Position numbers and translations under genes: made by a program. Of a DNA stretch of 64,000 bases, positions 1-64,000 are shown one piece after another. A model generated the notes under the pieces. The model made no database searches and was not told where the DNA came from. It was given only the letters and a program-made list of their open reading frames with translations. Location: NCBI RefSeq assembly GCF_900182635.1, contig NZ_FXTD01000006.1, forward strand, positions 1 through 64,000. Direction: 5' to 3'. The first letter of the stretch is position 1. The number at the start of each line of letters is the position of its first letter. The stretch is from Halorubrum cibi (GTDB lineage Archaea > Halobacteriota > Halobacteria > Halobacteriales > Haloferacaceae).

Positions 1-129
1 ATCTCGTCTAAACAGCCGCCGAGGCGGGCGTTTTCGGGCATAGATCACTTTGAAAACGCACCGCCTCACCTTTCAATCCTTATCTGAACACCGCCCCGGC
101 GGAGCGCCGCCGAACGACGGCGAGTCGCC

Positions 130-1908
130 TCACAGCGACGCGTCGGCACTGACGACGTCCCACTCCGAGGGGTCGACGACGGACGCCTCGAGAGCGTCGT
201 GTTCGGGGTACGCCGTGAACACGAGGTACTCCGCCCGTCCGTCGAGGTACTCGACGAGCGTCGAGAGGTTCCCCGCGGAGAGCCCGCCGAGCCGGTCGAG
301 AAGCAGGACCGGAACGTCCTCGCCGACTTCGAACGCCTCGTGGCCGGCCAGCGCGGCGACGATCCCGAGCAGCTCCAGTTCTCCCTCGCTCAGTGCGTCG
401 AGCGAGGCGGTCCGACCGTCACGGGCGACAACCAGTTCGAACTCGCTCGTCAGCCGCGCGGTCTCGAAGCTCGTGTCGAACCGATCGAGGAGGTCGGCGA
501 TCGCCTCGTCGAACGCCTCGCGCGTCCGGCGTTTCATCTCAGTCTTCCGGTTCCGTAGCTCCTCGATCTCCTCGCTCAGCGCCTCCCGCTCGTCCGTCAG
601 CGTCGAGCGTTTGTCGGCGTGACGCTCTAGGTCCTCCAGTTCCTCGCGGCGCTCCTCGAGTTCGGTCTCCACCCGCGCGAGATCGCTCGCGACGTCCGTG
701 ACCTCCTCGTCGCGCTCGGCGACCGTCTCCTCAAGCGACTCGATCCGTCTCTCGAGTTCCGAGAGGTGCTCGCGCGCGGACTCGAGGCTCTCCTCGCGGT
801 CGGCCAGTTTGGCCTCGAGGTCGCCGATCCGGCGGTCGAGCTCGTCGCGGCGCTTCGTCGCGTTCCGGATCCGGTCGCGGCGTTCCTCGAGCTCCTCCAC
901 GCGGTCGTCGTACTCGGCGCGCTCGGCGGTGAGCTCGGAGATGCGGTCGCTGAGGTCCTCGAGGCGCTCGCGGAGGCTCTCCTCGTCGGTCTCGGTCCCA
1001 CAGAGCCAGCAGGCGACGTCGTCGCCGAGCAGACCGCGGTCGCGGTCGGTGAGCAGTTCGACGCGGCCCTCCGTCAGCACCCGGCGGTTCGCCGAGTAGA
1101 CGGCCCGCAACAGCTCCACGTCGGTTCGGATCGACTCCCGACGGTCGCGGATCCACGAGAGCTCCTCGCTCACGTCCTCCTCGGGGACGGTGAGCGACTC
1201 GCGCTCCTCGCGGAGCTCGGCCAGCGTCCCCTCGATGCGCTCGACCGCGTCGGAGAGACGGTCGACGCGCCGTTCGGTGCGGGAGCGTTCGGCGCGCAGG
1301 CGACTCAGCTCCTCGCGTTCGGCCTCCTCGCCGTCCGCGTCGTCCGGCTCCGTGAGCGATTCCCGGCGCTCCCTCAGCTCCTCCAGCCGGGCGTCAAGCC
1401 GGGTCACTTCCTCTTGGACCGACGGAAGCCGGCTCGCGGCGTCCTCGGCGTTCGACAGCTCGGCGTCGACGCTCGATCGCTCGGACCGCAGCTCGGCGAT
1501 CCGTTCCTCGATGTTCTCGAACTCCAGCGGCCGGGTCAACAGGTCCGCGAGGTCCTCACCGCGGCGGACTGCGTCGCGGATCGCGTTGTCCTCGTCGAGG
1601 AACGCGTACAGGTCCGCCCGGATCCGGTCGTACTCGTCGAAGAGCAGTCCGGACCCGCTGCTGACGACGGTTCCGTCCCGTCGCTCCAGTTCGACGACGT
1701 GAGTCCCGTCGGGTGTCTCGAGTTCGACCCGGCCCGCGTCGGCGTTCTCGGTGAGCGGCGCGGCCGTTCCCATGGCCGTCTCGATGGCCTGGAGGAAGCT
1801 CGACTTTCCCTGCCAGTTCGCGGCGCGCACGACGTTGTTCCCCGGGTCGATCCTCGCGGACCCCTCGCGGATGCCAGCGACGTTCTCGATCGTGAGCTCC
1901 CAACCCAT
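130..1908 (-). CDS. archaea-specific SMC/Rad50-like ATPase
   Basis: A 592-residue SMC-related protein. The N-terminal half carries a Walker A-like motif (NWQGKSS, residues 31-37). Heptad-rich coiled coil runs from about 130 to 260 and 305 to 470, split by a Rad50-style zinc hook (CWLC, 300-303). The C-terminal half has an ABC signature-like LSEGE (506-510) and a Walker B-like strand ending LLLDR (D538, R539). Two points are odd: Walker A lacks the usual GxxGxGK spacing, and the catalytic Glu after the Walker B Asp is Arg, so ATP hydrolysis may be weak or absent. It is divergent from rdfA across 82 bases, an arrangement I recall from other haloarchaea where this family is called archaea-specific SMC-related protein. 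A role in chromosome organisation or shape is inferred from that neighbour. Family assignment is firm, function is not. Confidence 0.85.
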   Translation of the reverse strand: MGWELTIENVAGIREGSARIDPGNNVVRAANWQGKSSFLQAIETAMGTAAPLTENADAGRVELETPDGTHVVELERRDGTVVSSGSGLLFDEYDRIRADLYAFLDEDNAIRDAVRRGEDLADLLTRPLEFENIEERIAELRSERSSVDAELSNAEDAASRLPSVQEEVTRLDARLEELRERRESLTEPDDADGEEAEREELSRLRAERSRTERRVDRLSDAVERIEGTLAELREERESLTVPEEDVSEELSWIRDRRESIRTDVELLRAVYSANRRVLTEGRVELLTDRDRGLLGDDVACWLCGTETDEESLRERLEDLSDRISELTAERAEYDDRVEELEERRDRIRNATKRRDELDRRIGDLEAKLADREESLESAREHLSELERRIESLEETVAERDEEVTDVASDLARVETELEERREELEDLERHADKRSTLTDEREALSEEIEELRNRKTEMKRRTREAFDEAIADLLDRFDTSFETARLTSEFELVVARDGRTASLDALSEGELELLGIVAALAGHEAFEVGEDVPVLLLDRLGGLSAGNLSTLVEYLDGRAEYLVFTAYPEHDALEASVVDPSEWDVVSADASL

Positions 1909-1990
1909 AGCGGCCCTTCGTAGCGGCCGCGTTAAGTTTTACTACTGCGGAACCCGACGGTCGGGTAACCGATGCGAGGACCCCAACCGC
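1909..1990. promoter_or_regulatory. divergent SMC-like/rdfA promoter region
   Basis: This 82-base spacer separates the two divergent genes. An AT-rich patch at about 1931-1942 (taagttttac) lies 23-33 bases before the SMC-like ATG on the minus strand, the spacing of a haloarchaeal leaderless TATA box. The same patch is about 50 bases before the rdfA ATG and could serve that gene with a short leader. Confidence 0.4.
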
Positions 1991-2680
1991 ATGAGTTGTA
2001 AGATCGACGCCGCGATCGACGAGTACGGGGTCGACGTCCCCCAGCCGGGGTACGACGGCGTCGACGACTACCTGCTCCGGCGGTGGCGCGGCGACGACGG
2101 CCGGTCGGCCGACGGCTACCGGACGCTGACCGACTGGTTCAACAAGCGCCTGCTCAAGCGGGTGTACGACGAGCACAATCGTGAGGCGACGGGCGTCCGG
2201 CTCGAGGGCGAGTACGAGGCGTTGCAGTCCGACGACGACCTCGTCCGCCGGGAGGTCGCCGACGACCTCCGAGGGGACGGGATCGAGGTCGAGGAACTGA
2301 CCACGAGCATGCCCTCATGGAGCACGATGCGCCACCACCTGAACGACTGTCTCGAAGGGTCGAAACCGACGGAAACGGCGACTTCGGAGTGGGAACTCGA
2401 GAGCGTCCGGATCGCCGCCGACCGTGCCGCGGAGAAGGCCGAGAAGGCGGTGGGATCGCTGGCTTCGAAGGGAGAACTCGTGGATGGCGACGACATCGAG
2501 GTCGACGTCGACGTCCAGTTGACCTGTCCCGTTTGTCACGTCCGGACCCCGTTCCGGGAGGCCGTCGACCGCGGGTACGTCTGTCGGGAACACGCGGAGA
2601 GGGAACGCGCGGAGGGGATCGACGGGGACGCGAGCATGGGGGAAGCCGCGAACACGGGCGCGAGCGGTGACCGATCGTAA
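1991..2680 (+). CDS. rdfA: rod-determining factor RdfA-like protein
   Basis: A 229-residue acidic protein beginning MSCKIDAAIDEYG. The open frame extends further upstream, but this ATG is the first that leaves room for the divergent promoter and begins the conserved part. Near the C-terminus is a single zinc-ribbon-like C-x2-C ... C-x2-H motif (CPVC ... CREH), followed by a low-complexity acidic tail. RdfA is known in Haloferax volcanii as a factor needed for rod-shaped cells. The assignment rests on overall sequence memory plus the divergent SMC-like neighbour, which supports the same locus. No catalytic motif is seen, so a regulatory or scaffolding role is likely. Confidence 0.75.
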   Translation: MSCKIDAAIDEYGVDVPQPGYDGVDDYLLRRWRGDDGRSADGYRTLTDWFNKRLLKRVYDEHNREATGVRLEGEYEALQSDDDLVRREVADDLRGDGIEVEELTTSMPSWSTMRHHLNDCLEGSKPTETATSEWELESVRIAADRAAEKAEKAVGSLASKGELVDGDDIEVDVDVQLTCPVCHVRTPFREAVDRGYVCREHAERERAEGIDGDASMGEAANTGASGDRS

Positions 2681-2731
2681 CGATCGACGAACTGACCGAT
2701 CGACGGATCGATCGGCCGTGACCACCGGGCT

Positions 2732-3496
2732 TCAGTCGAAGTCCGGGCGGCGTCCTTCGAGGAACGCCTCGACGCCCTCCCGGTGGGCGTCGGTGTCGTA
2801 CGCGAGCGTCTGGAAGTGGGCCTCGCGGCGGAGCCCGTCGTCGATCGGCTGCCCGAGGTTCTCGTGGAGCGCCTCCTTCGCCAGCGCGAGGTTCTCGGTC
2901 GGCCGGGCGGCGAGCGTCTCGATGAGGTCGTCGACGGTCGCCTCGAGTTCGCCGTCGGGGGCGACCTCGTTTATCAGGTCGAGCGCCGCGGCACGCTCGG
3001 CGTCGATCAGGTCGCCGGTGAACGCGAGCTCCTTCGCGGTTCTGAGCCCGACGAGCCGGGGGAGCGTCACGGTCCCGCCGAGGTCGGGGACGAGCCCGAC
3101 GTTGATGAACGACGCGCCGAAGCGCGCGTCGGGAGCGGCGTACGCGAAATCCGCGGCCGCGACGAGCGAGAGGCCCGCGCCGACTGCGTCGCCGTTCACC
3201 TTCGCGATCACGGGCAGGGGCGCGGTGAGGACGGCCTCCGCGACCCGACCTAACGTCCCGCGGACCCGGTCGTACGCCTCTCGGGCGCTCTCCTCGCGGT
3301 CGGCCATCGCCTGAACGTCTCCGCCGGCGCTGAACGCGCTGCCGGTGCCGGTGATCACGACCGCGTCGAGCGCGTCGGGATCGAGTCCCTCGAGCGCGCC
3401 CGCGAGGTCACGGGCGACGTCGGCGGTGAGCGCGTTCTTCGAGTCGGGGCGGTCGAACGTGACGTGTCTGACGCCGTTCTCGTCGCGAACGTCCAT
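2732..3496 (-). CDS. enoyl-CoA hydratase/isomerase family protein
   Basis: A 254-residue crotonase-fold protein. It has the substrate-binding loop typical of the family (SAFSAGGDVQAM), followed by the oxyanion-hole region (KVNGDAVGAGLSL) and the AADFAYAAPDARFG segment. It probably hydrates or isomerises enoyl-CoA in fatty-acid or amino-acid breakdown; the exact substrate cannot be read from sequence. The open frame has an upstream Met (3568), but the ATG at 3496 is preferred because a TATA box sits 24-30 bases before it, as expected for a leaderless transcript. Gly replaces the first catalytic Glu region of classic hydratases at places I cannot align by eye, so isomerase or hydrolase activity remains possible. 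Neighbours do not form an obvious pathway. Confidence 0.88.
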   Translation of the reverse strand: MDVRDENGVRHVTFDRPDSKNALTADVARDLAGALEGLDPDALDAVVITGTGSAFSAGGDVQAMADREESAREAYDRVRGTLGRVAEAVLTAPLPVIAKVNGDAVGAGLSLVAAADFAYAAPDARFGASFINVGLVPDLGGTVTLPRLVGLRTAKELAFTGDLIDAERAAALDLINEVAPDGELEATVDDLIETLAARPTENLALAKEALHENLGQPIDDGLRREAHFQTLAYDTDAHREGVEAFLEGRRPDFD

Positions 3497-3518
3497 GTGA
3501 GTACCGTGCGAGCGGCGC

Positions 3519-3527
3519 GTATATATT
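3519..3527 (-). promoter_or_regulatory. TATA box of enoyl-CoA hydratase gene
   Basis: The tatatatt core lies 24-30 bases before the ATG at 3496 on the minus strand. It is one of the clearest leaderless promoters in the window and decides the start over the in-frame upstream Met. Confidence 0.7.
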
Positions 3528-4255
3528 GGTTGGCAGCGCGCTTGGTTGGCGGCGCGCCGACGGTTCACCGGATCGATCCGGTCGATCGGATCAGTTCGGC
3601 TGGATCGACGAAAGATAATAGAAAAATAATACCAATCTATCAGTCATTTCGGGGCGGATCGTGTGGGGAGAGGGGATCGCCGTGACGTGCCTCGAGTAGA
3701 TCGAACCGATCGATCACACGTCGTCGCCAGCACGGAGGGCGTTCACGTGGGAGAGATCGGAGGTATTCGGCCGAAATTCCGGTAAAAACGCCGAACAGCC
3801 AGCCGTCGTGTCACTCCCAGAGATCATGGATATCCGACTGAGTTCCACCCCGTGACGCGCGACACGGAATCGCACTTCACGCCTCCTCGTCCTCGATCCT
3901 GGGTCTCGCCGGAACCGCCGACGAGCCGTCTCGAGCTCCCGCACGCTCCGTCTCGCGCACCGTTTCGTGCGCCGGCGAACGCTCTCGAGGGCACACCACC
4001 GCGAACGCAGCCGGTTCGGATGGATCGGAATTTGACGCCCGTTGAAATACAATACTACGTATGCTTTTGTATTTTATCAATATATTTTATATAATATATC
4101 GCCGTGACTGACAGTTGAAGACGAGGGTCGACCGTGGAGACGCGCGGTCGAAGAGCGGGCGACGACGGTCGGACGGTCTCGCCATCGATCGACCGCTACG
4201 ACCGACGATATCCCGGAGACGAAACGTTGAAACGCCGTTCGGGCGAATCACGGGT
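3528..4255. other. gene-free AT-rich intergenic stretch
   Basis: No convincing gene is visible in about 730 bases. Short frames here have Arg/Ser/Pro-rich composition typical of non-coding reads in GC-rich DNA. Two AT-rich islands stand out: 3605-3640 and 4045-4105, the latter almost purely A/T and partly self-complementary. The second lies about 150 bases before rpoL and could hold a promoter or regulatory element. I see no tRNA or rRNA. Confidence 0.5.
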
Positions 4256-4534
4256 ATGGAACTGCGGGTCATCGAGAAGACCGACACGGAACTCCGCATC
4301 GAGATCGCCGGCGAGGACCACACGTTCATGAACGTGCTGAAGGGCGCGCTGTTGGAGGCCGACGACGTCGCCGCCGCGACCTACGACATGAACCCCGAAC
4401 AGTCCGGCGGCCAGACCGAACCCGTCCTCACGGTGAAATCCGAGTCCGGCGATCCCCTCGACGCCGTCGAGGCGGCGGCGACCTCGATCACGGACCGGAC
4501 GGCCGCGCTTCGCGACGCCGTCACGGCGGCCTGA
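4256..4534 (+). CDS. rpoL: DNA-directed RNA polymerase subunit Rpo11/L
   Basis: A 92-residue protein matching the usual size of archaeal subunit L (Rpo11), which pairs with subunit D in the assembly platform of RNA polymerase. The conserved core is visible: [13 protein letters not shown] near residue 20-32 and YDMNPE at about 43, with the basic H/P element of other archaea replaced by an acidic haloarchaeal version. The start is the ATG in gggtATGgaactg; upstream in-frame codons give an Arg/Ser-rich extension with no family counterpart. It stands alone, with the AT-rich gap before it and a glycosyltransferase after it. Confidence 0.93.
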
Positions 4535-4681
4535 AGGACGGTACGGTCACGTTTTCGTTCTCCCCGAGTCCCCTCGACCACGCTCTAGTCGATCCCGTTT
4601 CCGGCCCGTTCATCCGGGCGACATCGACCCCGTCGACGACGAGGGACCATAGCTAAGTAGCGACTTCCCATTCGTAGGCGT

Positions 4682-5728
4682 ATGCCGCCGAGCGTGCTCA
4701 TGTTAGGTTGGGGGTATCCGCCGAACGTCACCGGCGGGTTGGACGTCCACGTCGGGGAGCTGTTCTCCGGGCTGCGAGACGAGTTCGGCGTGGACGCGAA
4801 GCTGGTGTTGCCCGCCGAGTTGGCACCCGACGACGAGCCGGGGCTGGAAGGCGTCGAGACCGGCGAGGGAGACGTGGCGACCCGCGTGGGTCGTCTCAGC
4901 GACCGCTTCGTCGAGCTCGCGCCCGACTACGACGTGATCCACACCCACGACTGGTTCGGCTACGGGCCGGGCCGGGAGGCGTCGCGGGCCTCTGACGCGA
5001 CGTGGGTCTCCTCGTTCCACTCGCTGGCGAGCGACCGCAACATCGACCCGCCCACGCGCGAGGTCGAGACCGAGCGCCGGCTCGCGAACGCCGCCGACAC
5101 CAACATCGCCGTGAGCGAGATCGTCCGCGAGGACATACGAGAGCTGTACGGGGCCGACTCGCGGGTCGTCTACAACGGCTTCTCGACGCCGAAGTTCTCC
5201 GGGAAGGACGTGCGCGAGGACCTCGGTATCGACGGCGAGATGCTCTTTTTCGTCGGACGGCACACCGACCAGAAGGGCATCTCACACCTGCTGTACGCGA
5301 TGAAGAAGCTCCGCGGGCGCGACGTCACGCTCGTCGTGGGCGGCTCGGGTCACCAGACCGAACAGCTGAAGCGGTTCGTCGAACTGGTCGGAATCGAGGA
5401 GAAGGTCGAGTTCGTGGGCTACGTGCCCGAGGCAGAGCTCGGCGACTACTACGCCGCGAGCGACGCGTTCGTCTCTCCTTCCTTCTCGGAGCCGTTCGGG
5501 ATCACGATCACCGAGGCGCTGGAGGCGGGCACGCAGGTCGTCTCCACGCGCTGTGGCGCGGCCGAGATCCTGCCGGAGGGCTGTCTGATCGAGGTCACGC
5601 CGGACTCGGAGTCGATCGTCGACGGGCTCGCGGCCGCGCTCGACCGAGAGTCGCCGCCGGAGTACGAACGGCGCGACTGGTCGGCGGTCGCCAAGGACAC
5701 GCTCGCGGTGTACGAGGACGTCGCCTGA
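4682..5728 (+). CDS. family 4/5 glycosyltransferase (GT-B fold)
   Basis: A 348-residue GT-B glycosyltransferase. The N-terminal domain has the glycogen-synthase-like start (GWGYPPNVTGGLDVHVGEL) that binds the acceptor; HTHDWF is near residue 85. The C-terminal nucleotide-sugar domain contains FVGRHTDQKGISHLL and the donor-binding E-x7-E motif (EPFGITITE). It should be cytoplasmic, transferring a sugar from an NDP-sugar. Glucan, glycolipid and trehalose-type products are all possible. A TATA-like gctaagtag at about 4652-4660 is 22-30 bases before the ATG. It is followed convergently by the small unknown gene at 5750. Confidence 0.88.
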   Translation: MPPSVLMLGWGYPPNVTGGLDVHVGELFSGLRDEFGVDAKLVLPAELAPDDEPGLEGVETGEGDVATRVGRLSDRFVELAPDYDVIHTHDWFGYGPGREASRASDATWVSSFHSLASDRNIDPPTREVETERRLANAADTNIAVSEIVREDIRELYGADSRVVYNGFSTPKFSGKDVREDLGIDGEMLFFVGRHTDQKGISHLLYAMKKLRGRDVTLVVGGSGHQTEQLKRFVELVGIEEKVEFVGYVPEAELGDYYAASDAFVSPSFSEPFGITITEALEAGTQVVSTRCGAAEILPEGCLIEVTPDSESIVDGLAAALDRESPPEYERRDWSAVAKDTLAVYEDVA

Positions 5729-5749
5729 GCGGGCCGACCGGCGACGCTT

Positions 5750-6091
5750 CTAAGCTCCTCGATACACGTCGAACTCGGTCACCGGTTCCGGGTGCCGGAT
5801 CCGGAAGCCGTCGGCGGTTTCGATCACGCCGCGGGTGCTCTCCGTGGCCCCGCGGTACGGCGTCCCGTCGTCCTCGCGAGCCGCCGCGCCCTGGTACGGC
5901 GAGGTGTACGGCGACGCGTACGACGACTCCGAGACCGGATCGTCGAATCCCTCCGGGGGGAGGTAGATCCGCTCGCCGCTCTCCGATCGTACGACCACCG
6001 CCACGTCCCGCGTCCCGGTCACGTCGATGACGGTCCGCTCCGCCGTGACACGCGTGTCGATCCCGACCTCGCTCGCCTCGATGTCGGCCAT
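5750..6091 (-). CDS. small conserved-looking haloarchaeal protein, function unknown
   Basis: A 113-residue protein I do not recognise. The N-terminal 45 residues look like a compact beta-rich domain (VGIDTRVTAERTVIDVTGTRDVAVVV). A Ser/Tyr/Pro-rich stretch with two SPY repeats follows (residues 56-66), then ends in RHPEPVTEFDVYRGA. No signal peptide or membrane segment is visible. It is divergent from the RPA operon and convergent with the glycosyltransferase. Codon use and acidic composition match a real gene. Confidence 0.7.
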   Translation of the reverse strand: MADIEASEVGIDTRVTAERTVIDVTGTRDVAVVVRSESGERIYLPPEGFDDPVSESSYASPYTSPYQGAAAREDDGTPYRGATESTRGVIETADGFRIRHPEPVTEFDVYRGA

Positions 6092-6177
6092 GTCCCTCCC
6101 TGTGGACGGGAGCGGTTTAGCTGTGCCGGACGGGAGGGGGTGAACCCTTTTGTGCGGTGGCGTCGAAATCGCGACCG

Positions 6178-7452
6178 ATGGACGTCAACAGCCATGCCGA
6201 GGAGCTCGCCTCCGACCTCGGCGTAGACAAGGCGGAGGTCAAAGCGGACCTGGAGAACCTACTCGAGTACAGCGTCCCGATAGACGAGGCCAAACAGAGC
6301 GTCCGGCGGAAACACGGCGGCGGTGGCGGCGGGTCGAGCCCGACGCCCGAGTCGGTCGATCTGTCCGAGATCACGACCGATCACGGCAACGTCACGGTCA
6401 CCGTCCGGGTGCTCACGCGCGGCACCCGCACGATCCGGTATCAGGGCGACGACCTCACGATCCGCGAGGGGGAACTCGCCGACGGGACGGGGACGATCTC
6501 CTACACCGCCTGGCAGGACTTCGGCTTCGAGCCGGGCGATTCGCTCACGATCGGCAACGCCGGCGTGCGCGAGTGGGACGGCGAACCCGAACTCAACCTC
6601 AACGAGTCGACGACGGTGGCCATCGCCGACGAGTCCGTCACGGTCGATCAGGAGGTCGGCGGCGACCGCGACCTCGTCGAGATCGCGGCCGGCGACCGCG
6701 GCCGCAACGTGGAGGTCAGGGTCCTGGAAGTCGAGTCGAAGACGATCTCCGGCCGGGACGGCGAAACGGAGATCCGCGAGGGCGTCGTCGGCGACGCGAC
6801 CGCGAGGCTCCCCTTCACCGACTGGGACCCGCGTCCGGAGCTGGAAGCCGGCGCGAGCCTCCGGATCGAGGACGTGTACGCCCGCGAGTTCCGCGGCGTC
6901 CCCTCGATCAACCTCACCGAGTTCACGACGGTGACGCCGCTCTCCGAGTCCGTCGAGGTCGCCGAGAGCGCGCCGCGGCTGTCGGTCGCGAAGGCGGTCG
7001 CCTCCGGCGGGATGTTCGACGTGGAACTCGTCGGAAACGTCCTCGAGGTTCGGGACGGCTCGGGGCTCATCGAGCGCTGTCCGGAGTGCGGTCGGGTGAT
7101 CCAGAACGGCCAGTGCCGGAGCCACGGCGAGGTCGACGGCGAGGACGACCTCCGCGTGAAGGCGATCCTCGACGACGGCACCGACACCGTCACCGTCGTG
7201 CTCGACGACGAGCTCACGGCGGAGGTGTACGGCGGCGGGCTCGAGGACGCGCTCGCGGCCGCCAAGGACGCGATGGACAAGGAGGTGGTCGCGGAGTCGA
7301 TAGCCGAGACGCTCGTGGGCGGGGCCTACCGCGTCCGCGGGAGCCTCTCCGTCGACGAGTACGGCGCGACGCTCGACGCGACCGGGTTCGAGGCGGCAGA
7401 CGACGACCCCGCCGACGCGGCCCGCGAGACGCTCGCGGAGGTGCGCGCATGA
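6178..7452 (+). CDS. rpa1: replication protein A (single-stranded DNA-binding)
   Basis: A 424-residue RPA. It has an N-terminal helical segment (residues 3-45), a Gly-rich linker (47-53), then OB folds at roughly 65-150, 165-255 and 278-400. The third contains a zinc finger with C301, C304, C313 and H316. It coats single-stranded DNA in replication and repair. The gene overlaps the next by ATGA and heads the three-gene order RPA, RPA-associated protein, phosphoesterase described for the Haloferax rpa1 locus. The ATG at 6178 is chosen; an in-frame GTG at 6157 would add seven residues (MASKSRP) and cannot be excluded. Confidence 0.9.
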   Translation: MDVNSHAEELASDLGVDKAEVKADLENLLEYSVPIDEAKQSVRRKHGGGGGGSSPTPESVDLSEITTDHGNVTVTVRVLTRGTRTIRYQGDDLTIREGELADGTGTISYTAWQDFGFEPGDSLTIGNAGVREWDGEPELNLNESTTVAIADESVTVDQEVGGDRDLVEIAAGDRGRNVEVRVLEVESKTISGRDGETEIREGVVGDATARLPFTDWDPRPELEAGASLRIEDVYAREFRGVPSINLTEFTTVTPLSESVEVAESAPRLSVAKAVASGGMFDVELVGNVLEVRDGSGLIERCPECGRVIQNGQCRSHGEVDGEDDLRVKAILDDGTDTVTVVLDDELTAEVYGGGLEDALAAAKDAMDKEVVAESIAETLVGGAYRVRGSLSVDEYGATLDATGFEAADDDPADAARETLAEVRA

Positions 7453-9020
7453 GCGACGACGGACCGGGCACCCGCGAGGTCGCCCATCGGCTGTTCGCCG
7501 CGGAGTTCGACGACGCCTCGCTGTCGTACTCCGAGAGCGACGAGGAGCGCGCCCCGAACTACGTCGTGACGCCGACGGGCGCGCGTGTCAACCGGCTGTT
7601 CGTCGCGGGCGTGCTCACGGAGATAGAGCGCGTCAACGACCAGACGAGCCGCGGCCGGGTCGTCGACCCGTCCGGCGCGTTCGTGACGTACGCCGGCCAG
7701 TACCAGCCGGACGAGCAGGCGTTCCTCGAGCGGGCCGACCCGCCCGCGTTCGTCGCGCTGACGGGCAAGGCCCGGACGTTCGAGCCGGAGGACTCCGACC
7801 GAGTGTTCACCTCCGTCCGCCCGGAGAGCCTCAGCGAGGTCGGCGCCGACACCCGTGACCGGTGGGTCGTCTCCGCGGCCGAGCGGACCCTCGACCGCCT
7901 CGCGGTCCTCGAGCGAGCGCTCGAGTCCGACCTCCGCGGCGAGGAGTTGCGGGGCGCGCTCGAGACCGGCGGGGCCTCCGCGTCGCTCGCGGCGGGGATC
8001 CCCAAGGCGCTCGCCCACTACGACACCTCGCCCGCGTACGTCGAGGCGGTCCGACGGATGGCCGTCGACGCGCTTGAGCTGATCGCCGGCGAGCGCGACG
8101 AGGTCCGTGCGCCCGATATCGCGCCCGGCGACGACGGCGACGCGACGATCGGCCCGCTCCCTGACACCGACGTTCGGATCGAGGCTGCGGCGGCCGGAGC
8201 GGACGCGACGACGCCGAGCGAATCGGGCGAACTGGAAGGGTCGGACGAACCAGACGAACCGGACGAATCGATCGAGACGTCGATCGGATCCGCGGAACCG
8301 ACTGACGAATCCGCGGAACCGACCGACGAGTCGACGCTCGACGCCGGAGACGCGTCCTCGGACGACTCCACCTCGAGCGAGTCTCCCCCGACCGCGACGC
8401 TCGACGACGGACCGGAGGATCCCGACGCCGCGGGCAGTCCCGACGGTCTCGGCGATTTCGGCGGCTCCGAGAGCCTCGACGACGACGGCGTCGATGACGC
8501 CGACGATATCGACGTCTCCGACCCCGACGACCCCGTCGACTCCGCGGACGACGACGGGGAGCCCGGTCTCGGAGACTTCGACGACGGCGGGACCGACGAG
8601 ATGTACGAGCTCGACGACGAGGAGCGCGAGGAGATCGAAGCCGAGTTCGGCACCGACTTCTCGACCGGGTCCGAGGTCGACGAACCCGGCGAGGCCGACA
8701 TCGACGTGCCCGAGCCCGACGAGCCGTCCGAGGACGCCGGAGACGTGAGCGACGCCGAGCCCGTGGACAACGGAACCACCGGCGAAGACGACGACGCCCC
8801 CACTGAAGACGCCTCACCCGACGACGTCGACCTCGAGGCCGCGGCGGTCGAGGAGATGGAGGCGCGCGACGACGGCGACGGCGCGGACCGCGAGGCGGTC
8901 GTCGAGGCGGTCGCGTCCGAGTACGGCGTCGACCCCGAAGCCGTCGAGGACGCCGTCCAGGACGCGCTGATGGGCGGGAAGTGTTACGAGCCGGGTGACG
9001 GGCTACTCAAAGCGATCTGA
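7449..9020 (+). CDS. rpap1: RPA-associated protein (COG3390 family)
   Basis: A 523-residue protein beginning MSDDGPGTREVAHRLFAAEF. An OB-fold-like domain spans about 20-110 (TPTGARVNRLFVAGVLTEIERV, GQYQPDEQAFL) with a helical region to about 215. A very long Asp/Glu/Ser-rich linker follows (about 230-455), then a C-terminal winged-helix-like segment. The family is known as the partner that co-purifies with haloarchaeal RPA. It overlaps the RPA gene by ATGA and the phosphoesterase gene by TGATG, implying translational coupling. The acidic linker is unusually long and of low complexity and is probably disordered even in high salt. Confidence 0.88.
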   Translation: MSDDGPGTREVAHRLFAAEFDDASLSYSESDEERAPNYVVTPTGARVNRLFVAGVLTEIERVNDQTSRGRVVDPSGAFVTYAGQYQPDEQAFLERADPPAFVALTGKARTFEPEDSDRVFTSVRPESLSEVGADTRDRWVVSAAERTLDRLAVLERALESDLRGEELRGALETGGASASLAAGIPKALAHYDTSPAYVEAVRRMAVDALELIAGERDEVRAPDIAPGDDGDATIGPLPDTDVRIEAAAAGADATTPSESGELEGSDEPDEPDESIETSIGSAEPTDESAEPTDESTLDAGDASSDDSTSSESPPTATLDDGPEDPDAAGSPDGLGDFGGSESLDDDGVDDADDIDVSDPDDPVDSADDDGEPGLGDFDDGGTDEMYELDDEEREEIEAEFGTDFSTGSEVDEPGEADIDVPEPDEPSEDAGDVSDAEPVDNGTTGEDDDAPTEDASPDDVDLEAAAVEEMEARDDGDGADREAVVEAVASEYGVDPEAVEDAVQDALMGGKCYEPGDGLLKAI

Positions 9021-9820
9021 TGGCCGCGGTCGAGCCGGTCGTCGGCGAACCGGCGGCCGTCGCCGATCTGGGCGAGAAGCGGGCGCTGCTCGTCGCGGAC
9101 GTCCACGCCGGCATCGAGATCGGCCTCCGCTACGAGCGCGGGGTGGAACTCGAGAGTCGCGCCGCCGAGCGCCGTGACCGGCTGTGTTCGCTGATCGACG
9201 AAACCGGCGTGGACCGGCTCGTCGTCCTCGGCGACCTCGCCCACCGAGTCGGCGCGCCCGAAGGCGAGGAACGAGCGGAGCTGGAGACGCTCGTGGCGGC
9301 GGTCACGGACCGCGTCCCGATGACGCTGATCGAGGGGAACCACGACGCCGGCGTCGCGGAGGCGTTCGCGGACGATATCGACGTGATCGACCCGCGCGGA
9401 GGAGTCCTTCGCGGGAACGGTGGGGGACCCCACGGTTCGGGCGTCGCCGTCCTCCACGGCCACACTCGGCCCGATCCAGCGCTCCGGTCCGCGGACGTGG
9501 TCTGTATGGGCCACGAGCACCCGCAAGTCAGACTCGAGGACGCCGTCGGCGGATCCAGAACCGAGCGCGCGTGGCTGCGCGGTCCGCTGAAGCCGTCCGT
9601 CTTCGACGACGACGCCGACAGTGGGCCGAAAGACGGGGCGGATCCTCCGAGTGACGGTCCCGAACTGATCGTGTTTCCGGCGTTCAACGAGCGCTCCGGC
9701 GGCACGTGGATCAACGTCGAGGGCGGGTCGTTCCTCGCGCCGTTCCTCCCAGAGGGGCTCGACGCCGGCGACGCGTACCTCCTCGACGGGACGCGGCTCG
9801 GCGATTTCCGTCGGATCTAG
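9020..9820 (+). CDS. rpe: calcineurin-like metallophosphoesterase of RPA operon
   Basis: A 266-residue metallophosphoesterase with the family metal-binding motifs in order: ADVHAG (DxH) at about residue 29, VLGDLAH (GDxx) at about 71, EGNHDAG (GNHD) at about 105, and late HGHT and GHEHP. Two-metal hydrolysis of a phosphodiester or monophosphate is expected. It overlaps RPAP by TGATG at the end of the operon, matching the rpe gene described at the Haloferax rpa1 locus. A nucleic-acid repair role is inferred from context only. Confidence 0.85.
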   Translation: MAAVEPVVGEPAAVADLGEKRALLVADVHAGIEIGLRYERGVELESRAAERRDRLCSLIDETGVDRLVVLGDLAHRVGAPEGEERAELETLVAAVTDRVPMTLIEGNHDAGVAEAFADDIDVIDPRGGVLRGNGGGPHGSGVAVLHGHTRPDPALRSADVVCMGHEHPQVRLEDAVGGSRTERAWLRGPLKPSVFDDDADSGPKDGADPPSDGPELIVFPAFNERSGGTWINVEGGSFLAPFLPEGLDAGDAYLLDGTRLGDFRRI

Positions 9821-9829
9821 ACCACGACC

Positions 9830-10924
9830 TCACTCGACGGGGTCGTCCGAGAGCGGCCAGCCGTCCTCGACTGCCGCGGCGTGGTCCGCCGGCGTCCGCG
9901 CGTTGCGGTAGAGGTGTTCGAGGTTCTCCAGAGTGCGCCACACGTCGTATCGCTCGACGGCCGCCCTCGTGTCTCGATCCGTCGAGAGGCACGTCTCGAT
10001 CGCCTCGATCATCCCCTCGAGGTCCCCGTGGACGAAGCGTTCGCCGTTTCCGGAACCGATCGTCTGGTCGAACGGCGCGACGTCGGCCGCGGCGACGGGC
10101 GTGCCGCACGCGTTCGCCTCGAGCGTGGACAGCCCGAGCGTGTCACCGGTGGAGGCCGTCACGAACGCGTCCACGGAGGAGTAGAAGGTCGGCAACTCCT
10201 CGCGTGGGAGGAAATCGCGGAGCTCCACGTTGGAGGGCGCGTCACGTTCGAGCGCCTCGCGGCGCGGCCCCTCGCCCACGACGACGAACCGGTACTCCGG
10301 CAGTTCTTCGGCGACTCGCAGGATCTCCTCGACGTTCTTTTCCATGCTCAGACGACCGCTGTAGCCGATCACGGTTTCGTCGGGGTACCAGTCCTCCGCG
10401 GTCGGTTCGAAGAAGTCCATGTCGATCCCGACCGGCAACGGGACGTGCTCGACGTCGCGGTCGATCCGCTTCGTCGAGGCAGTCACCACGTCGAACGTCC
10501 GGAGGAACGCGTTCTCGAGCGGGACGTACAGCCGCGAGAGGGCCGACGCGACCGCCTCGGACCCGACGCTCTGGTGGAAGTACTCCTCGAGCGGTGTGTG
10601 GTGGGTGTACACCGACGGGAGGTCGTGTTTCCGGGCGTAGTACCGGCCGAGCATCCCGACCGGCGCGGGGCCGTGACAGTGGACCACGTCGAGCGCCGGC
10701 AGCGTCGAGAGGCGACGGTACGTCGGGATCCGGTACCCCTTATAAAACGGGTTCGGGAGGGACCTGACCGGAATCTCCCGGTCGTCGGGCTCGTAGTCGC
10801 CGTCGGGATAGATCACGTACACCTCGTGGCCTCGGGACTCCAGCTTCTCGCGCCAGAGGTCGATGGTGTAGGTGACGCCGTCGATCCCGGGGAAGTAGCT
10901 GTCGGTGAAGAAGCCGATCCGCAC
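9830..10924 (-). CDS. family 4 glycosyltransferase
   Basis: A 364-residue GT4 enzyme starting with GTG (MRIGFFTDSYFPGIDGVTYTI). This N-terminus is typical of the diacylglycerol/inositol mannosyl- or glucosyltransferase group. Later motifs are HCHGPAPVG, THHTPLEEY, GYSGRLSMEKN and a donor-site TASTGDTLGLSTLEANACG, in which the second Glu of the E-x7-E motif is retained and the first position is Thr/Asp. It starts immediately after the stop of the gene at 10925, so the two are surely cotranscribed. Inferred role: glycosylation of an archaeal lipid or cell-surface carrier. Confidence 0.88.
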   Translation of the reverse strand: MRIGFFTDSYFPGIDGVTYTIDLWREKLESRGHEVYVIYPDGDYEPDDREIPVRSLPNPFYKGYRIPTYRRLSTLPALDVVHCHGPAPVGMLGRYYARKHDLPSVYTHHTPLEEYFHQSVGSEAVASALSRLYVPLENAFLRTFDVVTASTKRIDRDVEHVPLPVGIDMDFFEPTAEDWYPDETVIGYSGRLSMEKNVEEILRVAEELPEYRFVVVGEGPRREALERDAPSNVELRDFLPREELPTFYSSVDAFVTASTGDTLGLSTLEANACGTPVAAADVAPFDQTIGSGNGERFVHGDLEGMIEAIETCLSTDRDTRAAVERYDVWRTLENLEHLYRNARTPADHAAAVEDGWPLSDDPVE

Positions 10925-11911
10925 TCAGATCACCTCCTCGTACAGCGACCGGTAGCGCCCCGCGACCGTCTCGAGTGAGAACTCCTCGCTCCGTTCGGCC
11001 GCGTTCGCGCCGAGCCGCTCGCGCAGGTCGGGGTCGGCGAGCCGCTCGATCGCCTCGACGAAGGCGTCGACGCCGGCGTCCGCCGCGGTCTTCACACACT
11101 CACGGCCGTCCTCGAGCCACTCGAACGTCTCGATGTCGCGGACGACGACGGGCTTTCCCGCGGTCATCGCCTCCAGCAAAGCGATCCCCTCGTTCTCCTC
11201 GTGGGTCGGGAAACAGAACACGTCGCCGGCGGCGTACGCTCCCCGGACGTCGTCGACGTAGCCGGTGAACGTACAGTTCTCCGGCGACTCCTCGATCAGC
11301 GCGGTCGTCTCGCGGCCCTTCAACGAGAGGTCGAGCGGGCCGAACCACGCGAAGTCGACGTCGGGCAGTCGGCGAGCCGTCTCGACGAACGTCTCGAGGC
11401 CCTTGCGCTTGATCACGTGGCCGACGAGGAAGACGACCGGCGCCTCGAGGTCGTACCGCTCGCGGTACTCCGCCTCCAGCTCCTCGAAGCCGGCGAGCTT
11501 CTCGCGGTCGACCCCGTTCGAGATGACCGTCGTCGGGACGTCGGCGTACGACTCGATCACCCCGCGGTTGTACTCGGAGGGACAGACGAGCGCGTCCGCG
11601 AGGCCGTACGCCCACTCGAGGTACGGCCGGAGTGGCCTCGCGAGCGCGTTCGTAAAGCGGAAGCTGTCGCCGAAGTCCTCGGCGGTGACGTGGGTGTTCG
11701 CGACGACCGGCACGCCGCGGCGGGCCGCGCGACGCGCGTACCACGCCGACCGGGGGCCGAGCAGGTTACAGTGGAGCACGTCGGCCTCGAGCGTCGGCTC
11801 CGTCGTGTACTCGATCCCGAGCCGATCGAGCATCTTCCGCTGGTGGGCGACGGACTCGCGGATCCCGCCCGTGACCCGCGACTCGAACTCGAAGTAGTGG
11901 CTGACCTTCAT
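10925..11911 (-). CDS. family 4 glycosyltransferase
   Basis: A 328-residue GT4 enzyme with N-terminal TGGIRESVAHQRKML, an acceptor-domain segment LHCNLLGPRSAW, the domain junction VFLVGHVIKRKGLETFVE and donor-site PTHEENEGIALLEAMTAG (E-x7-E form). It lies second in a minus-strand operon: sulfatase-like hydrolase (10-base gap), this gene, then the GT at 9830 (no gap). Two different GT4 enzymes in series suggest stepwise addition of two sugars. Confidence 0.88.
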   Translation of the reverse strand: MKVSHYFEFESRVTGGIRESVAHQRKMLDRLGIEYTTEPTLEADVLHCNLLGPRSAWYARRAARRGVPVVANTHVTAEDFGDSFRFTNALARPLRPYLEWAYGLADALVCPSEYNRGVIESYADVPTTVISNGVDREKLAGFEELEAEYRERYDLEAPVVFLVGHVIKRKGLETFVETARRLPDVDFAWFGPLDLSLKGRETTALIEESPENCTFTGYVDDVRGAYAAGDVFCFPTHEENEGIALLEAMTAGKPVVVRDIETFEWLEDGRECVKTAADAGVDAFVEAIERLADPDLRERLGANAAERSEEFSLETVAGRYRSLYEEVI

Positions 11912-11921
11912 CGTCCGACCG

Positions 11922-12794
11922 TCACTCCACTTCGAGCCACGGCACCTCCATCAGCGGCGGGATGTGGGTCTCGATGTGGTGTTCCCAGACGCCCTCCTCG
12001 CCGAACGCCTCGCCGTGGTCGGCGGTGACGACGACCGTCCCGTCGAGTTCCTCGACCAGGTCGGAAACGGACTCTAAGGCGATCCGCAGGTTCTCCTCGT
12101 AGAGCCGGAGCGCGGTCACGCGGGTCCCGTCCGTCACGAGGTCGGTGGGATCGAGCTCCAGCCACAGCCCAGCCTTCTGGGCGAACTCGCTGTCGTCCAG
12201 CCGGCTCTCGATCTTCGGCCGGATCGAGTCGCTCAGCGAGGAGAGGAGTCCGTCGCTTCCGTCGTCGCCGTCATTGTCGGCTTCCGCCTCCTCCTCCTGG
12301 CGTTTGATCCCCTTCTGGATCTGTTTGAGCTTCTGGCCCTTGCCGCGAGAGAGGTACGGCGCGTGCGGCTGCATGTAGTGGAGCACGGTTCGGTCGGCGG
12401 CCTCGACGGCGTCGAGGTTGTCGTGGAACGCCTCCGCGATTCCCTCCGGCGGGACGGTCCCGAGGTCGTCGTCCCACCCGCTCTTCCAGACGTCGTGGAT
12501 GTCGCTGATGTGGTCGGAGGCGGTCCACTCGTAATCACAGCTCGCGCCCCACTTGAGCTCGTTTAACGGGATCCCCAGGTCGTTGATGAAGGGGTTCCCG
12601 GAGAAGTACGCGATGTCGTGATCGGCCGTGAAGGTTCGGTAGGCCCACTCGGGCGTCGAGGAGCCGACGCTCCAGCGCTTTTCCAACTCGCCCTCGAGGT
12701 AGTCGTCGTAGACGTCCCGGAACACGTCGTATCGGCACGCGTCGAGCACCAGACAGTAGTCCCACTCCGATTCGAGGAAACGCTGGTCTTCCAT
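11922..12794 (-). CDS. sulfatase/alkaline-phosphatase-superfamily hydrolase
   Basis: A 290-residue protein with the short haloarchaeal sulfatase-like layout. A first metal Asp lies in LVLDACRYDVF (D18), followed by HYMQPHAPY and a second metal site VVTADHGEAFGE. Residues 165-195 form a charged low-complexity insert (EEEAEADNDGDDGSDG). No signal peptide is visible, so it is probably cytoplasmic or membrane-associated. First gene of the operon with two glycosyltransferases. It could transfer or remove a sulfate, phosphate or phospho-head group on a glycolipid. Confidence 0.8.
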   Translation of the reverse strand: MEDQRFLESEWDYCLVLDACRYDVFRDVYDDYLEGELEKRWSVGSSTPEWAYRTFTADHDIAYFSGNPFINDLGIPLNELKWGASCDYEWTASDHISDIHDVWKSGWDDDLGTVPPEGIAEAFHDNLDAVEAADRTVLHYMQPHAPYLSRGKGQKLKQIQKGIKRQEEEAEADNDGDDGSDGLLSSLSDSIRPKIESRLDDSEFAQKAGLWLELDPTDLVTDGTRVTALRLYEENLRIALESVSDLVEELDGTVVVTADHGEAFGEEGVWEHHIETHIPPLMEVPWLEVE

Positions 12795-12901
12795 CGGTTG
12801 CGGGTACGTTTCGGATCGAACGTTGTATTCTTATTGATCCGGATCCGTCGCCGCGGCGACCGATCAGACGTTTCAAGTTCGCTACCGCGATAGGGTCGGG
12901 T

Positions 12902-13921
12902 ATGGCCGACGGGAACCGCCGCGCGCTGCTTCTCGGGTCCCTCGCGGCGGTCGCCGTCCTCGCGGTCCTGTTCGTTCTCGTGGGCGCGGGAGAGGTCGTC
13001 GACATCCTGTCGTCGGCCGATCCGCGGTTCGTCGCGGCGACCATGGCGTTCGCGCTCTGCTGGCTCGTCGCCTGGGGGCTGATGCTGCGGACCGTCCTCG
13101 GCTCGCTCGACGTCTCGATCCCCGTCCACACGTCGGTGCTCGTCTACGTCGGGGCCGTCTTCGCCAACAACGTGACTCCGTTCGGACAGGCCGGCGGCGA
13201 ACCGGTCGCCGCGCTGCTCATCTCGAAGGTCTCCGAGTGCCGGTACGAGACCGGCCTCGCCGGCATCGCGAGCGTCGACGTCCTCAACGTCGTCCCCTCG
13301 CTCTCTCTCGTCTTCGTCGGCGTCGGCTACTACGCCACCACCGCCGCCGTCGGCGACCGCCTCGGGACCGCGGTCGCCTCGGCCGTCGCGCTGGTCGGCG
13401 GGGTGGTTCTCGCGATCGCGGTCGTCTGGCGGTACCGTGAGACGCTCATCTCGCGGCTCCCGGCGCTCGTCACCCCGTGGGTCGGTCGGATCAGTCGAGG
13501 GCGGTACGACCCGGCGACGCTCGAGAGTAACCTCACCGGGCGATTGACCCGCTTTTTCGACGACATCGAGCGCGTCGGAACCGACCGGTGGCGGCTGTCG
13601 GCCGTCGTCGCGCTGTCGCTTCTGGGCTGGCTCGCGCAGGCGGTCGCGTTGATGGCGGCGTTCGCCGCGGTCGGTCACGCCATCCCGCCGTACGTGGTGC
13701 TCTTCGCCATCCCGCTCGCGAACCTCGCCGGCGCGACCCCGATGCCGGGCGGGCTCGGCGGGATCGAGGCCGCCTACGTGGCGCTGCTCGTGCCGATAAC
13801 CGGGATCGACGCCTCCGCGATCACCGCCGCCGTGCTCGTGTTTCGCGGCGGGACCTACTGGACCCCGGTCGTCCTGGGCGGGATCGTGACCTCGACGCTC
13901 GGCGTCCACACCCTCCGGTGA
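12902..13921 (+). CDS. UPF0104/AglD-like multi-pass membrane protein
   Basis: A 339-residue integral membrane protein of the lysylphosphatidylglycerol-synthetase transmembrane domain family (UPF0104), with about eight hydrophobic segments. Family landmarks are visible: NNVTPFGQAGGEPVAALLI near residue 90, and GATPMPGGLGGIEAAYVALL near 280. Members act as flippases or accompany sugar-transfer genes (AglD-type proteins carry this domain fused to a GT). It is divergent from the sulfatase/GT operon and probably moves the glycosylated lipid across the membrane; that is an inference from position. Confidence 0.85.
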   Translation: MADGNRRALLLGSLAAVAVLAVLFVLVGAGEVVDILSSADPRFVAATMAFALCWLVAWGLMLRTVLGSLDVSIPVHTSVLVYVGAVFANNVTPFGQAGGEPVAALLISKVSECRYETGLAGIASVDVLNVVPSLSLVFVGVGYYATTAAVGDRLGTAVASAVALVGGVVLAIAVVWRYRETLISRLPALVTPWVGRISRGRYDPATLESNLTGRLTRFFDDIERVGTDRWRLSAVVALSLLGWLAQAVALMAAFAAVGHAIPPYVVLFAIPLANLAGATPMPGGLGGIEAAYVALLVPITGIDASAITAAVLVFRGGTYWTPVVLGGIVTSTLGVHTLR

Positions 13922-13936
13922 TCGAACGACGTCGAT

Positions 13937-14422
13937 CTACTCGACCGGCCGGAACCGGAACCCGTCCCACGACTGGCTCTCGGGCTCGCGGATCCCCGCG
14001 CCGGGCTCGCGGAGCTCGCCGGCGTAAACGGGCTCGACGCGGTCGCCGATGGCGACGTCGAAGGTCCCGCCGTCGGGGTCGGCCGCGACCTGTCCGAGCG
14101 CGCGGACCGGCGGGCCACTGCGACCGCCGTCGTTGTCGTTGTCGTCGTCGCCCAGGTCGAACTCGACGATCGCGAGCGTGTTGGGCTCGCGGACGCCGGG
14201 CGGCGTCGCCGTCGAGGTGGTCCACGTCACGACGCGCGCCTCGCGGTCGCGGAGGTCCACGGTCCCGACCCGCTCCGCGCCGTTCGGGCCGACCGGATGC
14301 GGCGGGTAGGTGACCGTCCCGTCGGCGTACTTCGCCGCCTCGAAGACCGGATCCTCGTCGCCGTCGCTTCCGTCCGCCGATCCCGTCGCGTCTGAAGTCT
14401 CCGTCGTGTCGTCGTCGCTCAT
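13937..14422 (-). CDS. DUF35-type OB-fold protein partnering thiolase
   Basis: A 161-residue protein, downstream partner of the thiolase with ATGA overlap. After an acidic N-terminus (residues 1-25) it has an OB-fold-like region (GTVDLRDREARVVTWTT ... IVEFDLG ... GDRVEPVY). The thiolase context identifies it as a DUF35 acyl-CoA-associated protein. Such proteins normally carry an N-terminal rubredoxin-like zinc ribbon (two CxxC), but this one contains no cysteine. It also has an Asp/Asn-rich insert (DDDNDND) in the OB fold. In archaea, DUF35 proteins bridge thiolase and HMG-CoA synthase or channel CoA esters. Confidence 0.72.
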   Translation of the reverse strand: MSDDDTTETSDATGSADGSDGDEDPVFEAAKYADGTVTYPPHPVGPNGAERVGTVDLRDREARVVTWTTSTATPPGVREPNTLAIVEFDLGDDDNDNDGGRSGPPVRALGQVAADPDGGTFDVAIGDRVEPVYAGELREPGAGIREPESQSWDGFRFRPVE

Positions 14423-15579
14423 TGGTTTCCCTCCAGAATCGCCGTCGTCACGCAGTTCCCGAACCCGCCGACGTTACACGCGAGTCCGGTGTCGGCGTCG
14501 ACCTGCCGCGGGCCGGCGTCGCCGGTGACCTGTTTGAATATCTCGTACACCTGTGCGACGCCGCTCGCACCGAGCGGGTGCCCCTTCGATTTGAGCCCGC
14601 CGGAAGTGTTTATCGGGAGGTCGCCGTCGCGGTCGGTGATGCCCGCCTCGACCGCCTTCCAGCCCTCGCCCTTCTCGAAGAAGCCGAGGTCCTCGCTCTG
14701 GAGGAACTCGAGGATGGTGAACATGTCGTGTAGCTCCGCGACGTCGACGTCGTCCGGCCCGATCCCGGCCATCTCGTAGGCGATCTCCGAGGAGTCGACG
14801 ACGCCGCCCATCGTCGTGGGGTCCGCGCGTTCGTGGACGACGTGGGTGTCGGTCGCGCCGCCGATCCCGGAGACGACCGCGTACTCGTCCGCGGGGACGT
14901 ACTCCTCGGCGACGGACTCGGGACAGAACACGAGCGCAGCCGAGCCGTCCGTGATCGGACAGAAGTCGTACAGCCGGAGCGGGTCGGCGACGACCGGCGA
15001 CTCGAGGACGGTCTCGAGGTCGACCTCCTTGCGGAACTGCGCGTGAGGGTTGTCCACGCCGTTTTTGTGGTTCTTCACCGCCACCTTCCCGAGACTCTCG
15101 CGAGGGGCGTCGTAGGTGTCGAGGTAGAGCCGCGCCGTGAGCCCCGCGAACGAGGGGAGCGTGACGCCGTGTTTGTACTCGACGGGGTGGGTGAGCGAGG
15201 CGATCACGTCGGTCGCCTCCGCGGTGCTCCGGTGGGTCATCTTCTCGCCGCCGACGAGCATAGTGAGGTCGCTCGCACCGGAGGCGATCGACTGCCAGGC
15301 GGCGTAGACGCCCGCGCCGCCCGACGAGGAGGTCTGGTCGATCCGGGCGGTGTAGGCGGGCTGTGCCGCGAGGTCGTGTGCGAGCGCGTTCGGGACGCCG
15401 GTCTGTCCCTCGAACTCGCCGCTGGCCATGTTCGAGACGTACAGGTGATCGAGGTCCTCGCCGGCGATCCCGGCGTCGGCGAGCGCCGCCTCCCCGGCCT
15501 CCGCGAGCAGCTCTCGCACCCACGCGTCGCGCTGCCCGAACCGGGTCATCGACGCGCCGATGATCGCTACGCGTTCCAT
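14419..15579 (-). CDS. thiolase-family protein (SCP2/archaeal type)
   Basis: A 386-residue thiolase-fold protein starting MERVAIIGASMTRFG. The C-terminal half has the family motifs KSKGHPLGASG (catalytic His) and GGFGNCVTTAILE (second catalytic Cys). At the place of the acyl-accepting Cys the sequence reads IDQTSSSGGAG, so Ser occupies the usual nucleophile region. Either this is an SCP2-like member using a different residue or its chemistry is altered. The ATG at 15579 gives the canonical N-terminus; the longer open frame adds 21 residues with no counterpart. It overlaps the DUF35 partner. Likely substrate acetyl- or acyl-CoA, unproven. Confidence 0.85.
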   Translation of the reverse strand: MERVAIIGASMTRFGQRDAWVRELLAEAGEAALADAGIAGEDLDHLYVSNMASGEFEGQTGVPNALAHDLAAQPAYTARIDQTSSSGGAGVYAAWQSIASGASDLTMLVGGEKMTHRSTAEATDVIASLTHPVEYKHGVTLPSFAGLTARLYLDTYDAPRESLGKVAVKNHKNGVDNPHAQFRKEVDLETVLESPVVADPLRLYDFCPITDGSAALVFCPESVAEEYVPADEYAVVSGIGGATDTHVVHERADPTTMGGVVDSSEIAYEMAGIGPDDVDVAELHDMFTILEFLQSEDLGFFEKGEGWKAVEAGITDRDGDLPINTSGGLKSKGHPLGASGVAQVYEIFKQVTGDAGPRQVDADTGLACNVGGFGNCVTTAILEGNQ

Positions 15580-15638
15580 GTCTCGCGGTCGCTCCGACGC
15601 GGCAAAAGCGTACCTCTCCGCGGCGGGCGGGCCGGCGA

Positions 15639-18194
15639 TCACTCCGAGCGCCGGCCGGCGTGTCCCGGGTAGTCGCGCTCGAATCGGGACTCCAGTTCCT
15701 CGCGGTCGAGCCGGATCACGACCGGTCGGCCGTGCGGACAGGCGTAGGGGTTCTCACAACCGTCGAGCCGCTCGAGGAGGTCGACGACGCGCCCCTCCGT
15801 GAGCGACGTGTTCCCCGTCACGGAGGGGTAACACGCGAGGTCGGCGAGCAGCTCGTCGACCGCGTCGGTCACCGGATTCTCGCCGCGGGTGTCGCCGTCT
15901 TCGTCGTCGTCGGATCCGACCGACGGATCCGCGGTCCGGGCCGCGCCCGCGACGAACTCGGTGAGGACGTCCCGGAGGAGTTCGGGGTCGAGCGCAGCGT
16001 CGAAGACGGCGGGGACCGCCTCGACGACGACCTCGCGCTCGGCCGCGCGCTCGGCGCGGAACCCGATCCCCGATAATTCCCCGAGGAACTCGCCGAACAG
16101 TGCCGCCTCCCGCGCCGTCAGCTCGATCGTCACCGGCTCCGCGAGCGCCTGGGCCGGAGGGCCGTCCGCGAACTCCTGCCTGAGGCGCTCGTAGTTCACC
16201 CGCTCGTCGGCGGCGTGCTGGTCGATCAACACCAGCCCGTCGGGGGCCTCCGCGACGACGTAGGTGTCGTGGAGCTGGCCGAGCACGCGAAGCGAGGGGA
16301 GCGAGTCGTACGCGCGCTCGGCGCTCGTCTCCTCGCCCCCGAGGGTGCGCTGGTTCGTCGGGGCGCGCCGCGACGTCGGATCGGATTCCGACCCGAGACC
16401 GTCGCCGGACCCGGATCCGTCGTCAGATTCCGGTCCGATGGCCGATTCGGGTCCGGTGGCGGGATCGGAACCGGAGTCGGCAGTGAGACCGGAATCGTCG
16501 GCAGCGAGACCGGAATCGTCGGCAGCGAGACCGGAATCGTCGGCGAACGAGTCACGGTTTCCGATCGAATCTCGGCCGGCGTCGACTCCCTTCGCGCCCG
16601 TCTCCGCGCCGTCGGACTGCCAACTCCGCGGCGAAGGACGGTCCGATTCGGAGGATATCCCCCCGGTGGCGCGGTCGCTGTCGCGGTCGCGGTCGCTGTC
16701 GCGGTCACTGTCGCGGTCCGCGTCGCCGCTTCCCGAGTCTGCGAGCCCCTCGACGGCCCAGGCGTCCTCGTCGTCCGGGTCGAGTTCGGTCGCCGACGCG
16801 GGATCCGGGTCTGTGCTCCCGTCTCGGCCCCGATCGACCTCGTCCGGCCCACGTCCGCTTCGCCCGTCCGCGGCGCCCGCCCCGCCGACGACCTCGCCGT
16901 CCGCGGCGCCCGCCCCGCCGACGACCTCGCCGTCCGCGGCGCCCGCCCCGCCGACGACCTCGCCGTCCGCGGCGCCCGCCCCGCCGACGACCTCGCCGTC
17001 CGCGGCGCCCGCCCCGCCGACGACCTCGCCGTCCGCGGCGCCCGCCCCGCCGACGACCTCGCCGTCCGCGGCGCCCGCCCCGCCGACGACCTCGCCGTCC
17101 GCGGTCTCGGGAGCGACCTCGACCTCGTCGGGGGCGGACCGTCCGCGCGGCGCGGTCGACCGGATCAGCCCGTGATCGAGAAGCGCCTCTTCGACGGCCG
17201 ACTCGACCGCGGCTCTGATTCCGGCCTCGCGATCGAACCGAACCTCGAGCTTCCGCGGGTGGACGTTCACGTCCACCTCGTCGGCCGGGACCTCGACGAA
17301 CAGCACCGCGAACGGGTAGCGGTCGGGCGCGAGCTGGCCGCCGTACGCCTCCAGCACCGCCTCGCGGAGCGCGCCGGCGGTGACGTAGCGGCCGTTGACG
17401 TACGTCGCGAGGTAGTCGCGGGCCGACCGGGTCGTCTCCGGATGCGAGACGAGACCGGTGACGCGTTTCACGGGGTGGTCTCCGCCCGCCGTCGAGGGGC
17501 CGGGTTCCCAGTCGACTTCGAGCATCGACTCCGCGACCTGCCGGCCGTACACCGCCAGCACCGCCGACCGGAGGTCGCCGTTCCCCTCGGTCGCGAACGT
17601 CTCGCGCCCGTCGTGTTCGAGCGAGACGGCCACGTCGGGGTTGGCGAGCGCGTACCCCGTGACGACCGTGTTGACGCGGTCGAACTCCGTGGTCACCCGT
17701 TTGAGGAACTTCTTGCGGGCGGGGGTGTTATAAAAGAGGTCCTCGACCACGACGGTCGTCCCCGTCGGACAGCCCGCGGGACGCACCTCGCCGACGTCGC
17801 CGCCCTCGACGGCGACCTCCGCGCCCGCCTCGGCGTCAGGGGGGCGCGACCGGATCGTGAGCCGCGAGACCGCGCCGACGGTGTATAACGCCTCTCCGCG
17901 GAATCCGAGCGTCCCGACGCCCGCCTCGAGGTCGTCGATGTCGGCGATCTTCGAGGTGGCGTGTTCGGCGACCGCGGCCTCGAGCTGGTCTTCCGGGATC
18001 CCGACGCCGTCGTCGCGGACGCGGATCCCCTCGGTTCCGCCGGCCTCGACCGAGACGGCTACGCGGCTCGCGCCCGCGTCGAGGCTGTTCTCGATCAGCT
18101 CCTTCACGACGCTGGCCGGGCGCTCGACGACCTCGCCCGCGGCGATCCGCTGGATCGTCCCTTCGTCCAACCGTTCGATCTCGGGCGGCTCCAT
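15639..18194 (-). CDS. mutL: DNA mismatch repair protein MutL
   Basis: An 851-residue MutL. The N-terminal GHKL ATPase (1 to about 340) shows IAAGEVVERPASVVKELIENS, DDGVGI and TLGFRGEAL. The C-terminal domain (about 605-851) has the endonuclease signature DQHAADERVNYE and the CPHGRP motif. The linker is extraordinary: residues 367-443 are seven copies of an 11-residue unit (GEVVGGAGAAD register), about 492-506 is an Asp-Ser/Asp-Arg run, and about 549-570 holds nearly three copies of DSGLAAD. Two possible start codons exist (GTG 18197, ATG 18194). mutS is not adjacent. Confidence 0.95.
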   Translation of the reverse strand: MEPPEIERLDEGTIQRIAAGEVVERPASVVKELIENSLDAGASRVAVSVEAGGTEGIRVRDDGVGIPEDQLEAAVAEHATSKIADIDDLEAGVGTLGFRGEALYTVGAVSRLTIRSRPPDAEAGAEVAVEGGDVGEVRPAGCPTGTTVVVEDLFYNTPARKKFLKRVTTEFDRVNTVVTGYALANPDVAVSLEHDGRETFATEGNGDLRSAVLAVYGRQVAESMLEVDWEPGPSTAGGDHPVKRVTGLVSHPETTRSARDYLATYVNGRYVTAGALREAVLEAYGGQLAPDRYPFAVLFVEVPADEVDVNVHPRKLEVRFDREAGIRAAVESAVEEALLDHGLIRSTAPRGRSAPDEVEVAPETADGEVVGGAGAADGEVVGGAGAADGEVVGGAGAADGEVVGGAGAADGEVVGGAGAADGEVVGGAGAADGEVVGGAGAADGRSGRGPDEVDRGRDGSTDPDPASATELDPDDEDAWAVEGLADSGSGDADRDSDRDSDRDRDSDRATGGISSESDRPSPRSWQSDGAETGAKGVDAGRDSIGNRDSFADDSGLAADDSGLAADDSGLTADSGSDPATGPESAIGPESDDGSGSGDGLGSESDPTSRRAPTNQRTLGGEETSAERAYDSLPSLRVLGQLHDTYVVAEAPDGLVLIDQHAADERVNYERLRQEFADGPPAQALAEPVTIELTAREAALFGEFLGELSGIGFRAERAAEREVVVEAVPAVFDAALDPELLRDVLTEFVAGAARTADPSVGSDDDEDGDTRGENPVTDAVDELLADLACYPSVTGNTSLTEGRVVDLLERLDGCENPYACPHGRPVVIRLDREELESRFERDYPGHAGRRSE
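16485..16547. repeat. 21-bp tandem repeat in mutL linker
   Basis: The unit begins gagaccggaatcg. Copies are at 16485-16505, 16506-16526 and a diverging third at 16527-16547. The period is a multiple of three, so copy-number change keeps the reading frame; the repeat encodes DSGLAAD. Confidence 0.85.
16866..17096. repeat. seven perfect 33-bp tandem repeats in mutL
   Basis: Units of 33 bp begin gtccgcggcgcccgcc and follow one another without any mismatch at 16866, 16899, 16932, 16965, 16998, 17031 and 17064. A partial eighth (gtccgcgg) is at 17097-17104. There are no spacers, so this is a minisatellite and not a CRISPR array. Each unit encodes 11 residues of the MutL linker. Identical copies imply recent expansion or ongoing homogenisation. 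Confidence 0.97.
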
Positions 18195-18412
18195 CACTGC
18201 TCGTGGGTGGGGGAAGGGCGTACTTGAAACCGTCCCCGACGGGTCGCCCCCTTATCGTCCTCGGTCCGGCTCGAACGCGGTGGCGCGCCTCCGAGCGGCC
18301 CGCTGGGGCACGCAGAGCGCCGGCGACCGACGAGGCAGGGGAGGTGTTCACCGCGCCGACAACGATGTACGCTGAGAGTCGGAGACGTACCATCGGCCAT
18401 ACTCAAAGGCAT

Positions 18413-19210
18413 TCATTCGCCGAACGCGCCAAGACTCGACTGGAGGTCGCGGTCGGGAATCTCCTCGGTGAGTTCGTATCCCACCAACTCCCGCGCGTCG
18501 ACGGCGTACGTCGAGCCGTTGCGGTCGATCACCAGCACTCGGCCCTTCCAGCCGCGGACCGTCCCGGCCGCCATCGTCTCCGCGACCGGCCGCTCGTCGA
18601 GGTCGAGCCCGTACTCGAAGTCGAACCGCTCGATCGGGTCGAACCGCTCGACCAACGCCTCCCACGCCTCTCCGTCGACCGCCCGACCGAAGCCGTCGAG
18701 CTTCGTCGGCACCCGGACGCGGTCGACGAGGTCCGGTCCGCTCGCGAGCTCGGCCTCGACCTCGCGGGCGACCCGGCCGTCGGGGAACGTCCGGACGTGT
18801 GCCGCCCGGTCGGCCCCCTGCTCTCGGAGTCGGGTCTCGAGCCGCCACAGCCGGGTGACGCCCACCTTGAACGTGTCGGGCGCGAACGCCGCGAGGTACA
18901 TCGCGTGCTCCTCGTGACAATCCATCTCGTCTTTGAGACACGTTCCGGTACACCGCGCGCACACCCAGACGCTCGAGTGCGCGTCACAGTAGGGGGCGCC
19001 GTCGGCGTCACAGGAGACGTGACCGCCGTCGTGGACCGTCCCGGCACACCGACGGTCGCCGAGCCCGAAGGAGAGGTCGGTGCCGGGGGCGGCGTCGACG
19101 TACTCCACGTCGCCGTCGACGGCGACGTGGAACCCGCCGCCCCCGGCCGCGCCGCTCCCGGACGCGTTTCCGTCATCGACGCCACCCGTCTCGTACCCGA
19201 CGACCTGCAC
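18413..19210 (-). CDS. DUF2797 family protein
   Basis: A 265-residue protein (265 from GTG 19210; 278 from the alternative GTG at 19249). It has a Cys/His cluster at about residues 55-100 (CAG ... CDADGAPYCDAH ... CARCTGTC ... DCHEEH), suggesting two zinc sites. A GIY-YIG-like segment follows (MYLAAFAPDTFKVGVTR), as in DUF2797 proteins, whose function is unknown. The GTG at 19210 is preferred because a TATA-like ttatta at about 19234-19240 lies the leaderless distance upstream. It sits between menD and mutL on the same strand with separate gaps (61 and 218 bases). Confidence 0.8.
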   Translation of the reverse strand: MQVVGYETGGVDDGNASGSGAAGGGGFHVAVDGDVEYVDAAPGTDLSFGLGDRRCAGTVHDGGHVSCDADGAPYCDAHSSVWVCARCTGTCLKDEMDCHEEHAMYLAAFAPDTFKVGVTRLWRLETRLREQGADRAAHVRTFPDGRVAREVEAELASGPDLVDRVRVPTKLDGFGRAVDGEAWEALVERFDPIERFDFEYGLDLDERPVAETMAAGTVRGWKGRVLVIDRNGSTYAVDARELVGYELTEEIPDRDLQSSLGAFGE

Positions 19211-19271
19211 GGTCGAGATAGGGGATTCGGCGACTAATAACGTTCGCACGCCCGGCGTGATCCGCCGTTTC

Positions 19272-21173
19272 TCACTCCGTCCCGTCCCCGTGAACCGCGC
19301 GCTCGACCGCCGCCGCCAGCCGCTCGCGCGTCCGGTGACTCGACTCGGCGTCGGTCCGCACCTCGATCAGGTGGGAGCCGTCCGCGTCGCGGGCGCGGCG
19401 GTACGCGGCCGCGAGCGCGTCGGTCGGATCAGCCGTCTCCGACCCGGATCCATCACCCGACCCGGGCCCATCGCCCGATTCCCCTCCCGATCCGGGGCGG
19501 GCGTCGATCCGGACGTACTCGAGCCCGTGGAGGTCGGCCATCGGCTCGAACTCGAGCCCGTGCGGCGTCTTGAACTCCGACGTGAAGGGCGGGTCGAACG
19601 ACTCGATCGGGAGCGCGTGGAAGATCCCGCCGCCGTCGTTGTTGAGGAGCACGACCGTGACGTCGACGTCACACCGGTCGATCGCGAGCAGCCCGTTCGT
19701 GTCGTGATACAGCGCGAGGTCGCCGACGACGAGGGTGAGGTCGTCAGTGGTCGCCGAGCCCGCGCCGAGCGCGCTCGAGACGATCCCGTCGATCCCGGAG
19801 ACGCCACGGTTGCCGAGGACCGTCAGGTTCGTCGTCGACGGCGGGACGAACCGGTCGAGGTCGCGGACCGGCATCGAGTTGGAGACGAAGAGCGTCGACG
19901 GGTCCGGGGCCTCCTCGGCGACGACACGAAGCACGTCGCCCTCGTGGAACCCGCCGGGTCCCTCCAGGTCGGCTCCATCATCGTCGACCTCTCCCCGGTG
20001 GAACTCGCTGGCGGCCCGGTCGGCCGCCTCCCACTGCTCGCGCCACGCCGGGTCGCCGCTGCCGGCGACGAGCCGCGAGAGGCGGGCGCAGAGGCGGTTC
20101 GGCTCGGCGACGACGAGGTCCGTCGCCGCGAACTCGGCCTCGCGCCATCGTCCGGCGGGATCGACCGCGTACTGGTCCGCGCCGGTGCCGGCGAGGTACT
20201 TCCGGAGCCGCTTCGAGGTCGGCGACGCGCCGAGCCGGATCACGACCTCGGGGTCGGTCCAGCCGTCCGCGACGGGCAGCTCGTCGTCCGCCCCGCCATC
20301 GCCCGCAACCGCCGCCGACAGGTACGCGTCGTAGTTGCCGACCACCGGCGCGACCCGCGTGTGCCCGCCGAACCGGAGCCCCGAGAGCGGGTCGGCGAGG
20401 ATCGGGTATCCCGTGGCGTGGGAAAGCGCAGTGACCGCCTCGGGATCGAGTCCCGGCGGATCCGCCGGTCCGGCCACGATCAGCCCGCGGTCCGCGGAAC
20501 ACGCCTCCGCGAGCGCCCGGAGGGCGGTTTCCTCCGGCTCCGGTGACCCCGGCATCACGTCGACGTACGGCCCCTCGCGACCCGTGGCCGCGGTCGTCTC
20601 GAGGTCGTCCGGCACGTCGCCCTCGACCGGCGTCGGCTCGAGCGGCTTCGCGAACGGAACGTTGAGGTGGACGGGTCCCGCGTTCGCGCTCTCCGCGGTC
20701 GCCACCGCACGATCGACCGTGGTCCGGAGCGAGCGGAGCGCGCGGTCGGTCGCCGCTGGCTCGGAGAGGTCCTTGTAGAGGCGGACCGCGTCCCCGTACA
20801 GCTTCTCCTGGTCGGCGGTCTGGTTGGCCCCGGAGTCGCGGAGTTCGGGCGGCCGGTCGGCGGTGAGCGCTAAAAGTGGCACGCGAGCGTTGTCGGCCTC
20901 CATCACCGCGGGGTGGTAGTTGGCGGCGGCGGTGCCGGAGGTACAGATCAGCGGCGTCACGCGGCCGGTTCGACGCGCGCGGCCCAGAGCGAAGTAGGCG
21001 GCCGAGCGCTCGTCGAGCTGGGAGAACAGGTGGAGATCCTCGTGGCGCGCGGCGGCGACCGTCAGCGGCGTCGATCGACTGCCGGGCGAGACGACGACGC
21101 TATCCACGCCCATGGCGACGAGTTCGTCGACCATCGCCCGCGCCCACAGGGTGTTCCGGTTCGGTGCGGTCAT
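19272..21173 (-). CDS. menD: 2-succinyl-5-enolpyruvyl-6-hydroxy-3-cyclohexene-1-carboxylate synthase
   Basis: A 633-residue ThDP enzyme of menaquinone biosynthesis joining isochorismate and 2-oxoglutarate. The N-terminal domain shows VVSPGSRSTPLT and the catalytic Glu in LFSQLDERSAAYFALG; ICTSGTAAANYHPAVMEA follows. The C-terminal ThDP domain has VVGDLALYHDTNGLL and LLNNDGGGIFHALPIE. An insert at about 590-605 (SGDGPGSGDGSGSE) is low complexity. ATG 21173 is chosen because TATA gataagtaac (21196-21205) lies about 27 bases upstream; the longer frame has no homology. Other men genes are not in the window. Confidence 0.94.
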   Translation of the reverse strand: MTAPNRNTLWARAMVDELVAMGVDSVVVSPGSRSTPLTVAAARHEDLHLFSQLDERSAAYFALGRARRTGRVTPLICTSGTAAANYHPAVMEADNARVPLLALTADRPPELRDSGANQTADQEKLYGDAVRLYKDLSEPAATDRALRSLRTTVDRAVATAESANAGPVHLNVPFAKPLEPTPVEGDVPDDLETTAATGREGPYVDVMPGSPEPEETALRALAEACSADRGLIVAGPADPPGLDPEAVTALSHATGYPILADPLSGLRFGGHTRVAPVVGNYDAYLSAAVAGDGGADDELPVADGWTDPEVVIRLGASPTSKRLRKYLAGTGADQYAVDPAGRWREAEFAATDLVVAEPNRLCARLSRLVAGSGDPAWREQWEAADRAASEFHRGEVDDDGADLEGPGGFHEGDVLRVVAEEAPDPSTLFVSNSMPVRDLDRFVPPSTTNLTVLGNRGVSGIDGIVSSALGAGSATTDDLTLVVGDLALYHDTNGLLAIDRCDVDVTVVLLNNDGGGIFHALPIESFDPPFTSEFKTPHGLEFEPMADLHGLEYVRIDARPGSGGESGDGPGSGDGSGSETADPTDALAAAYRRARDADGSHLIEVRTDAESSHRTRERLAAAVERAVHGDGTE

Positions 21174-21195
21174 CACCGACCGTAAGTCGTGCCGG

Positions 21196-21205
21196 GATAA
21201 GTAAC
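21196..21205 (-). promoter_or_regulatory. TATA box of menD
   Basis: On the minus strand this reads gttacttatc, centred about 27 bases before the ATG at 21173, as for a leaderless haloarchaeal transcript. It fixes the start well inside the longer open frame. Confidence 0.6.
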
Positions 21206-21273
21206 CCGGCAGGTCGCGGTCGTTCGCGCCCACGGTCACGTCACGGTCGGCGATCGCGGCCACGTTCTACAAC

Positions 21274-21281
21274 GCTTATAC
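21274..21281 (+). promoter_or_regulatory. TATA box of grpE
   Basis: gcttatac centred about 27 bases before the grpE ATG at 21305. It implies a leaderless transcript and a promoter of its own. Confidence 0.65.
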
Positions 21282-21304
21282 ACGCCCGCGGCCTTCGATC
21301 GGAC

Positions 21305-21949
21305 ATGAGCGAAGACGACGCCGTCGAGGTCGAGTCTCCGGGAGAGCCCGACGCGACCGCCGATCCAGCCGAGGGCGAGACGGTCGGAACCGCCGACGCG
21401 ACCGAGGAGGCCGGAACCGACGGATCGGACGCGGACGAGACCCTCCTCTCTGACCGCGTCGCCGATCACGACGAGGCGCTCGCCGAGGAGGTGGCGGAAA
21501 TCGAGGCGGAACTCGAGGAACGCCGCGAGGAGGTCGACGAGCTGACGAGCAAGCTCGCGCGCGTCCGCGCCGACTTCAGCAACTACAAGCAGCGGGCCAA
21601 ACGCAAACGCGAGGAGATCCGCGAGCGGGCCTCAGAGTCGCTCGTCGAGCGGATCGCGCCGGTCCGAAACGACCTCGTCCGGGCGCTCGATCAGGAGGAC
21701 GGCAGCGACATCCGTCCGGGCGTGGAGTCGACCCTCGAGAAGTTCGACGAGGTGCTCGAAGACGAGGGCGTCGAGCCGATCGAGCCGGAGCCCGGCGCGG
21801 AGGTCGACCCGGCGCGCCACCAGGTCATGCTCCGCGTCGACAGCGACCAGCCCGACGGCACCGTCCACGAGGTGTACGAGCCCGGGTACGAGATGGGCGA
21901 CCGCGTCATCAGCGAGGCACAGGTGACCGTCAGCAACGGCGGCGAGTGA
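21305..21949 (+). CDS. grpE: nucleotide exchange factor GrpE
   Basis: A 214-residue GrpE, the ADP/ATP exchange factor of Hsp70 (DnaK). An acidic disordered N-terminus (1-60) is followed by the long dimerisation coiled coil (about 60-115, ending RADFSNYKQRAKRKREEI). The beta-wing domain has the family motif GTVHEVYEPGYEMGDRVIS. In many haloarchaea dnaK and dnaJ follow grpE; here the next gene is the convergent surE, 21 bases away, so the chaperone operon is split. The start is fixed by TATA gcttatac at 21274-21281. Confidence 0.95.
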   Translation: MSEDDAVEVESPGEPDATADPAEGETVGTADATEEAGTDGSDADETLLSDRVADHDEALAEEVAEIEAELEERREEVDELTSKLARVRADFSNYKQRAKRKREEIRERASESLVERIAPVRNDLVRALDQEDGSDIRPGVESTLEKFDEVLEDEGVEPIEPEPGAEVDPARHQVMLRVDSDQPDGTVHEVYEPGYEMGDRVISEAQVTVSNGGE

Positions 21950-21970
21950 CGAGTAGCGGGCTCTGACGCG

Positions 21971-22759
21971 CTACTCTCGGTCACCGTACCGCTCCGCGAG
22001 CCCATCGAGCGCGCCGTTCGTCGCGACGTCGTGCGGGACGGAAAGCGGCGAGACCGACACCTCGCCGTCGACCACCGCCCGCCGGTCGGTGCCGACCGGG
22101 TCGGGAACGTCCGCCTCGGTCATCCGTCCCCAGATCGGGTCGTCGAAGGTGACTCCGCCGTTCCCGTCGCGTTCGGCGGTCATGCCGTACCAGTCCGACG
22201 GGCGCGTCACTCGCATCGGCGCGCGATCGCCGTCGGCGATCGGCGCGTTCACGTTGAGGTAGTCGACGGCCTCGAAGACGCCGGCGTCGAACGCGTTGTC
22301 GAGGAGGTACCGGGTGGCGCGAGCGGCGTGATCGAACTCCCCTGCCTCCAACTCCCGCTTCCACCAGTCCTCGCCGCCCGGAACGTACATCGACGTCGCC
22401 ACCGCGGGAACGCCGAAGAACGCGGCCTCCACGGCGGCCGAGACGGTCCCCGAGCGGCCGAGGACGTACGATCCGAGGTTCGCCCCCTCGTTACAGCCGG
22501 CGATGACGCAGTCCGCGTCGGGGACGAGCTCGTCCAGTCCGGCGACGACGCAGTCGACGGGCGTCCCCTCGACCGCGTAGCCGAGCTCGTGTTCCGAGAC
22601 CGTCGCGCCGTCCGACAGCGCCCGCCCGACTGACGAGCAGTCGCCGGTCGGAGCCACGGTCACGACGTCGTACTCGTCCGCGAGGGCGTCACGGAGGGCT
22701 CTCAGACCGACGGCATCGATGCCGTCGTCGTTCGTCAACAGGATCCGGTCGGCGCTCAC
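21971..22759 (-). CDS. surE: 5'/3'-nucleotidase SurE
   Basis: A 262-residue SurE with metal-binding DD in ILLTNDDGIDAVGL near the N-terminus, VAPTGDCSSVGRA, and the GCNEGANLG loop corresponding to SG-N-x-G-x-N of bacterial SurE. It dephosphorylates nucleoside monophosphates. The start is a GTG (VSADRILL); the open frame runs upstream about 300 codons further as an Arg-rich non-coding read. It is convergent with grpE and divergent from the small coiled-coil gene at 22884. Confidence 0.92.
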   Translation of the reverse strand: MSADRILLTNDDGIDAVGLRALRDALADEYDVVTVAPTGDCSSVGRALSDGATVSEHELGYAVEGTPVDCVVAGLDELVPDADCVIAGCNEGANLGSYVLGRSGTVSAAVEAAFFGVPAVATSMYVPGGEDWWKRELEAGEFDHAARATRYLLDNAFDAGVFEAVDYLNVNAPIADGDRAPMRVTRPSDWYGMTAERDGNGGVTFDDPIWGRMTEADVPDPVGTDRRAVVDGEVSVSPLSVPHDVATNGALDGLAERYGDRE

Positions 22760-22883
22760 ACCGAACGCTGGTCGGGTTCGGAGAAAAGTCCATCGTCGCA
22801 CCGAGGAACTCGCGATCCGACCCGACCCGATCCGTTCCGCGGCGAACGGAAAAGCACAGGTAGCGCCGGGACGACGCGTCGGT

Positions 22884-23186
22884 ATGGGATTCGGCGACAC
22901 CGCGAAGAAGATCCAGACGCTCGCCGACAGGGCGGAGCGCACGTACCAGAAGATCAACGAACTCCGGACGGAGGTCGAGGAGACGCAGACGACGGTGCTC
23001 GACACCTCGGAGCGCGTCCAGGCGCTCGAAAACGAGATGGCCGAACAGCGCGCGGTCCTCGACGCGGTCGCTCGCGAAGTCGGCGTGGACCTCGACGCGG
23101 TGAGCACCGAGGCGCACATCGTCGAGGCCGAGACCGGAAGCGACGGCGACAGCGACGAGGCCGAAAGCGACTCCGACGAGAACTGA
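22884..23186 (+). CDS. small haloarchaeal coiled-coil protein (DUF5798-like)
   Basis: A 100-residue acidic protein: MGFGDTAKKIQTLADRAERT, then heptad-rich coiled coil through about residue 65 and a Glu/Asp/Ser tail. I believe it matches the haloarchaeal family DUF5798, without known function. It has no signal peptide, membrane segment or catalytic motif. It lies between divergent surE and the convergent acyltransferase gene. Confidence 0.75.
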   Translation: MGFGDTAKKIQTLADRAERTYQKINELRTEVEETQTTVLDTSERVQALENEMAEQRAVLDAVAREVGVDLDAVSTEAHIVEAETGSDGDSDEAESDSDEN

Positions 23187-23208
23187 GACGGACGATATCG
23201 AACGATCG

Positions 23209-23817
23209 TCAGGCGCTCGAGGACGCGGTCCCGTCGTCGTCGTCGGCTCGGGAGACGACCTCCGCGGGCACGCCCGCGACCGTCGTCCGCGGCGGGACGT
23301 CCTCGGCCACGAGCGAGTTGGCGGCGACGCGCGCGCCATCTCCGACCGTGACGCCGGGGAGGACGACCGCGCCCGCGCCGATCATCGCGCGGTCGCCGAT
23401 CACCACGTCGCCGAGGCGGTACTCGTCCTGGAGGAACTCGTGGCACAACAGCGTGGCGTCGTAGCCCACGATCGCGTCGTCGCCGACGGTGATCCGCTCG
23501 GGCCAGAACACGTCGGGCGTCGACTCGAGCCCCCAGGAGACGCCCACCCCGACCGTCACGCCGATCCACGAGAGCAGCCGGTTCTTGAGCCGGAGGCTCG
23601 GACAGATCCGCGCGAGGACGATCACGAGGTAGTTGCGCACGACGACGAGCGGCGACTTCGCGTCGGGCCACGACCACAGCGAGTTCCGAACGCCGCCGGT
23701 CCGGTGACGCTCCAGCCGGTCGGCGCGCGTCTCGGCCCCCAGACTCCGGCCGTCACCGTCGCCCTCGGCCGATCGGTCGGTCCCACCGGTCCCGTCGGTC
23801 GTGTCCTCGTCGCTCAC
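23209..23817 (-). CDS. hexapeptide-repeat acyltransferase
   Basis: A 202-residue left-handed beta-helix acyltransferase. After an acidic N-terminus (1-40) come a hydrophobic segment (VVVRNYLVIVLARICPSLRL, about 57-76) and hexapeptide repeats (ITVGDDAIVGYDATL, VVIGDRAMIGAGAVVLPGVTVGDGARVAANSLV). The His in LLCHEFL is placed like the catalytic His of galactoside acetyltransferases. It probably O-acetylates a sugar or membrane-linked acceptor. Confidence 0.85.
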   Translation of the reverse strand: MSDEDTTDGTGGTDRSAEGDGDGRSLGAETRADRLERHRTGGVRNSLWSWPDAKSPLVVVRNYLVIVLARICPSLRLKNRLLSWIGVTVGVGVSWGLESTPDVFWPERITVGDDAIVGYDATLLCHEFLQDEYRLGDVVIGDRAMIGAGAVVLPGVTVGDGARVAANSLVAEDVPPRTTVAGVPAEVVSRADDDDGTASSSA

Positions 23818-24043
23818 GCCCGTCCGTTCGCGGCGCGGGGCTAAAAGGCTCGCTTCCGGCGAGGGCCGGTCCAGATCTCCCGGTCGTCGCGACCCCGCCG
23901 CCGTGCGCCGACACGCCGAGGGTTCAAACCGGTTGCCGCCGCAGACGGCTCACGACGGATCGACGGCTCACGGCAGGCCTGAGCGGGTGTGCGGTCTACC
24001 GCCGTGAGGAGAAGAGAGGAGACCGCCTGTTCGCTATCCCGAG

Positions 24044-25327
24044 TTACTCCCGGAGTTCGGCCATGTGTTCGGTCCGTTTCTCGAGCAGTTCCGGCTTCCC
24101 GATGTCGTGGCGGATCCGGACGCGGTCGCCCGCCGCTGACAGCGCTGCGTCCGCCTCCGCCTCCGCAGCCGCGATGGAGTCGCCGCGGCCGACGACCGCG
24201 AACGACCGCGAGGTGGTCGTGTAGATCCCGTCCTCGCGCTCGTCGACGCTCGCGTAGTAGAGCAGCGCGTCGCCGACGCTCTCCTCGTCGACCGCGATCC
24301 GCGCGCCGCCGTCTGGGTCCGTCGGGTACCCGTCCGGGACGGCGTACTTACACACGGTCGCCTCGCCCGAGAACTCGAGTTCGGGCAGCGCGTCGCCGTC
24401 GCGGGCGGCGGTCAACACGTCGATGAACGGCGTCTCGAGGACCGGGAGCGTGTTCATCGCCTCCGGGTCGCCGAAGCGCGCGTTGAACTCGACCACCTTC
24501 GGTCCCGCCGCGGTCAGCATGAACTGGCCGTAGAGGACGCCCTTGTAGTCGGGGAGCGCGTCGACGACCGCGTCGAGCACGTCGAGGGCGGCCTCGTAGT
24601 CGCCGGCTTCCATGAACGGGAGCGAGGGTCCGGTGTCGGAGTACGAACCCATCCCGCCCGTGTTCGGCCCCTCGTCGCCCTCGTAGGCCCGCTTGTGGTC
24701 CTGGACCGCCGGCGTCGCACGGAACTCGCCGTCGGCGACGAACGCCTGGATCGTGAACTCCTCGCCGACCAGTCGCTCCTCGAGGACGACGCGGTCGTAT
24801 CCGGACTCCCGGAGGTACGTCTTCGCCTCCTCGGCGGTGACCTGGTCGCCGATCACTTTCACGCCCTTGCCGCCGGTGAGGCCGGCGGGCTTCACCGCGA
24901 GGTCGCCGTCGTACTCGTCGACGTACGCACAGGCGGCGTCCATGTCGTCGAACACCTCGAAGTCTGGACAGCCGGGCACGTCCGCCTCGCGCATGAACCG
25001 GCGCTGGTACGCCTTGTCGGTCTCCAGCCGCGCTTCCGCCTCTCGCGGACCGAACGCGTACACGCCGGCGTCGTCGAGGGCGTCCGCGACGCCGGCTTCG
25101 AGCGCCGACTCGGGACCGATGACCGCGAGGTCCGCGCCCACGTCGGTCGCGAACGCGACGATCGCGTCCGCGTCGGTCTCCTCGACCGTCTCGAACCCGT
25201 CCGCGAGCCGGCGGATCCCGGGGTTTCGGTTGCTCGCACAGGCGTACAGCGAACAGTCGTCGGCGAGCGCCCGGGCGATCGCGTGTTCGCGTCCGCCGCC
25301 GCCGATCAGGAGCGCGGTCTCCGTCAT
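24044..25327 (-). CDS. purD: phosphoribosylamine-glycine ligase
   Basis: A 427-residue PurD, the ATP-grasp enzyme making glycinamide ribonucleotide in purine synthesis. Landmarks: LLIGGGGREHAIARAL at the N-terminus, KPAGLTGGKGVKV (ATP-grasp loop), EDEGPNTGGMGSYSDTG-like segment, and VVEFNARFGDPEAMNTL. Length is normal. The ATG at 25327 begins the conserved core. A TATA-like stretch (actta-caccta region, about 25347-25357) lies roughly 27 bases upstream on the minus strand. It is divergent from the DUF255 gene. Confidence 0.95.
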   Translation of the reverse strand: MTETALLIGGGGREHAIARALADDCSLYACASNRNPGIRRLADGFETVEETDADAIVAFATDVGADLAVIGPESALEAGVADALDDAGVYAFGPREAEARLETDKAYQRRFMREADVPGCPDFEVFDDMDAACAYVDEYDGDLAVKPAGLTGGKGVKVIGDQVTAEEAKTYLRESGYDRVVLEERLVGEEFTIQAFVADGEFRATPAVQDHKRAYEGDEGPNTGGMGSYSDTGPSLPFMEAGDYEAALDVLDAVVDALPDYKGVLYGQFMLTAAGPKVVEFNARFGDPEAMNTLPVLETPFIDVLTAARDGDALPELEFSGEATVCKYAVPDGYPTDPDGGARIAVDEESVGDALLYYASVDEREDGIYTTTSRSFAVVGRGDSIAAAEAEADAALSAAGDRVRIRHDIGKPELLEKRTEHMAELRE

Positions 25328-25507
25328 GGATGACGGATACCCACATCGTAGTGTAAGTCTTGCCCTCTCGATCGACTGATCGATCCATGATTGTGGGTGT
25401 TCGAAAGAGCGGATCGCCAACGGCGGATCGCATCGGAGGATCTGGCCGCGCCGTCTCGTCCGGCCTCGTGTAGCGGGGTTTTTCCGACGCGCGGGCCAAT
25501 CCGGCCC

Positions 25508-27730
25508 ATGTCACAGCCGACGGAACGGAACCGGCTCGACGAGGAGCCGAGCCCGTACCTCCAACAGCACGCCGACAACCCGGTCAACTGGCAGCCGTGG
25601 GGCGAGGCGGCGTTCGAGCGCGCTCGCGAACACGACGTGCCCGTGTTCGTCTCCATCGGCTACTCCGCCTGTCACTGGTGTCACGTCATGGAGGAGGAGA
25701 GCTTCGCCGACGAGGAGACCGCGGCGCTACTCAACGAGTCGTTCGTCCCGATCAAGGTCGACCGCGAGGAGCGTCCCGACGTCGACAGCACCTTCATGAC
25801 GGTCTCACAGCTCGTCACGGGCGGCGGCGGGTGGCCACTGTCGGCGTGGTGTACCCCCGACGGCAAGCCCTTCTACGTCGGGACGTACTTCCCGCCGGAG
25901 CCGCGGGGAAACCATCCCTCGTTCCCGGGGCTCTGTCGCCGGATCGCCGACTCCTGGAGCGACCCCGAACAGCGCGGGGAGATGGAGCGCCGCGCCGAGC
26001 AGTGGACCGCGAGCGCGCGCGACGAGATCGAATCCGTCCCCGACTCCTCGGGTACGAACGACCCGCCCGGTTCGGGACTTCTCGACGAGGCGGCCGCGAC
26101 AGCGATGCGGAGCGTCGACGAGGAGCACGGCGGGTTCGGTTCGAGCGGCCCGAAGTTCCCGATGCCGGGACGCGTGGACCTCCTGATTCGGGCGGCCGCG
26201 CGGAGCGGCCGCGAGGAACTCCTGCGGGCGGCGACGCGGACGCTCGACGGGATGACCGCGGGCGGGATGTACGACCAGATCGGCGGGGGGTTCCACCGCT
26301 ACGCGGTCGACCGCGAGTGGACGATCCCTCACTTCGAGAAGATGCTGTACGACAACGCCGAGCTGCCGATGGTCTACCTCGACGGACACCGACTGACCGG
26401 CGACGCCGCCTATGCCCGCGTGGCCGCCGAGTCGCTGGCGTTTCTTGAGCGCGAGCTTCGTCACCCGGACGGAGGATTCTTCAGCACGCTCGATGCGCGC
26501 AGCCCGCAACCCCCGAGCCGCGCCGGCGACGACCCCGACGAGCGGGTTGAGGGCGCGTTCTACGCGTGGACCCCCGAGGAGGTCGACGCCGTTCTCGAGG
26601 AGCCGGCGGCGTCGATCGCGCGGGCCCGGTACGGGATCGAACCCGGCGGGAACTTCGAGCGCGGGACGACGGTTCCGACGCTGGCGACTTCGATCGCGGA
26701 GCTGGCCGCGGAGCACGACCGGTCCGAGTCGGAGATCCGGGAGATCCTCATCGAATCCCGGACCGCTCTCTTCGACGCTCGCGAGGAGCGCCCGCGACCC
26801 GCCCGCGACGAGAAGGTGCTGGCGTCGTGGAACGGTCGGGCGATCTCGGCGTTCGCGACGGCGGGAACCGTGCTGGGCGAGTCGTACGCCGACCTGGCCG
26901 CGGAGGCCCTCGCGTTCTGTCGGGACCGGCTGTACGACGCCGAGGAGGGACTACTCGATCGGCGATGGCTCGACGGCGACGTGGCCGGGCCGGGCTACCT
27001 CGACGACTACGCGTTCCTCGCGCGCGGCGCGCTCGACGTGTACTCGGCGACGGGCGACGTCGACGCGCTCGCATTCGCGCTGGAGCTGGCGGAGGCGCTC
27101 GTCGACGACTTCTACGACCCGGACGCGGGAACGATCTACTTCACCCGCGATCCCGACGGCGACGAGGGTGGTGAGGCGGACGGGACGGACGGAAGCGACG
27201 CGACGGGCGGCTCCGACTCGGGCGGCGACGGGACGCTCTTCGCTCGGCCACAGGAGTTCGCGGACCGGTCGACGCCGTCGAGTCTCGGGGTGGCGGCGGA
27301 GACGCTCGCGGTTCTCGACGGGTTCCGGACCGACGACCGGTTCCGCGAGATCGCCGAGACGGTCGTGAGGACCCACGCGGACCGGATCCGTGCGAGCCCG
27401 CTCGAGCACGTCTCGCTGGTGCGGGCGGCCGAGCGCGTCGAGGCCGGCGGGATCGAGGTGACGGTCGCGGCCGAGGAGATTCCCTCGGCGTGGCGCGAGA
27501 CGCTCGCTGACAGCTACCTCCCCGGAGCGATCGTCGCGCGTCGCCCGCCGACCGATTCCGGGCTCGACGAGTGGCTCGATCGACTCGGGCTCGAGGACGC
27601 GCCGCCGGTCTGGAAGGGCCGCGACGCCGACGGCGACGAGCCGACCGTCTACGTCTGTGAGGGGTTCACGTGCTCGCCCCCCGAGACCGACCTCGACGCG
27701 GCGCTCGAGTGGCTCGCGGACCGCGAGTGA
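25508..27730 (+). CDS. DUF255 thioredoxin-domain protein (YyaL/SPATA20 family)
   Basis: A 740-residue protein. The N-terminal thioredoxin-like domain contains the family hallmark YSACHWCHVMEEESF with a CxxC at about residues 57-60, preceded by SPYLQQHADNPVNWQPW. The C-terminal part is an (alpha/alpha)6 glycosidase-like barrel (FSTLDARSP, YAWTPEEVDAVL, LASWNGRAISA, YLDDYAFLARGALD). The family occurs in all domains with no settled activity. A Gly/Asp-rich insert lies at about 555-580. Start is the ATG in gcccATGtcacag. Confidence 0.92.
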   Translation: MSQPTERNRLDEEPSPYLQQHADNPVNWQPWGEAAFERAREHDVPVFVSIGYSACHWCHVMEEESFADEETAALLNESFVPIKVDREERPDVDSTFMTVSQLVTGGGGWPLSAWCTPDGKPFYVGTYFPPEPRGNHPSFPGLCRRIADSWSDPEQRGEMERRAEQWTASARDEIESVPDSSGTNDPPGSGLLDEAAATAMRSVDEEHGGFGSSGPKFPMPGRVDLLIRAAARSGREELLRAATRTLDGMTAGGMYDQIGGGFHRYAVDREWTIPHFEKMLYDNAELPMVYLDGHRLTGDAAYARVAAESLAFLERELRHPDGGFFSTLDARSPQPPSRAGDDPDERVEGAFYAWTPEEVDAVLEEPAASIARARYGIEPGGNFERGTTVPTLATSIAELAAEHDRSESEIREILIESRTALFDAREERPRPARDEKVLASWNGRAISAFATAGTVLGESYADLAAEALAFCRDRLYDAEEGLLDRRWLDGDVAGPGYLDDYAFLARGALDVYSATGDVDALAFALELAEALVDDFYDPDAGTIYFTRDPDGDEGGEADGTDGSDATGGSDSGGDGTLFARPQEFADRSTPSSLGVAAETLAVLDGFRTDDRFREIAETVVRTHADRIRASPLEHVSLVRAAERVEAGGIEVTVAAEEIPSAWRETLADSYLPGAIVARRPPTDSGLDEWLDRLGLEDAPPVWKGRDADGDEPTVYVCEGFTCSPPETDLDAALEWLADRE

Positions 27731-27812
27731 CGCCATCGCCGAGGTCGCCGCGACGGACGGTTTCCACCCGACGATCGAACGCGCTTAACGGGTCGAGCGA
27801 TCCGGGACGGGT

Positions 27813-29189
27813 ATGAAGCGGTACGACCTCCTCTACCGACTGTACGACGAGTTCGACACGGCGGCACTCCGGGAGCACCAGTCGTTCGTCGACCTGTTTC
27901 CGCCGGTCGATTCGCGGGTCGCGCTGGATCACTGGGAGGACGCGAGCGAGGAGCTGACCCGGCGGAAGACGGCGATCGCCGACGCGATTCCACACGGTGA
28001 GACGTTCGCGGAGGTGGCGTCGTACGCCGATCGCGAGACCGCGTTCACCGCCCTCGATCTACTGAACCGGTACGGTCGCGCGGTGGACGCGCTCGTGCTC
28101 GACGTCGACGAGACGCTTCGATCGGCGGGCGGGACGGACAACGAGATCCCGCGCGAGACGCTCCACATGCTGGGAAAGCTCCACGAATCCGGCGTCCCGA
28201 TCGTCGTCTGTACGGGACAGACCCTCGAGAACGTCAAGGGGTTCGCGATCCAGGGCCTCGGCAACGAACTCGTCCACTCCGGCACGCTGTCGATCGTCTA
28301 CGAGGCCGGCAACGGCGTGTTCACGCCCGGGCACGGCTCGCGCACGAAACGGTTGCTCTACGAGGACCTCGGCGAGAAAGTCCGGACGGTGTTCGACGAG
28401 GTGCGCTCACGCGTGCTGCCGGCGGCCCCGCGGAACGTCCGCCGCGGCTGCCATCTCCAGGGCAACGAGTTCAACGTCACCCTGAAGCCGAACTTCGAGA
28501 CCGGCAGCGACGCCGCCGAAACGGTGATCGATGACGGGTTGGTCCACCTGATCGATCTCCTCGGCGAGGCCGTCGTCGAGACGGTCGAAGGGAACGCCGG
28601 AGCGAGCGAGACGAACGACGAGCCGGCCGGTGACGGAGCCGCGTGGGCGCGCGCTCACTACGCGGCCGCCGACCCCGAGATCCGTGAGGTGCTGGCGTCG
28701 AACGCTGCCGGTTCGGACGACGACACCGGCACGAACTCGGACGGCGACACCTCGGTCCCGGACGTCGACATCGGGTCGATCCCGGAGGCGGTCCGGGCGC
28801 TGTTCGACGGGATCGACGTCGGGTACTACCGCGCCGACGCGGCCGAGATCGGCTCGTTGGAGCTGAACAAAGCCGCCGGCGTGGAGGCGGCACTCGACGT
28901 GCTCGGCGTCGAGGACCCGTTCGTGCTCGTGATGGGCGACAGCAAGTCGGACCTGCGCGTGATGGAGTGGGCTGCCGAGAACGCCGCCGGGATCGCCGCC
29001 GCGCCGGAGCACGCCTCCGCGGACGTCCTCGCTCACGTCTGTGGAGGCGACGAACTCGTATACGGACGCGGACAGGCGGCCGAGATCCTCCGAGCCGTCC
29101 ACGCGCTGAACCGGCTCGCGGACCTCGACGACGGTTCCGCAAGCGGGCGCCCGACGGCCGAGACGCGCGATCGACGACCGCTTAATTAA
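27813..29189 (+). CDS. HAD-superfamily hydrolase
   Basis: A 458-residue HAD protein. An N-terminal helical region of about 85 residues precedes motif I (ALVLDVDETLRSAGG, nucleophile Asp and acid/base Asp). Motif II is VVCTGQTLENVKG, then a Lys region (LELNKAAGVEAAL) and a motif IV-like GDSKSDLRVMEWA. The cap carries a Thr/Ser/Asp low-complexity insert at about 305-320. It resembles Cof-type sugar phosphatases (mannosyl-3-phosphoglycerate or sucrose-phosphate phosphatase type). The stop codon is embedded in the TATA box of the next gene. Confidence 0.85.
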   Translation: MKRYDLLYRLYDEFDTAALREHQSFVDLFPPVDSRVALDHWEDASEELTRRKTAIADAIPHGETFAEVASYADRETAFTALDLLNRYGRAVDALVLDVDETLRSAGGTDNEIPRETLHMLGKLHESGVPIVVCTGQTLENVKGFAIQGLGNELVHSGTLSIVYEAGNGVFTPGHGSRTKRLLYEDLGEKVRTVFDEVRSRVLPAAPRNVRRGCHLQGNEFNVTLKPNFETGSDAAETVIDDGLVHLIDLLGEAVVETVEGNAGASETNDEPAGDGAAWARAHYAAADPEIREVLASNAAGSDDDTGTNSDGDTSVPDVDIGSIPEAVRALFDGIDVGYYRADAAEIGSLELNKAAGVEAALDVLGVEDPFVLVMGDSKSDLRVMEWAAENAAGIAAAPEHASADVLAHVCGGDELVYGRGQAAEILRAVHALNRLADLDDGSASGRPTAETRDRRPLN

Positions 29190-29192
29190 ATA
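29182..29192 (+). promoter_or_regulatory. TATA box of the GGR-family gene, overlapping upstream stop
   Basis: ttaattaaata contains the TAA stop (29187-29189) of the HAD gene and lies about 27 bases before the ATG at 29215. This places the start at 29215 rather than the GTG at 29203 and means the two genes have separate transcripts despite a 25-base gap. Confidence 0.65.
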
Positions 29193-29214
29193 CGCGGGCG
29201 ACGTGCCCACGGAC

Positions 29215-30297
29215 ATGTACGACTTCGTCGTCGTCGGCGCGGGCCCGCCGGGGTCGCGGTTCGCCCGCCGGGCGGCCGAGAACGGGTACGACGTAGTCGC
29301 CTTCGAGAAGGGCGAGATCGGCGAGCCGCTGGCCTGCTCCGGGCACGTCTCGACCGACGTCTGGGAGTACGTCCCGGACGAAGCGCGGAGCGAGCTGTTT
29401 CAAAACCGGGTGTTCGGCGCGCGCTTCCACGTCGGCGGACCGGGATCGAAGCCGTACCGGTTCTACAAGCGCGAGCCGGTTTCGAACGTCATCGACCGCG
29501 TCGGGCTCGACCGCGCGCTCGCGGAGTGCGCACGCGACGCGGGTGCGGACGTCCGGGAGGGCCACACCGTCACGGGTATCGAGGAGCGCGCGGACCGCGT
29601 CGTCGTCGAGGTCAGCGTCGCCGGCGGCGGCACCGAGACCGTCGAGGCGCGGATGGTCGCCGGCTGTGACGGGCCGACCTCCCGCGTTCGCCGCGCCGTC
29701 GGGATCGACGAGCCGGAGGAACTCCTCCACGGCGTGCTCGCGTTCGACCCGGAGCCGGACGACCGCGACTACGTCGACGTCCACCTCACCGCGCCGCGCT
29801 TCTTCGCGTGGCGGATCCCGCGCGGGGACGCCGGCGTCGAGTACGGGCTCGCCGCCCCGCCCGGCGAGGACGTGTCGGCCCGGTTCGACCGACTGACCGA
29901 CGCCTACGGGGTCGACACCGAGCGGTTCTGTTCGGGCGCGATCCCGATCGGACCGCCGGAGTCGGTGACGACCGATCGGGTCCTCCTGATCGGCGACGCC
30001 GCGGCCCAGACCAAGCCGTTCACCGGCGGCGGGATCCTCTACGGGATGACCGCCGCGGACGTCGCCGCGGAGACGATCGATCCGACGGACCCGGGGACGC
30101 TCGCCGACTACGAGGCGGGCTGGCGAGACGAGCTTGCGACCGAGATCCGTCTCGGAAAGCTGATCCGGGCGTGCTACTCGCTTCCCGAACCGATCCAGCA
30201 CCTGGGGTTACGGGCGCTTTCCGGCGAGATCGGCGTCCACATGGACCGGCCGTCCTCGTTCCTCTCGCGTGAGCACCTGCGGCGACTGCTCTCCTGA
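29215..30297 (+). CDS. geranylgeranyl reductase family flavoprotein
   Basis: A 360-residue FAD enzyme. The N-terminal dinucleotide-binding motif is VVVGAGPPGSRFARRAA, with ACSGHVST shortly after (redox Cys region of the family), GCDGPTSRVRRAVG, and the C-terminal FAD motif LLIGDAAAQTKPFTGGGI. Family members saturate isoprenoid chains of archaeal membrane lipids or menaquinone, using reduced ferredoxin or F420. A lipid or quinone reduction role is likely but the substrate is not determined. Confidence 0.9.
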   Translation: MYDFVVVGAGPPGSRFARRAAENGYDVVAFEKGEIGEPLACSGHVSTDVWEYVPDEARSELFQNRVFGARFHVGGPGSKPYRFYKREPVSNVIDRVGLDRALAECARDAGADVREGHTVTGIEERADRVVVEVSVAGGGTETVEARMVAGCDGPTSRVRRAVGIDEPEELLHGVLAFDPEPDDRDYVDVHLTAPRFFAWRIPRGDAGVEYGLAAPPGEDVSARFDRLTDAYGVDTERFCSGAIPIGPPESVTTDRVLLIGDAAAQTKPFTGGGILYGMTAADVAAETIDPTDPGTLADYEAGWRDELATEIRLGKLIRACYSLPEPIQHLGLRALSGEIGVHMDRPSSFLSREHLRRLLS

Positions 30298-30327
30298 AGA
30301 GTCTCCGCCACTCCGGGTCGAGGGTGG

Positions 30328-30783
30328 TCAGTCGTCGAGCACGGACGCGAACGAGACGTTCTCGCGGACGCTCGTGATCTCGACCGTGATCTCGTCGCCG
30401 AGCTCGGCGTCGGGGACGATGACGACGTAGCCCCGCTCGATCTTCGCGATGCCGTCGCCCTTGTCGCCGAGCGTCTCGATCGTCACCTCGCGGACCTCCC
30501 CCTCCTCGACGGGCGGTCCGGAAGCGCCGCGTCCGGCACCGGACCCGGCGGTTCCGCCGTTCGATCGGTGGTCTCCGTCGGTATCCGACGAGGTCCGCGC
30601 TCGGTCCCCGTCGTCCGTACTCCGTCGGTCACGGTCGATCACGGCGACCCGGTACGTCTCGCCGGCCGTCACGGCACCGTGTTCGATCTCGCGTTTCGGT
30701 ACGGACACCACGTATCCCCCTTCACCGTCGACTTCCAACTCCGCGGTGAACAGACAGGTGAGCGACTCGGTTATCTCGACCAT
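30328..30783 (-). CDS. TRAM-domain RNA-binding protein
   Basis: A 151-residue protein. The C-terminal TRAM domain (about 92-151: EVREVTIETLGDKGDGIAKI, GYVVIVPDAELGDEITVEI) is the beta-barrel RNA-binding fold that haloarchaea use as an RNA chaperone. The N-terminal part (1-55) looks like a separate small beta domain joined by a Ser/Asp/Gly-rich linker. ATG 30783 chosen; the longer frame has Arg-rich non-coding composition. Divergent from the dehydratase gene. Confidence 0.88.
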   Translation of the reverse strand: MVEITESLTCLFTAELEVDGEGGYVVSVPKREIEHGAVTAGETYRVAVIDRDRRSTDDGDRARTSSDTDGDHRSNGGTAGSGAGRGASGPPVEEGEVREVTIETLGDKGDGIAKIERGYVVIVPDAELGDEITVEITSVRENVSFASVLDD

Positions 30784-30928
30784 ACGACCCGTTCGTGGGG
30801 GGTTAAGGAAAACGCTCCCCTTCGATTCGCCGTTTCGACGCCCGATCTCACTGGTCTCCGCTCGGAACGGACGGTCGAGTCGGATCCGGAGCATAAACGC
30901 TTACTGTGATCCGAATTAACGTCTCGGC

Positions 30929-32167
30929 ATGAGCAGGAACTACGAGTCGCTTCACGACCCGAACGCGGAGTACACGATGCGGGAGCTCTCCGCCGAGACG
31001 ATGGACGCAACCCGCTCGCGCGGCGGCGGTCGCGACCTCGAGATCACGGACGTTCAGACGACGATGGTCGACGGGAATTTCCCCTGGACGCTCGTGCGCG
31101 TCTACACCGACGCGGGCGTGGTCGGGACCGGCGAGGCGTACTGGGGCGCGGGCGTTCCCGAGCTGATCGAGCGGATGAAGCCGTTCGTCGTCGGGGAGAA
31201 CCCGCTCGACATCGACCGCCTCTACGAGCACCTGATCCAGAAGATGTCCGGCGAGGGGTCCGTCGAGGGCGTCACCGTCACGGCCATCTCCGGGATCGAG
31301 GTGGCGCTTCACGATCTCGCGGGTAAGGTCCTCGAGGTGCCCGCCTACCAGCTGCTCGGCGGGAAGTACCGTGACCGGATGCGCGTCTACTGCGACTGCC
31401 ACACCGAGGAGGAGGCCGACCCCGAGGCGTGTGCCGACGAGGCCGAACGCGTCGTCGACGAGCTCGGTTACGACGCGCTCAAGTTCGACCTCGACGTTCC
31501 GTCGGGGCTCGAGAAGGACCGCGCGAACCGCCACCTCCGTCCCGGGGAGATCCGCCACAAGGCGGAGATCGTCGAGAAGGTCACGGAGCGCGTGAAGGAC
31601 GAGGCCGACGTCTCCTTCGACTGTCACTGGACGTTCTCGGGCGGCTCCGCGAAGCGGCTGGCGGACGCCATCGAGGAGTACGACGTCTGGTGGCTCGAGG
31701 ACCCCGTGCCGCCGGAGAACCTGGAGGTCCAGGAGGAGGTAACGAAGAACACGACCACGCCGATCGCGGTGGGCGAGAACCGCTACCGCGTCACCGAGCT
31801 CCGCCGGCTCATCGAGAACCAGGCGGTCGACATCGTCGCGCCGGACCTGCCGAAGGTCGGCGGGATGCGCGAGACGCGGAAGATCGCGGACGTGGCGAAC
31901 CAGTACTACGTGCCGGTCGCGATGCACAACGTCGCCTCGCCGGTCGCGACGATGGCGGCCGCCCACGTCGGCGCGTCCATCCCGAACTCGCTCGCCGTCG
32001 AGTACCACTCCTACGAGCTCGGCTGGTGGAGCGACCTAGTCGAGGAGGACGTCATCGAGGACGGCTACATCGAGGTGCCCGAGGAGCCGGGCCTCGGCGT
32101 CACGCTGGACATGGACGCCGTCGAGGCGCACATGGTCGAGGGCGAGGAGTTGTTCGATCCGGCGTAG
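30929..32167 (+). CDS. sugar-acid dehydratase, enolase (MR/MLE) superfamily
   Basis: A 412-residue mandelate racemase/muconate-lactonizing-type enzyme. N-terminal capping domain to about 130. Barrel motifs in order: LKFDLDVP, FDCHWTF (metal Asp), WWLEDPVPPEN (metal Glu), AVGENRYR (metal Glu), and AMHNVASPV (catalytic His). The N-terminus (HDPNAEYTMRELSAETM) is the type I recall in haloarchaeal gluconate/xylonate dehydratases of the semi-phosphorylated Entner-Doudoroff or xylose pathway. Gluconate or xylonate is the likely substrate. No kinase or aldolase partner is adjacent. Its 3' end abuts the hairpin array. Confidence 0.85.
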   Translation: MSRNYESLHDPNAEYTMRELSAETMDATRSRGGGRDLEITDVQTTMVDGNFPWTLVRVYTDAGVVGTGEAYWGAGVPELIERMKPFVVGENPLDIDRLYEHLIQKMSGEGSVEGVTVTAISGIEVALHDLAGKVLEVPAYQLLGGKYRDRMRVYCDCHTEEEADPEACADEAERVVDELGYDALKFDLDVPSGLEKDRANRHLRPGEIRHKAEIVEKVTERVKDEADVSFDCHWTFSGGSAKRLADAIEEYDVWWLEDPVPPENLEVQEEVTKNTTTPIAVGENRYRVTELRRLIENQAVDIVAPDLPKVGGMRETRKIADVANQYYVPVAMHNVASPVATMAAAHVGASIPNSLAVEYHSYELGWWSDLVEEDVIEDGYIEVPEEPGLGVTLDMDAVEAHMVEGEELFDPA

Positions 32168-32440
32168 CCGGATCGGGCTCGATAGACGAGCGGAGCGAGT
32201 CTATCGGTGTTCGACGAAGCGTAGCTTCGTCGTGCTCGGAAATCTCCGATTTCCGGTGTTTGACGAGGCGTAAGCCGAAGTCAAGCTCGCCTGACGGAGT
32301 CAGGCGGTGTTCGACTGAGCGAAGCGAAGTCGAGCCAGCAGCGCGGAGCGCTGCGTCGTTCGACGAAGCGTAGCTTCGTCGTGCTCGGGAATCTCCGATT
32401 TCCGGTGTTCGACGAGGCGTAAGCCGGAGTCGAGACCGTC
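32168..32440. repeat. dense array of about ten short hairpins between convergent genes
   Basis: The entire gap between the convergent dehydratase and PHP genes consists of short inverted repeats, mostly with GTA, GGA or TCC loops. Examples: arms CGACGAAGC at 32212-32220/32224-32232 (copied at 32361-32369/32373-32381); 8-bp arms at 32237-32244/32248-32255; CGCCTGAC at 32288-32295/32299-32306; GCAGCGC at 32338-32344/32348-32354; GATAGAC at 32181-32187/32199-32205. A 75-bp block (32211-32285) recurs at 32360-32434 with four differences. It resembles bacterial REP/BIME clusters in position and form. Likely bidirectional terminator or mRNA 3'-end stabiliser; unproven. Confidence 0.9.
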
Positions 32441-33214
32441 TCACCGAGCGTCGATCTCGACCGGCTCGAGCCCGCGATCGTCGAGTTCCTCGCGGATCCC
32501 GGCCGCCCGTGGGTCGATCGCGTCCGGCTCGTGGCTATCAGTCCCGACGGTCACGCCCACCCCGTGATCGACGAGCGCGTCGAGGAACGCCGGCGCGGGA
32601 TGGAACTCGCCGTACTCGTCGAGCAGCCGACCCGCGTTGATCTCCGGGACCGTCCGGGATCGCTCGAAGGCGGCCGCGACCCGCTCGTAGTGCTCCGCCG
32701 TCGCGAACCCGCGCAGGTGGGGGTTCCGCTCGATCAGGTCGGGGTGTGCCGCGATCGCGAACAGCTCGGCGTCGACCAGCGCGACCAGCTTCTCGAAGTA
32801 GCGGTCGACGAGGTTGCGGCGCTCCGCCTCCGAGCACTCGGCGAAGTACGACCGCGCGTGGACGTTGACGCCCTCGAGGTTGTGGACGCTCCCGATCGCG
32901 TAGTCGAACTCCGCCTCCTCGAGGAACGTACAGATGGCGTCCTCGTAGTCGGGGTGGTAGTCCATCTCGACGGCGTCGAAGACGAGGATCCCGGCGCGGT
33001 CGCGGGCGACGTCGATCGCCTCCCGGCGACGCTCGTAGGTCGCGTCGAGGTTGAACCCGAGCAGCCGTTTCCGTCGACGTGCGCCCTCCTCGGGGATCAC
33101 GGAACAGTGGTCGGCGATCCCGATCCCGTCCAGCCCGGCGGTCTCCGCCGCCGAGACCATCGCCTCGAGGAACGACCCGTCCGAGTACGTCGAGTGGACG
33201 TGGTAGTCGTACAT
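32441..33214 (-). CDS. PHP-domain metallophosphoesterase
   Basis: A 257-residue PHP protein with the metal ligands of the family: DYHVHSTYSDG (HxH), GIADHCSV, VEMDYHPDY, GSVHNLEG, IAAHPDLI and GTDSHEPD. Size and motif order match histidinol-phosphatase-like PHP hydrolases, so histidinol phosphatase or a related sugar-phosphate/nucleotide phosphatase is plausible. ATG at 33214 starts with MYDYHVHS; upstream reads are non-coding. Convergent with the dehydratase and divergent from the acetamidase. Confidence 0.88.
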   Translation of the reverse strand: MYDYHVHSTYSDGSFLEAMVSAAETAGLDGIGIADHCSVIPEEGARRRKRLLGFNLDATYERRREAIDVARDRAGILVFDAVEMDYHPDYEDAICTFLEEAEFDYAIGSVHNLEGVNVHARSYFAECSEAERRNLVDRYFEKLVALVDAELFAIAAHPDLIERNPHLRGFATAEHYERVAAAFERSRTVPEINAGRLLDEYGEFHPAPAFLDALVDHGVGVTVGTDSHEPDAIDPRAAGIREELDDRGLEPVEIDAR

Positions 33215-33331
33215 GCCGGAAGTGGGCCGGCCGGGGACACGTACCTTGCGGTGACGCCGCCGCTCGGAGACCGGCTCGGGGTGTGCGGTGTCGGTCGATT
33301 TTAACTCGATTGGCGATAGTCCCGATAGTGT

Positions 33332-34354
33332 ATGACACGCACGGACGGCGGCGACCGCGGGAGCGACGGCGCACGAACCGATGGCGGAAGCGAGAAACGC
33401 GAGTACACGATCGACCACCACCTCTCGGACGCCGAGGAGAACGTCCACCGGGTCTGGGACAACTCGCTGGACCCGATCCTGACGGTCTCCGACGGCGACG
33501 TGGTCCGGTTCGAGTGCCGCGACGCGGTCGACCGCCAGCTCGACACGGAGTCGACCGCCGAGGACTTCGCGAACGTGAGCTTCGATCCGGTCCACCCCCT
33601 CACGGGTCCCGTCGCCGTCGAGGGCGCGGAGCCGGGCGACACCATCCAGGTCGACCTCCTCGACTTCCAACACAAGGGATGGGGGTACACTGGCTTCATG
33701 CCGGGCGAGATGGGTCTCGGACTGCTCCCCGAGGACTTCCCCGACGCCGACGTCCACGTCTGGGACCTCCAGGGCGACGTGGGCCACTTCGTGAACGGCA
33801 TCGAGGTGCCGCTCGACCCCTTCCCGGGCGTCATCGGCCTCGCCCCGGGCGAGGACGGCGAGCACGACACGCTCCCGCCGCGCTCGGTCGGCGGGAACAT
33901 GGACGTGAAACACATGACCGCGGGGTCGACGGTGTACCTCCCGGTCGAGGTCGCCGGCGGGCTCTTCTCGACGGCGGACTGTCACGCCGCGCAGGGCGAC
34001 GGCGAGGTGTGCGTCACCGGCGTCGAGGCTCCGATGTTCGTCACCGCGCGCTTCACGCTCAGAGAGGACATGTCGATCGAGCAGCCGCAGTTCGAGACGA
34101 GCGGGCCGTTCACGCCCACCGGTCGCGACGAGCCGATGTACGGCACGACCGGGATCGCGGACGACCTGATGGAGGCGACGAAGAAGGCGACCCGCCACAT
34201 GATCGACCACCTCGCCGAGAACCGGGGGCTCACGCGCGGGGAGGCGTACATCCTCTGCTCGGCCGCGATGGACCTGAAGGTGAGCGAGGTCGTCGACGCG
34301 CCCAACTGGACCGTCTCGGCGTACATCCCCGAGAGCATCTTCCCCGAGGAGTAG
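33332..34354 (+). CDS. acetamidase/formamidase family protein
   Basis: A 340-residue protein of the FmdA/AmdA family, which hydrolyses short-chain amides to ammonia and acids. After an acidic N-terminus it shows SLDPILTVSDGDVVRFECRD-type opening, GPVAVEGAEPGDTIQV, GYTGFMPGEMGL, the conserved RSVGGNMDVKHM, and the Cys/His region STADCHAAQGDGEVC. A TATA-like cgattttaac at about 33296-33305 lies 27-36 bases before the ATG. Nitrogen scavenging is the known role. Confidence 0.9.
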   Translation: MTRTDGGDRGSDGARTDGGSEKREYTIDHHLSDAEENVHRVWDNSLDPILTVSDGDVVRFECRDAVDRQLDTESTAEDFANVSFDPVHPLTGPVAVEGAEPGDTIQVDLLDFQHKGWGYTGFMPGEMGLGLLPEDFPDADVHVWDLQGDVGHFVNGIEVPLDPFPGVIGLAPGEDGEHDTLPPRSVGGNMDVKHMTAGSTVYLPVEVAGGLFSTADCHAAQGDGEVCVTGVEAPMFVTARFTLREDMSIEQPQFETSGPFTPTGRDEPMYGTTGIADDLMEATKKATRHMIDHLAENRGLTRGEAYILCSAAMDLKVSEVVDAPNWTVSAYIPESIFPEE

Positions 34355-34384
34355 GACCGTCTGAGGCGCGGCCTGCGGGCGGTT

Positions 34385-35566
34385 TCAATACCCGGTCCCA
34401 AGGAGCGCGTTGCCGGCGATGACGAGGAACGCGACGCCGAAGAGGCCGGCCAGCACGCCGAAGGAGACCGCCCAACCGAACAGGTCGGCGGTGAGGCCGA
34501 CGCCGACCGATCCCGCCGAGCCGATGACGGTGTAGACGGTGCGGACGAGTCCGAAGCCGGCACCCCGCTCGGCCTCGCTCATCGCGTCCATGAACCGCGG
34601 GTCGATGGCGGAGAAGAAGCTCGAGCCGAACCCCGCGAGCAGTACGGCGACCGCGAGACCGACGTATCCGGGCAGCGCCACGAAGCCGGCGGCACCGAGC
34701 GCCCCGGAGAGCATCGCCATCCCGATCGCGCCGTCCCGCCCGGCGCGGTCCGAGAGCCGGCCGATCCCGACCTGTGCGGCCGCGCGAACGACGAAGAACG
34801 CGGAGAAGACGCCGCCCGCGAACGACGGCGAGTATCCCCGGAAGTCGACGAGGAACGTCGGGAGAAACGAGATGACGCCCTGCGCGACGTAGGTGCCGAT
34901 CGTCGCGATCGCGAGCGGGAGGAGGACGCTCGGCCGCGAGAGGAGTTCGACGAGCGGCCCGAGCCGCAGCCGATCGCGCATCGACTGGTCGGGGCGACGC
35001 GGCTCGGTCGGCCGGACCCGCCAGGCGAAGATCACGAAGATGGGGACGCCGACGAGCGCGGCGAGCGCCACGCCCGGCCGCCAGCCGTAGCGAACGCCGA
35101 CCCACGCGGCGGCGATCGGCGCGACGAGCCCCGCCAGCGGCCCGCCGATCGAGTGGAGCCCCACCGCGGTGCCGAGGTCGTCGAACGTCCGCGAGAGCAA
35201 CGTCGTCGCCACCGCGTAGTGGAGCCCGGCGACGAGTCCGAGGAGGAACGCGATCAGGACGAACGCGGGGAACACCGGCGCGAGCGCGAGCAGGAGGCTG
35301 GCGACCGTCGTTCCGCCGACCGCGACGAGGATGACCCGACGCTCGCCGAACCGGTCGGCGAGGATGCCGCTCGGGAACTGCGAGAGGCCGTACGCGAGCC
35401 ACATCCCCGAGAGCGCCACGCCGACCGCGGTGTTCGAGACGCCGAAGTCGGCGGTGACGAACGGGACCACCGGGCTTATCGCCAGCCGCGCGAAGTACGT
35501 CACGAAGAAGGCGAGCATACACAGCGTCAGGACGGTGTGGCGGTACCGCCAGTTCAATTCGACCAC
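34385..35566 (-). CDS. MFS transporter
   Basis: About 393 residues and twelve hydrophobic segments. The loop 2-3 signature reads GILADRFGERRVIL and a second similar one is near the middle (GRLSDRAGRDGAIG). It belongs to the OFA/ACS-like major facilitator group; substrate unknown. Start uncertain: the open frame can begin at a TTG (35659), but TTG is rare here. GTG 35566 (VVELNWRYRHTVL) directly precedes the first membrane helix and has a gtatac TATA-like element at 35616-35621. Convergent with acetamidase. Confidence 0.82.
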   Translation of the reverse strand: MVELNWRYRHTVLTLCMLAFFVTYFARLAISPVVPFVTADFGVSNTAVGVALSGMWLAYGLSQFPSGILADRFGERRVILVAVGGTTVASLLLALAPVFPAFVLIAFLLGLVAGLHYAVATTLLSRTFDDLGTAVGLHSIGGPLAGLVAPIAAAWVGVRYGWRPGVALAALVGVPIFVIFAWRVRPTEPRRPDQSMRDRLRLGPLVELLSRPSVLLPLAIATIGTYVAQGVISFLPTFLVDFRGYSPSFAGGVFSAFFVVRAAAQVGIGRLSDRAGRDGAIGMAMLSGALGAAGFVALPGYVGLAVAVLLAGFGSSFFSAIDPRFMDAMSEAERGAGFGLVRTVYTVIGSAGSVGVGLTADLFGWAVSFGVLAGLFGVAFLVIAGNALLGTGY

Positions 35567-35695
35567 CGTCTCCGGTTCCGCCGGGCCCGTCGGATCGATC
35601 GGCCCGCCGGTTCGAGTATACGGTTCACGCTCTACGTGGGACGTACCGAGACGAACCAATAAACGGTCGGCTACCGGCCGAACCGACCGTGGGAT

Positions 35696-35764
35696 ATCGG
35701 ATCGGTCGGCCGCCGGTCATCGGATCGGTCGGCCGCCGGTCATCGGATCGGTCGGCCGCCGGTC
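35696..35764. repeat. three perfect 23-bp tandem repeats
   Basis: Unit atcggatcggtcggccgccg plus gtc, at 35696-35718, 35719-35741 and 35742-35764, followed by a partial copy (atcgga). It lies in the 200-base gap between the divergent MFS gene and the 3' end of the cysteine synthase gene. The period is not a multiple of three and no gene covers it. A binding-site array or neutral minisatellite are both possible. Confidence 0.9.
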
Positions 35765-35856
35765 ATCGGACGGTCGTCGGCCGACCTCGACCCGGCTCCC
35801 GACCCACGGCAGAGTGACGAGCAGGTCCTTCCGTTCCTCCCCGTGTTCTCACTCTG

Positions 35857-36771
35857 CTACTCGAACGTTCCGGCGGTGAGATACCGCTCGCCGCTGTCCC
35901 AGAAGACGGTGATCACGAGCGGTTCCTCGCCCGCGTGGGCCCCGGACTCGCGGAGCTCCTCGGCGACGTCCTTCGCGGCGAGGTTCGACCCGCCGGAGGA
36001 CTGCCCGACGAGGATCCCCTCTTCGCGCGCCAGCCGGCGACACTCGGCTTCGGCCGCCTCGAGGTCGACGACGTGAACGTCGTCGATCAGCTCGCGGTCG
36101 AGGTTCTCCGCGACGAATCCGGGGCCCATCCCCTGGAACTCGTCGCCGGTCACCGCCTCGCCGGAGAGCACGGCGCTGCCGGCCGGCTCGACCGCGTCGA
36201 TCCGCACGTCGGGGAACTCCTCGCGCAGCCGGCGGCCGATCCCCGAGATCGTCCCCCCGGTGCCGACGCCGGCGACGAGCGCGTCGACGGTGCGGTCGCC
36301 GACCTGTTTCAGGACCTCCGGGCCGGTCGTCTCGTAGTGCGCCCGCGGGTTCGCGGGGTTCTCAAACTGGCGGAGCTGGACCATTCCCTCCTCGCGTTCG
36401 AGTTCGTCCGCGCGCGCCTTCGCCGCGGAGATGTTGCCGTCGACGACCTCGACGGTCGCGCCGTACGCCCGCATCAGCCGGCGGCGCTCCACGGACTTGC
36501 CCGCGGGGATCACGAGCGTCACGTCGTATCCCTTCACCGCGCCGACCATCGCCATGCCGATGCCCGTGTTCCCCGAGGTGGGCTCGACGATGCCGTCCCC
36601 CGGGTCGAGCTCGCCGTCGCGCTCCGCGGCCTCGATCATGTACAGTGCCGGTCGGTCCTTCGCGGATCCGCCCGGATTGCGCGACTCGACCTTCGCGGCG
36701 ACCGTCGTCCCCGGCGGCGACTCCACTCGGACCAGCGGCGACCCGAGCCCCTCCAGGATGTCCTCGTCCAT
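35857..36771 (-). CDS. PLP-dependent cysteine synthase
   Basis: A 304-residue fold-type II PLP enzyme. The PLP lysine is K38 in NPGGSAKDRPA, the substrate loop is EPTSGNTGIGMAM, and the phosphate-binding loop is GVGTGGTISG. The order and length fit CysK/CysM, making cysteine from O-acetyl- or O-phosphoserine and sulfide. A cystathionine-beta-synthase-like activity cannot be excluded, but no CBS domains are present. Divergent from the thioredoxin gene. Confidence 0.92.
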   Translation of the reverse strand: MDEDILEGLGSPLVRVESPPGTTVAAKVESRNPGGSAKDRPALYMIEAAERDGELDPGDGIVEPTSGNTGIGMAMVGAVKGYDVTLVIPAGKSVERRRLMRAYGATVEVVDGNISAAKARADELEREEGMVQLRQFENPANPRAHYETTGPEVLKQVGDRTVDALVAGVGTGGTISGIGRRLREEFPDVRIDAVEPAGSAVLSGEAVTGDEFQGMGPGFVAENLDRELIDDVHVVDLEAAEAECRRLAREEGILVGQSSGGSNLAAKDVAEELRESGAHAGEEPLVITVFWDSGERYLTAGTFE

Positions 36772-36930
36772 CGGATCCCTCGAGACGCCGGCGACTCAAA
36801 TGCTCGACGGACTCCGGCAAGCCCCTCGGGGTCGTCGGGGTCGTCGCCGCGAGTTCTCCGTCGTCCACCGAGCGCGGCCATCGTCGCCGCCGCCGCGCCG
36901 TTCATAACCCTCGCCGCCCAACGAGGGCCC

Positions 36931-37314
36931 ATGACGCTCGAAACGCTCGCGCCCGACCCGTCGTTCGACTCCGAGAGCCTCGATCCGGCCGTCCTCGACG
37001 CCCTCGCGGGCGACTACCGGTACAAGGTGTGGGGCGGTGACTGGTGTGGCGACTGTCAGCGACAGCTCCCGGCGTTCGGGGCCGCGCTCGAGGCCGCGGG
37101 CGTGCCTGACGACCGGATCGAGTCGTTCGCAGTGACCAAAGGCCCGAACGGCAAGGAAGGCCCCGGCGTCGAGGAGTACGACGTCGAACTGATACCGACG
37201 GTCGTCGTCGAGGACGCCGACGGCGAGGAACTCGCCCGCTTCGTCGAGGACGCGGACGTCTCCATCGCCGAGGCGCTCGCCCGCGACCTCGCGGACGTCG
37301 AGGCGACGGCGTAA
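36931..37314 (+). CDS. thioredoxin-family protein
   Basis: A 127-residue thioredoxin-fold protein with the active-site motif GGDWCGDCQRQL (CGDC, residues 39-42) and a cis-Pro segment VELIPTVVV. The CGDC motif differs from CGPC of classical thioredoxins and occurs in archaeal thioredoxin-like proteins. TATA-like ttcataacc at 36901-36909 is about 27 bases upstream. It is divergent from cysteine synthase, a plausible sulfur/redox pairing. Confidence 0.85.
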   Translation: MTLETLAPDPSFDSESLDPAVLDALAGDYRYKVWGGDWCGDCQRQLPAFGAALEAAGVPDDRIESFAVTKGPNGKEGPGVEEYDVELIPTVVVEDADGEELARFVEDADVSIAEALARDLADVEATA

Positions 37315-37462
37315 GCGACGCCTGAGAGCGGATCTCGGAGCCGGTTCGCAGATCCGGTCCGGCAGATCTGAGCCGTCCAGTATGTCCCGTTCAGTTCGAT
37401 CTACTCACGGGAACGAGAGGACGAGCCGACCACTATCGGCTACGAATCGACTGTGAAGGAAG

Positions 37463-37536
37463 TCCGCCCTCCCCGAATTGAACGGGGGACAAGCCGATCT
37501 ACAGTCGGCTGCTCTACCAGGCTGAGCTAAGGGCGG
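37463..37536 (-). tRNA. tRNA-Tyr (GTA)
   Basis: Read on the minus strand, a complete 74-nt cloverleaf: acceptor CCGCCCT/AGGGCGG, D stem GCTC/GAGC, anticodon stem GCCGA/TCGGC with loop CTGTAGA (anticodon GTA), T stem CCCCG/CGGGG with loop TTCAATT, discriminator A. The C1-G72 pair is the archaeal tyrosine identity element. No intron and no encoded CCA. A TATA-like gacttaaggg at 37561-37570 lies about 27 bases upstream. Confidence 0.97.
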
Positions 37537-37702
37537 TCACTGAATTCTAGCCGCTGGATCTGACTTAAGGGTTCCCTTTCGACGCCGGTTCGTGCCCGAG
37601 TATCGCACGCCGGAGACGCCGTGGCGACCGCACTCGTCGCGTGATCGACGACCACGAACGCGGCGCGCCGTCGTTAAGTCGGTCGCGGCTGGAGCGATGT
37701 AC

Positions 37703-38563
37703 ATGAGCGATGACGGGCCGGAGCGACAGGCCACGTTCGGAGTCGATGGCAGCCTCGAGACCGACACCACGCCGGAGGCGACCGGCGAGAACGACTTCGG
37801 CGAGCGGAAGGCCGAAAACGAGACCGACGGCGGCTACAGCCGGTACGCCGTCTCCAGTCTCCTCCAGAAGGCGGTGCGCCGCTCGGACGAGGAGGTCGCG
37901 GCGTGGGCCGCCTGGGAGCTCGCTCGCTCGGGCTACGGCTGGAACCTCTGGGACCGCCTGAACCTCTACGTCGTCGAGGACCTCCGCGCGGGAAGCGAGG
38001 TCGCCCTGACGATAGAGCGCTACGAGGAACTCGCCACCCAGCGGTGGGAACCGGACGAGTGGCGCGGTCGGCTGTGTGCGGTCCACGCCGCGCTCGCGGC
38101 CGCTCGCGGCCGCTCGACCCGCGAGGCGGCCAACGCCGACGCCTACTTCTCGGCGGCCGCCGAGGAGCGCGCCGAGGCGCACGAGCGAGGCGAGGCCCCC
38201 GATCACGACTTCCCGGTCGACCACCTCGAGGCGGGCGGCGAGTTCGACGTCGCCTTGGACGGTCACACCGGTGAGGGAGCCAAACGAAACCGCGGGACGC
38301 GCTTCTTCAAGACCCGCGGCGCGCGCGTCGGCCCCGAGGGGGAAGACGAGACGAGCGCCCGCTGGCAGCGGCTCGCGATGTCGCTCGACGACGACGTCGA
38401 CTACTCGGCCGCCGAGCTGGATCGAGCCGTCGCGCCGGTGGACCCGGACGATCCGTGGACGGAACCCGAGGAGGTCGGTGGCGACGACGGCGGGAGGAAC
38501 GACGCCGGCGGGGCAACCGACGACGCGAGCCCGGACGGGTCCTTGACCGACTTCTCGGAGTAG
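37703..38563 (+). CDS. haloarchaeal protein with MgsA_C-like helical region
   Basis: A 286-residue protein (ATG 37703; ATG 37697 adds MY). Residues about 47-100 (AVSSLLQKAVRRSDEEVAAW, then GYGWNLWDRLNLYVVEDL) resemble the clamp-loader-like C-terminal domain of MgsA/RarA ATPases, but no AAA+ domain is present. This is tentative. The C-terminus is acidic and disordered. TATA cgttaag at about 37672-37678 favours the 37703 start. It is followed 68 bases later by the Lhr helicase gene on the same strand; a DNA-processing link is inference. Confidence 0.7.
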   Translation: MSDDGPERQATFGVDGSLETDTTPEATGENDFGERKAENETDGGYSRYAVSSLLQKAVRRSDEEVAAWAAWELARSGYGWNLWDRLNLYVVEDLRAGSEVALTIERYEELATQRWEPDEWRGRLCAVHAALAAARGRSTREAANADAYFSAAAEERAEAHERGEAPDHDFPVDHLEAGGEFDVALDGHTGEGAKRNRGTRFFKTRGARVGPEGEDETSARWQRLAMSLDDDVDYSAAELDRAVAPVDPDDPWTEPEEVGGDDGGRNDAGGATDDASPDGSLTDFSE

Positions 38564-38631
38564 GGTGTCGGGAGGGGCTCACGCCGGGATCCGACACAAC
38601 CGATTTGACGCCGCGTCTCCACGATCAGGTC

Positions 38632-41469
38632 GTGACCGACAGCACGGGCGAGACGGCCGAAGCCGCCGATGAGGCGACTGCGAGGCGGCTCCTCCGTGAG
38701 ATCGGAGCCGATCGTGACTGGCCGTTCGACCCGGAGACGGTCCCGATCGACGACGCGACCGTCCTCGAGCACCTCTCGCCCGTCGTTCGCCGGTGGTGGG
38801 TCGAGACGTTCGGCGCGTACGTCGCGGGGAACGGCGGGCTCTTCACCCCGCCACAGCGCGGGGCGATCCCGCACGTCGCCGCCGACCGGAACTGCCTCGT
38901 GGCCGCACCGACGGGCAGCGGGAAGACGCTGGCGGCGTTCACCGCCGTCCTCGACGACCTCTTCGCGCGCGACCGCGCCGGCGACCTGGAGAACTCGGTG
39001 TACTGTCTGTACGTCTCGCCGCTCAAGTCGCTCGCGAACGACGTCGAACGCAATCTGGAGACGCCCCTCTCGGAGCTGTCCGAGCGGATCGCGGCGAGCG
39101 GCGGCGGAGACGGTGCCGGTCGCGACGCCGCGGGCAGCGACGGCGGCGACGACGGCCCGAACGTGCGCCAGGCGATCCGCCACGGCGACACCGACGACGC
39201 CGACCGACGGGCGATGCTCGAGGAGACCCCGCACGTCCTCAACACCACGCCGGAGACCCTCGCGATCCTGCTCAACGCGCCGACGTTCAGGGAGAAGCTG
39301 CGGACCGTCGAGTACGTGATCGTCGACGAGATCCACTCGCTGGCGGCGAACGAACGCGGCACGCACCTCTCCGTCTCGCTCGAACGTTTGGAAGAACTCG
39401 CTGACTGCTCGCCGACCCGCATCGGCTGTTCGGCGACGGTGGACCCCTTGGAGGAGGTCGCGGAGTTCCTCGTCGGTCGCGAGCGGGTCGCCGGCGAGGT
39501 CGGCGATCCGGACGGGTTCGCGACCCGCGAGTACGAGGTCGTCGACGCGCGGTTCGGCCGGGAGTTCGACCTGGAACTCCGGACGCCGGCCGCCGACCTC
39601 GTCCACACGCCGCGGTCGGTCGTCACCGACCGGTTCTACGGTGAGCTCCGGGAACTGATCGAGGACCACGAGAACACCCTCGTGTTCACGAACTCCCGGT
39701 CGGGAGCGGAGCGCGTCCTCAAGGAGCTCAGGGAGCGGTTCGACTACGACGAGGCGGACTCCGGCTGTCACCACGGGAGCCTCGGGGAGGCCCAGCGGCT
39801 TCGGGTCGAGGAGGGGCTGAAGTCCGGCGACCTCGACGTGGTCACCACCTCGACCAGCCTCGAACTCGGCATCGACATGCCCCACCTCGATCTGGTCGTC
39901 CAGGTCGGGTCGCCGAAATCGGTCGCCGCGCTCCTCCAGCGGGTCGGGCGGGCGGGCCACAGCCCCGGCGAGACCGTCGAGGGGCGGGTGTTCGCGCTCG
40001 ACCGCGACGAGCTGGTCGAGTGTGCGGCCACGGTCGCCCGCGCTGAGGCCGGATTCGTCGACCGGGTGACCGTCCCGGAGAACGCCGCCGACGTCGCCGC
40101 CCAGCACGTGTACGGGATGGCGATAAACCGGATCCGTCCCGACCGGGAGGTTCGAGAGGTCCTCCGCCGGGCGTGGCCGTATCGGAGCTTCGGCGAGGAG
40201 CGCTACGAGTCGCTGCTGCGGTATCTCACCGCGGATTACGAGGGGTTGACCGACCGAAACGTCTACCCGAAGGTGTGGCGGGACGTGAACGACCCGCCCG
40301 GCGGCGCCCACCATCACGAGGGGTTCCCGGTCGGCGAGACGCTCGTCGGCAAGCGCGGCCGGCTCGCGCGGGTCATCTACATGACCAACGTCGGGACGAT
40401 CCCCGGTTCGTTCAGCTGTGACGTGTACGACCGCGGGGACGAGCGGGTCGGCACCCTCGACGAGGCGTACCTCGACACGATCGCCCCCGGCGACGTGTTC
40501 GCGCTGGGCGGCGAGCGGTTCGCATTCCGTTACCGCCGCGGCTCGAACGTGTACGTCGACCGGACCGAGGAGCGGGCGACGGTCCCGACCTGGTACGCCG
40601 AGCGGCTGCCGCTGTCGGCCGACCTCGCCCGCGAGGTGCTCGCCTTTCGGGCGGAACTGCTCGATCGGCTCGAGGAGGGCGGCCCGCCGGCCGTCCGCGC
40701 GTGGCTTCGCGAGCACTCTCTCGACGGGAACTCGGTCCGAGCGATCGCCCGCATGTACGACGAACAGGTGCGGTACGCCGGCGTCGAGAGCGTTCCGACG
40801 CCCTCGCGGGTCGTCGTCGAGGAGGAACTCGACAGGGAGGCGTACAAGCGGCGGTTCTACGTCCACGCGCCCTACGGCCGGCGATTCACCGACGGCCTCT
40901 CGCGACTGGTGGCCGCCGAGTGTTCGGCTCGGACCGACGCTCAGATCGTTCGCGCCGTCGCCGACGACGGCTTCAGCCTCTCCGTCCCGCTGAACCGCAA
41001 GGTCGACGTGGCGGGGGTCATCGAGGGCCTCGATGCGGATTCGGTCCGCGAGGACCTCCGTGACGCGCTCGAGGGAACCGACCTGCTGAAGCGTACCTTT
41101 CGGATCGTCGCCGGGCGGGCGCTCACGCTATTGAAACGCTACAAGGGCCGGGAGAAGACCGCCGCCCAACGGCAGGTGTCTGCGGAGATGCTGCTCCCGT
41201 TCGTCGCCGATCTCGAGGACTTCGCCGTGACGGAGGAGACCCACCGGGAGCTCGCGGAAGACCGGCTCGACGCGGCGGGGATCCGTGACGTTCTCCAGGG
41301 GATCGATCGCGGCGCGATCCGGGTCGTTCACCACACGACGGAGTCGCCGACGCCGCTGTCGTTCGGGCTGGCGACGCTCGTCGACTCCGACGTGGTGATC
41401 GCGGACGACGAGGCGAGCGCGCTACGCGAGTACCACGCGAGCGTGATGGCGGCGATCGGAGACGAGTGA
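38632..41469 (+). CDS. lhr: Lhr-type ATP-dependent DNA helicase
   Basis: A 945-residue superfamily 2 helicase. Motifs: PQRGAIPHV (Q-motif region), APTGSGKTLAAF (Walker A), YVSPLKSLANDV, VDEIHSLAANERGTHL (DEIH Walker B), GCSATVDPL, TSLELGIDMPHLDLVVQ and QRVGRAGHSPGET. It continues with the winged helix and Lhr core domains to its end. Lhr unwinds forked DNA and RNA-DNA hybrids in repair. GTG 38632 is chosen: a weak TATA (cgatttgac, 38601-38609) is at leaderless distance, while the 59-codon upstream extension reads through the 3' end of the previous gene in another frame. An Asp/Gly insert lies at about 150-175. Confidence 0.93.
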   Translation: MTDSTGETAEAADEATARRLLREIGADRDWPFDPETVPIDDATVLEHLSPVVRRWWVETFGAYVAGNGGLFTPPQRGAIPHVAADRNCLVAAPTGSGKTLAAFTAVLDDLFARDRAGDLENSVYCLYVSPLKSLANDVERNLETPLSELSERIAASGGGDGAGRDAAGSDGGDDGPNVRQAIRHGDTDDADRRAMLEETPHVLNTTPETLAILLNAPTFREKLRTVEYVIVDEIHSLAANERGTHLSVSLERLEELADCSPTRIGCSATVDPLEEVAEFLVGRERVAGEVGDPDGFATREYEVVDARFGREFDLELRTPAADLVHTPRSVVTDRFYGELRELIEDHENTLVFTNSRSGAERVLKELRERFDYDEADSGCHHGSLGEAQRLRVEEGLKSGDLDVVTTSTSLELGIDMPHLDLVVQVGSPKSVAALLQRVGRAGHSPGETVEGRVFALDRDELVECAATVARAEAGFVDRVTVPENAADVAAQHVYGMAINRIRPDREVREVLRRAWPYRSFGEERYESLLRYLTADYEGLTDRNVYPKVWRDVNDPPGGAHHHEGFPVGETLVGKRGRLARVIYMTNVGTIPGSFSCDVYDRGDERVGTLDEAYLDTIAPGDVFALGGERFAFRYRRGSNVYVDRTEERATVPTWYAERLPLSADLAREVLAFRAELLDRLEEGGPPAVRAWLREHSLDGNSVRAIARMYDEQVRYAGVESVPTPSRVVVEEELDREAYKRRFYVHAPYGRRFTDGLSRLVAAECSARTDAQIVRAVADDGFSLSVPLNRKVDVAGVIEGLDADSVREDLRDALEGTDLLKRTFRIVAGRALTLLKRYKGREKTAAQRQVSAEMLLPFVADLEDFAVTEETHRELAEDRLDAAGIRDVLQGIDRGAIRVVHHTTESPTPLSFGLATLVDSDVVIADDEASALREYHASVMAAIGDE

Positions 41470-41485
41470 GCCGTCGACTCCGCTC

Positions 41486-41674
41486 TCACCCGGAGCCGAC
41501 GACGTCCGGCGGGACCTCCGGAAGGCTCTCGAGGACGAAGACGGTGTAATGTAGCAGGACGAAGACGACGACGACCGACAGCAGGAGGAGAAGGACGACG
41601 ATCACGCGGTCGTCGGTCCGGATGGTCGCTCGGGAGTCCGACCGGATCGATCGGCCACGGTCGCATCCACGCAT
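41486..41674 (-). CDS. small single-pass membrane protein
   Basis: A 62-residue protein with one strong transmembrane helix (VIVVLLLLLSVVVVFVLLHY, about 24-43) after a basic N-terminus and before an acidic/Pro tail. A TATA-like tttttatcc (minus strand, 41698-41706) lies about 27 bases before the ATG. Convergent with lhr. No family recognised. Confidence 0.62.
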   Translation of the reverse strand: MRGCDRGRSIRSDSRATIRTDDRVIVVLLLLLSVVVVFVLLHYTVFVLESLPEVPPDVVGSG

Positions 41675-41759
41675 CGGTGAAAATAAGCGAGGATTCGGAT
41701 AAAAACGTCGCGGTACCGCTGTCTAACAGTCCCCTTGAGTCACATTCGCGTCTCGTTCG

Positions 41760-41862
41760 GTCAGTACAGCCTAAGCAACGAGCGATGGCGGTGGCGTCGC
41801 CGGCGCAAAGCGCCGGCTGCCAGAGGCGCTCTGCGCCTCTGGCAGCCGGACGTAGTCCGGCG
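41760..41862. repeat. overlapping mutually exclusive hairpins
   Basis: Three perfect inverted repeats overlap. GCCGGCGC (41800-41807) pairs with 41811-41818 around AAA. CCGGCTGCCAGAGGCGC (41814-41830) pairs with 41834-41850 around TCT, 17 bp without mismatch. GCCGGAC (41846-41852) pairs with 41856-41862 around GTA. Neighbouring arms share bases, so forming the central stem excludes the outer two. No gene is present. Confidence 0.85.
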
Positions 41863-41899
41863 ACGAGGCTGGGGAGGCGTGAGGTGCGGTGCTGTGCTG

Positions 41900-42042
41900 T
41901 CGGGTGGGACTCAAAGGGGCAGCCGCGAGGGCGAAGCTCACCGACGTAAGCACTGGAAAGAGCGAGCAACGCGAGCGACTGAAGCGCGCAGCGAGGTGCG
42001 CGAGTCCTCGCGGCTGGGGCTTTGGCGGTGTTCACCGCTCCA
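41900..42042 (+). ncRNA. candidate structured RNA/repeat element
   Basis: A 140-nt non-coding block closed by a long imperfect stem. CAAAG (41913-41917) and AGCCGCGAGG (41922-41931) pair with CCTCGCGGCT (42007-42016) and CTTTG (42021-42025), separated by a symmetric GGGGC/GGGG internal loop. Inside is a CGCGCA/TGCGCG hairpin at about 41985-42003. Directly after is a tight hairpin GCGGTG-TT-CACCGC (42026-42039). I recall similar tgggactcaaagggg-type sequences between genes of other haloarchaea, so this is probably a dispersed element. Strand and transcription are unknown. Confidence 0.5.
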
Positions 42043-42295
42043 GCAACGATCCCCTTCTACCCACCTCGACCACTATCGAAACACCTGTTCTATAAGCGAT
42101 AGGATCCCACTGACGAATTCGATCATCCGCCGGTGCTCCGATCGCCGATGATCGATTCCATTAGGGTCGGTACGGTTCCGGACGGGTGACCGATTTCACC
42201 GCGTCGAACTCGACGAACCCCGAGTTTTAGGCCGTGCGAAAAGTGTTTACATGTTGATAAGATATAAGTGGGTACGGGCCGTACGGTAAGTCGTC
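42043..42295 (+). promoter_or_regulatory. dpsA upstream region with TATA box and degenerate DtxR-type site
   Basis: TATA gatataag (42261-42268) lies 28-35 bases before the dpsA ATG. Upstream at 42226-42241 is tttaggccgtgcgaaa. Its left arm equals the DtxR-type operators found at 43440 and 44007 (TTTAGGC); the right arm matches CCTAAA at four of six positions. Its place upstream of TATA would suit activation or an upstream repressor contact. No gene is visible in the remaining sequence. Confidence 0.5.
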
Positions 42296-42841
42296 ATGAG
42301 CACGCAGAAAGAGACCCGACAGCGCGCGGGCACCGTCGAGGAGAACGCCCTCAGACTCGAGACCGAGAAGGCCGAACAGATCATCGAGGCGCTGAACTCC
42401 GATCTCGCGGACGCCTACGTCCTCTATCACCAGCTCCACAAACACCACTGGAACGTCGAGGGCGCGGAGTTCCTCGACGTCCACGTCTTCCTACAGGAGG
42501 TGTACGAGGACGTCGAGGCGGCCGCCGACGAACTCGCCGAGCGGCTCCAGGCGCTCGGCGGCGTTCCCCACGCCAGCATGACCACGCTCGCGGAGAACGC
42601 CACCGTCGAGGCCGAGGACGAGGACGTCTACGACGTGCGTACGTCCCTCGCGAACGATCTCGAGATGATGGGCGACGTCATCGAGAGCTACCGCCAGCAC
42701 GTCGAACTCGCGGAGGGACTCGGCGATTACACCACGAGCGAGATGCTCCGCGAGCAGCTGGAGACCATCGAGGAACACGCCCACCACGTCGAACACTACC
42801 TCGAGGACGACACCCTCGTCGTCGACTCCGCGACGCACTGA
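42296..42841 (+). CDS. dpsA: DNA starvation/iron-storage ferritin DpsA
   Basis: A 181-residue Dps-like ferritin, close to Halobacterium DpsA in length and sequence. A four-helix bundle carries the inter-subunit ferroxidase ligands: YHQLHKHHWNVEGAEF (His) and VHVFLQEVYEDVEAAADELAER (Asp/Glu). It stores iron and protects DNA from oxidative damage as a dodecamer in the cytoplasm. The C-terminus is His-rich (HAHHVEHYL). Strong TATA at 42261; possible DtxR-type control (see upstream region). Confidence 0.95.
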   Translation: MSTQKETRQRAGTVEENALRLETEKAEQIIEALNSDLADAYVLYHQLHKHHWNVEGAEFLDVHVFLQEVYEDVEAAADELAERLQALGGVPHASMTTLAENATVEAEDEDVYDVRTSLANDLEMMGDVIESYRQHVELAEGLGDYTTSEMLREQLETIEEHAHHVEHYLEDDTLVVDSATH

Positions 42842-42862
42842 AGCGACCGCCGGAGCTCGAGG

Positions 42863-43255
42863 TCACCGAACGTCCGGGGCGGTATCGTCGGTTCGTCCGG
42901 GCAGCTCCACTTCGATCTCCAAACTCGGCTCACCGGTCCCCTCGAAGTCGACTTCGAGTTCGACCGGTTCGCCGAACGCGAACGGTAGCTCCCACTCGTC
43001 GGTCGCGAGCCGGAGTTCGTCGCCGTCTTGGAGCTTCTCGCCCAATTCGATCAGAAACGTCCCCGCCTCGCTCGCGTCGAGCCGATACTCGCGCTCGAAG
43101 TTCCGGCCGGAACGGATGAGCGCCGGGCCGGACGCCGTCTCCGAGGACGGACCGTCCTCCTCGTCGCGATCGCTCGCGGACGGGCTATCGACCGCGGGCG
43201 AGTCGTCGGCGTCGGGCGCTTCGTCCCCCGTTACGGCGTCGTCGGGATCGGTCAT
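42863..43255 (-). CDS. amphi-Trp domain protein
   Basis: A 130-residue protein. After an acidic disordered N-terminus (1-45), an amphi-Trp domain covers about 50-118: FLIELGEKLQDGDELRLATD, EWELPFAFGEPVELEVDFEG and LEIEVELP. The domain's function is not established. It overlaps the small gene upstream by ATGA and is therefore in the operon that begins at the DtxR-type operator at 43440. The same region can be read from a Met at 43339 but that extension is Arg-rich and lies over the small gene. Confidence 0.8.
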   Translation of the reverse strand: MTDPDDAVTGDEAPDADDSPAVDSPSASDRDEEDGPSSETASGPALIRSGRNFEREYRLDASEAGTFLIELGEKLQDGDELRLATDEWELPFAFGEPVELEVDFEGTGEPSLEIEVELPGRTDDTAPDVR

Positions 43256-43431
43256 CGGCGGATATCGACGGGGTCGTCCATCGCGATCCATCCGTCCGTG
43301 TTGTCGGATTCGATGAACACCGATCGGCCGGGACCGCACTCACAGACCGTCACTTCCGGCTTCCGGGCCGAGTCGGGTTCGCGATCGAAACCGTGGCGGG
43401 GCTCGCTGCGGGACTGCGCTCCTGGTGACAT
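43252..43431 (-). CDS. small Cys-containing protein in operator-controlled operon
   Basis: A 59-residue protein read directly from the minus strand (MSPGAQSRSEPRHGFDRE... CECGPGRSVFIESDNTDGW...). It has a CxC motif near residue 31 and an ESDNTDGWIAMD C-terminal segment. Its TGA overlaps the amphi-Trp ATG. The ATG at 43431 lies 9 bases from a perfect DtxR-type palindrome (43440-43455), with a T-rich TATA candidate just beyond. Family unrecognised; metal binding through the CxC pair is possible. Confidence 0.68.
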   Translation of the reverse strand: MSPGAQSRSEPRHGFDREPDSARKPEVTVCECGPGRSVFIESDNTDGWIAMDDPVDIRR

Positions 43432-43439
43432 CGACTTTA

Positions 43440-43455
43440 TTTAGGCACACCTAAA
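43440..43455. promoter_or_regulatory. DtxR/Idr-type operator, small-protein/amphi-Trp operon
   Basis: TTTAGGCACACCTAAA, a palindrome with 7-bp arms, differing only at two central bases from the site at 44007. It covers the interval between the likely TATA (about 43456-43462) and the leaderless start at 43431, where a bound repressor would block transcription. Confidence 0.8.
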
Positions 43456-43514
43456 ACAAAAAGGGTCCGGTCGTGAGCGACGCCCCCCGCGTCTCGAACG
43501 CGGGTTCGATCGAG

Positions 43515-43928
43515 TCACTCCCGCAACGGCGAGGGGGGCGGGGCGTCGGAGTGGGCGTTCGCGGCGCGATCGTCGCCGTCGACGAGGAGAGTGACGAGTC
43601 GGTCGGCGACGTCGGGACTCAGCAGGCCGGCCATCTCCATGGCCTCGCGCTCGTGCGCATCGAGGTCGAGGACGTCCCGGAAGAACCACGAGAGCGCGAC
43701 GTACGTCTCGTGGAGGTCGCTCGCGCGCTCGCGACCGCGGTCGGTCAGAGTCACGCCGTGATACGGCTCGCGATCGACGAGACCGTCCGCCTCGAGGCGC
43801 TGGAGCATCTCCGTCGCCGCGGCGGGAGAGCGGTCGACCGACTCCGCGACGCGACCCGGGGACACCGGCGGAGCCGAGCGGTGTTCCGCGACGTACAACG
43901 CGAGGAGATACCGCGCCGTCCGGGTCAT
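43515..43928 (-). CDS. DtxR-family metal-dependent transcriptional regulator
   Basis: A 137-residue regulator. The N-terminal winged helix (TARYLLALYVAEHRSAPPVSPGRVAESV ... AAATEMLQRLEADGLVDREPY) is followed by the metal-binding/dimerisation domain (LTDRGRERASDLHETYVAL, LDLDAHEREAMEMAGLLSPDVADRL). It lacks the third SH3-like FeoA domain and so resembles the short Idr/TroR-type proteins of haloarchaea, which repress iron- or manganese-responsive genes. Two operators lie upstream (44007, 44043), implying autoregulation. The ATG at 43928 is the first credible start; a leader of about 70 nt would then exist. Confidence 0.9.
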   Translation of the reverse strand: MTRTARYLLALYVAEHRSAPPVSPGRVAESVDRSPAAATEMLQRLEADGLVDREPYHGVTLTDRGRERASDLHETYVALSWFFRDVLDLDAHEREAMEMAGLLSPDVADRLVTLLVDGDDRAANAHSDAPPPSPLRE

Positions 43929-44006
43929 CGCCGCTCGCCTCCTCGCGGGCGTCGGGTCGATCGACTCCCATCGATCTCGGGCCGCGTCGAGTCTCTCGAC
44001 ACACGA

Positions 44007-44022
44007 TTTAGGCCGACCTAAA
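44007..44022. promoter_or_regulatory. DtxR/Idr-type operator of regulator gene
   Basis: TTTAGGCCGACCTAAA, a palindrome matching the 43440 site at 14 of 16 positions. It overlaps an AT-rich TATA candidate (aatacacaaaa, 44021-44031) for the minus-strand regulator. Confidence 0.8.
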
Positions 44023-44042
44023 TACACAAAACGATTCCGATT

Positions 44043-44058
44043 TTTAGGCTCGCCGAAA
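44043..44058. promoter_or_regulatory. second, weaker DtxR-type operator
   Basis: tttaggctcgccgaaa keeps the left arm TTTAGGC and differs from the right arm CCTAAA by one base (CCGAAA). Centre-to-centre distance to the 44007 site is 36 bp. Confidence 0.6.
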
Positions 44059-44155
44059 CGCGACGGTCGCGGAGGCCGACTCCGATCCGGCGCCCTCGTA
44101 CCGCGGTACCGACTCTCAACGGGGATTTTTGCCGGGGCGAGTCGTGTCACTCGCC

Positions 44156-44917
44156 ATGAGCGACACCGAATCCGCTACGGGCCCGGACGCCGAGTCGCCG
44201 CCGACTCCCGACGCCTTCGGTCGGGCGATCCGGGACCACCACCGCGGCGAGCGGACCGAACCACTCCTCCACTCGGACGGGGCGGAGACGACGGAACACC
44301 CCATCGAGTCCTTCTACTTCGCGTCGTTCGACCCGGAGGTGGGGACGAACGGTTGGCTCGGATCTCACCTCCAAGGTCCGCTTCTCGACGTGGGGGCCGG
44401 AACCGGCCGGCACGCGCTGTACTTTCAGGAGCGGTTCGAGACCGTCGCGATCGAGCCGAGTCCGGCGCTCGTGGAGACGATGCGCGAACGCGGCGTCGCG
44501 GACGCTCGCGAGGGGAGCATGTTCGATCTCAGGGGGGACTTCGAGCGGGATCGGTTCGGTTCCGCGCTGTTGAACGGGACCCACCTCGGACTCGTCGGAT
44601 CGATGCGAGGACTCTCCGCGTTCCTCGCCGACCTCTCGTTCGTGACCCGACCGGACGGGACCGCCGTCGTCGACTGCTACGACCCGGATCACCCCGCCAC
44701 GAGCGAGGTGATCGGGTACCGTGAGGATCCGACGCCCGGGCTCGCCCACCGCGTGATGTTCTTCGAGTACGAGGGCGAGCGGAATCCGATCCTCCAGCTC
44801 CGGCTGTTCAGCCCCGACCGGCTGCGGGAAGCCGCCGTCGGAACCGGCTGGGAGGTCGTCGACGTCGCTCGCGGCGAGGACGGCTACCACTACCGGGCGG
44901 CGCTCTCGAAGCGGTAG
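44156..44917 (+). CDS. class I SAM-dependent methyltransferase
   Basis: A 253-residue methyltransferase. Motif I (PLLDVGAGTGRHALYF) is near residue 77, post-I VAIEPSPALVETM follows, then GSALLNGTHLGLVGS in the motif IV region and VVDCYDPDHPAT. Substrate unknown. A TATA-like ggatttttgcc (44123-44133) is about 27 bases before the ATG. Divergent from the DtxR-type regulator; the palindromes at 44007-44058 lie over 95 bases upstream, so co-regulation is possible but not shown. Confidence 0.85.
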   Translation: MSDTESATGPDAESPPTPDAFGRAIRDHHRGERTEPLLHSDGAETTEHPIESFYFASFDPEVGTNGWLGSHLQGPLLDVGAGTGRHALYFQERFETVAIEPSPALVETMRERGVADAREGSMFDLRGDFERDRFGSALLNGTHLGLVGSMRGLSAFLADLSFVTRPDGTAVVDCYDPDHPATSEVIGYREDPTPGLAHRVMFFEYEGERNPILQLRLFSPDRLREAAVGTGWEVVDVARGEDGYHYRAALSKR

Positions 44918-45072
44918 CGGTCGACCGGACGATTCCCGAAACGCGAACCGTCGGTTCCGCTGCGATCCGCGTGGATGACGCGTTTCGATTGACGTGCCGT
45001 CCGGAGTCGCCGCGTCACGGCTCCGATCCGTCGCGCGGAAGCGTTAGGTGCGCGGCGGCCGACCGCGACGAC

Positions 45073-45651
45073 ATGGACCCCTCGCGAGCCGACGTCGAGG
45101 CGGCGCTGGAGGCGTATCGGGCGACGGAGCCGCTGTACACCGTCGAGTCCGAGGCCGTCGAGACCATGCCCGACGCCTTCCGAAGCGGCGAGTACGGTCG
45201 GCGGGACGCCCAGTGGGTGGTGCGGTGGTACGGCCGTCGCTACCTCGGTGACGAGCCGGCGGGCACGGACCGAAGCCGGCGGGAGGAAGCGTTCGAGGAA
45301 GCCGATTTCGAGGCGGTTCGAGACGCGATCGCGACCGCGGTCGAGGCGGATCGGGAGGCGTACGGGAAAGCCGTCGACGCGCTGACCGCGCTACCAGGCG
45401 TCGACCTCCCGATCGCCTCGGCGTTCCTCGCGTTCGTTCACCCGGACCGATTCGTCGTCGTCGGACCCCGTGAGTGGGAGATCGTGTCCGACCTGACGGA
45501 CCTCGAAGGATCGTACCCGGATCCGCCCTCGGTCGGCGAGTACGACGACTATCTCACGGCGTGTGACGCCCTCGCGGACCGGTACGGGATCGACCCGTGG
45601 GAGGTGTACATGCTGGTCTGGCGTCGACGAGAGGACCACACCGAGTCGTGA
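45073..45651 (+). CDS. uncharacterised helical protein, possible HhH fold
   Basis: A 192-residue acidic protein. The middle section (YGKAVDALTALPGVDLPIA, then SAFLAFVHPDRFVVVGPREWEIV) is reminiscent of helix-hairpin-helix DNA glycosylase-like domains, but catalytic Lys/Asp residues are not evident. It could bind nucleic acid. Start: ATG 45073 with TATA-like cgttagg at about 45043-45049. No operon partner. Confidence 0.75.
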   Translation: MDPSRADVEAALEAYRATEPLYTVESEAVETMPDAFRSGEYGRRDAQWVVRWYGRRYLGDEPAGTDRSRREEAFEEADFEAVRDAIATAVEADREAYGKAVDALTALPGVDLPIASAFLAFVHPDRFVVVGPREWEIVSDLTDLEGSYPDPPSVGEYDDYLTACDALADRYGIDPWEVYMLVWRRREDHTES

Positions 45652-45678
45652 CGCGGTTCCGCGGGACGCGCTCGCCCG

Positions 45679-45846
45679 TCACGCCCTGAGCCACGCCTTC
45701 GGGTGGGCCTCCCTGAGGTGTCGTTGGTAGGCGGCGATCAGTTCCGGATAGGAGTCGGCGACGGCGTGCCATCCGCACTGATCACAGCCCCGTTCCACGG
45801 CATTGTCGCCGCCCTGGACGTATCCGCCCCGTCGATAGGTCACCAT
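45679..45846 (-). CDS. small C2H2-type zinc-finger protein
   Basis: A 55-residue protein read directly from the minus strand: MVTYRRGGYVQGGDNAVERG, then CDQCGW...H...RHLREAHPKAWLRA. The ligands C-x2-C ... H-x4-H fit a single zinc finger of the type common in haloarchaeal micro-proteins. TATA-like tcattaggg (45869-45877 on plus) is 24-31 bases upstream, giving a leaderless start. Function unknown; regulation or nucleic-acid binding plausible. Confidence 0.75.
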   Translation of the reverse strand: MVTYRRGGYVQGGDNAVERGCDQCGWHAVADSYPELIAAYQRHLREAHPKAWLRA

Positions 45847-46043
45847 CGGCATCCCGCCCCTCGGACGAACGTCATTAGGGCGTACGGACGTGCCCGACGG
45901 GTTTGAACCCCTCGCCGACCAACTTCATCCGTCATCCTCACTCGACCACCATCGCCGATCATCCTCGCCGACTGCCTCCCTCTGACCCCGAGTTCTCCGA
46001 TCGATCGATACCACGAATCATTGCTATCGATCGTCACGATCTT

Positions 46044-46083
46044 GTTAAGGGTAACTGACGTGTAAATAGACTTACGTCACGTG
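46044..46083 (+). promoter_or_regulatory. alcohol dehydrogenase promoter with palindrome over TATA
   Basis: The TATA-like gtgtaaataga (46060-46070) is enclosed by an inverted repeat: TGACGT at 46056-46061 and ACGTCA at 46074-46079, with further partial pairing inside. A second short repeat, GTTA at 46044-46047 and TAAC at 46052-46055, is directly upstream. Such placement suits a repressor that covers the TATA box. Confidence 0.5.
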
Positions 46084-46109
46084 GTGCCCACTGTTCTCAT
46101 GGATCATTC

Positions 46110-47279
46110 GTGAAAGCAGTAGTGTATCAGGGACCGTACGAGGTCGCTGTCGAGGACGTGGAGGAACCGGACATCGAGCACCCGAACGACGTGGTCGTGG
46201 ACATCACGACTTCCTGTATCTGCGGGTCGGACCTCCACATGTACGAGGGTCGAACCGCGGCCGAGGAGGGGATCGTCTTCGGCCACGAGAACATGGGGGT
46301 CGTGAGCGAGGTCGGCGAGGCCGTCTCCACGCTGGAGGAGGGCGATCGCGTGGTGATGCCCTTCAACGTCTCCTGCGGGTTCTGTCAGAACTGCGAGGAG
46401 GGGTACACCGGCTTCTGTACCAACGTCAACCCCGGATTCGCCGGCGGCGCGTACGGGTACGTCGCCATGGGACCGTACCCCGGCGGACAGGCCGAGAAGC
46501 TCCGCGTTCCGTACGCCGACCACAACGCGCTGAAGCTGCCCGAAGGGCGCGAACACGAGGACGCGTTCTCGCTTCTCGCGGACATCTTCCCGACCGGATG
46601 GCACGGCACCGAGCTGGCCGACCTCCAGCCCGGTGAGTCGGTCGCGATCTTCGGGGCCGGTCCGGTCGGGCTGATGGCCGCCTACAGCGCCAAGATCAAG
46701 GGCGCGGCGGAGATCTACGTGGTGGATCAGGTACCGAGCCGGCTCGAATTGGCCGAGGAGCACTGTGACGCCCACGCGATCGACTTCTCCGAGGGCGACC
46801 CGGTCGATCAGATCATCGACGTACACGGGGGGATGGTCGACAAGGGAGTCGACGCGGTCGGGTACCAGGCGACCGACCCCGACGACGTCGACACCGAGAC
46901 GGAGGACTACTCCTACCAGCCGGCCAAGGAGAACCCGGCGGTCGTGATCAACAACCTGATCCGGGTCGTCCGGCCGACCGGCCAGCTCGGCGTTCCCGGG
47001 CTGTACGTCCCCGAGGACCCCGGCGCGCCGGACGACATGGCCGCACAGGGGCGGCTCGGAATCGACTTCGGGAAGTTCTTCGAGAAGGGCCTCAAGTGTG
47101 GAACCGGTCAGTGTAACGTGAAGGCGTACAACCGGTACCTGCGCGACATGATAATCGAGGGGCGCGCGGACCCGTCCTGGGTCGTCTCCCACCGGGTCAA
47201 CCTCGAGGAGGCGCCCGAGATGTACGAGGCGTTCGACGCTCGCGAGGAGGGCGTCACGAAAGTCCTACTCGAGCCCTGA
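46110..47279 (+). CDS. zinc-dependent alcohol/formaldehyde dehydrogenase (MDR)
   Basis: A 389-residue medium-chain dehydrogenase starting with GTG (MKAVVYQGPYEVAVEDV). Catalytic zinc site: CICGSDLHMY (Cys) and FGHENMGVV (His-Glu). Structural zinc Cys cluster: CGFCQNCEEGYTGFC. Cofactor site: AIFGAGPVGLMAAYSA. The inserted loops and length resemble glutathione-independent formaldehyde dehydrogenases. Substrate aldehyde or alcohol unknown. Its promoter holds a palindrome around the TATA element. Confidence 0.92.
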   Translation: MKAVVYQGPYEVAVEDVEEPDIEHPNDVVVDITTSCICGSDLHMYEGRTAAEEGIVFGHENMGVVSEVGEAVSTLEEGDRVVMPFNVSCGFCQNCEEGYTGFCTNVNPGFAGGAYGYVAMGPYPGGQAEKLRVPYADHNALKLPEGREHEDAFSLLADIFPTGWHGTELADLQPGESVAIFGAGPVGLMAAYSAKIKGAAEIYVVDQVPSRLELAEEHCDAHAIDFSEGDPVDQIIDVHGGMVDKGVDAVGYQATDPDDVDTETEDYSYQPAKENPAVVINNLIRVVRPTGQLGVPGLYVPEDPGAPDDMAAQGRLGIDFGKFFEKGLKCGTGQCNVKAYNRYLRDMIIEGRADPSWVVSHRVNLEEAPEMYEAFDAREEGVTKVLLEP

Positions 47280-47369
47280 GCCGGCCGCGACGCCGACACG
47301 ACGACGCACCGTTCTCCCGTTTTTTCGCCGCCGCCAACGCTTATGACCGACCGGGGCGTTCGCCGATAC

Positions 47370-47522
47370 ATGTGCCAATACTGTAACTGGGCGTTCCACG
47401 ACGGGTGGGGCGAACTGCTCCAGTACGACGAGGTGTACCAGTCCGCCGTCGGCGCCGAGACCGAGTCCACCCACGGCTTCCACGAGGACTGGGACGACCT
47501 CCAGGCGGAACTCGGGATCTGA
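47370..47522 (+). CDS. small Cys/Trp-rich protein
   Basis: A 50-residue protein: MCQYCNWAFHDGWGELLQYD, then acidic helix-forming sequence ending QAELGI. The N-terminal CxxC with later His residues suggests a zinc site. An in-frame ATG at 47343 would add nine residues (MTDRGVRRY). The start at 47370 is preferred because cttatga (47339-47345) sits about 27 bases before it, though that overlaps the alternative ATG. It lies 90 bases after the dehydrogenase gene on the same strand. Confidence 0.65.
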   Translation: MCQYCNWAFHDGWGELLQYDEVYQSAVGAETESTHGFHEDWDDLQAELGI

Positions 47523-47653
47523 ACGGGGCACTCGCGGCCGCGACCGAGTACCGATCGGACGACGCGGCGGCGACGCGACCGGTACGTCCCGGTACGGAGC
47601 CCTCGGGAGACCACATAGCAGGTCCTATACTCGCGACGCGGCAGCCACGACTC

Positions 47654-48664
47654 ATGACCCGACCCGACGACGCCGACTCGCCGGCCGACGCCTCGTCCAC
47701 CATCACGAGAGAGCTCCACGCGCGGCGGCGGACCCTCCTGGCGGGGACCGCCGGGGTCGCCGCGGCGGGCGCGCTCGGACTCGCGTACACGGACGGCGGA
47801 ACCCCGACGGACGCCGTCGACCTTCCCGAGCCGGATCCCGACGCCGATCCCGCGCTCATCGCGCACCGCGGGTTCGCCGGCGAGAACCCCGAGAACACGG
47901 TCGCGGCGATGGAGGCGGCCGCGGGCCGCGACGTTCCCGACCCCAGACGAGCGGACCTCGTCGAGGTCGACGTCGTCCCGACCGCCGACGGCGACGTGGT
48001 GGTCTTTCACGACGACCGCTTGTCCGGGCGCGCCGGCGGCGCGCTCGGGCTCACCGACGCCGAGGGGGTCGTGTGGGAGACGGACACCGAAACCGTCACT
48101 GACGCCGAGGTGCTCGGAAGCGGCGAGACGGTCCCGATCCTGCGGGAGGTGCTCGCGGCCGTGCCCGCCGACGTGGGCGTGAACGTCGAGTTGAAGAACC
48201 CCGGCCGCGCCGACCTGCGACCCGGAGAGAAGCTCTCGGGGGACGAGTTAGCCGAGCGGACCGCGGCATGGCGGCCGTTCGTCGAACGCGTCGTGGAGGT
48301 CCTCGACGGCCACGACAACGCGATCCTCCTCTCGTCGTTCTGCGAGGCCGCGCTGGCGGCGAGCCGCGAGGCGTCGTCGTACCCGGTCGCGCCGATCCTT
48401 CACGAGTCGGTCGACGACGGCCTGGCGATCGCCCGCGAGCACGACGCCGAGGCGGTCCACCCGCCGATCGATATGGTCCGGGGGACGCCGTTCACCGACG
48501 ACGCGGGGACCGCGGGCGTCGACCTCGTGGAGACCGCCCACGCGGAGGGTCGCGACGTGAACGTCTGGACGGCCGAGACGTGGTACGAGGCCCGCTGGCT
48601 CGCCGCGGCCGGCGTCGACGGGGTCATCGCCGACTACGCCGGGCTGCTCGATCGGTGGTCGTGA
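47654..48664 (+). CDS. exported glycerophosphodiester phosphodiesterase
   Basis: A 336-residue GDPD-family enzyme. It begins with a twin-Arg export signal (RRRTLLAGTAGVAAAGALGLAY, RR at 24-26, split here for length) and then the GDPD core: LIAHRGFAGENPENTVAAM, VEVDVVPTADGDVVVFHD, NVELKNPG and late WTAETW. It splits glycerophosphodiesters to glycerol-3-phosphate outside the cell. It directly precedes a Ugp-like importer, as ugpQ accompanies ugpBAEC in bacteria. TATA cctatact at about 47621-47628 gives a leaderless start. Confidence 0.9.
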   Translation: MTRPDDADSPADASSTITRELHARRRTLLAGTAGVAAAGALGLAYTDGGTPTDAVDLPEPDPDADPALIAHRGFAGENPENTVAAMEAAAGRDVPDPRRADLVEVDVVPTADGDVVVFHDDRLSGRAGGALGLTDAEGVVWETDTETVTDAEVLGSGETVPILREVLAAVPADVGVNVELKNPGRADLRPGEKLSGDELAERTAAWRPFVERVVEVLDGHDNAILLSSFCEAALAASREASSYPVAPILHESVDDGLAIAREHDAEAVHPPIDMVRGTPFTDDAGTAGVDLVETAHAEGRDVNVWTAETWYEARWLAAAGVDGVIADYAGLLDRWS

Positions 48665-48783
48665 CCGGCGCACGAGCGACGGGCTGAACCGGACGGCAGG
48701 GTATATACCGCTCCGTACGACTCTGATCCGTCCGTACACCTCTTAGCAGAGGCTTTTAGGCCGCTTTCGTCACGTTCGGTCGC

Positions 48784-50139
48784 ATGACGTCCAACAACGA
48801 CGCGACGCGCGGGATCTCACGCCGACGGACGCTCGCCACGACCGGGGCGACGCTGGCCGCGACGACCGGGCTGTCGGGATGTATGGGCCTCGGTGGGGGG
48901 AGCGCGGCGGAGTTCTCGCCGGTCGCCGAGGAGCTCACGGCGTGGCACGCCATGGGCGGCACTAACGGCGAGACGCTCGATCAGATAGCGACGGACTTCG
49001 AGGACGAACACGGGATCGCGGCGAACATGGAGTTTCAGGACTCCTACGAGAACGTCCTGACGAACACCCTCGCGGCGTTCGATTCGGGGAACGTCGCGGA
49101 CATGTTCCAGGTCGACAGCCTGTTCGCCCAGCAGGTGTTCGACACCGACCAGGTTCGGCCGGTCGCCGAGATCCTCCCCGACGACTTCGACACGGGCGTC
49201 TTCCTCGACAACGTCACCGAGTTCTTCACCGTCGACGGCGAGCTCGCCTCGCTCCCGTTCAACAACTCGAACGCGATCATGTACATCAACCGTGACGCCT
49301 TCGAGGAGGCGGGGCTCGACCCGGACGACCCGCCGAGTACGCTCGCCGAGGTACGGTCGGCATCCGAGACGCTCGTCGACGAGGGCGTCACTCAGTACGG
49401 GATCACGTGGCCGAACCACGTCTGGTTCGTGGAGACGTGGTACGGCTTCGAGGGCGAACTCATGACCGACGCGGAGAACGGCCACGCCGGCGACCCCTCC
49501 ACGTTCTACACGCCGGACGCCGTCTACGACCTCTACGAGTGGTGGAAGGGGATGGCCGACGACGGCCTCTACACCAACCCCGGCATCGAGGCGTGGGGCG
49601 AGGCCACCTCGCTTTTCATCGAAGAGGAGGCCGCGATGGTCCTCACGAGCACCGCGTCGGTCGCGGGGCTGATCGCCGACTCCGAAGATTTCACCGTCGA
49701 CGCCGCCCCGTATCCCGGAATCAGCGAGACGCGAGTGGGACCGGTCATCGGCGGGGCGTCGTTTTACGTCCCGGAGGGGCTCCCCGCGGACCGGTACGAG
49801 GAGATCGGGCAGCTCCTCCGGTACATGGCCCAACCGGAGGTCCAGACGGAGTGGCACAAGGGCTCGGGGTACTACCCGATCACCCAGCCGTCCGTCGAGT
49901 CACTCCGAGAGGAGGGGTGGTTCGAGGAGAACCCGATGTACAACGTCGCGCTCGAACAGCTCCAGAACGGGGACGCCTCCGACCCCGCCACGAAGCGCGC
50001 CTTGCTCGGCCCGGCGAGAAACGTTCAGACGGTGATCCAGAACGCATCCGTCGACATCGTCAACGCCGACGACGTCGGGTCGGAGATCGAGGCGATGAAG
50101 TCGGAGGTCGAGTCCGTACTGAGCGACTACTACGAGTGA
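48784..50139 (+). CDS. ugpB: UgpB-like glycerol-3-phosphate-binding lipoprotein
   Basis: A 451-residue extracellular solute-binding protein with a twin-Arg signal (SRRRTLATT, 12-20) and lipobox ending at C33 (LSGC). The start of the mature domain (TAWHAMGGTNGETLDQIATD) and the C-terminal region (VIGGASFYV, EVQTEWHKGSGYYPIT, ARNVQTVIQNA) closely follow UgpB. It would deliver glycerol-3-phosphate or glycerophosphodiesters to the permeases. TATA ggcttttagg at 48752-48761. The first gene of a four-gene operon. Confidence 0.88.
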   Translation: MTSNNDATRGISRRRTLATTGATLAATTGLSGCMGLGGGSAAEFSPVAEELTAWHAMGGTNGETLDQIATDFEDEHGIAANMEFQDSYENVLTNTLAAFDSGNVADMFQVDSLFAQQVFDTDQVRPVAEILPDDFDTGVFLDNVTEFFTVDGELASLPFNNSNAIMYINRDAFEEAGLDPDDPPSTLAEVRSASETLVDEGVTQYGITWPNHVWFVETWYGFEGELMTDAENGHAGDPSTFYTPDAVYDLYEWWKGMADDGLYTNPGIEAWGEATSLFIEEEAAMVLTSTASVAGLIADSEDFTVDAAPYPGISETRVGPVIGGASFYVPEGLPADRYEEIGQLLRYMAQPEVQTEWHKGSGYYPITQPSVESLREEGWFEENPMYNVALEQLQNGDASDPATKRALLGPARNVQTVIQNASVDIVNADDVGSEIEAMKSEVESVLSDYYE

Positions 50140-50157
50140 TCGAGGTCGATCGATCCG

Positions 50158-51042
50158 ATGTCCACACGAGAGATATTCGACGGACGGCTGGAGGCCGCCC
50201 TCCTGCTCGCACCGACGGCGATCGTCTCCCTCGTCTTCCTTTATTATCCGACCGCGCTCGCGTTCCGGACCAGCTTCTTCGACTCCGGCTTCGGCCGCGT
50301 GCCGGAGTTCGTCGGCCTCGAGAACTACGCTTCGCTGCTCGGAAACCCGGAGTACCACTCCAGCGTGCTGCTCTCCGTGATCTTCGCGGCGATCGTGGTC
50401 GTCGGGGTGATCTCCGTCTCGCTGTACCTCACGTTCCTCATCCACGAGGTCGACGCCGGACAGGGGTGGTACCTGATCTCCGTGATCTGGCCGTACGCGC
50501 TGCCTCCCGCCGTCGGCGCGTTAGTGTTCCTGTTCATCTTTCACCCGACGCTCGGCGTGCTCACGGGACCGATCGAGGCGCTCGGGATCGAACTCGACTG
50601 GTTCAACGACGGACCGCAGGCGTTCGTCGTGGTGGCGCTCGCGGCGATCTGGAAACAGATCGGCTACAACGTGATATTCATGATCGCGGCGATGAAGAAC
50701 ATCCCGGACGCGCTCACGGAGACCGCCGAACTCGACGGCGTCGGCCGGCTCCGCCGGCTCGTCTCGGTGTACGTCCCGATCATGACGCCGACGCTGTTCT
50801 TCCTCGTGATCATCGACACGATCTACGCGTTCTTCGGCACGTTCGCGTTCGTCGACCTGCTGACGAGCGGCGGTCCCTCCAACGCGACGAACGTCCTGAT
50901 ATTCGACCTCTATCGGGAGGCGTTCTCGTTTTTCAACTTCGGGACCGCCTCGGCGAAGTCGGTCGTACTGTTCCTCGTGGTGGCCGCCCTGATGGCCGTC
51001 CAGTTCAGACTGACCGAGGAGTACTCCTACTACGGTGCCTGA
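50158..51042 (+). CDS. ugpA: UgpA-like ABC permease
   Basis: A 294-residue MalF/UgpA-type permease with six transmembrane helices. The EAA loop contacting the ATPase reads ETAELDGVGRLRRLVSVYVP. It follows the binding protein by 18 bases and overlaps or abuts the second permease. Substrate specificity is inferred from ugpB and the GDPD. Confidence 0.9.
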   Translation: MSTREIFDGRLEAALLLAPTAIVSLVFLYYPTALAFRTSFFDSGFGRVPEFVGLENYASLLGNPEYHSSVLLSVIFAAIVVVGVISVSLYLTFLIHEVDAGQGWYLISVIWPYALPPAVGALVFLFIFHPTLGVLTGPIEALGIELDWFNDGPQAFVVVALAAIWKQIGYNVIFMIAAMKNIPDALTETAELDGVGRLRRLVSVYVPIMTPTLFFLVIIDTIYAFFGTFAFVDLLTSGGPSNATNVLIFDLYREAFSFFNFGTASAKSVVLFLVVAALMAVQFRLTEEYSYYGA

Positions 51043-51043
51043 G

Positions 51044-51952
51044 ATGACGGGAGCGATCCAGTACGCGAAACGGCGGTTCGAGTCGGCTCGTGCGGCGATC
51101 GGAGCCGAGACGGGTTCGGAAACGCCCGAATCGACGACGGATCTCGGAGCCGCCGGGATCCACTTCCAGCTCTGGCTGCTCGCGGGCCTCGTCCTCTTTC
51201 CGATCCTCGTCACGGTCGTCGTGAGCACGAAACAACAGGGGATCGTGACGAGCCTGCCCGACCTGCTTCCGGGGACGTACGCGGTCGAGAACTACCGTGA
51301 GGCGATCGTCGACTACGGCTTCGGCCGGTTCATGTGGAACTCGCTTCTCATGTCCGTCGTGATCGTCGTCGGGAAGCTCGTCGTCTCGGTACTCGCCGCG
51401 ATGGCGATCGTCTACTACCGGGTTCCGTACAAGGACCTCGTGTTCCTCTTCGTCCTGTTCACGCTGCTTTTGCCCGTTCCGGTCCGGTTCGTCCCGCTGT
51501 TCCAGCTGATGAACGACCTCGGCTGGAGCAACAGCCTGCTCGCGATCACGGTGCCGTACATCGCGAGCGCGACGACCGTCTTCATCCTGCGACAGCACTT
51601 CCTCTCGATCCCGACCTCGATCGTCGAGACCGCGAAGCTGGACGGCGTCGGCCCGGTGAAGTTCACCCTCCAGGTGCTCGTCCCGATGTCGCGGGGCGTC
51701 CTCGTCGGCGTCTCGATCATCATGTTCGTCTACGCGTGGAACCAGTACCTCTGGCCGCTGGTGATCATCGACTCGGAGGCGAACCAGGTCGCACAGGTCG
51801 GACTCCAGCTGCTCCAGGGCGACGTCCAGGGGGGCCAGCTCTCCTGGTCGCTCGTGATGGCCGGCTCGGTGTTGACGCTTCTGCCCCCGCTGGCGCTCAT
51901 GATCCTCTTCCGGAAACCGCTCTTAGAGACGTTCGCGATCCAACAGAAATGA
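51044..51952 (+). CDS. ugpE: UgpE-like ABC permease
   Basis: A 302-residue MalG/UgpE-type permease. After a 40-residue acidic/basic N-terminus, six hydrophobic helices follow. The EAA loop reads ETAKLDGVGPVKFTLQVLVP. The ATG at 51044 immediately follows the ugpA stop; an in-frame GTG at 51035 would overlap ugpA by eight bases and add three residues. The ATPase gene follows after one base. Confidence 0.9.
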   Translation: MTGAIQYAKRRFESARAAIGAETGSETPESTTDLGAAGIHFQLWLLAGLVLFPILVTVVVSTKQQGIVTSLPDLLPGTYAVENYREAIVDYGFGRFMWNSLLMSVVIVVGKLVVSVLAAMAIVYYRVPYKDLVFLFVLFTLLLPVPVRFVPLFQLMNDLGWSNSLLAITVPYIASATTVFILRQHFLSIPTSIVETAKLDGVGPVKFTLQVLVPMSRGVLVGVSIIMFVYAWNQYLWPLVIIDSEANQVAQVGLQLLQGDVQGGQLSWSLVMAGSVLTLLPPLALMILFRKPLLETFAIQQK

Positions 51953-51953
51953 C

Positions 51954-53135
51954 ATGACCACGATAACGCTACGAAACCTCCGCAAGGAGTTCGACGACGT
52001 CGTCGCAGTGAACGGGCTGGACCTGACGGTTCGGGACGGCGAGTTCCTCGTCGTCGTCGGCCCGAGCGGCTGCGGGAAGAGCACGACGCTTCGGCTGCTC
52101 GCCGGGCTCGAGACGGCGACCGACGGCGAGATCCGCATGGACGACCGCGACGTCACCGGCACGGAGCCGAAAGACCGGAACGTCGCGATGGTGTTTCAGA
52201 ACTACGCGCTGTACCCGCACATGACGGGTCGACGGAACGTCACGTTCGGCATGAACGCCGGCGGGTCGTTCACCGACGAGGAGATCAACCGGCGCGTCGC
52301 GGAGGCGGCCGAGACGCTCGATATCACCGATCTCCTGGATCGAAAACCGCAGGCCATGTCCGGCGGGGAGCGCCAGCGCGTCGCGCTCGGCAGGGCGATC
52401 GTCCGCGACCCGGACGCGTTCCTGATGGACGAGCCGCTCTCGAACCTGGACGCGAAGCTGCGGATCCAGATGCGCGCGGAACTCACGCAGCTCCACGCCG
52501 AACTGGGCACGACGACCGTCTACGTCACGCACGACCAGACCGAGGCGATGACGCTCGGCGAACGGGTCGTCGTGATGGACGACGGACGGATCCAGCAGGT
52601 CGACCCGCCCCAGTCGCTGTACGACTTCCCGGCGAACCGGTTCGTCGCGGAGTTCATCGGCGACCCGGCAATGAACATGATCGACGTGGCGGTCGAGGAG
52701 GGGGTCGCGGTCCACGACGCGTTCCGGATACCGCTTCCGGCGGGGAACGCGGCGGACGAGACCGGGAGCGGGAGCGAGACCGAGTCGCTCGCCGATCCCG
52801 ATGCGGGCGATCGCTCCCACGCGGTCCTCGGAGTTCGACCCGAAGATCTCCATCTTGCCCGCGAGCGGCCCGATCTCGGCGAGACCGAGTTCGACGCGAC
52901 GGTCGACGTCACGGAGCCGCTCGGTGACAGCCTCCTGGTTCACTGTTCGGTCGGGGACGCGACCTTCAAGATGAGCGCCGAACCGCGGTCGTCGCTCGAT
53001 CCCGGCGGGACCGTCTCCGTGACCTACGACTCGGAGCGACTCCACCTCTTCGAGCCGGAGACCGGCGAGGCGTTCTACCACTCGGCGACCGCGCCCGCCC
53101 CGTCCGACCGGATCGAACGGGTCGTGACCGACTGA
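51954..53135 (+). CDS. ugpC: UgpC/MsmK-like ABC ATPase
   Basis: A 393-residue ATPase. Walker A is GPSGCGKSTTLRLL, Q-loop VFQNYALYP, signature MSGGERQRVALGRA, Walker B FLMDEPLSNLD, and switch His VTHDQTEA. A C-terminal OB/TOBE regulatory region (about 240-380) contains a Gly/Ser/Glu insert. It energises the two permeases upstream. Operon end; the CobW gene converges with a two-base gap. Confidence 0.92.
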   Translation: MTTITLRNLRKEFDDVVAVNGLDLTVRDGEFLVVVGPSGCGKSTTLRLLAGLETATDGEIRMDDRDVTGTEPKDRNVAMVFQNYALYPHMTGRRNVTFGMNAGGSFTDEEINRRVAEAAETLDITDLLDRKPQAMSGGERQRVALGRAIVRDPDAFLMDEPLSNLDAKLRIQMRAELTQLHAELGTTTVYVTHDQTEAMTLGERVVVMDDGRIQQVDPPQSLYDFPANRFVAEFIGDPAMNMIDVAVEEGVAVHDAFRIPLPAGNAADETGSGSETESLADPDAGDRSHAVLGVRPEDLHLARERPDLGETEFDATVDVTEPLGDSLLVHCSVGDATFKMSAEPRSSLDPGGTVSVTYDSERLHLFEPETGEAFYHSATAPAPSDRIERVVTD

Positions 53136-53137
53136 GA

Positions 53138-54322
53138 TCAGATCGGGAAGACGTCCTCGGCGGTCCGGTCGTCGCCGTCGCCGTCACCCTCGCTCGCCTC
53201 GCTCGCGACCGTCAGATCGTCGAGTTCCGCCCGCAGCCGACCCTCGTCCATGTCCTCGCCGATGAGGACGAGCCGCGTTCGTCTGTCGTCTTCGGGGTCC
53301 CACTCGCCGATCGGACCGGCCTGTACCGACGGGCCGGCCTGACTCACGCCGATCACCTCCTCGGAGCCCGCGACGGCGACGAACCCCTTCGCACGGATCA
53401 CGGAGCCGTCCCAGTCGCCGAGCCAGTCCGCGAACGCTCCCGGCGCGAACGGGTCGCCGTTGCGGTAGACGAACGAGTCGACGCCGTGGGCGGCCGCCGC
53501 GCCCTCGGCGTGATCGTGTGCGTGACCGCCGTGTGCGTGCTCGTGGTCGGCGTGGTCGTCGCCCTCTCCGCCGTCGCCCGTTTCCGCCTCGCTCTCGGCG
53601 ATGGCGCGCTTCCAGCCCGCCGAGCGCTTCGCCTCCTCGAAGTCGAACCGCCCCGTGTCGAGCACGCGCTCGGGGTCGACCTCGGAGTAGGTCGTCCGGA
53701 TCCGCTCGGCGCGGGGGCCGAGCCTGTCGGCCACCGACTCGATCCGGTCCATCACGTCGTCGGGGACCATGTCGGTCTTGTTCAAGAGCAGGACGTCACA
53801 GAACTCGATCCCCTCGACGAGCACGTCGGCGAGCGGGCGGTCCGCGCCCGCCCCGGCGTTCGCACCGCCCGGCAGGTCCGCGCCCGCGTCGAACTCCTTC
53901 CAGAACCCGTAGCTGTCGAGGACGGTCACCATCGTGTCCAGCCGGAACCGCTCCGTCGGATCGATCTCCGAACCCTCCGTCCCGTCGAGGAAGGCCCGCG
54001 CGACCGGGACCGGCTCGGAGATCCCCGAGGACTCGACGAGGAGGTAGTCGAACTCGCGGGAGTCCGCGAGCGCGTCCGCCTCCGTCAGCAGGTCGTCTTG
54101 GAGCCGACAGCAGATACAGCCGTTCGAGAGGTCGATCACGCCCTCCTCGTCGTTCTCGCGCGCGATCAGTTCCGCGTCCACGTTCACCTCGCCCATGTCG
54201 TTCAGGATCACGGCGATCCGTCGGTCGCCCGGGTCCTCCAACAGGTGGTTCACGAGCGTCGTCTTCCCGGCGCCGAGGTATCCGCTGAGGACGGTGACGG
54301 GGATCCGATCGTCGCGTGTCAT
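53138..54322 (-). CDS. CobW/COG0523 metallochaperone GTPase
   Basis: A 394-residue G3E GTPase. P-loop SGYLGAGKTTLVNHL (about 13-27), metal-binding NGCICCRL (CxCC) near residue 68, LVESSGISEP, and base-specificity LLLNKTDM. A His-rich stretch (HADHEHAHGGHAHDHAEG, about 250-268) sits between GTPase and C-terminal domains and probably binds zinc or nickel. The C-terminal CobW_C domain is complete. Zinc or cobalt delivery is the known role of the family. A TATA-like catact lies about 27 bases upstream. Confidence 0.9.
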   Translation of the reverse strand: MTRDDRIPVTVLSGYLGAGKTTLVNHLLEDPGDRRIAVILNDMGEVNVDAELIARENDEEGVIDLSNGCICCRLQDDLLTEADALADSREFDYLLVESSGISEPVPVARAFLDGTEGSEIDPTERFRLDTMVTVLDSYGFWKEFDAGADLPGGANAGAGADRPLADVLVEGIEFCDVLLLNKTDMVPDDVMDRIESVADRLGPRAERIRTTYSEVDPERVLDTGRFDFEEAKRSAGWKRAIAESEAETGDGGEGDDHADHEHAHGGHAHDHAEGAAAAHGVDSFVYRNGDPFAPGAFADWLGDWDGSVIRAKGFVAVAGSEEVIGVSQAGPSVQAGPIGEWDPEDDRRTRLVLIGEDMDEGRLRAELDDLTVASEASEGDGDGDDRTAEDVFPI

Positions 54323-54491
54323 GCGTACTCGTACCCAATCGTGCCGGCAGTATGAAACGATCGATCGACGGGATCCCCGGACGTCTTCACGGCTCGGGCG
54401 CGACGCTCGCGAGCCATATCGCTCCGGATACCGGCGGCGAGCGGCGGTTGTGAGACGTTTATGTGTCTCGATCGGTTAGGGATGACACCGA

Positions 54492-55157
54492 ATGGTCTCC
54501 CCGTTCGACGTCTTGGACCTCGAGGAGGACGCCGAGGACGACGACGTCGAACGGGCCTACCGCGAGCGGGTGAAGGAGGCGCACCCGGACACGGGCGGGT
54601 CGGTCGAGGAGTTCCAACTCGTCAGGCGGGCCTACCGGGAGCTGTCCGAGCGCGACCTGAACAGAGGGGGGAAGAACGGAGTCGAGGGGGACGATCCCGC
54701 CGACATCGACCTCACGGAGGAGGAGGAGGGACGGGGATCGATCCGCGTTGAGTTCCTCGATTACGAGGCGGTCGCCGACCGCGGGTGGGGTCTCGAGGAC
54801 GACGACCTCTTCGCGAAGGCCGCCGACGCCGACCTCGCCCCGGCCGACCACGGTCGCCTGCTCGTCGAACCCGACGAGAGCCTGCTCGAGGCCGCCGAGA
54901 ACCGCGGGTTCTCCTGGCCCTTCTCGTGTCGCGGCGGCGCGTGCGCGAACTGCGCGGTCTACCTCGTCGAGGGCGAACTCTCCCAGCCCGCGAACCACAT
55001 CCTCTCGGAGGAGCACGCGGAGCGCGGCTTCCGGCTCTCGTGTAACGGCTACCCGCTCTCCGACGACCTGAAGGTCGTCTTCAACGTCAAACACCTCCCG
55101 GAGCTCGACGAGCTCCGGCTGCCGCCCGGTCCGTTCCGGCGGGCGACCTCGGAGTGA
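54492..55157 (+). CDS. J-domain/2Fe-2S ferredoxin fusion
   Basis: A 221-residue fusion. Residues 1-60 are a J domain with intact HPD (31-33), the motif that stimulates Hsp70. An acidic linker follows (62-85). Residues 85-221 are a plant-type 2Fe-2S ferredoxin with cluster ligands C146, C151, C154 and C184 (SCRGGACANC, RLSCNGYP). Haloarchaea are known to have such proteins; the reason for joining a co-chaperone domain to an electron carrier is unclear. TATA-like gtttatgtg at about 54457-54465. Convergent with the DHH gene. Confidence 0.9.
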   Translation: MVSPFDVLDLEEDAEDDDVERAYRERVKEAHPDTGGSVEEFQLVRRAYRELSERDLNRGGKNGVEGDDPADIDLTEEEEGRGSIRVEFLDYEAVADRGWGLEDDDLFAKAADADLAPADHGRLLVEPDESLLEAAENRGFSWPFSCRGGACANCAVYLVEGELSQPANHILSEEHAERGFRLSCNGYPLSDDLKVVFNVKHLPELDELRLPPGPFRRATSE

Positions 55158-55195
55158 GAAGGGAGTCGACGGCGGGCGACGAGCGGCGAGCGACC

Positions 55196-57346
55196 CTAGA
55201 ACTGCTCGGCGATGGCGGCGACGACGGCGTCCTCCACGGCGTCGCGCTCGCCGGAGAGGAAGCCGATCTTGCCCTCGCGGAGCCCGGCGGTCGAGACGTC
55301 CGCGGCGGGGGCGATCTCGTCCGCGCGAGCCGCGACCTCCCGCACCGACAGGTCCGCGGTCGACCGGACGTACAGCTCGTCGGTGCCGATGCCGACCGTG
55401 GCGAACGGGTCGCCGTTCGCGTTCCGCCGATGGAGGTCGTCCAACAGCAGCGGCGTCGGCGGGAAGTCGAACCGGTGGGTGTACTCGTCGGTGTCGAGCA
55501 GCGCGAACTCGACGCCGTCGACGGACTCGGTGACGACGTTGGCGCTCGCGGTCTCGATCTCGGTCTCGAGCTTCTCGCGGAATTGCTCGGAGACGTGCGC
55601 GGCGAGGTCGCCGCCGTCCTCGAACAGCAGGTCGGTGATGAGTTCGCGTTTGTCCTGGTACGACTGGTAGTACGCCTCGAGCGCGACCGCCTCGCGGAGC
55701 TCCGCGATACGCTCGCGGTCGTAGCCGGCGTCTCGCGCGAGGTCGACGTAGCGGTCGGGGGCGTCCGCCCAGTAGCTCACGGCGGGCAGGTGGACGAGAT
55801 CCGAGCGGACCTCGTCGTTGACCGCGGACGCGAGCGACGCGACGAGCGCGCCCGTCGAGAGGTCGTCGTCGACCTCGGCGAGCTCGGGCGAGACGAGCGT
55901 GTCGACCTGCTCGCGCGTCTCGGGGTCCGCGACCGCGGCGTCGACGACGACGGCCTCCACGTCGTAGACGGAGAGCAGGTCGAGCCCGTCGGCGGACTCG
56001 ACGGTCGAGCCGGTGCCGACGAGTAAGAAGAGCGGGAGCTTCTCGTCGTGGCGGTCGCGGTCCTGGAGCATTCGCGTGACGTCGTTCGTCGCCGCGTCCA
56101 TGTCGTACACCGGCTCCTCCGTCGGCCGGCGGGTGAAGTAGTGGTACTCCGCGTCGCTCTTAGCGTGCTCGTCGCGGATCAGCGGGAGCACGGCGCGCTC
56201 GACCGCCGCGCCGGCGACGTAGCCGTCCGCGGTGGCCGGGTGACGAACCACGATGGGGCGCGACTCGAGAACCGCGCGCCGGACGGCCTCGGCGGCGTCG
56301 AGCAGGCCCTCGCCGAGCCCGGCGACCGCCTCGTCGCCCGCGAGCGGCTGGAGCCCCTCGGGGCGGGCCTTCGCGGTGAGCGCCTCGGCGAGTCGGCGGC
56401 GGACCGCCTCGGCGTCCTCGCCCTCGAGCACCGCGAGCGCCTCCGTCTCGACCTGGATGTCGCCGCGACGGCGTTCGACTTCCCCGTCGATCCGGATCGC
56501 GTCGCCGACCTCGACCTCGGGGTACGCTCGGACGCCGGGCTCGACGAACGCGGCCGCGTCGACGACGCCGGTCGCGTCACGGAGCTCGAAGATCGTCGGT
56601 CCGCCCGTCTGGTGCGTGCTCACGACCTCGCCCTCCAGTCGGACCGTCTCGCCGACGGCGTCGGCGAGCGTTTCGACGTCGACGCGGTCGTACTCCGCGT
56701 CCGCCGTCGACACCGCCTCGGTCTCCGCCTCCTCGTTCTCGTTGCTCTCGTCGCTCCCGTCGCTGGCGTTCTCATCGCTCTCGTCGCTGGCGGTCTCGTC
56801 CGCGGCCGTTCCGGTCTCGGCGTTCGCGTCGTCGCTCGCGTCCGACGCGCCGGATGGCCCGTCTCCCGCGGTCTCCTCGGTCGCCTTAGACGTCTGCGCT
56901 GCGTCCTCGTCTTCCGAATCCACGTCCTCCGAATCCGTGGCATCCGCGTCCTCAGCGCCCTCGTCCTCATCGGGCACGTACTCGGTGTCGCCGTCCTGAA
57001 CGAGCACCCCGCGGAACTCGCGATCGGTCTGGCGGATCGACCACGAGAGGTCGATGTTCCCGTTGTCCCGGACGCCTTTCACCTGGACGAACACGTCGTC
57101 GCCCGGCTCCCACTCGAGGCTGTCGAGCCGCCTGTCCAGCTCCGAGCGGTGGAGCAGTCCCGTGACGCCGGGCGCGAGGTCGATGAACACGCCGAACTCG
57201 GCGTAGCCGTCGACGACGCCGCGGTAGAATCGGTTCGCGACGAGCTGGTCCGGGCTGTCGCCGCGGAAGTCGAAGACCACGTCCTCCTGGTGTGAGCGGC
57301 AGATGCGGCCGTCGACGTCGACGCCACAGATGATACAGGATCCCAT
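55196..57346 (-). CDS. RecJ/DHH-like protein with Zn finger, S1 and OB domains, motifs degenerate
   Basis: A 716-residue protein. Order: zinc finger C4-x2-C7-x8-C16-x2-H19; S1 domain (about 33-105, YRGVVDGYAEFGVFIDLAPG); acidic Ser/Thr/Asp linker (about 115-215); OB fold (about 225-315, VRLEGEVVSTHQTGGPTIFEL); RecJ-like DHH/DHHA1 region (about 355-716). In the last region, motif I reads VRHPATADGYVAGAA. No DHH triplet is present where it is expected (VVVDAAVADPET), and the GGGH motif near the end is LREGKIGF. It is likely a non-catalytic, nucleic-acid-binding RecJ paralogue. Confidence 0.85.
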   Translation of the reverse strand: MGSCIICGVDVDGRICRSHQEDVVFDFRGDSPDQLVANRFYRGVVDGYAEFGVFIDLAPGVTGLLHRSELDRRLDSLEWEPGDDVFVQVKGVRDNGNIDLSWSIRQTDREFRGVLVQDGDTEYVPDEDEGAEDADATDSEDVDSEDEDAAQTSKATEETAGDGPSGASDASDDANAETGTAADETASDESDENASDGSDESNENEEAETEAVSTADAEYDRVDVETLADAVGETVRLEGEVVSTHQTGGPTIFELRDATGVVDAAAFVEPGVRAYPEVEVGDAIRIDGEVERRRGDIQVETEALAVLEGEDAEAVRRRLAEALTAKARPEGLQPLAGDEAVAGLGEGLLDAAEAVRRAVLESRPIVVRHPATADGYVAGAAVERAVLPLIRDEHAKSDAEYHYFTRRPTEEPVYDMDAATNDVTRMLQDRDRHDEKLPLFLLVGTGSTVESADGLDLLSVYDVEAVVVDAAVADPETREQVDTLVSPELAEVDDDLSTGALVASLASAVNDEVRSDLVHLPAVSYWADAPDRYVDLARDAGYDRERIAELREAVALEAYYQSYQDKRELITDLLFEDGGDLAAHVSEQFREKLETEIETASANVVTESVDGVEFALLDTDEYTHRFDFPPTPLLLDDLHRRNANGDPFATVGIGTDELYVRSTADLSVREVAARADEIAPAADVSTAGLREGKIGFLSGERDAVEDAVVAAIAEQF

Positions 57347-57453
57347 TTGCGTGTCTCGAGTGTCTCACGCCTAAAACGGTTGTCGAAAGCCGTCCGGACG
57401 GGGGCCGTTGGCACCCGTCACACCGGCGAGTCGGCCGGGAAGTGCTCGAAGAG

Positions 57454-58083
57454 TCAGCCGACGGGTGCGGCGTCGAGGAGCGACCGCACCGCGGACACGA
57501 CCCGATACCCGACACCGTATCCGAAGGCCGCCGCCGGAAGCCCCGCCAGGAGCGTCCGGGCCGGCGTCGTTTCGTGGACGACGCGGAACCCCCACAACAG
57601 CAGAAGCGTCGCGTATCCGCCGCAAGCGACCCTGAGGACCGGAATGGGCGGCCCGGCGAGCGCCATGGGTGCGCTCGCGTACGCGACCACCTGTACGGTC
57701 TCGCTCACGCCGCCGCGCTCGCGAAACGAGATCCCGCCGTCGAACTCCAAGCTGGCGACCACGAGCGACACCGTCGCGACCGCGGCGGTCAAGTGGAGCC
57801 CCACGGGGGCCGCGAGCGCAGTGACGACCAACACGACGACGGCCGCCGAGAGCGCGGGGCTCCCGGCGATCCCCGGCACCGCGGTCGGGTCGGTTGCGAC
57901 CCAGCCAAGCGTGAAGGCGGCGGCGACGGCCGCAGCGAACGTCAGTCCCGGCGCCTGGTCCCCGGGAGCGATGCCGTTCGCGAAGAAGCGTCCCGGTCTG
58001 ACCAGCACCTCGACCCACGCGCGCGCCAGCCCCCGAAGGCCACGATCTCGCCCGCCCTCCGGGTTCTCGATCCACGAGTTCAC
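57454..58083 (-). CDS. Yip1-family membrane protein
   Basis: A 209-residue membrane protein with about five hydrophobic helices after an N-terminal segment (WVEVLVRPGRFFANGIAPGD) typical of archaeal Yip1-domain proteins. Later segments include LTAAVATVSLVVASLEFDGG and VVAYASAPMALAGPPIPVL. Function unknown; membrane trafficking homology applies to eukaryotic members only. Confidence 0.78.
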   Translation of the reverse strand: MNSWIENPEGGRDRGLRGLARAWVEVLVRPGRFFANGIAPGDQAPGLTFAAAVAAAFTLGWVATDPTAVPGIAGSPALSAAVVVLVVTALAAPVGLHLTAAVATVSLVVASLEFDGGISFRERGGVSETVQVVAYASAPMALAGPPIPVLRVACGGYATLLLLWGFRVVHETTPARTLLAGLPAAAFGYGVGYRVVSAVRSLLDAAPVG

Positions 58084-58204
58084 GCGCGGTGGTACGGGGT
58101 CCCCGAATAACCGGGTTCCGGTTCGATCGCTCCCGACCCGTCGTTATCCGGACTGATAGCCGGCGGGTAAACGCTTATACCGTCCCCGGCGGAGCGGGAG
58201 ACGA

Positions 58205-58669
58205 ATGAGGGGGTATCGGGACGACGAGCGAGGGTTCGCACCGATGGCGGGGACCGGCGTGCTCGTCGGCATCGTGGTGTTGGTGCTGGCGGTCGTCGGT
58301 GCCGCGGTTTTCGGGCTCATCGACGGGGTCGCCCCGCCGGACGCCGAGTTCGAGGTCGAACGAGAGAACGGAAGCCTCGTCGTCACCGCGGTCGGCCCCG
58401 AGCCGATCCCGGCCGAGGAACTGTACGTCCGCGGCGAGGACCCCGACGACTCGGTGACGTTCGGAAACTGGCCCGGGGAGGGAGTCGTCCGTCCCAACGA
58501 TCGAGTGTCGGTTCCCAATGCCACCGGCGACGAGTCCGTCGAAGTCGTCTGGGAGCCGGTGGCGTTCGACCGGAGCGAGACGCTCGGCAGCTACGAGCCC
58601 GAGGAGGACTCCGAGATCGACGAGTGGGCGGAGGAGAACGGCCCGTCGGCCGCTCCGGTCGCGGCGTGA
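58205..58669 (+). CDS. type IV pilin-like protein
   Basis: A 154-residue protein with a class III-like prepilin N-terminus: DDERGFAPMAG then a hydrophobic helix (VLVGIVVLVLAVVGAAVFG). The RGF-P arrangement resembles the haloarchaeal pilin processing site. The rest is a beta-rich extracellular domain (FEVERENGSLVVTAVGPEP) and an acidic tail. TATA gcttatacc at about 58173-58181. It may be a minor pilin or a DUF1628-type protein; no assembly genes are nearby. Confidence 0.75.
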   Translation: MRGYRDDERGFAPMAGTGVLVGIVVLVLAVVGAAVFGLIDGVAPPDAEFEVERENGSLVVTAVGPEPIPAEELYVRGEDPDDSVTFGNWPGEGVVRPNDRVSVPNATGDESVEVVWEPVAFDRSETLGSYEPEEDSEIDEWAEENGPSAAPVAA

Positions 58670-58699
58670 CGGACCGGCTCGTCGGATCGGGTCGGGGCG

Positions 58700-58832
58700 G
58701 TGTCACCTTCGGTTCAAGGCGGAGGCCCCTTCCTCAAGGAACGAGCGAAGCGAGTGAGTAGGGAGGGGAGGAGCCGACACATCCCAATCCAATCACACAT
58801 CTTATAAATGTTACTTCGTATGTGAAGTTGTA
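58700..58832 (+). mobile_element. left end of TnpB element with hairpin
   Basis: A 43-nt imperfect hairpin at 58726-58768 pairs CCCCTTCCT with AGGGAGGGG around gagcgaagcgag. The right-end hairpin at 60061-60102 has the same plan and nearly the same loop. The tnpB promoter follows: TATA cttataaatg (58801-58810) and a small inverted repeat ACTTC/GAAGT at 58813-58828. The exact left boundary is not fixed; ggttcaag at 58711-58718 is a candidate. Confidence 0.65.
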
Positions 58833-60095
58833 ATGGAGGTTGACCGAACAGTTCCCGTCAAACTCGACGTTCCCGACGACCGGCGGGACGACCTCCATCA
58901 GACCATCGAACAGTTCAACCACGCAGTCAACTACACCGTCCAGAACGGCAGGGACGAGTCAGGGTACTTCGTTCTCAACAAGTCCAAAATACACGACAAA
59001 GTGTACTACGACCTCAGAGACGAAACCGACCTTCCTGCCAACCTCTGTGTTCGCGCCTACTCGAAAGCCGTTGAAATGCTCAAGAGTACCGTCGCAGACT
59101 GGAAGAAAGGCAACAGTCGCCCCGTCCCTCAGTACACCCAACCATCAGCGGTGTATGACAAGCGAACGCTGACTATCAAGGACAGGTCGGCCACACTCTC
59201 AACCGTCAACGGTCGAGTCGCCGTGGACTACGTTCTCGGAGACTACCAGAAATCCTACCTCGATGACGACGACTATGAGAAGCGAATGGGGACGCTCCAC
59301 TACCGCGAGGACGAGGATGCGTTCTACCTCCACATCGTCGTTCGGAAAGAGGTGGAATCGGCAGAGAGCGACAGCGTGTTGGGGGTGGACTTGAACCTGA
59401 AGAACGTCGCCGTCACAAGCACGGGACGCTTTTTCGATGGCGGCGACTTGTTGTGGGGTCAGAATCACTACTTCCGCGTTCGGAGAGCCTTACAGCACAA
59501 AGGCACTCGCTCCGCCAAACGGACACTCGAAGGAGTGTCGGGGCGAGAAAACCGCTTCGTGCTGAACCAACTCCACACGATTTCTCGCGGAGTAGTCGAA
59601 GAAGCCCTCGAACACGACTGCGGATACATCGCTGTCGAACGCCTCACCAACATCCGTGAGCACATGTCGAATCGGAATCGACAAGTGAAGCGTCAGATGC
59701 ACAACTGGGCGTTCCGCCTCCTACAAGAACAAATCGAGTACAAAGCCCAAGAATACGGCATCGAGCTCGTCGCGGTGAATCCGGCGTTTACAAGCCAAAC
59801 GTGTTCTCGGTGCGGTCATCAGTCGAGTACAAACCGCGATAGCAAGACTGGTTGGTTCGAGTGCAACGATTGCGGGCAGGAGTACGACGGTGATTACAAC
59901 GCGGCGAAGAACATCGGAATGCGATTAGTAACTTTACCAGAGGGCAAACGCCCCTCTGGGTTGGGCCACGGTCAACTGGCCCTGAAGTCTGGGACGTTGA
60001 ACGCGAGTGGCGAGTACACCGCCCACCGAGCTTCGGTCAGAGCGGGAGTCCACGGACAAGCCCCGTCCTCAAACGCGAGCGCAAGCGAGCGTTAG
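58833..60095 (+). CDS. tnpB: IS200/IS605-type RNA-guided endonuclease TnpB
   Basis: A 420-residue TnpB with an intact catalytic set: RuvC D186 (VLGVDLNLKN), E269 (YIAVERL) and D354 (DGDYNAAKN), and the zinc finger C324, C327, C344, C347. TnpB nucleases use an RNA overlapping the 3' end of the gene and the element's right end as guide. No tnpA transposase is near, so it is an IS1341-like element mobilised in trans or immobile. The gene is less GC-rich than neighbours and uses more A/T-ending codons, showing horizontal origin. Its stop lies inside the right-end hairpin. Confidence 0.95.
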   Translation: MEVDRTVPVKLDVPDDRRDDLHQTIEQFNHAVNYTVQNGRDESGYFVLNKSKIHDKVYYDLRDETDLPANLCVRAYSKAVEMLKSTVADWKKGNSRPVPQYTQPSAVYDKRTLTIKDRSATLSTVNGRVAVDYVLGDYQKSYLDDDDYEKRMGTLHYREDEDAFYLHIVVRKEVESAESDSVLGVDLNLKNVAVTSTGRFFDGGDLLWGQNHYFRVRRALQHKGTRSAKRTLEGVSGRENRFVLNQLHTISRGVVEEALEHDCGYIAVERLTNIREHMSNRNRQVKRQMHNWAFRLLQEQIEYKAQEYGIELVAVNPAFTSQTCSRCGHQSSTNRDSKTGWFECNDCGQEYDGDYNAAKNIGMRLVTLPEGKRPSGLGHGQLALKSGTLNASGEYTAHRASVRAGVHGQAPSSNASASER

Positions 60096-60110
60096 GGCGG
60101 GGTAGTTGAC
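60055..60110 (+). mobile_element. right end of TnpB element and candidate omega-RNA 3' scaffold
   Basis: A 42-nt hairpin (60061-60102) pairs CCCCG/CGGGG and TCCT/AGGG arms around gcgagcgcaagcgagcgt. It includes the last codons of tnpB and the stop codons of both tnpB (60093-60095, plus) and the lrp-type gene (60092-60094, minus). In IS605-type systems the omega-RNA ends with this structure and a guide of about 16-20 nt from the flanking DNA. The guide here would begin near 60103-60110 and lie in the lrp-type gene. The precise boundary is inferred. Confidence 0.6.
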
Positions 60111-60589
60111 TCGGTCAGCTCATCGATCAGCGTGTCGAGATCGTAGGTCGCCGGCGCGCGCGACTCGTCGCGGAGGGTGGAGATGGTGAACGTCGAATTG
60201 GTTCGCTCGACGCCGTCTATCGCCTCGAACTCGCTGATGAGTCGTTCGACGGTGTCCGACGAGGAGAGCCGCGCGATGACGACGAAGTCGGTCTCGCCCA
60301 TCGTGAAGAACGCCTCGGTGACCCCTTCGATGTCGAGGAGCCGTTCGGCGAACTCCTCGTGGGAGTCGTCGTAGTCGGCGAGCACCTCGACGATGACGGT
60401 GACGCCGAGCCCGAGCGCCTCGTGATCGAAGTCGTAGAGGTCGTTCTCTATCACCCCCGACTCTCGGAGGTTGTTCAGCCGGTAGTGGATCGTCGACACA
60501 GGGATGCCCGTGGCCTCGTGAAGCGCCTCCGGGCTCCCGGTTCCCAGATCCGCGATCGCCTTCAACAGTCGCACGTCGCGCTCGTCCAT
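60092..60589 (-). CDS. Lrp/AsnC-family transcriptional regulator
   Basis: A 165-residue regulator: N-terminal winged helix (DVRLLKAIADLGTGSPEALHEATGIPVST, HYRLNNLRESGVIEN) and C-terminal RAM/AsnC ligand domain (GVTVIVEVLADYDDSHEEFA, TMGETDFVVIARLSS). Amino-acid-responsive control is known for the family. The last residues (TTPP) and the stop come from the TnpB element's right end, so the original C-terminus was probably longer or different. Divergent from the EamA exporter, a common regulator/target pairing. TATA tatata at about 60615-60620. Confidence 0.9.
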   Translation of the reverse strand: MDERDVRLLKAIADLGTGSPEALHEATGIPVSTIHYRLNNLRESGVIENDLYDFDHEALGLGVTVIVEVLADYDDSHEEFAERLLDIEGVTEAFFTMGETDFVVIARLSSSDTVERLISEFEAIDGVERTNSTFTISTLRDESRAPATYDLDTLIDELTESTTPP

Positions 60590-60772
60590 GTTCGGCGTTC
60601 GAGTTACGGATCCGTATATATTCCGACCGACATACTCGGAGTATAATTCAACATCGGCCGATCAATTCGGATCGATGTTGGAGATGCCTCATATGTATGT
60701 TTATTCATTCAAAATATCGTCCTCTGTAAGAGATTAGTTTAAATATATCCTCGTAAGTGGTTGTAGTATCCA
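60590..60772. promoter_or_regulatory. lrp-type/eamA divergent promoter with palindromes
   Basis: An AT-rich 183-base region. The regulator TATA is tatata (60615-60620), about 27 bases before its ATG. The exporter TATA is tttaaatatat (60739-60749), about 27 bases before its ATG. A perfect palindrome ATACTC-G-GAGTAT lies at 60632-60644, and arms AACATCG/CGATGTT at about 60650-60656 and 60673-60679. These are candidate operators for the adjacent Lrp-type protein. Confidence 0.65.
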
Positions 60773-61753
60773 ATGTACTCGAAAGACCTCCTTTCATCTC
60801 CCACCGTCGCCGTCGGCGCGTTCCTGCTGCTCGCGACGCTGTGGGGCAGTTCGTTCGTCGCGATCGAGGCCGGATTGGCGTACTTTCCGCCACTGCTCTT
60901 CGCGGGGATTCGATACGCGCTCGCCGGAATCGCCGTGCTGGCGTACGCGACCGTCGTCTCCGACCGCTGGGTCCCACGTGGTCGCGACGAGTGGCTCGGC
61001 GTCGGCATCGCCGGCGGGTTCGTGATAGCGGCGTACCACGGCCTCCTGTACGTGGGCGAACTTCACGTCTCGGGGGCGATCGCCGCCGTGATCGTCAGTC
61101 TCTCGCCGGTGTTGACCGCCGCGTTCGCCGCGCTCCTGTTGCCCAACGAGCGGATCGGAGCCCTCGAGATAGCCGGGTTCGTCCTCGGCGTGGTCGGCGT
61201 CGCCGTGATCGCCGACCCCGGTGGAGCGGGGCTCGCGACCGCCGGCGGAGCGGGTTTCCTCGGCTTTCTCTCCCCGGAGTTTCTGGGCGTCGCGCTGGTG
61301 TTCCTCTCCGCGGTCTCCTTTTCGGTGGGAGCCGTCCTCCTGCGTCCGCTTCGAACGGACCTCCCGATCGCCGCGCTCCAGGGGTGGGCGATGGTCACCG
61401 GCGCGGGACTGCTCTTCGGCGGGGCGGCCGTCACCGGCGAGTCGCCCGCGTCGATCGTGTGGAACGCGACCTCGATGGTCTCGTTGGCGTATCTCACCGT
61501 CCTCTCGGGGATCGTCGGGTTCCTCCTCTACTTCGCGCTCCTCGACGCGGTCGGCCCGACCCAGCTCCACCTCGTGAGCTACGTCGAGCCGCTCGTCGCC
61601 GCCGTCGGGAGCTGGGTCGTGCTCGGACACCTGATCGGCGGGGAGGCGATCCTCGGGTTCGTCGCCATTCTCGCCGGCTTCGCCGCACTGGAGCGCCGCG
61701 AGATCGCCGCCTACCTCGCGACGCACCGCGATTTCGGGCCGATCCGGTCGTAG
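60773..61753 (+). CDS. EamA-family (DMT) exporter
   Basis: A 326-residue protein with ten hydrophobic helices in two EamA repeats. Landmarks: LLATLWGSSFVAIEAGLAYF at the start and GILGFL-like LSGIVGFLLYFALLDAVG and YVEPLVAAVGSWVVLGH in the second repeat. Family members export amino acids and metabolites. The divergent Lrp/AsnC regulator suggests an amino-acid-responsive exporter. Confidence 0.88.
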   Translation: MYSKDLLSSPTVAVGAFLLLATLWGSSFVAIEAGLAYFPPLLFAGIRYALAGIAVLAYATVVSDRWVPRGRDEWLGVGIAGGFVIAAYHGLLYVGELHVSGAIAAVIVSLSPVLTAAFAALLLPNERIGALEIAGFVLGVVGVAVIADPGGAGLATAGGAGFLGFLSPEFLGVALVFLSAVSFSVGAVLLRPLRTDLPIAALQGWAMVTGAGLLFGGAAVTGESPASIVWNATSMVSLAYLTVLSGIVGFLLYFALLDAVGPTQLHLVSYVEPLVAAVGSWVVLGHLIGGEAILGFVAILAGFAALERREIAAYLATHRDFGPIRS

Positions 61754-61872
61754 CGGCTCGGAGGACGCACTTGCCGTCGAAGCGCGTGGATCGACGCGAC
61801 ACGGACCTGCCGGTGTCGCCCTGCGAGGAATGCTCGGCGCCGGTCACCGCGTCCGATCCCGAGTACCCGATC

Positions 61873-62445
61873 TCACTCCGGGAGATCGCCCGTGATCCCC
61901 GTCCGGAGGTCACGACCGAGATAGTGGCCGACGAGTCCACAGAGGAGTCCGACTCCGCCGCCGACCGCGAGAAGCGGGAGCCCCCACTGGCCGAGGTAGT
62001 CGATTCCGATCGGGAGGAACCCGATTCCGAGCACGCTCGAGACGGCAGTTCCGGCCCCCGCGAGCGCCCCGGCGAGACCCGTTTCCACGTAGTTTGACGA
62101 GGAGAACGCCAGCCCGACGAGAAACGTCCCGAGCAGTACGCCTGCGACGGCGCCGATCGTCCCGCCGACGAGCGGAACCAGCCCGGCGAGGACGGTACCG
62201 ACGGCGACGGCGACGACGGCGACGCCGAACGCCTTCAACGAGAACCAGCGACCGTCGACGCCGACCCGACCGCCTCCGCTCGACCCGGACACGGAACCCG
62301 CGTCCGCGGGGGCGGTCGAGTCCGTGGAAGCACCGGATCTACCTCCTGAGAGGTCGTCGTCGAGGAGGTCGTCGAGGTCGTCGAGCGGATCGCCCTCTCC
62401 GGCGTCGACCGCCTCTTCGGCGTCCCGCTCCTTGGAGGGTTGCAT
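61873..62445 (-). CDS. Gly-rich membrane protein of unknown function
   Basis: A 190-residue protein: acidic, Ser-rich cytoplasmic N-terminus (1-70), then about four hydrophobic Gly/Ala-rich helices (AFGVAVVAVAVGTVLAGLVP, IGAVAGVLLGTFLVGLAF, LPLLAVGGGVGLLCGLVGHY). Reminiscent of DUF456-type proteins but not firmly assigned. Convergent with eamA. Confidence 0.72.
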   Translation of the reverse strand: MQPSKERDAEEAVDAGEGDPLDDLDDLLDDDLSGGRSGASTDSTAPADAGSVSGSSGGGRVGVDGRWFSLKAFGVAVVAVAVGTVLAGLVPLVGGTIGAVAGVLLGTFLVGLAFSSSNYVETGLAGALAGAGTAVSSVLGIGFLPIGIDYLGQWGLPLLAVGGGVGLLCGLVGHYLGRDLRTGITGDLPE

Positions 62446-62549
62446 GTCTCCGGATCCGGTACGTGAGGTCTTGTGTCTTGTGCCGAGAGGGATCGCGCCG
62501 ATTCACCGGAAATCAGGTGTCGACGGCGGCCCACGGTCGGGCCGTCCCC

Positions 62550-63542
62550 TCATATCGTGTCTTTCACACCCAGAACCCGCTCTTCCGCCTCGCGGCCGGG
62601 GTCCCACTCGCTGCCGTCACGGTCGGACTCGCGGTGGTCGGCGACGCTCCGCGCCATCGCCTCCTCGACGGGCGTCGACTCCCAGCCGAGGTCGGCGAGC
62701 GCGCACGTGTCGAGCAGGTGCGGGTACTCCCGGTACAGCGTGAAGTCGGATGGCTCGAGCCCGCCCGCCGCGAGGGCGTCCGCGCTCGCTGGCACGACCG
62801 TACACGTCGTGTCGGCGACCGCGGCTATCGTCTCCAGCGTCTCCTCGAGGGTGAGCGCTCGACGGTCACCGACGTTGTACGCCGCGCCGGGATCGCCCCG
62901 TTCGGCGACGACCCGGAGCGCTCGCGCCACGTCCTCGACGTACGCCCGGTGCCAGAGGTTCTGGCCGTCGCCGGGGACGACCACGCGGTCGCACGTGAGG
63001 ACGCGGTCGATCCAGTAGTCGAGTCGCTCGGTGTGATCGTGGGGACCGTACACGATACACGGCCTGACGGCCATGGCGTTGACCCCGTCCTCGGCGGCGG
63101 CGAAGACCCCCCGGTCTCCCGCGGCCTTCCGGTTGCCGTAGGTCGCGTCGCTATCGTCGGTCGCCTGTTCGGACGTACACTCCTCGAGAGGCGTCTCGCC
63201 CTCGCGTTTCGGGACGTGCTCGGCCCCGTAGGCCGCCCCGGAGGAGACGTACACGTAGGCGTCGACGTCGGCGAAGAGATCGGTCGCGGCCTCGACGTCG
63301 GCGGGGTGGTACGCCACGCAGTCGATCACGACGTCGGGATCCGCCGACAGCTTCGCGGCCTCCAGGTCGCGGTCGTTCGTCCGGTCGCCGTCGACGTGCG
63401 AGACTCGATCGTCGTCCGCGAACGGGTCCTCGCGGTTCCCGCGGGTCAGCGTCGTAACTCGGTAGTCGTTCTCGATGAGATCCTCGACCGCGTGTCGGCC
63501 GATGAATCGCGTGCCGCCGATGACGAGCGCCGTGTCGGTCAT
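62550..63542 (-). CDS. NAD-dependent epimerase/dehydratase family protein
   Basis: A 330-residue extended SDR. The N-terminal cofactor motif is LVIGGTRFIGRHAVE (GGTRFIG type), catalytic YGNRK (Tyr-x3-Lys) occurs near residue 139, and the substrate region RPCIVYGPHDHTERLDYW follows. It resembles the RNA-binding/CSP41-like and sugar-nucleotide epimerase group. Substrate unknown. Confidence 0.88.
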   Translation of the reverse strand: MTDTALVIGGTRFIGRHAVEDLIENDYRVTTLTRGNREDPFADDDRVSHVDGDRTNDRDLEAAKLSADPDVVIDCVAYHPADVEAATDLFADVDAYVYVSSGAAYGAEHVPKREGETPLEECTSEQATDDSDATYGNRKAAGDRGVFAAAEDGVNAMAVRPCIVYGPHDHTERLDYWIDRVLTCDRVVVPGDGQNLWHRAYVEDVARALRVVAERGDPGAAYNVGDRRALTLEETLETIAAVADTTCTVVPASADALAAGGLEPSDFTLYREYPHLLDTCALADLGWESTPVEEAMARSVADHRESDRDGSEWDPGREAEERVLGVKDTI

Positions 63543-63626
63543 ACCGGTCCTCCGGCGGGCGACGGCAAAAGCGTGGCCGAAGCGGAAGCGAGGGTCGTTC
63601 CCGCGATCTCGCGGGCCGCGTCGAGG

Positions 63627-63782
63627 CTAGTCGTCCGCCTCGCCGTCGGTGTCGCGCGGGCCGTCGCCGCGCCACCGCCTGTACAGGAGGTACGCCACCA
63701 CGAACCCGCCGCCCCAGTAGGCGACAGCGAGGAGGGCGATCCGGAGCCCCGTGAGGAGCTCCGTCGTCGGGATCCCTGCCAT
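63627..63782 (-). CDS. small single-pass membrane protein
   Basis: A 51-residue protein: MAGIPTTELLTGLRI, one transmembrane helix (ALLAVAYWGGGFVVAYLLY), then a basic/acidic tail (RRWRGDGPRDTDGEADD). TATA gtttatcc (minus; about 63806-63813) is at the leaderless distance, which selects this Met over the longer frame. Function unknown. Confidence 0.7.
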   Translation of the reverse strand: MAGIPTTELLTGLRIALLAVAYWGGGFVVAYLLYRRWRGDGPRDTDGEADD

Positions 63783-63862
63783 ACGCCGACTCGGCGCCTC
63801 GGAGGGATAAACGCACCGAGAGAGGGACAACTACAGGGTACCGGAGTCCGTACCGCCGAGAC

Positions 63863-64000
63863 ATGAGCGAGATCCGTCGACGGCGACCGTGGCTCGCCGT
63901 GCTGTTAGCGCTGTTGATATCCGGGCTCGGCCACGCGTACCTCCGGCGGTGGGCCCGCGCGTTCGGCTGGTACGCCGTGATCACGGCGACGCTCGTCTTC
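63863..64000 (+). CDS. partial membrane protein cut by window end
   Basis: The first 46 codons of a plus-strand gene: MSEIRRRRPWLAVLLALLIS then GLGHAYLRRWARAFGWYAVI. A basic N-terminus and hydrophobic helices match the start of haloarchaeal small multi-pass proteins with this opening. The C-terminus is outside the window. Confidence 0.65.
   Translation, partial: MSEIRRRRPWLAVLLALLISGLGHAYLRRWARAFGWYAVITATLVF

Follow-up and report, generated by a model that had tools for sequence, protein, structure and literature searches.

A tandem array of alternating hairpins at the 3' end of an enolase-superfamily gene in haloarchaea

What fills the 273 bp between two genes at 32168-32440 of a Halorubrum cibi contig, and to which of its neighbors does it belong? 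The window, that is, the whole stretch of 64,000 nucleotides that was analyzed, comes from a genome assembly of 35 contigs and 3.18 Mb in total, whose close relatives are Halorubrum species. A preliminary description of the window had seen in this gap about ten hairpins of a common layout, likened them to REP/BIME elements, associated them with convergent gene pairs, and proposed a role as bidirectional terminator or 3'-end stabilizer. The two flanking genes are convergent, as described:

30929-32167, + strand: anchor gene, encoding a 412-aa enolase-superfamily protein (mandelate racemase / muconate lactonizing type)
32441-33214, - strand: PHP-domain gene (Pfam PHP; start codon inferred)

The anchor protein matches Pfam MR_MLE_N and MR_MLE_C, ends in ...EELFDPA-stop, and has 2qq6 as its closest solved structure. 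It scores under the cut-off of all NCBIfam equivalogs, and no substrate can be assigned from them. The enzyme is about 90% identical across haloarchaeal genera, an unusually high conservation for a dehydratase-like protein. A formamidase-like FmdA_AmdA gene lies nearby (33332-34354), and similar proteins seem to lie downstream of the anchor gene in other genera too. A functional link between the two may be worth testing.

The following hairpins were identified at the locus, where R1 is a covariance model of the repeated unit:

32155-32175, + strand: hairpin A1, CGATCCGGC-GTA-GCCGGATCG, overlapping the anchor gene end; R1 match 32152-32208, 41 bits, covering A1 and B1
32180-32206, + strand: hairpin B1, CGATAGACGAGC-GGA-GCGAGTCTATCG; within the same R1 match
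32212-32232, + strand: hairpin A2, CGACGAAGC-GTA-GCTTCGTCG; R1 match 32209-32260, 74 bits
32237-32255, + strand: hairpin B2, CGGAAATC-TCC-GATTTCCG; R1 match 32209-32260
32260-32284, + strand: hairpin A3, TTGACGAGGC-GTAA-GCCGAAGTCAA, containing the T32261-A32283 pair; R1 match 32258-32311, 38 bits
32288-32306, + strand: hairpin B3, CGCCTGAC-GGA-GTCAGGCG; R1 match 32258-32311
32311-32333, + strand: hairpin A4, TCGACTGAGC-GAA-GCGAAGTCGA, tail type FD-stop; R1 match 32309-32360, 65 bits
32338-32354, + strand: hairpin B4, GCAGCGC-GGA-GCGCTGC; R1 match 32309-32360
32361-32381, + strand: hairpin A5, same sequence as A2; R1 match 32358-32409, 73 bits
32386-32404, + strand: hairpin B5, CGGGAATC-TCC-GATTTCCG; R1 match 32358-32409
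32410-32432, + strand: terminal hairpin A6, CGACGAGGC-GTAA-GCCGGAGTCG, containing the C32410-G32432 pair

The array itself was correctly recognized, with a count of eleven rather than about ten, because the first A hairpin begins within the anchor gene and carries the TAG stop codon (32165-32167) in its loop and stem. Arms do vary while layout and loops are kept; the hairpins are not uniform, as six of type A alternate with five of type B in units of about 50 bp (49-58 bp). Each unit runs from a GTTYGAY box through an A hairpin, an RGC(T/C) spacer and a B hairpin to the next GTT box. A hairpins have the box at their start and RTCGAGC, or a close variant, at their end, and B hairpins lie between a (T/C)CG- or CAGC-type spacer and the following box. 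In the window, the two recurrent spacers between hairpins are of the GGTGTT and AGCTCG types. The gap folds strongly as RNA on the + strand (-145.5 kcal/mol, z = -7.2, 0 of 200 shuffles) and less so on the - strand (-119.4 kcal/mol, z = -5.3). A search of 31500-33000 with the Rfam 15 covariance models returned nothing up to E = 1. A second, dispersed haloarchaeal hairpin repeat (GTCGCCGG..., CTGCCAGAGGCGC..., then GAGGCTGGGGAGGCGTGAGG and GACTCAAAGGGGCAG) occupies 41795-42020 of the same window.

The array is internally repetitive: 32209-32299 and 32358-32448 are 90% identical, and within them the 75-bp block at 32211-32285 recurs at 32360-32434 with exactly four differences, as first reported. 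T32261/A32283 and C32410/G32432 are opposite bases of one stem in each copy, and the change from A32240 to G32389 turns an A-T into a G-T pair. Taken from the window alone, such a compensatory pair is weak evidence of conserved structure; the comparison across genomes given below makes it strong.

We searched other haloarchaea with the covariance model, as the preliminary description had proposed, and arrays were found there. H. cibi itself has no second array by either BLAST or R1, the next best match scoring 16.8 bits (E 0.4). Within the genus, 48 of 52 genomes have BLAST matches, and the 29 best Halorubrum loci all start at the stop codon of the anchor orthologue or of a 77% paralogue. Across the order, R1 matches 144 of 293 genomes and 50 of 87 genera, while the anchor gene is present in 246 of the 293. 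We checked 49 high-scoring loci, namely the 29 best order-wide and 20 clusters picked because their genomes had them as a second or additional site. Every one of the 49 is located at the 3' end of the anchor gene or of a paralogue, with identities of 55-99%. At 80 named loci, all matches of at least 30 bits are on the strand of the anchor gene. Four of five plasmid matches are annotated at the same enzyme family, and the fifth, in Halomicrobium urmianum, falls between two other operon genes. Since all checked loci are at its 3' end, arrays are tied to the upstream gene and not to convergent pairs: the downstream gene differs among species, the PHP-domain gene is not conserved behind arrays elsewhere, and the Halomicrobium array has operon neighbors rather than convergent genes. 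At least one third of the orthologues are followed by no hairpin or by just one or two, and so the array is not essential.

Some of these sites deserve separate mention. The H. urmianum array (plasmid NZ_CP084092.1, L165, 3893-4150) lies between co-directional genes for a 4Fe-4S protein and an ethylbenzene dehydrogenase-related protein, and in its A units stop and start codons overlap (GAATGA, TGATG), which gives them the look of copies of the gene junction. In Haladaptatus litoreus (L130, 4510-4562) a second A-B unit ends an unrelated upstream ORF (...LVFDGA-stop), whose stop codon is within the hairpin. In 18 genomes that were searched more deeply, weaker matches (at most 42 bits) occur away from the anchor gene at other gene ends, before tRNA genes and inside ORFs. 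Hairpin strings related to the dispersed repeat at 41795-42020 of the window, such as GTCACCGGGCGGAGCCCGGTTGCCCGAGGGACTCCGTCCCTCGCTGCT, apparently lie inside ORFs of several Halorubrum genomes (L145-L152; L176-L193). At one tRNA-Phe gene (L156, G031:C5:8855-11893, 1208-1562) the 3' end, GTTCAAATCGGGGAGGCGGCAT, recurs twice more with a spacing of 134-141 bp, and hairpins and an anticodon-arm fragment lie between the copies, a tRNA version of the gene-end-plus-hairpins pattern. Two further tRNA genes (L282, G136:C1; L284, G209:C11) have an A-B hairpin pair directly on their 5' side, and their first bases, GCCGGTGT, are duplicated on its far side, as if a unit had been inserted into the tRNA 5' end. 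The weaker relatives within ORFs and before tRNA genes look like mobile or recombining DNA. Halorubrum matches of about 30-36 bits proved to be another palindromic repeat family, partly within ORFs, and were left out of the counts.

The units from other genomes allowed us to follow the stems through many sequence changes. An alignment of 24 units is conserved in the box, the GC spacer and the C-G pair that closes the loop, and most stem positions change in pairs; the arms of B hairpins are exchanged freely, with four to five pair types at B positions. Sixty-three distinct units from other genera, independent of model building, show 184 two-sided changes compared to 49 +/- 7 in shuffles (0 of 500), with 93% of cells pairing, although aligning these units to the model biases the result towards structure. 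Their covariation is 0.433, as opposed to 0.171 when shuffled (0 of 500) and to a maximum of 0.106 when the arms are slid. The same picture emerges from the model-building set itself, an ungapped MAFFT alignment (81 compared to 23 +/- 4). Two outer pairs hardly vary (the second position is U-G in 56 of the 63 units), and we regard them as sequence conservation, not as proven pairs. Pairing is thus kept while sequence changes, and this is seen across dozens of genera. Complementarity without structural selection could also be a mutational by-product, if template switching or palindrome correction copied one arm onto the other. The nearly perfect Watson-Crick pairing of the stems, in which G-U intermediates are scarce, and pairs that change on both sides at once would fit such copying. 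It predicts neither the conserved spacers nor the order-wide tie to one gene family, nor the sense-strand biases and in-frame tails described below, and we consider it quite improbable.

Among 173 distinct hairpins from contiguous arrays, oriented with the gene, we counted 28 G-U compared to 7 A-C combinations (P = 0.0005, an optimistic value because the hairpins are related and the strand biases are not fully independent). Mismatches of the G-A/A-G type, often in tandem, number 63 and those of the C-T/T-C type 8; GNA triloops number 57 compared to 19 on the other strand, and 145 of the 173 loops are closed by C-G. The G-U, G-A and loop preferences all indicate the sense strand. This conclusion rests on the restriction to contiguous array hairpins, as 350-bp downstream stretches, diluted by chance hairpins in coding DNA, gave a G-U to A-C ratio of 81 to 79. 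G-U pairs make up about 2% of the pairs counted, which is below expectation for an RNA helix drifting through G-U intermediates.

These signals bear directly on the proposed bidirectional terminator between convergent genes. Both genes do converge at the H. cibi locus, and a single hairpin elsewhere, in Haloferax volcanii, brought about termination of 59% of transcripts in a reporter (PMC7237163). Nevertheless, arrays stay in place where the downstream gene changes or is co-directional, and the folding evidence points to one strand. A search of 31900-32700 gave no terminator-like site, and no T run in the gap exceeds 3, whereas H. volcanii mostly uses a T stretch to terminate transcription between genes (PMC7237163). 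We therefore regard a bidirectional terminator as highly unlikely. The other half of the original proposal, a 3'-end element that would act on the mRNA of the upstream gene, remains plausible.

A further link between array and gene is found in the reading frame. Read from the box in the frame of the gene, anchor genes end in FDEA-stop, FDPA-stop, FD-stop or FDEE-stop, and the later A units often encode the same kind of tail: 156 of 208 have an in-frame stop within six codons, compared to 41 and 10 in the other frames. The share of units with an in-frame tail declines outward, from 1.00 in the first to 0.84 in inner and 0.61 in last units (inner versus last, P = 0.0003). In the window the series is FDPA-stop, then FDEA-stop, FDEA-stop, FD-stop, FDEA-stop and FDEA-stop. 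Since tail types mix within an array, later units are not plain copies of the first unit of the same array.

Units also turn over rapidly. The anchor gene of H. aquaticum is 97.9% identical in DNA to that of the window, which has two more units; one is gene-proximal and changes the protein tail from LFDEA to LFDPA, and the other is internal. Within a group of species sharing one downstream context, zero to two units are found between identical flanks. The extra proximal unit and the gradient of decay would be consistent with polar addition of units next to the gene, and internal duplication is seen as well. When 27 Halorubrum loci are compared pairwise, a shared gene is found 0.5-2 kb upstream of the anchor gene in 85% of pairs (51% and 41% further out), but just downstream of the array in only 24%. 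The array marks a synteny break. In Halorubrum yunnanense (G051, L175), an insert of about 6.4 kb carrying stress-type genes (Usp, CNNM/CBS, M48 peptidase, DUF4112) splits the array, and the right-hand remnant begins exactly at a GTTCGA box.

These observations could mean that boxes and hairpins form a recombination or insertion target at the level of DNA (REP-, MITE- or integron-like) at the gene 3' end, where incoming units or larger DNA would bring a replacement gene tail and push the old one downstream. The variable downstream and conserved upstream context, the genes inserted in H. yunnanense, the outward loss of in-frame tails, the proximal gain relative to H. aquaticum and the tRNA loci elsewhere with duplicated ends flanking similar hairpins are all in its favor. 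Yet no tyrosine recombinase (PF00589) was found within about 70 kb of the anchor gene in 12 genomes, and Y1 transposase (PF01797) is absent from the H. cibi genome and three other array-bearing genomes (G001, G014, G028). The 6.4-kb insert has no recognizable recombinase, and phage records have no match to the array. Four matches of GTTYGACGARGCGTARGC to viral contigs were dismissed as unrelated, since these contigs have a lower GC content (49-62%) and no array context. Moreover, last units may lack stops through truncation, and mobility alone leaves the single-strand bias and the gene specificity unexplained. We consider this DNA-level explanation possible, on the doubtful side. A more specific version, in which units are added gene-proximally through the GTTCGA box, each with a new C-terminal tail and stop, and the old tails shift downstream and decay, seems unlikely to us. 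If true, such a conveyor would be an integron-like haloarchaeal system of DNA rearrangement without a locally encoded recombinase.

We give about an even chance to the reading that the hairpins are a cis-acting element in the 3' UTR of the enolase-superfamily gene, formed on the sense strand, with units that turn over by recombination at GTTCGA boxes. Arguments for such an element are the bias towards the sense strand, a first hairpin that contains the stop codon, and the association with a single gene. Counting against it are the orthologues with few or no hairpins, the scarcity of G-U pairs and the weaker relatives at other sites. The last codons of the gene and its stop codon (LFDEA-stop, LFDPA-stop or LFD-stop) make up the loop and the 5' half of the first A hairpin, and later A hairpins are spare copies of gene ends. 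The array would be co-transcribed with the anchor gene, and its tandem hairpins may stop or stall 3'-to-5' decay of the anchor mRNA, or set its 3' end. Haloarchaea do not have an exosome, and their RecJ3/4-aRNase J complex has 3'-5' exonuclease activity (PMC10470531); tandem stable hairpins at a 3' end would be expected to slow such an enzyme. The missing T stretch makes intrinsic termination less likely than protection or stalling. Units would be gained, lost and swapped between strains through recombination at the boxes, which would be harmless because any A unit that comes to adjoin the gene gives it back an FD(E/P)A-stop tail.

Among known systems, arrays of integron attC or other attachment sites resemble ours in their tandem folded sites, a GTT-containing box at the gene end, foreign DNA inside the array and the greater degradation of distal units. 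The integron box consensus is GTTRRRY, which the array box GTTCGAY does not fit, and unlike integrons the array has units of about 50 bp without ORFs and, as noted above, no integrase nearby. Tandem repeats of tRNA 3' ends are also known, for example the E. coli tyrT/rtT repeats. There too a gene 3' end is repeated in tandem behind the gene, whereas our array belongs to a protein gene and has a two-hairpin unit with covarying stems behind the same gene family order-wide. The bacterial REP/BIME families, GTAG- and CGTC-tagged (PMC3733652), share short tandem extragenic palindromes with two alternating spacers, and GTAG REPs often provide the stop codon of the adjoining ORF (PMC3733652), much like the A units. 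The assignment to REP/BIME nevertheless does not hold. The array is single-copy in the H. cibi genome, with no dispersed copies there, and tied to one gene family; its arms are free while box and spacers are conserved; no GTAG or CGTC tag was recognized; and the H. cibi genome has no Y1 (RAYT) transposase. The 3'-end or terminator hairpins of H. volcanii (PMC7237163), not a named family, likewise lie in haloarchaeal 3' regions; unlike them, the array has no T stretch, and the accessible text of that source describes no tandem gene-tail array. The literature that we searched, which did not extend to subscription journals, contained no earlier description of the array, and RepRanger (PMC12306157) mentions no Halo- name.

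The array would thus be a previously unnoticed, fast-evolving element at a fixed address across haloarchaea. Palindromic arrays of prokaryotes usually consist of a conserved palindrome dispersed genome-wide; here the location is constant while the palindromes vary freely, and half of them are spare copies of the end of the neighboring gene. Is this an archaeal 3'-UTR hairpin array that controls the decay of mRNA in exosome-free cells? What preserves the palindromes despite sequence change, and why do chromosomes rearrange right behind the anchor gene? With one address in about half of the sampled haloarchaeal genomes, these questions can be tested in culturable strains.
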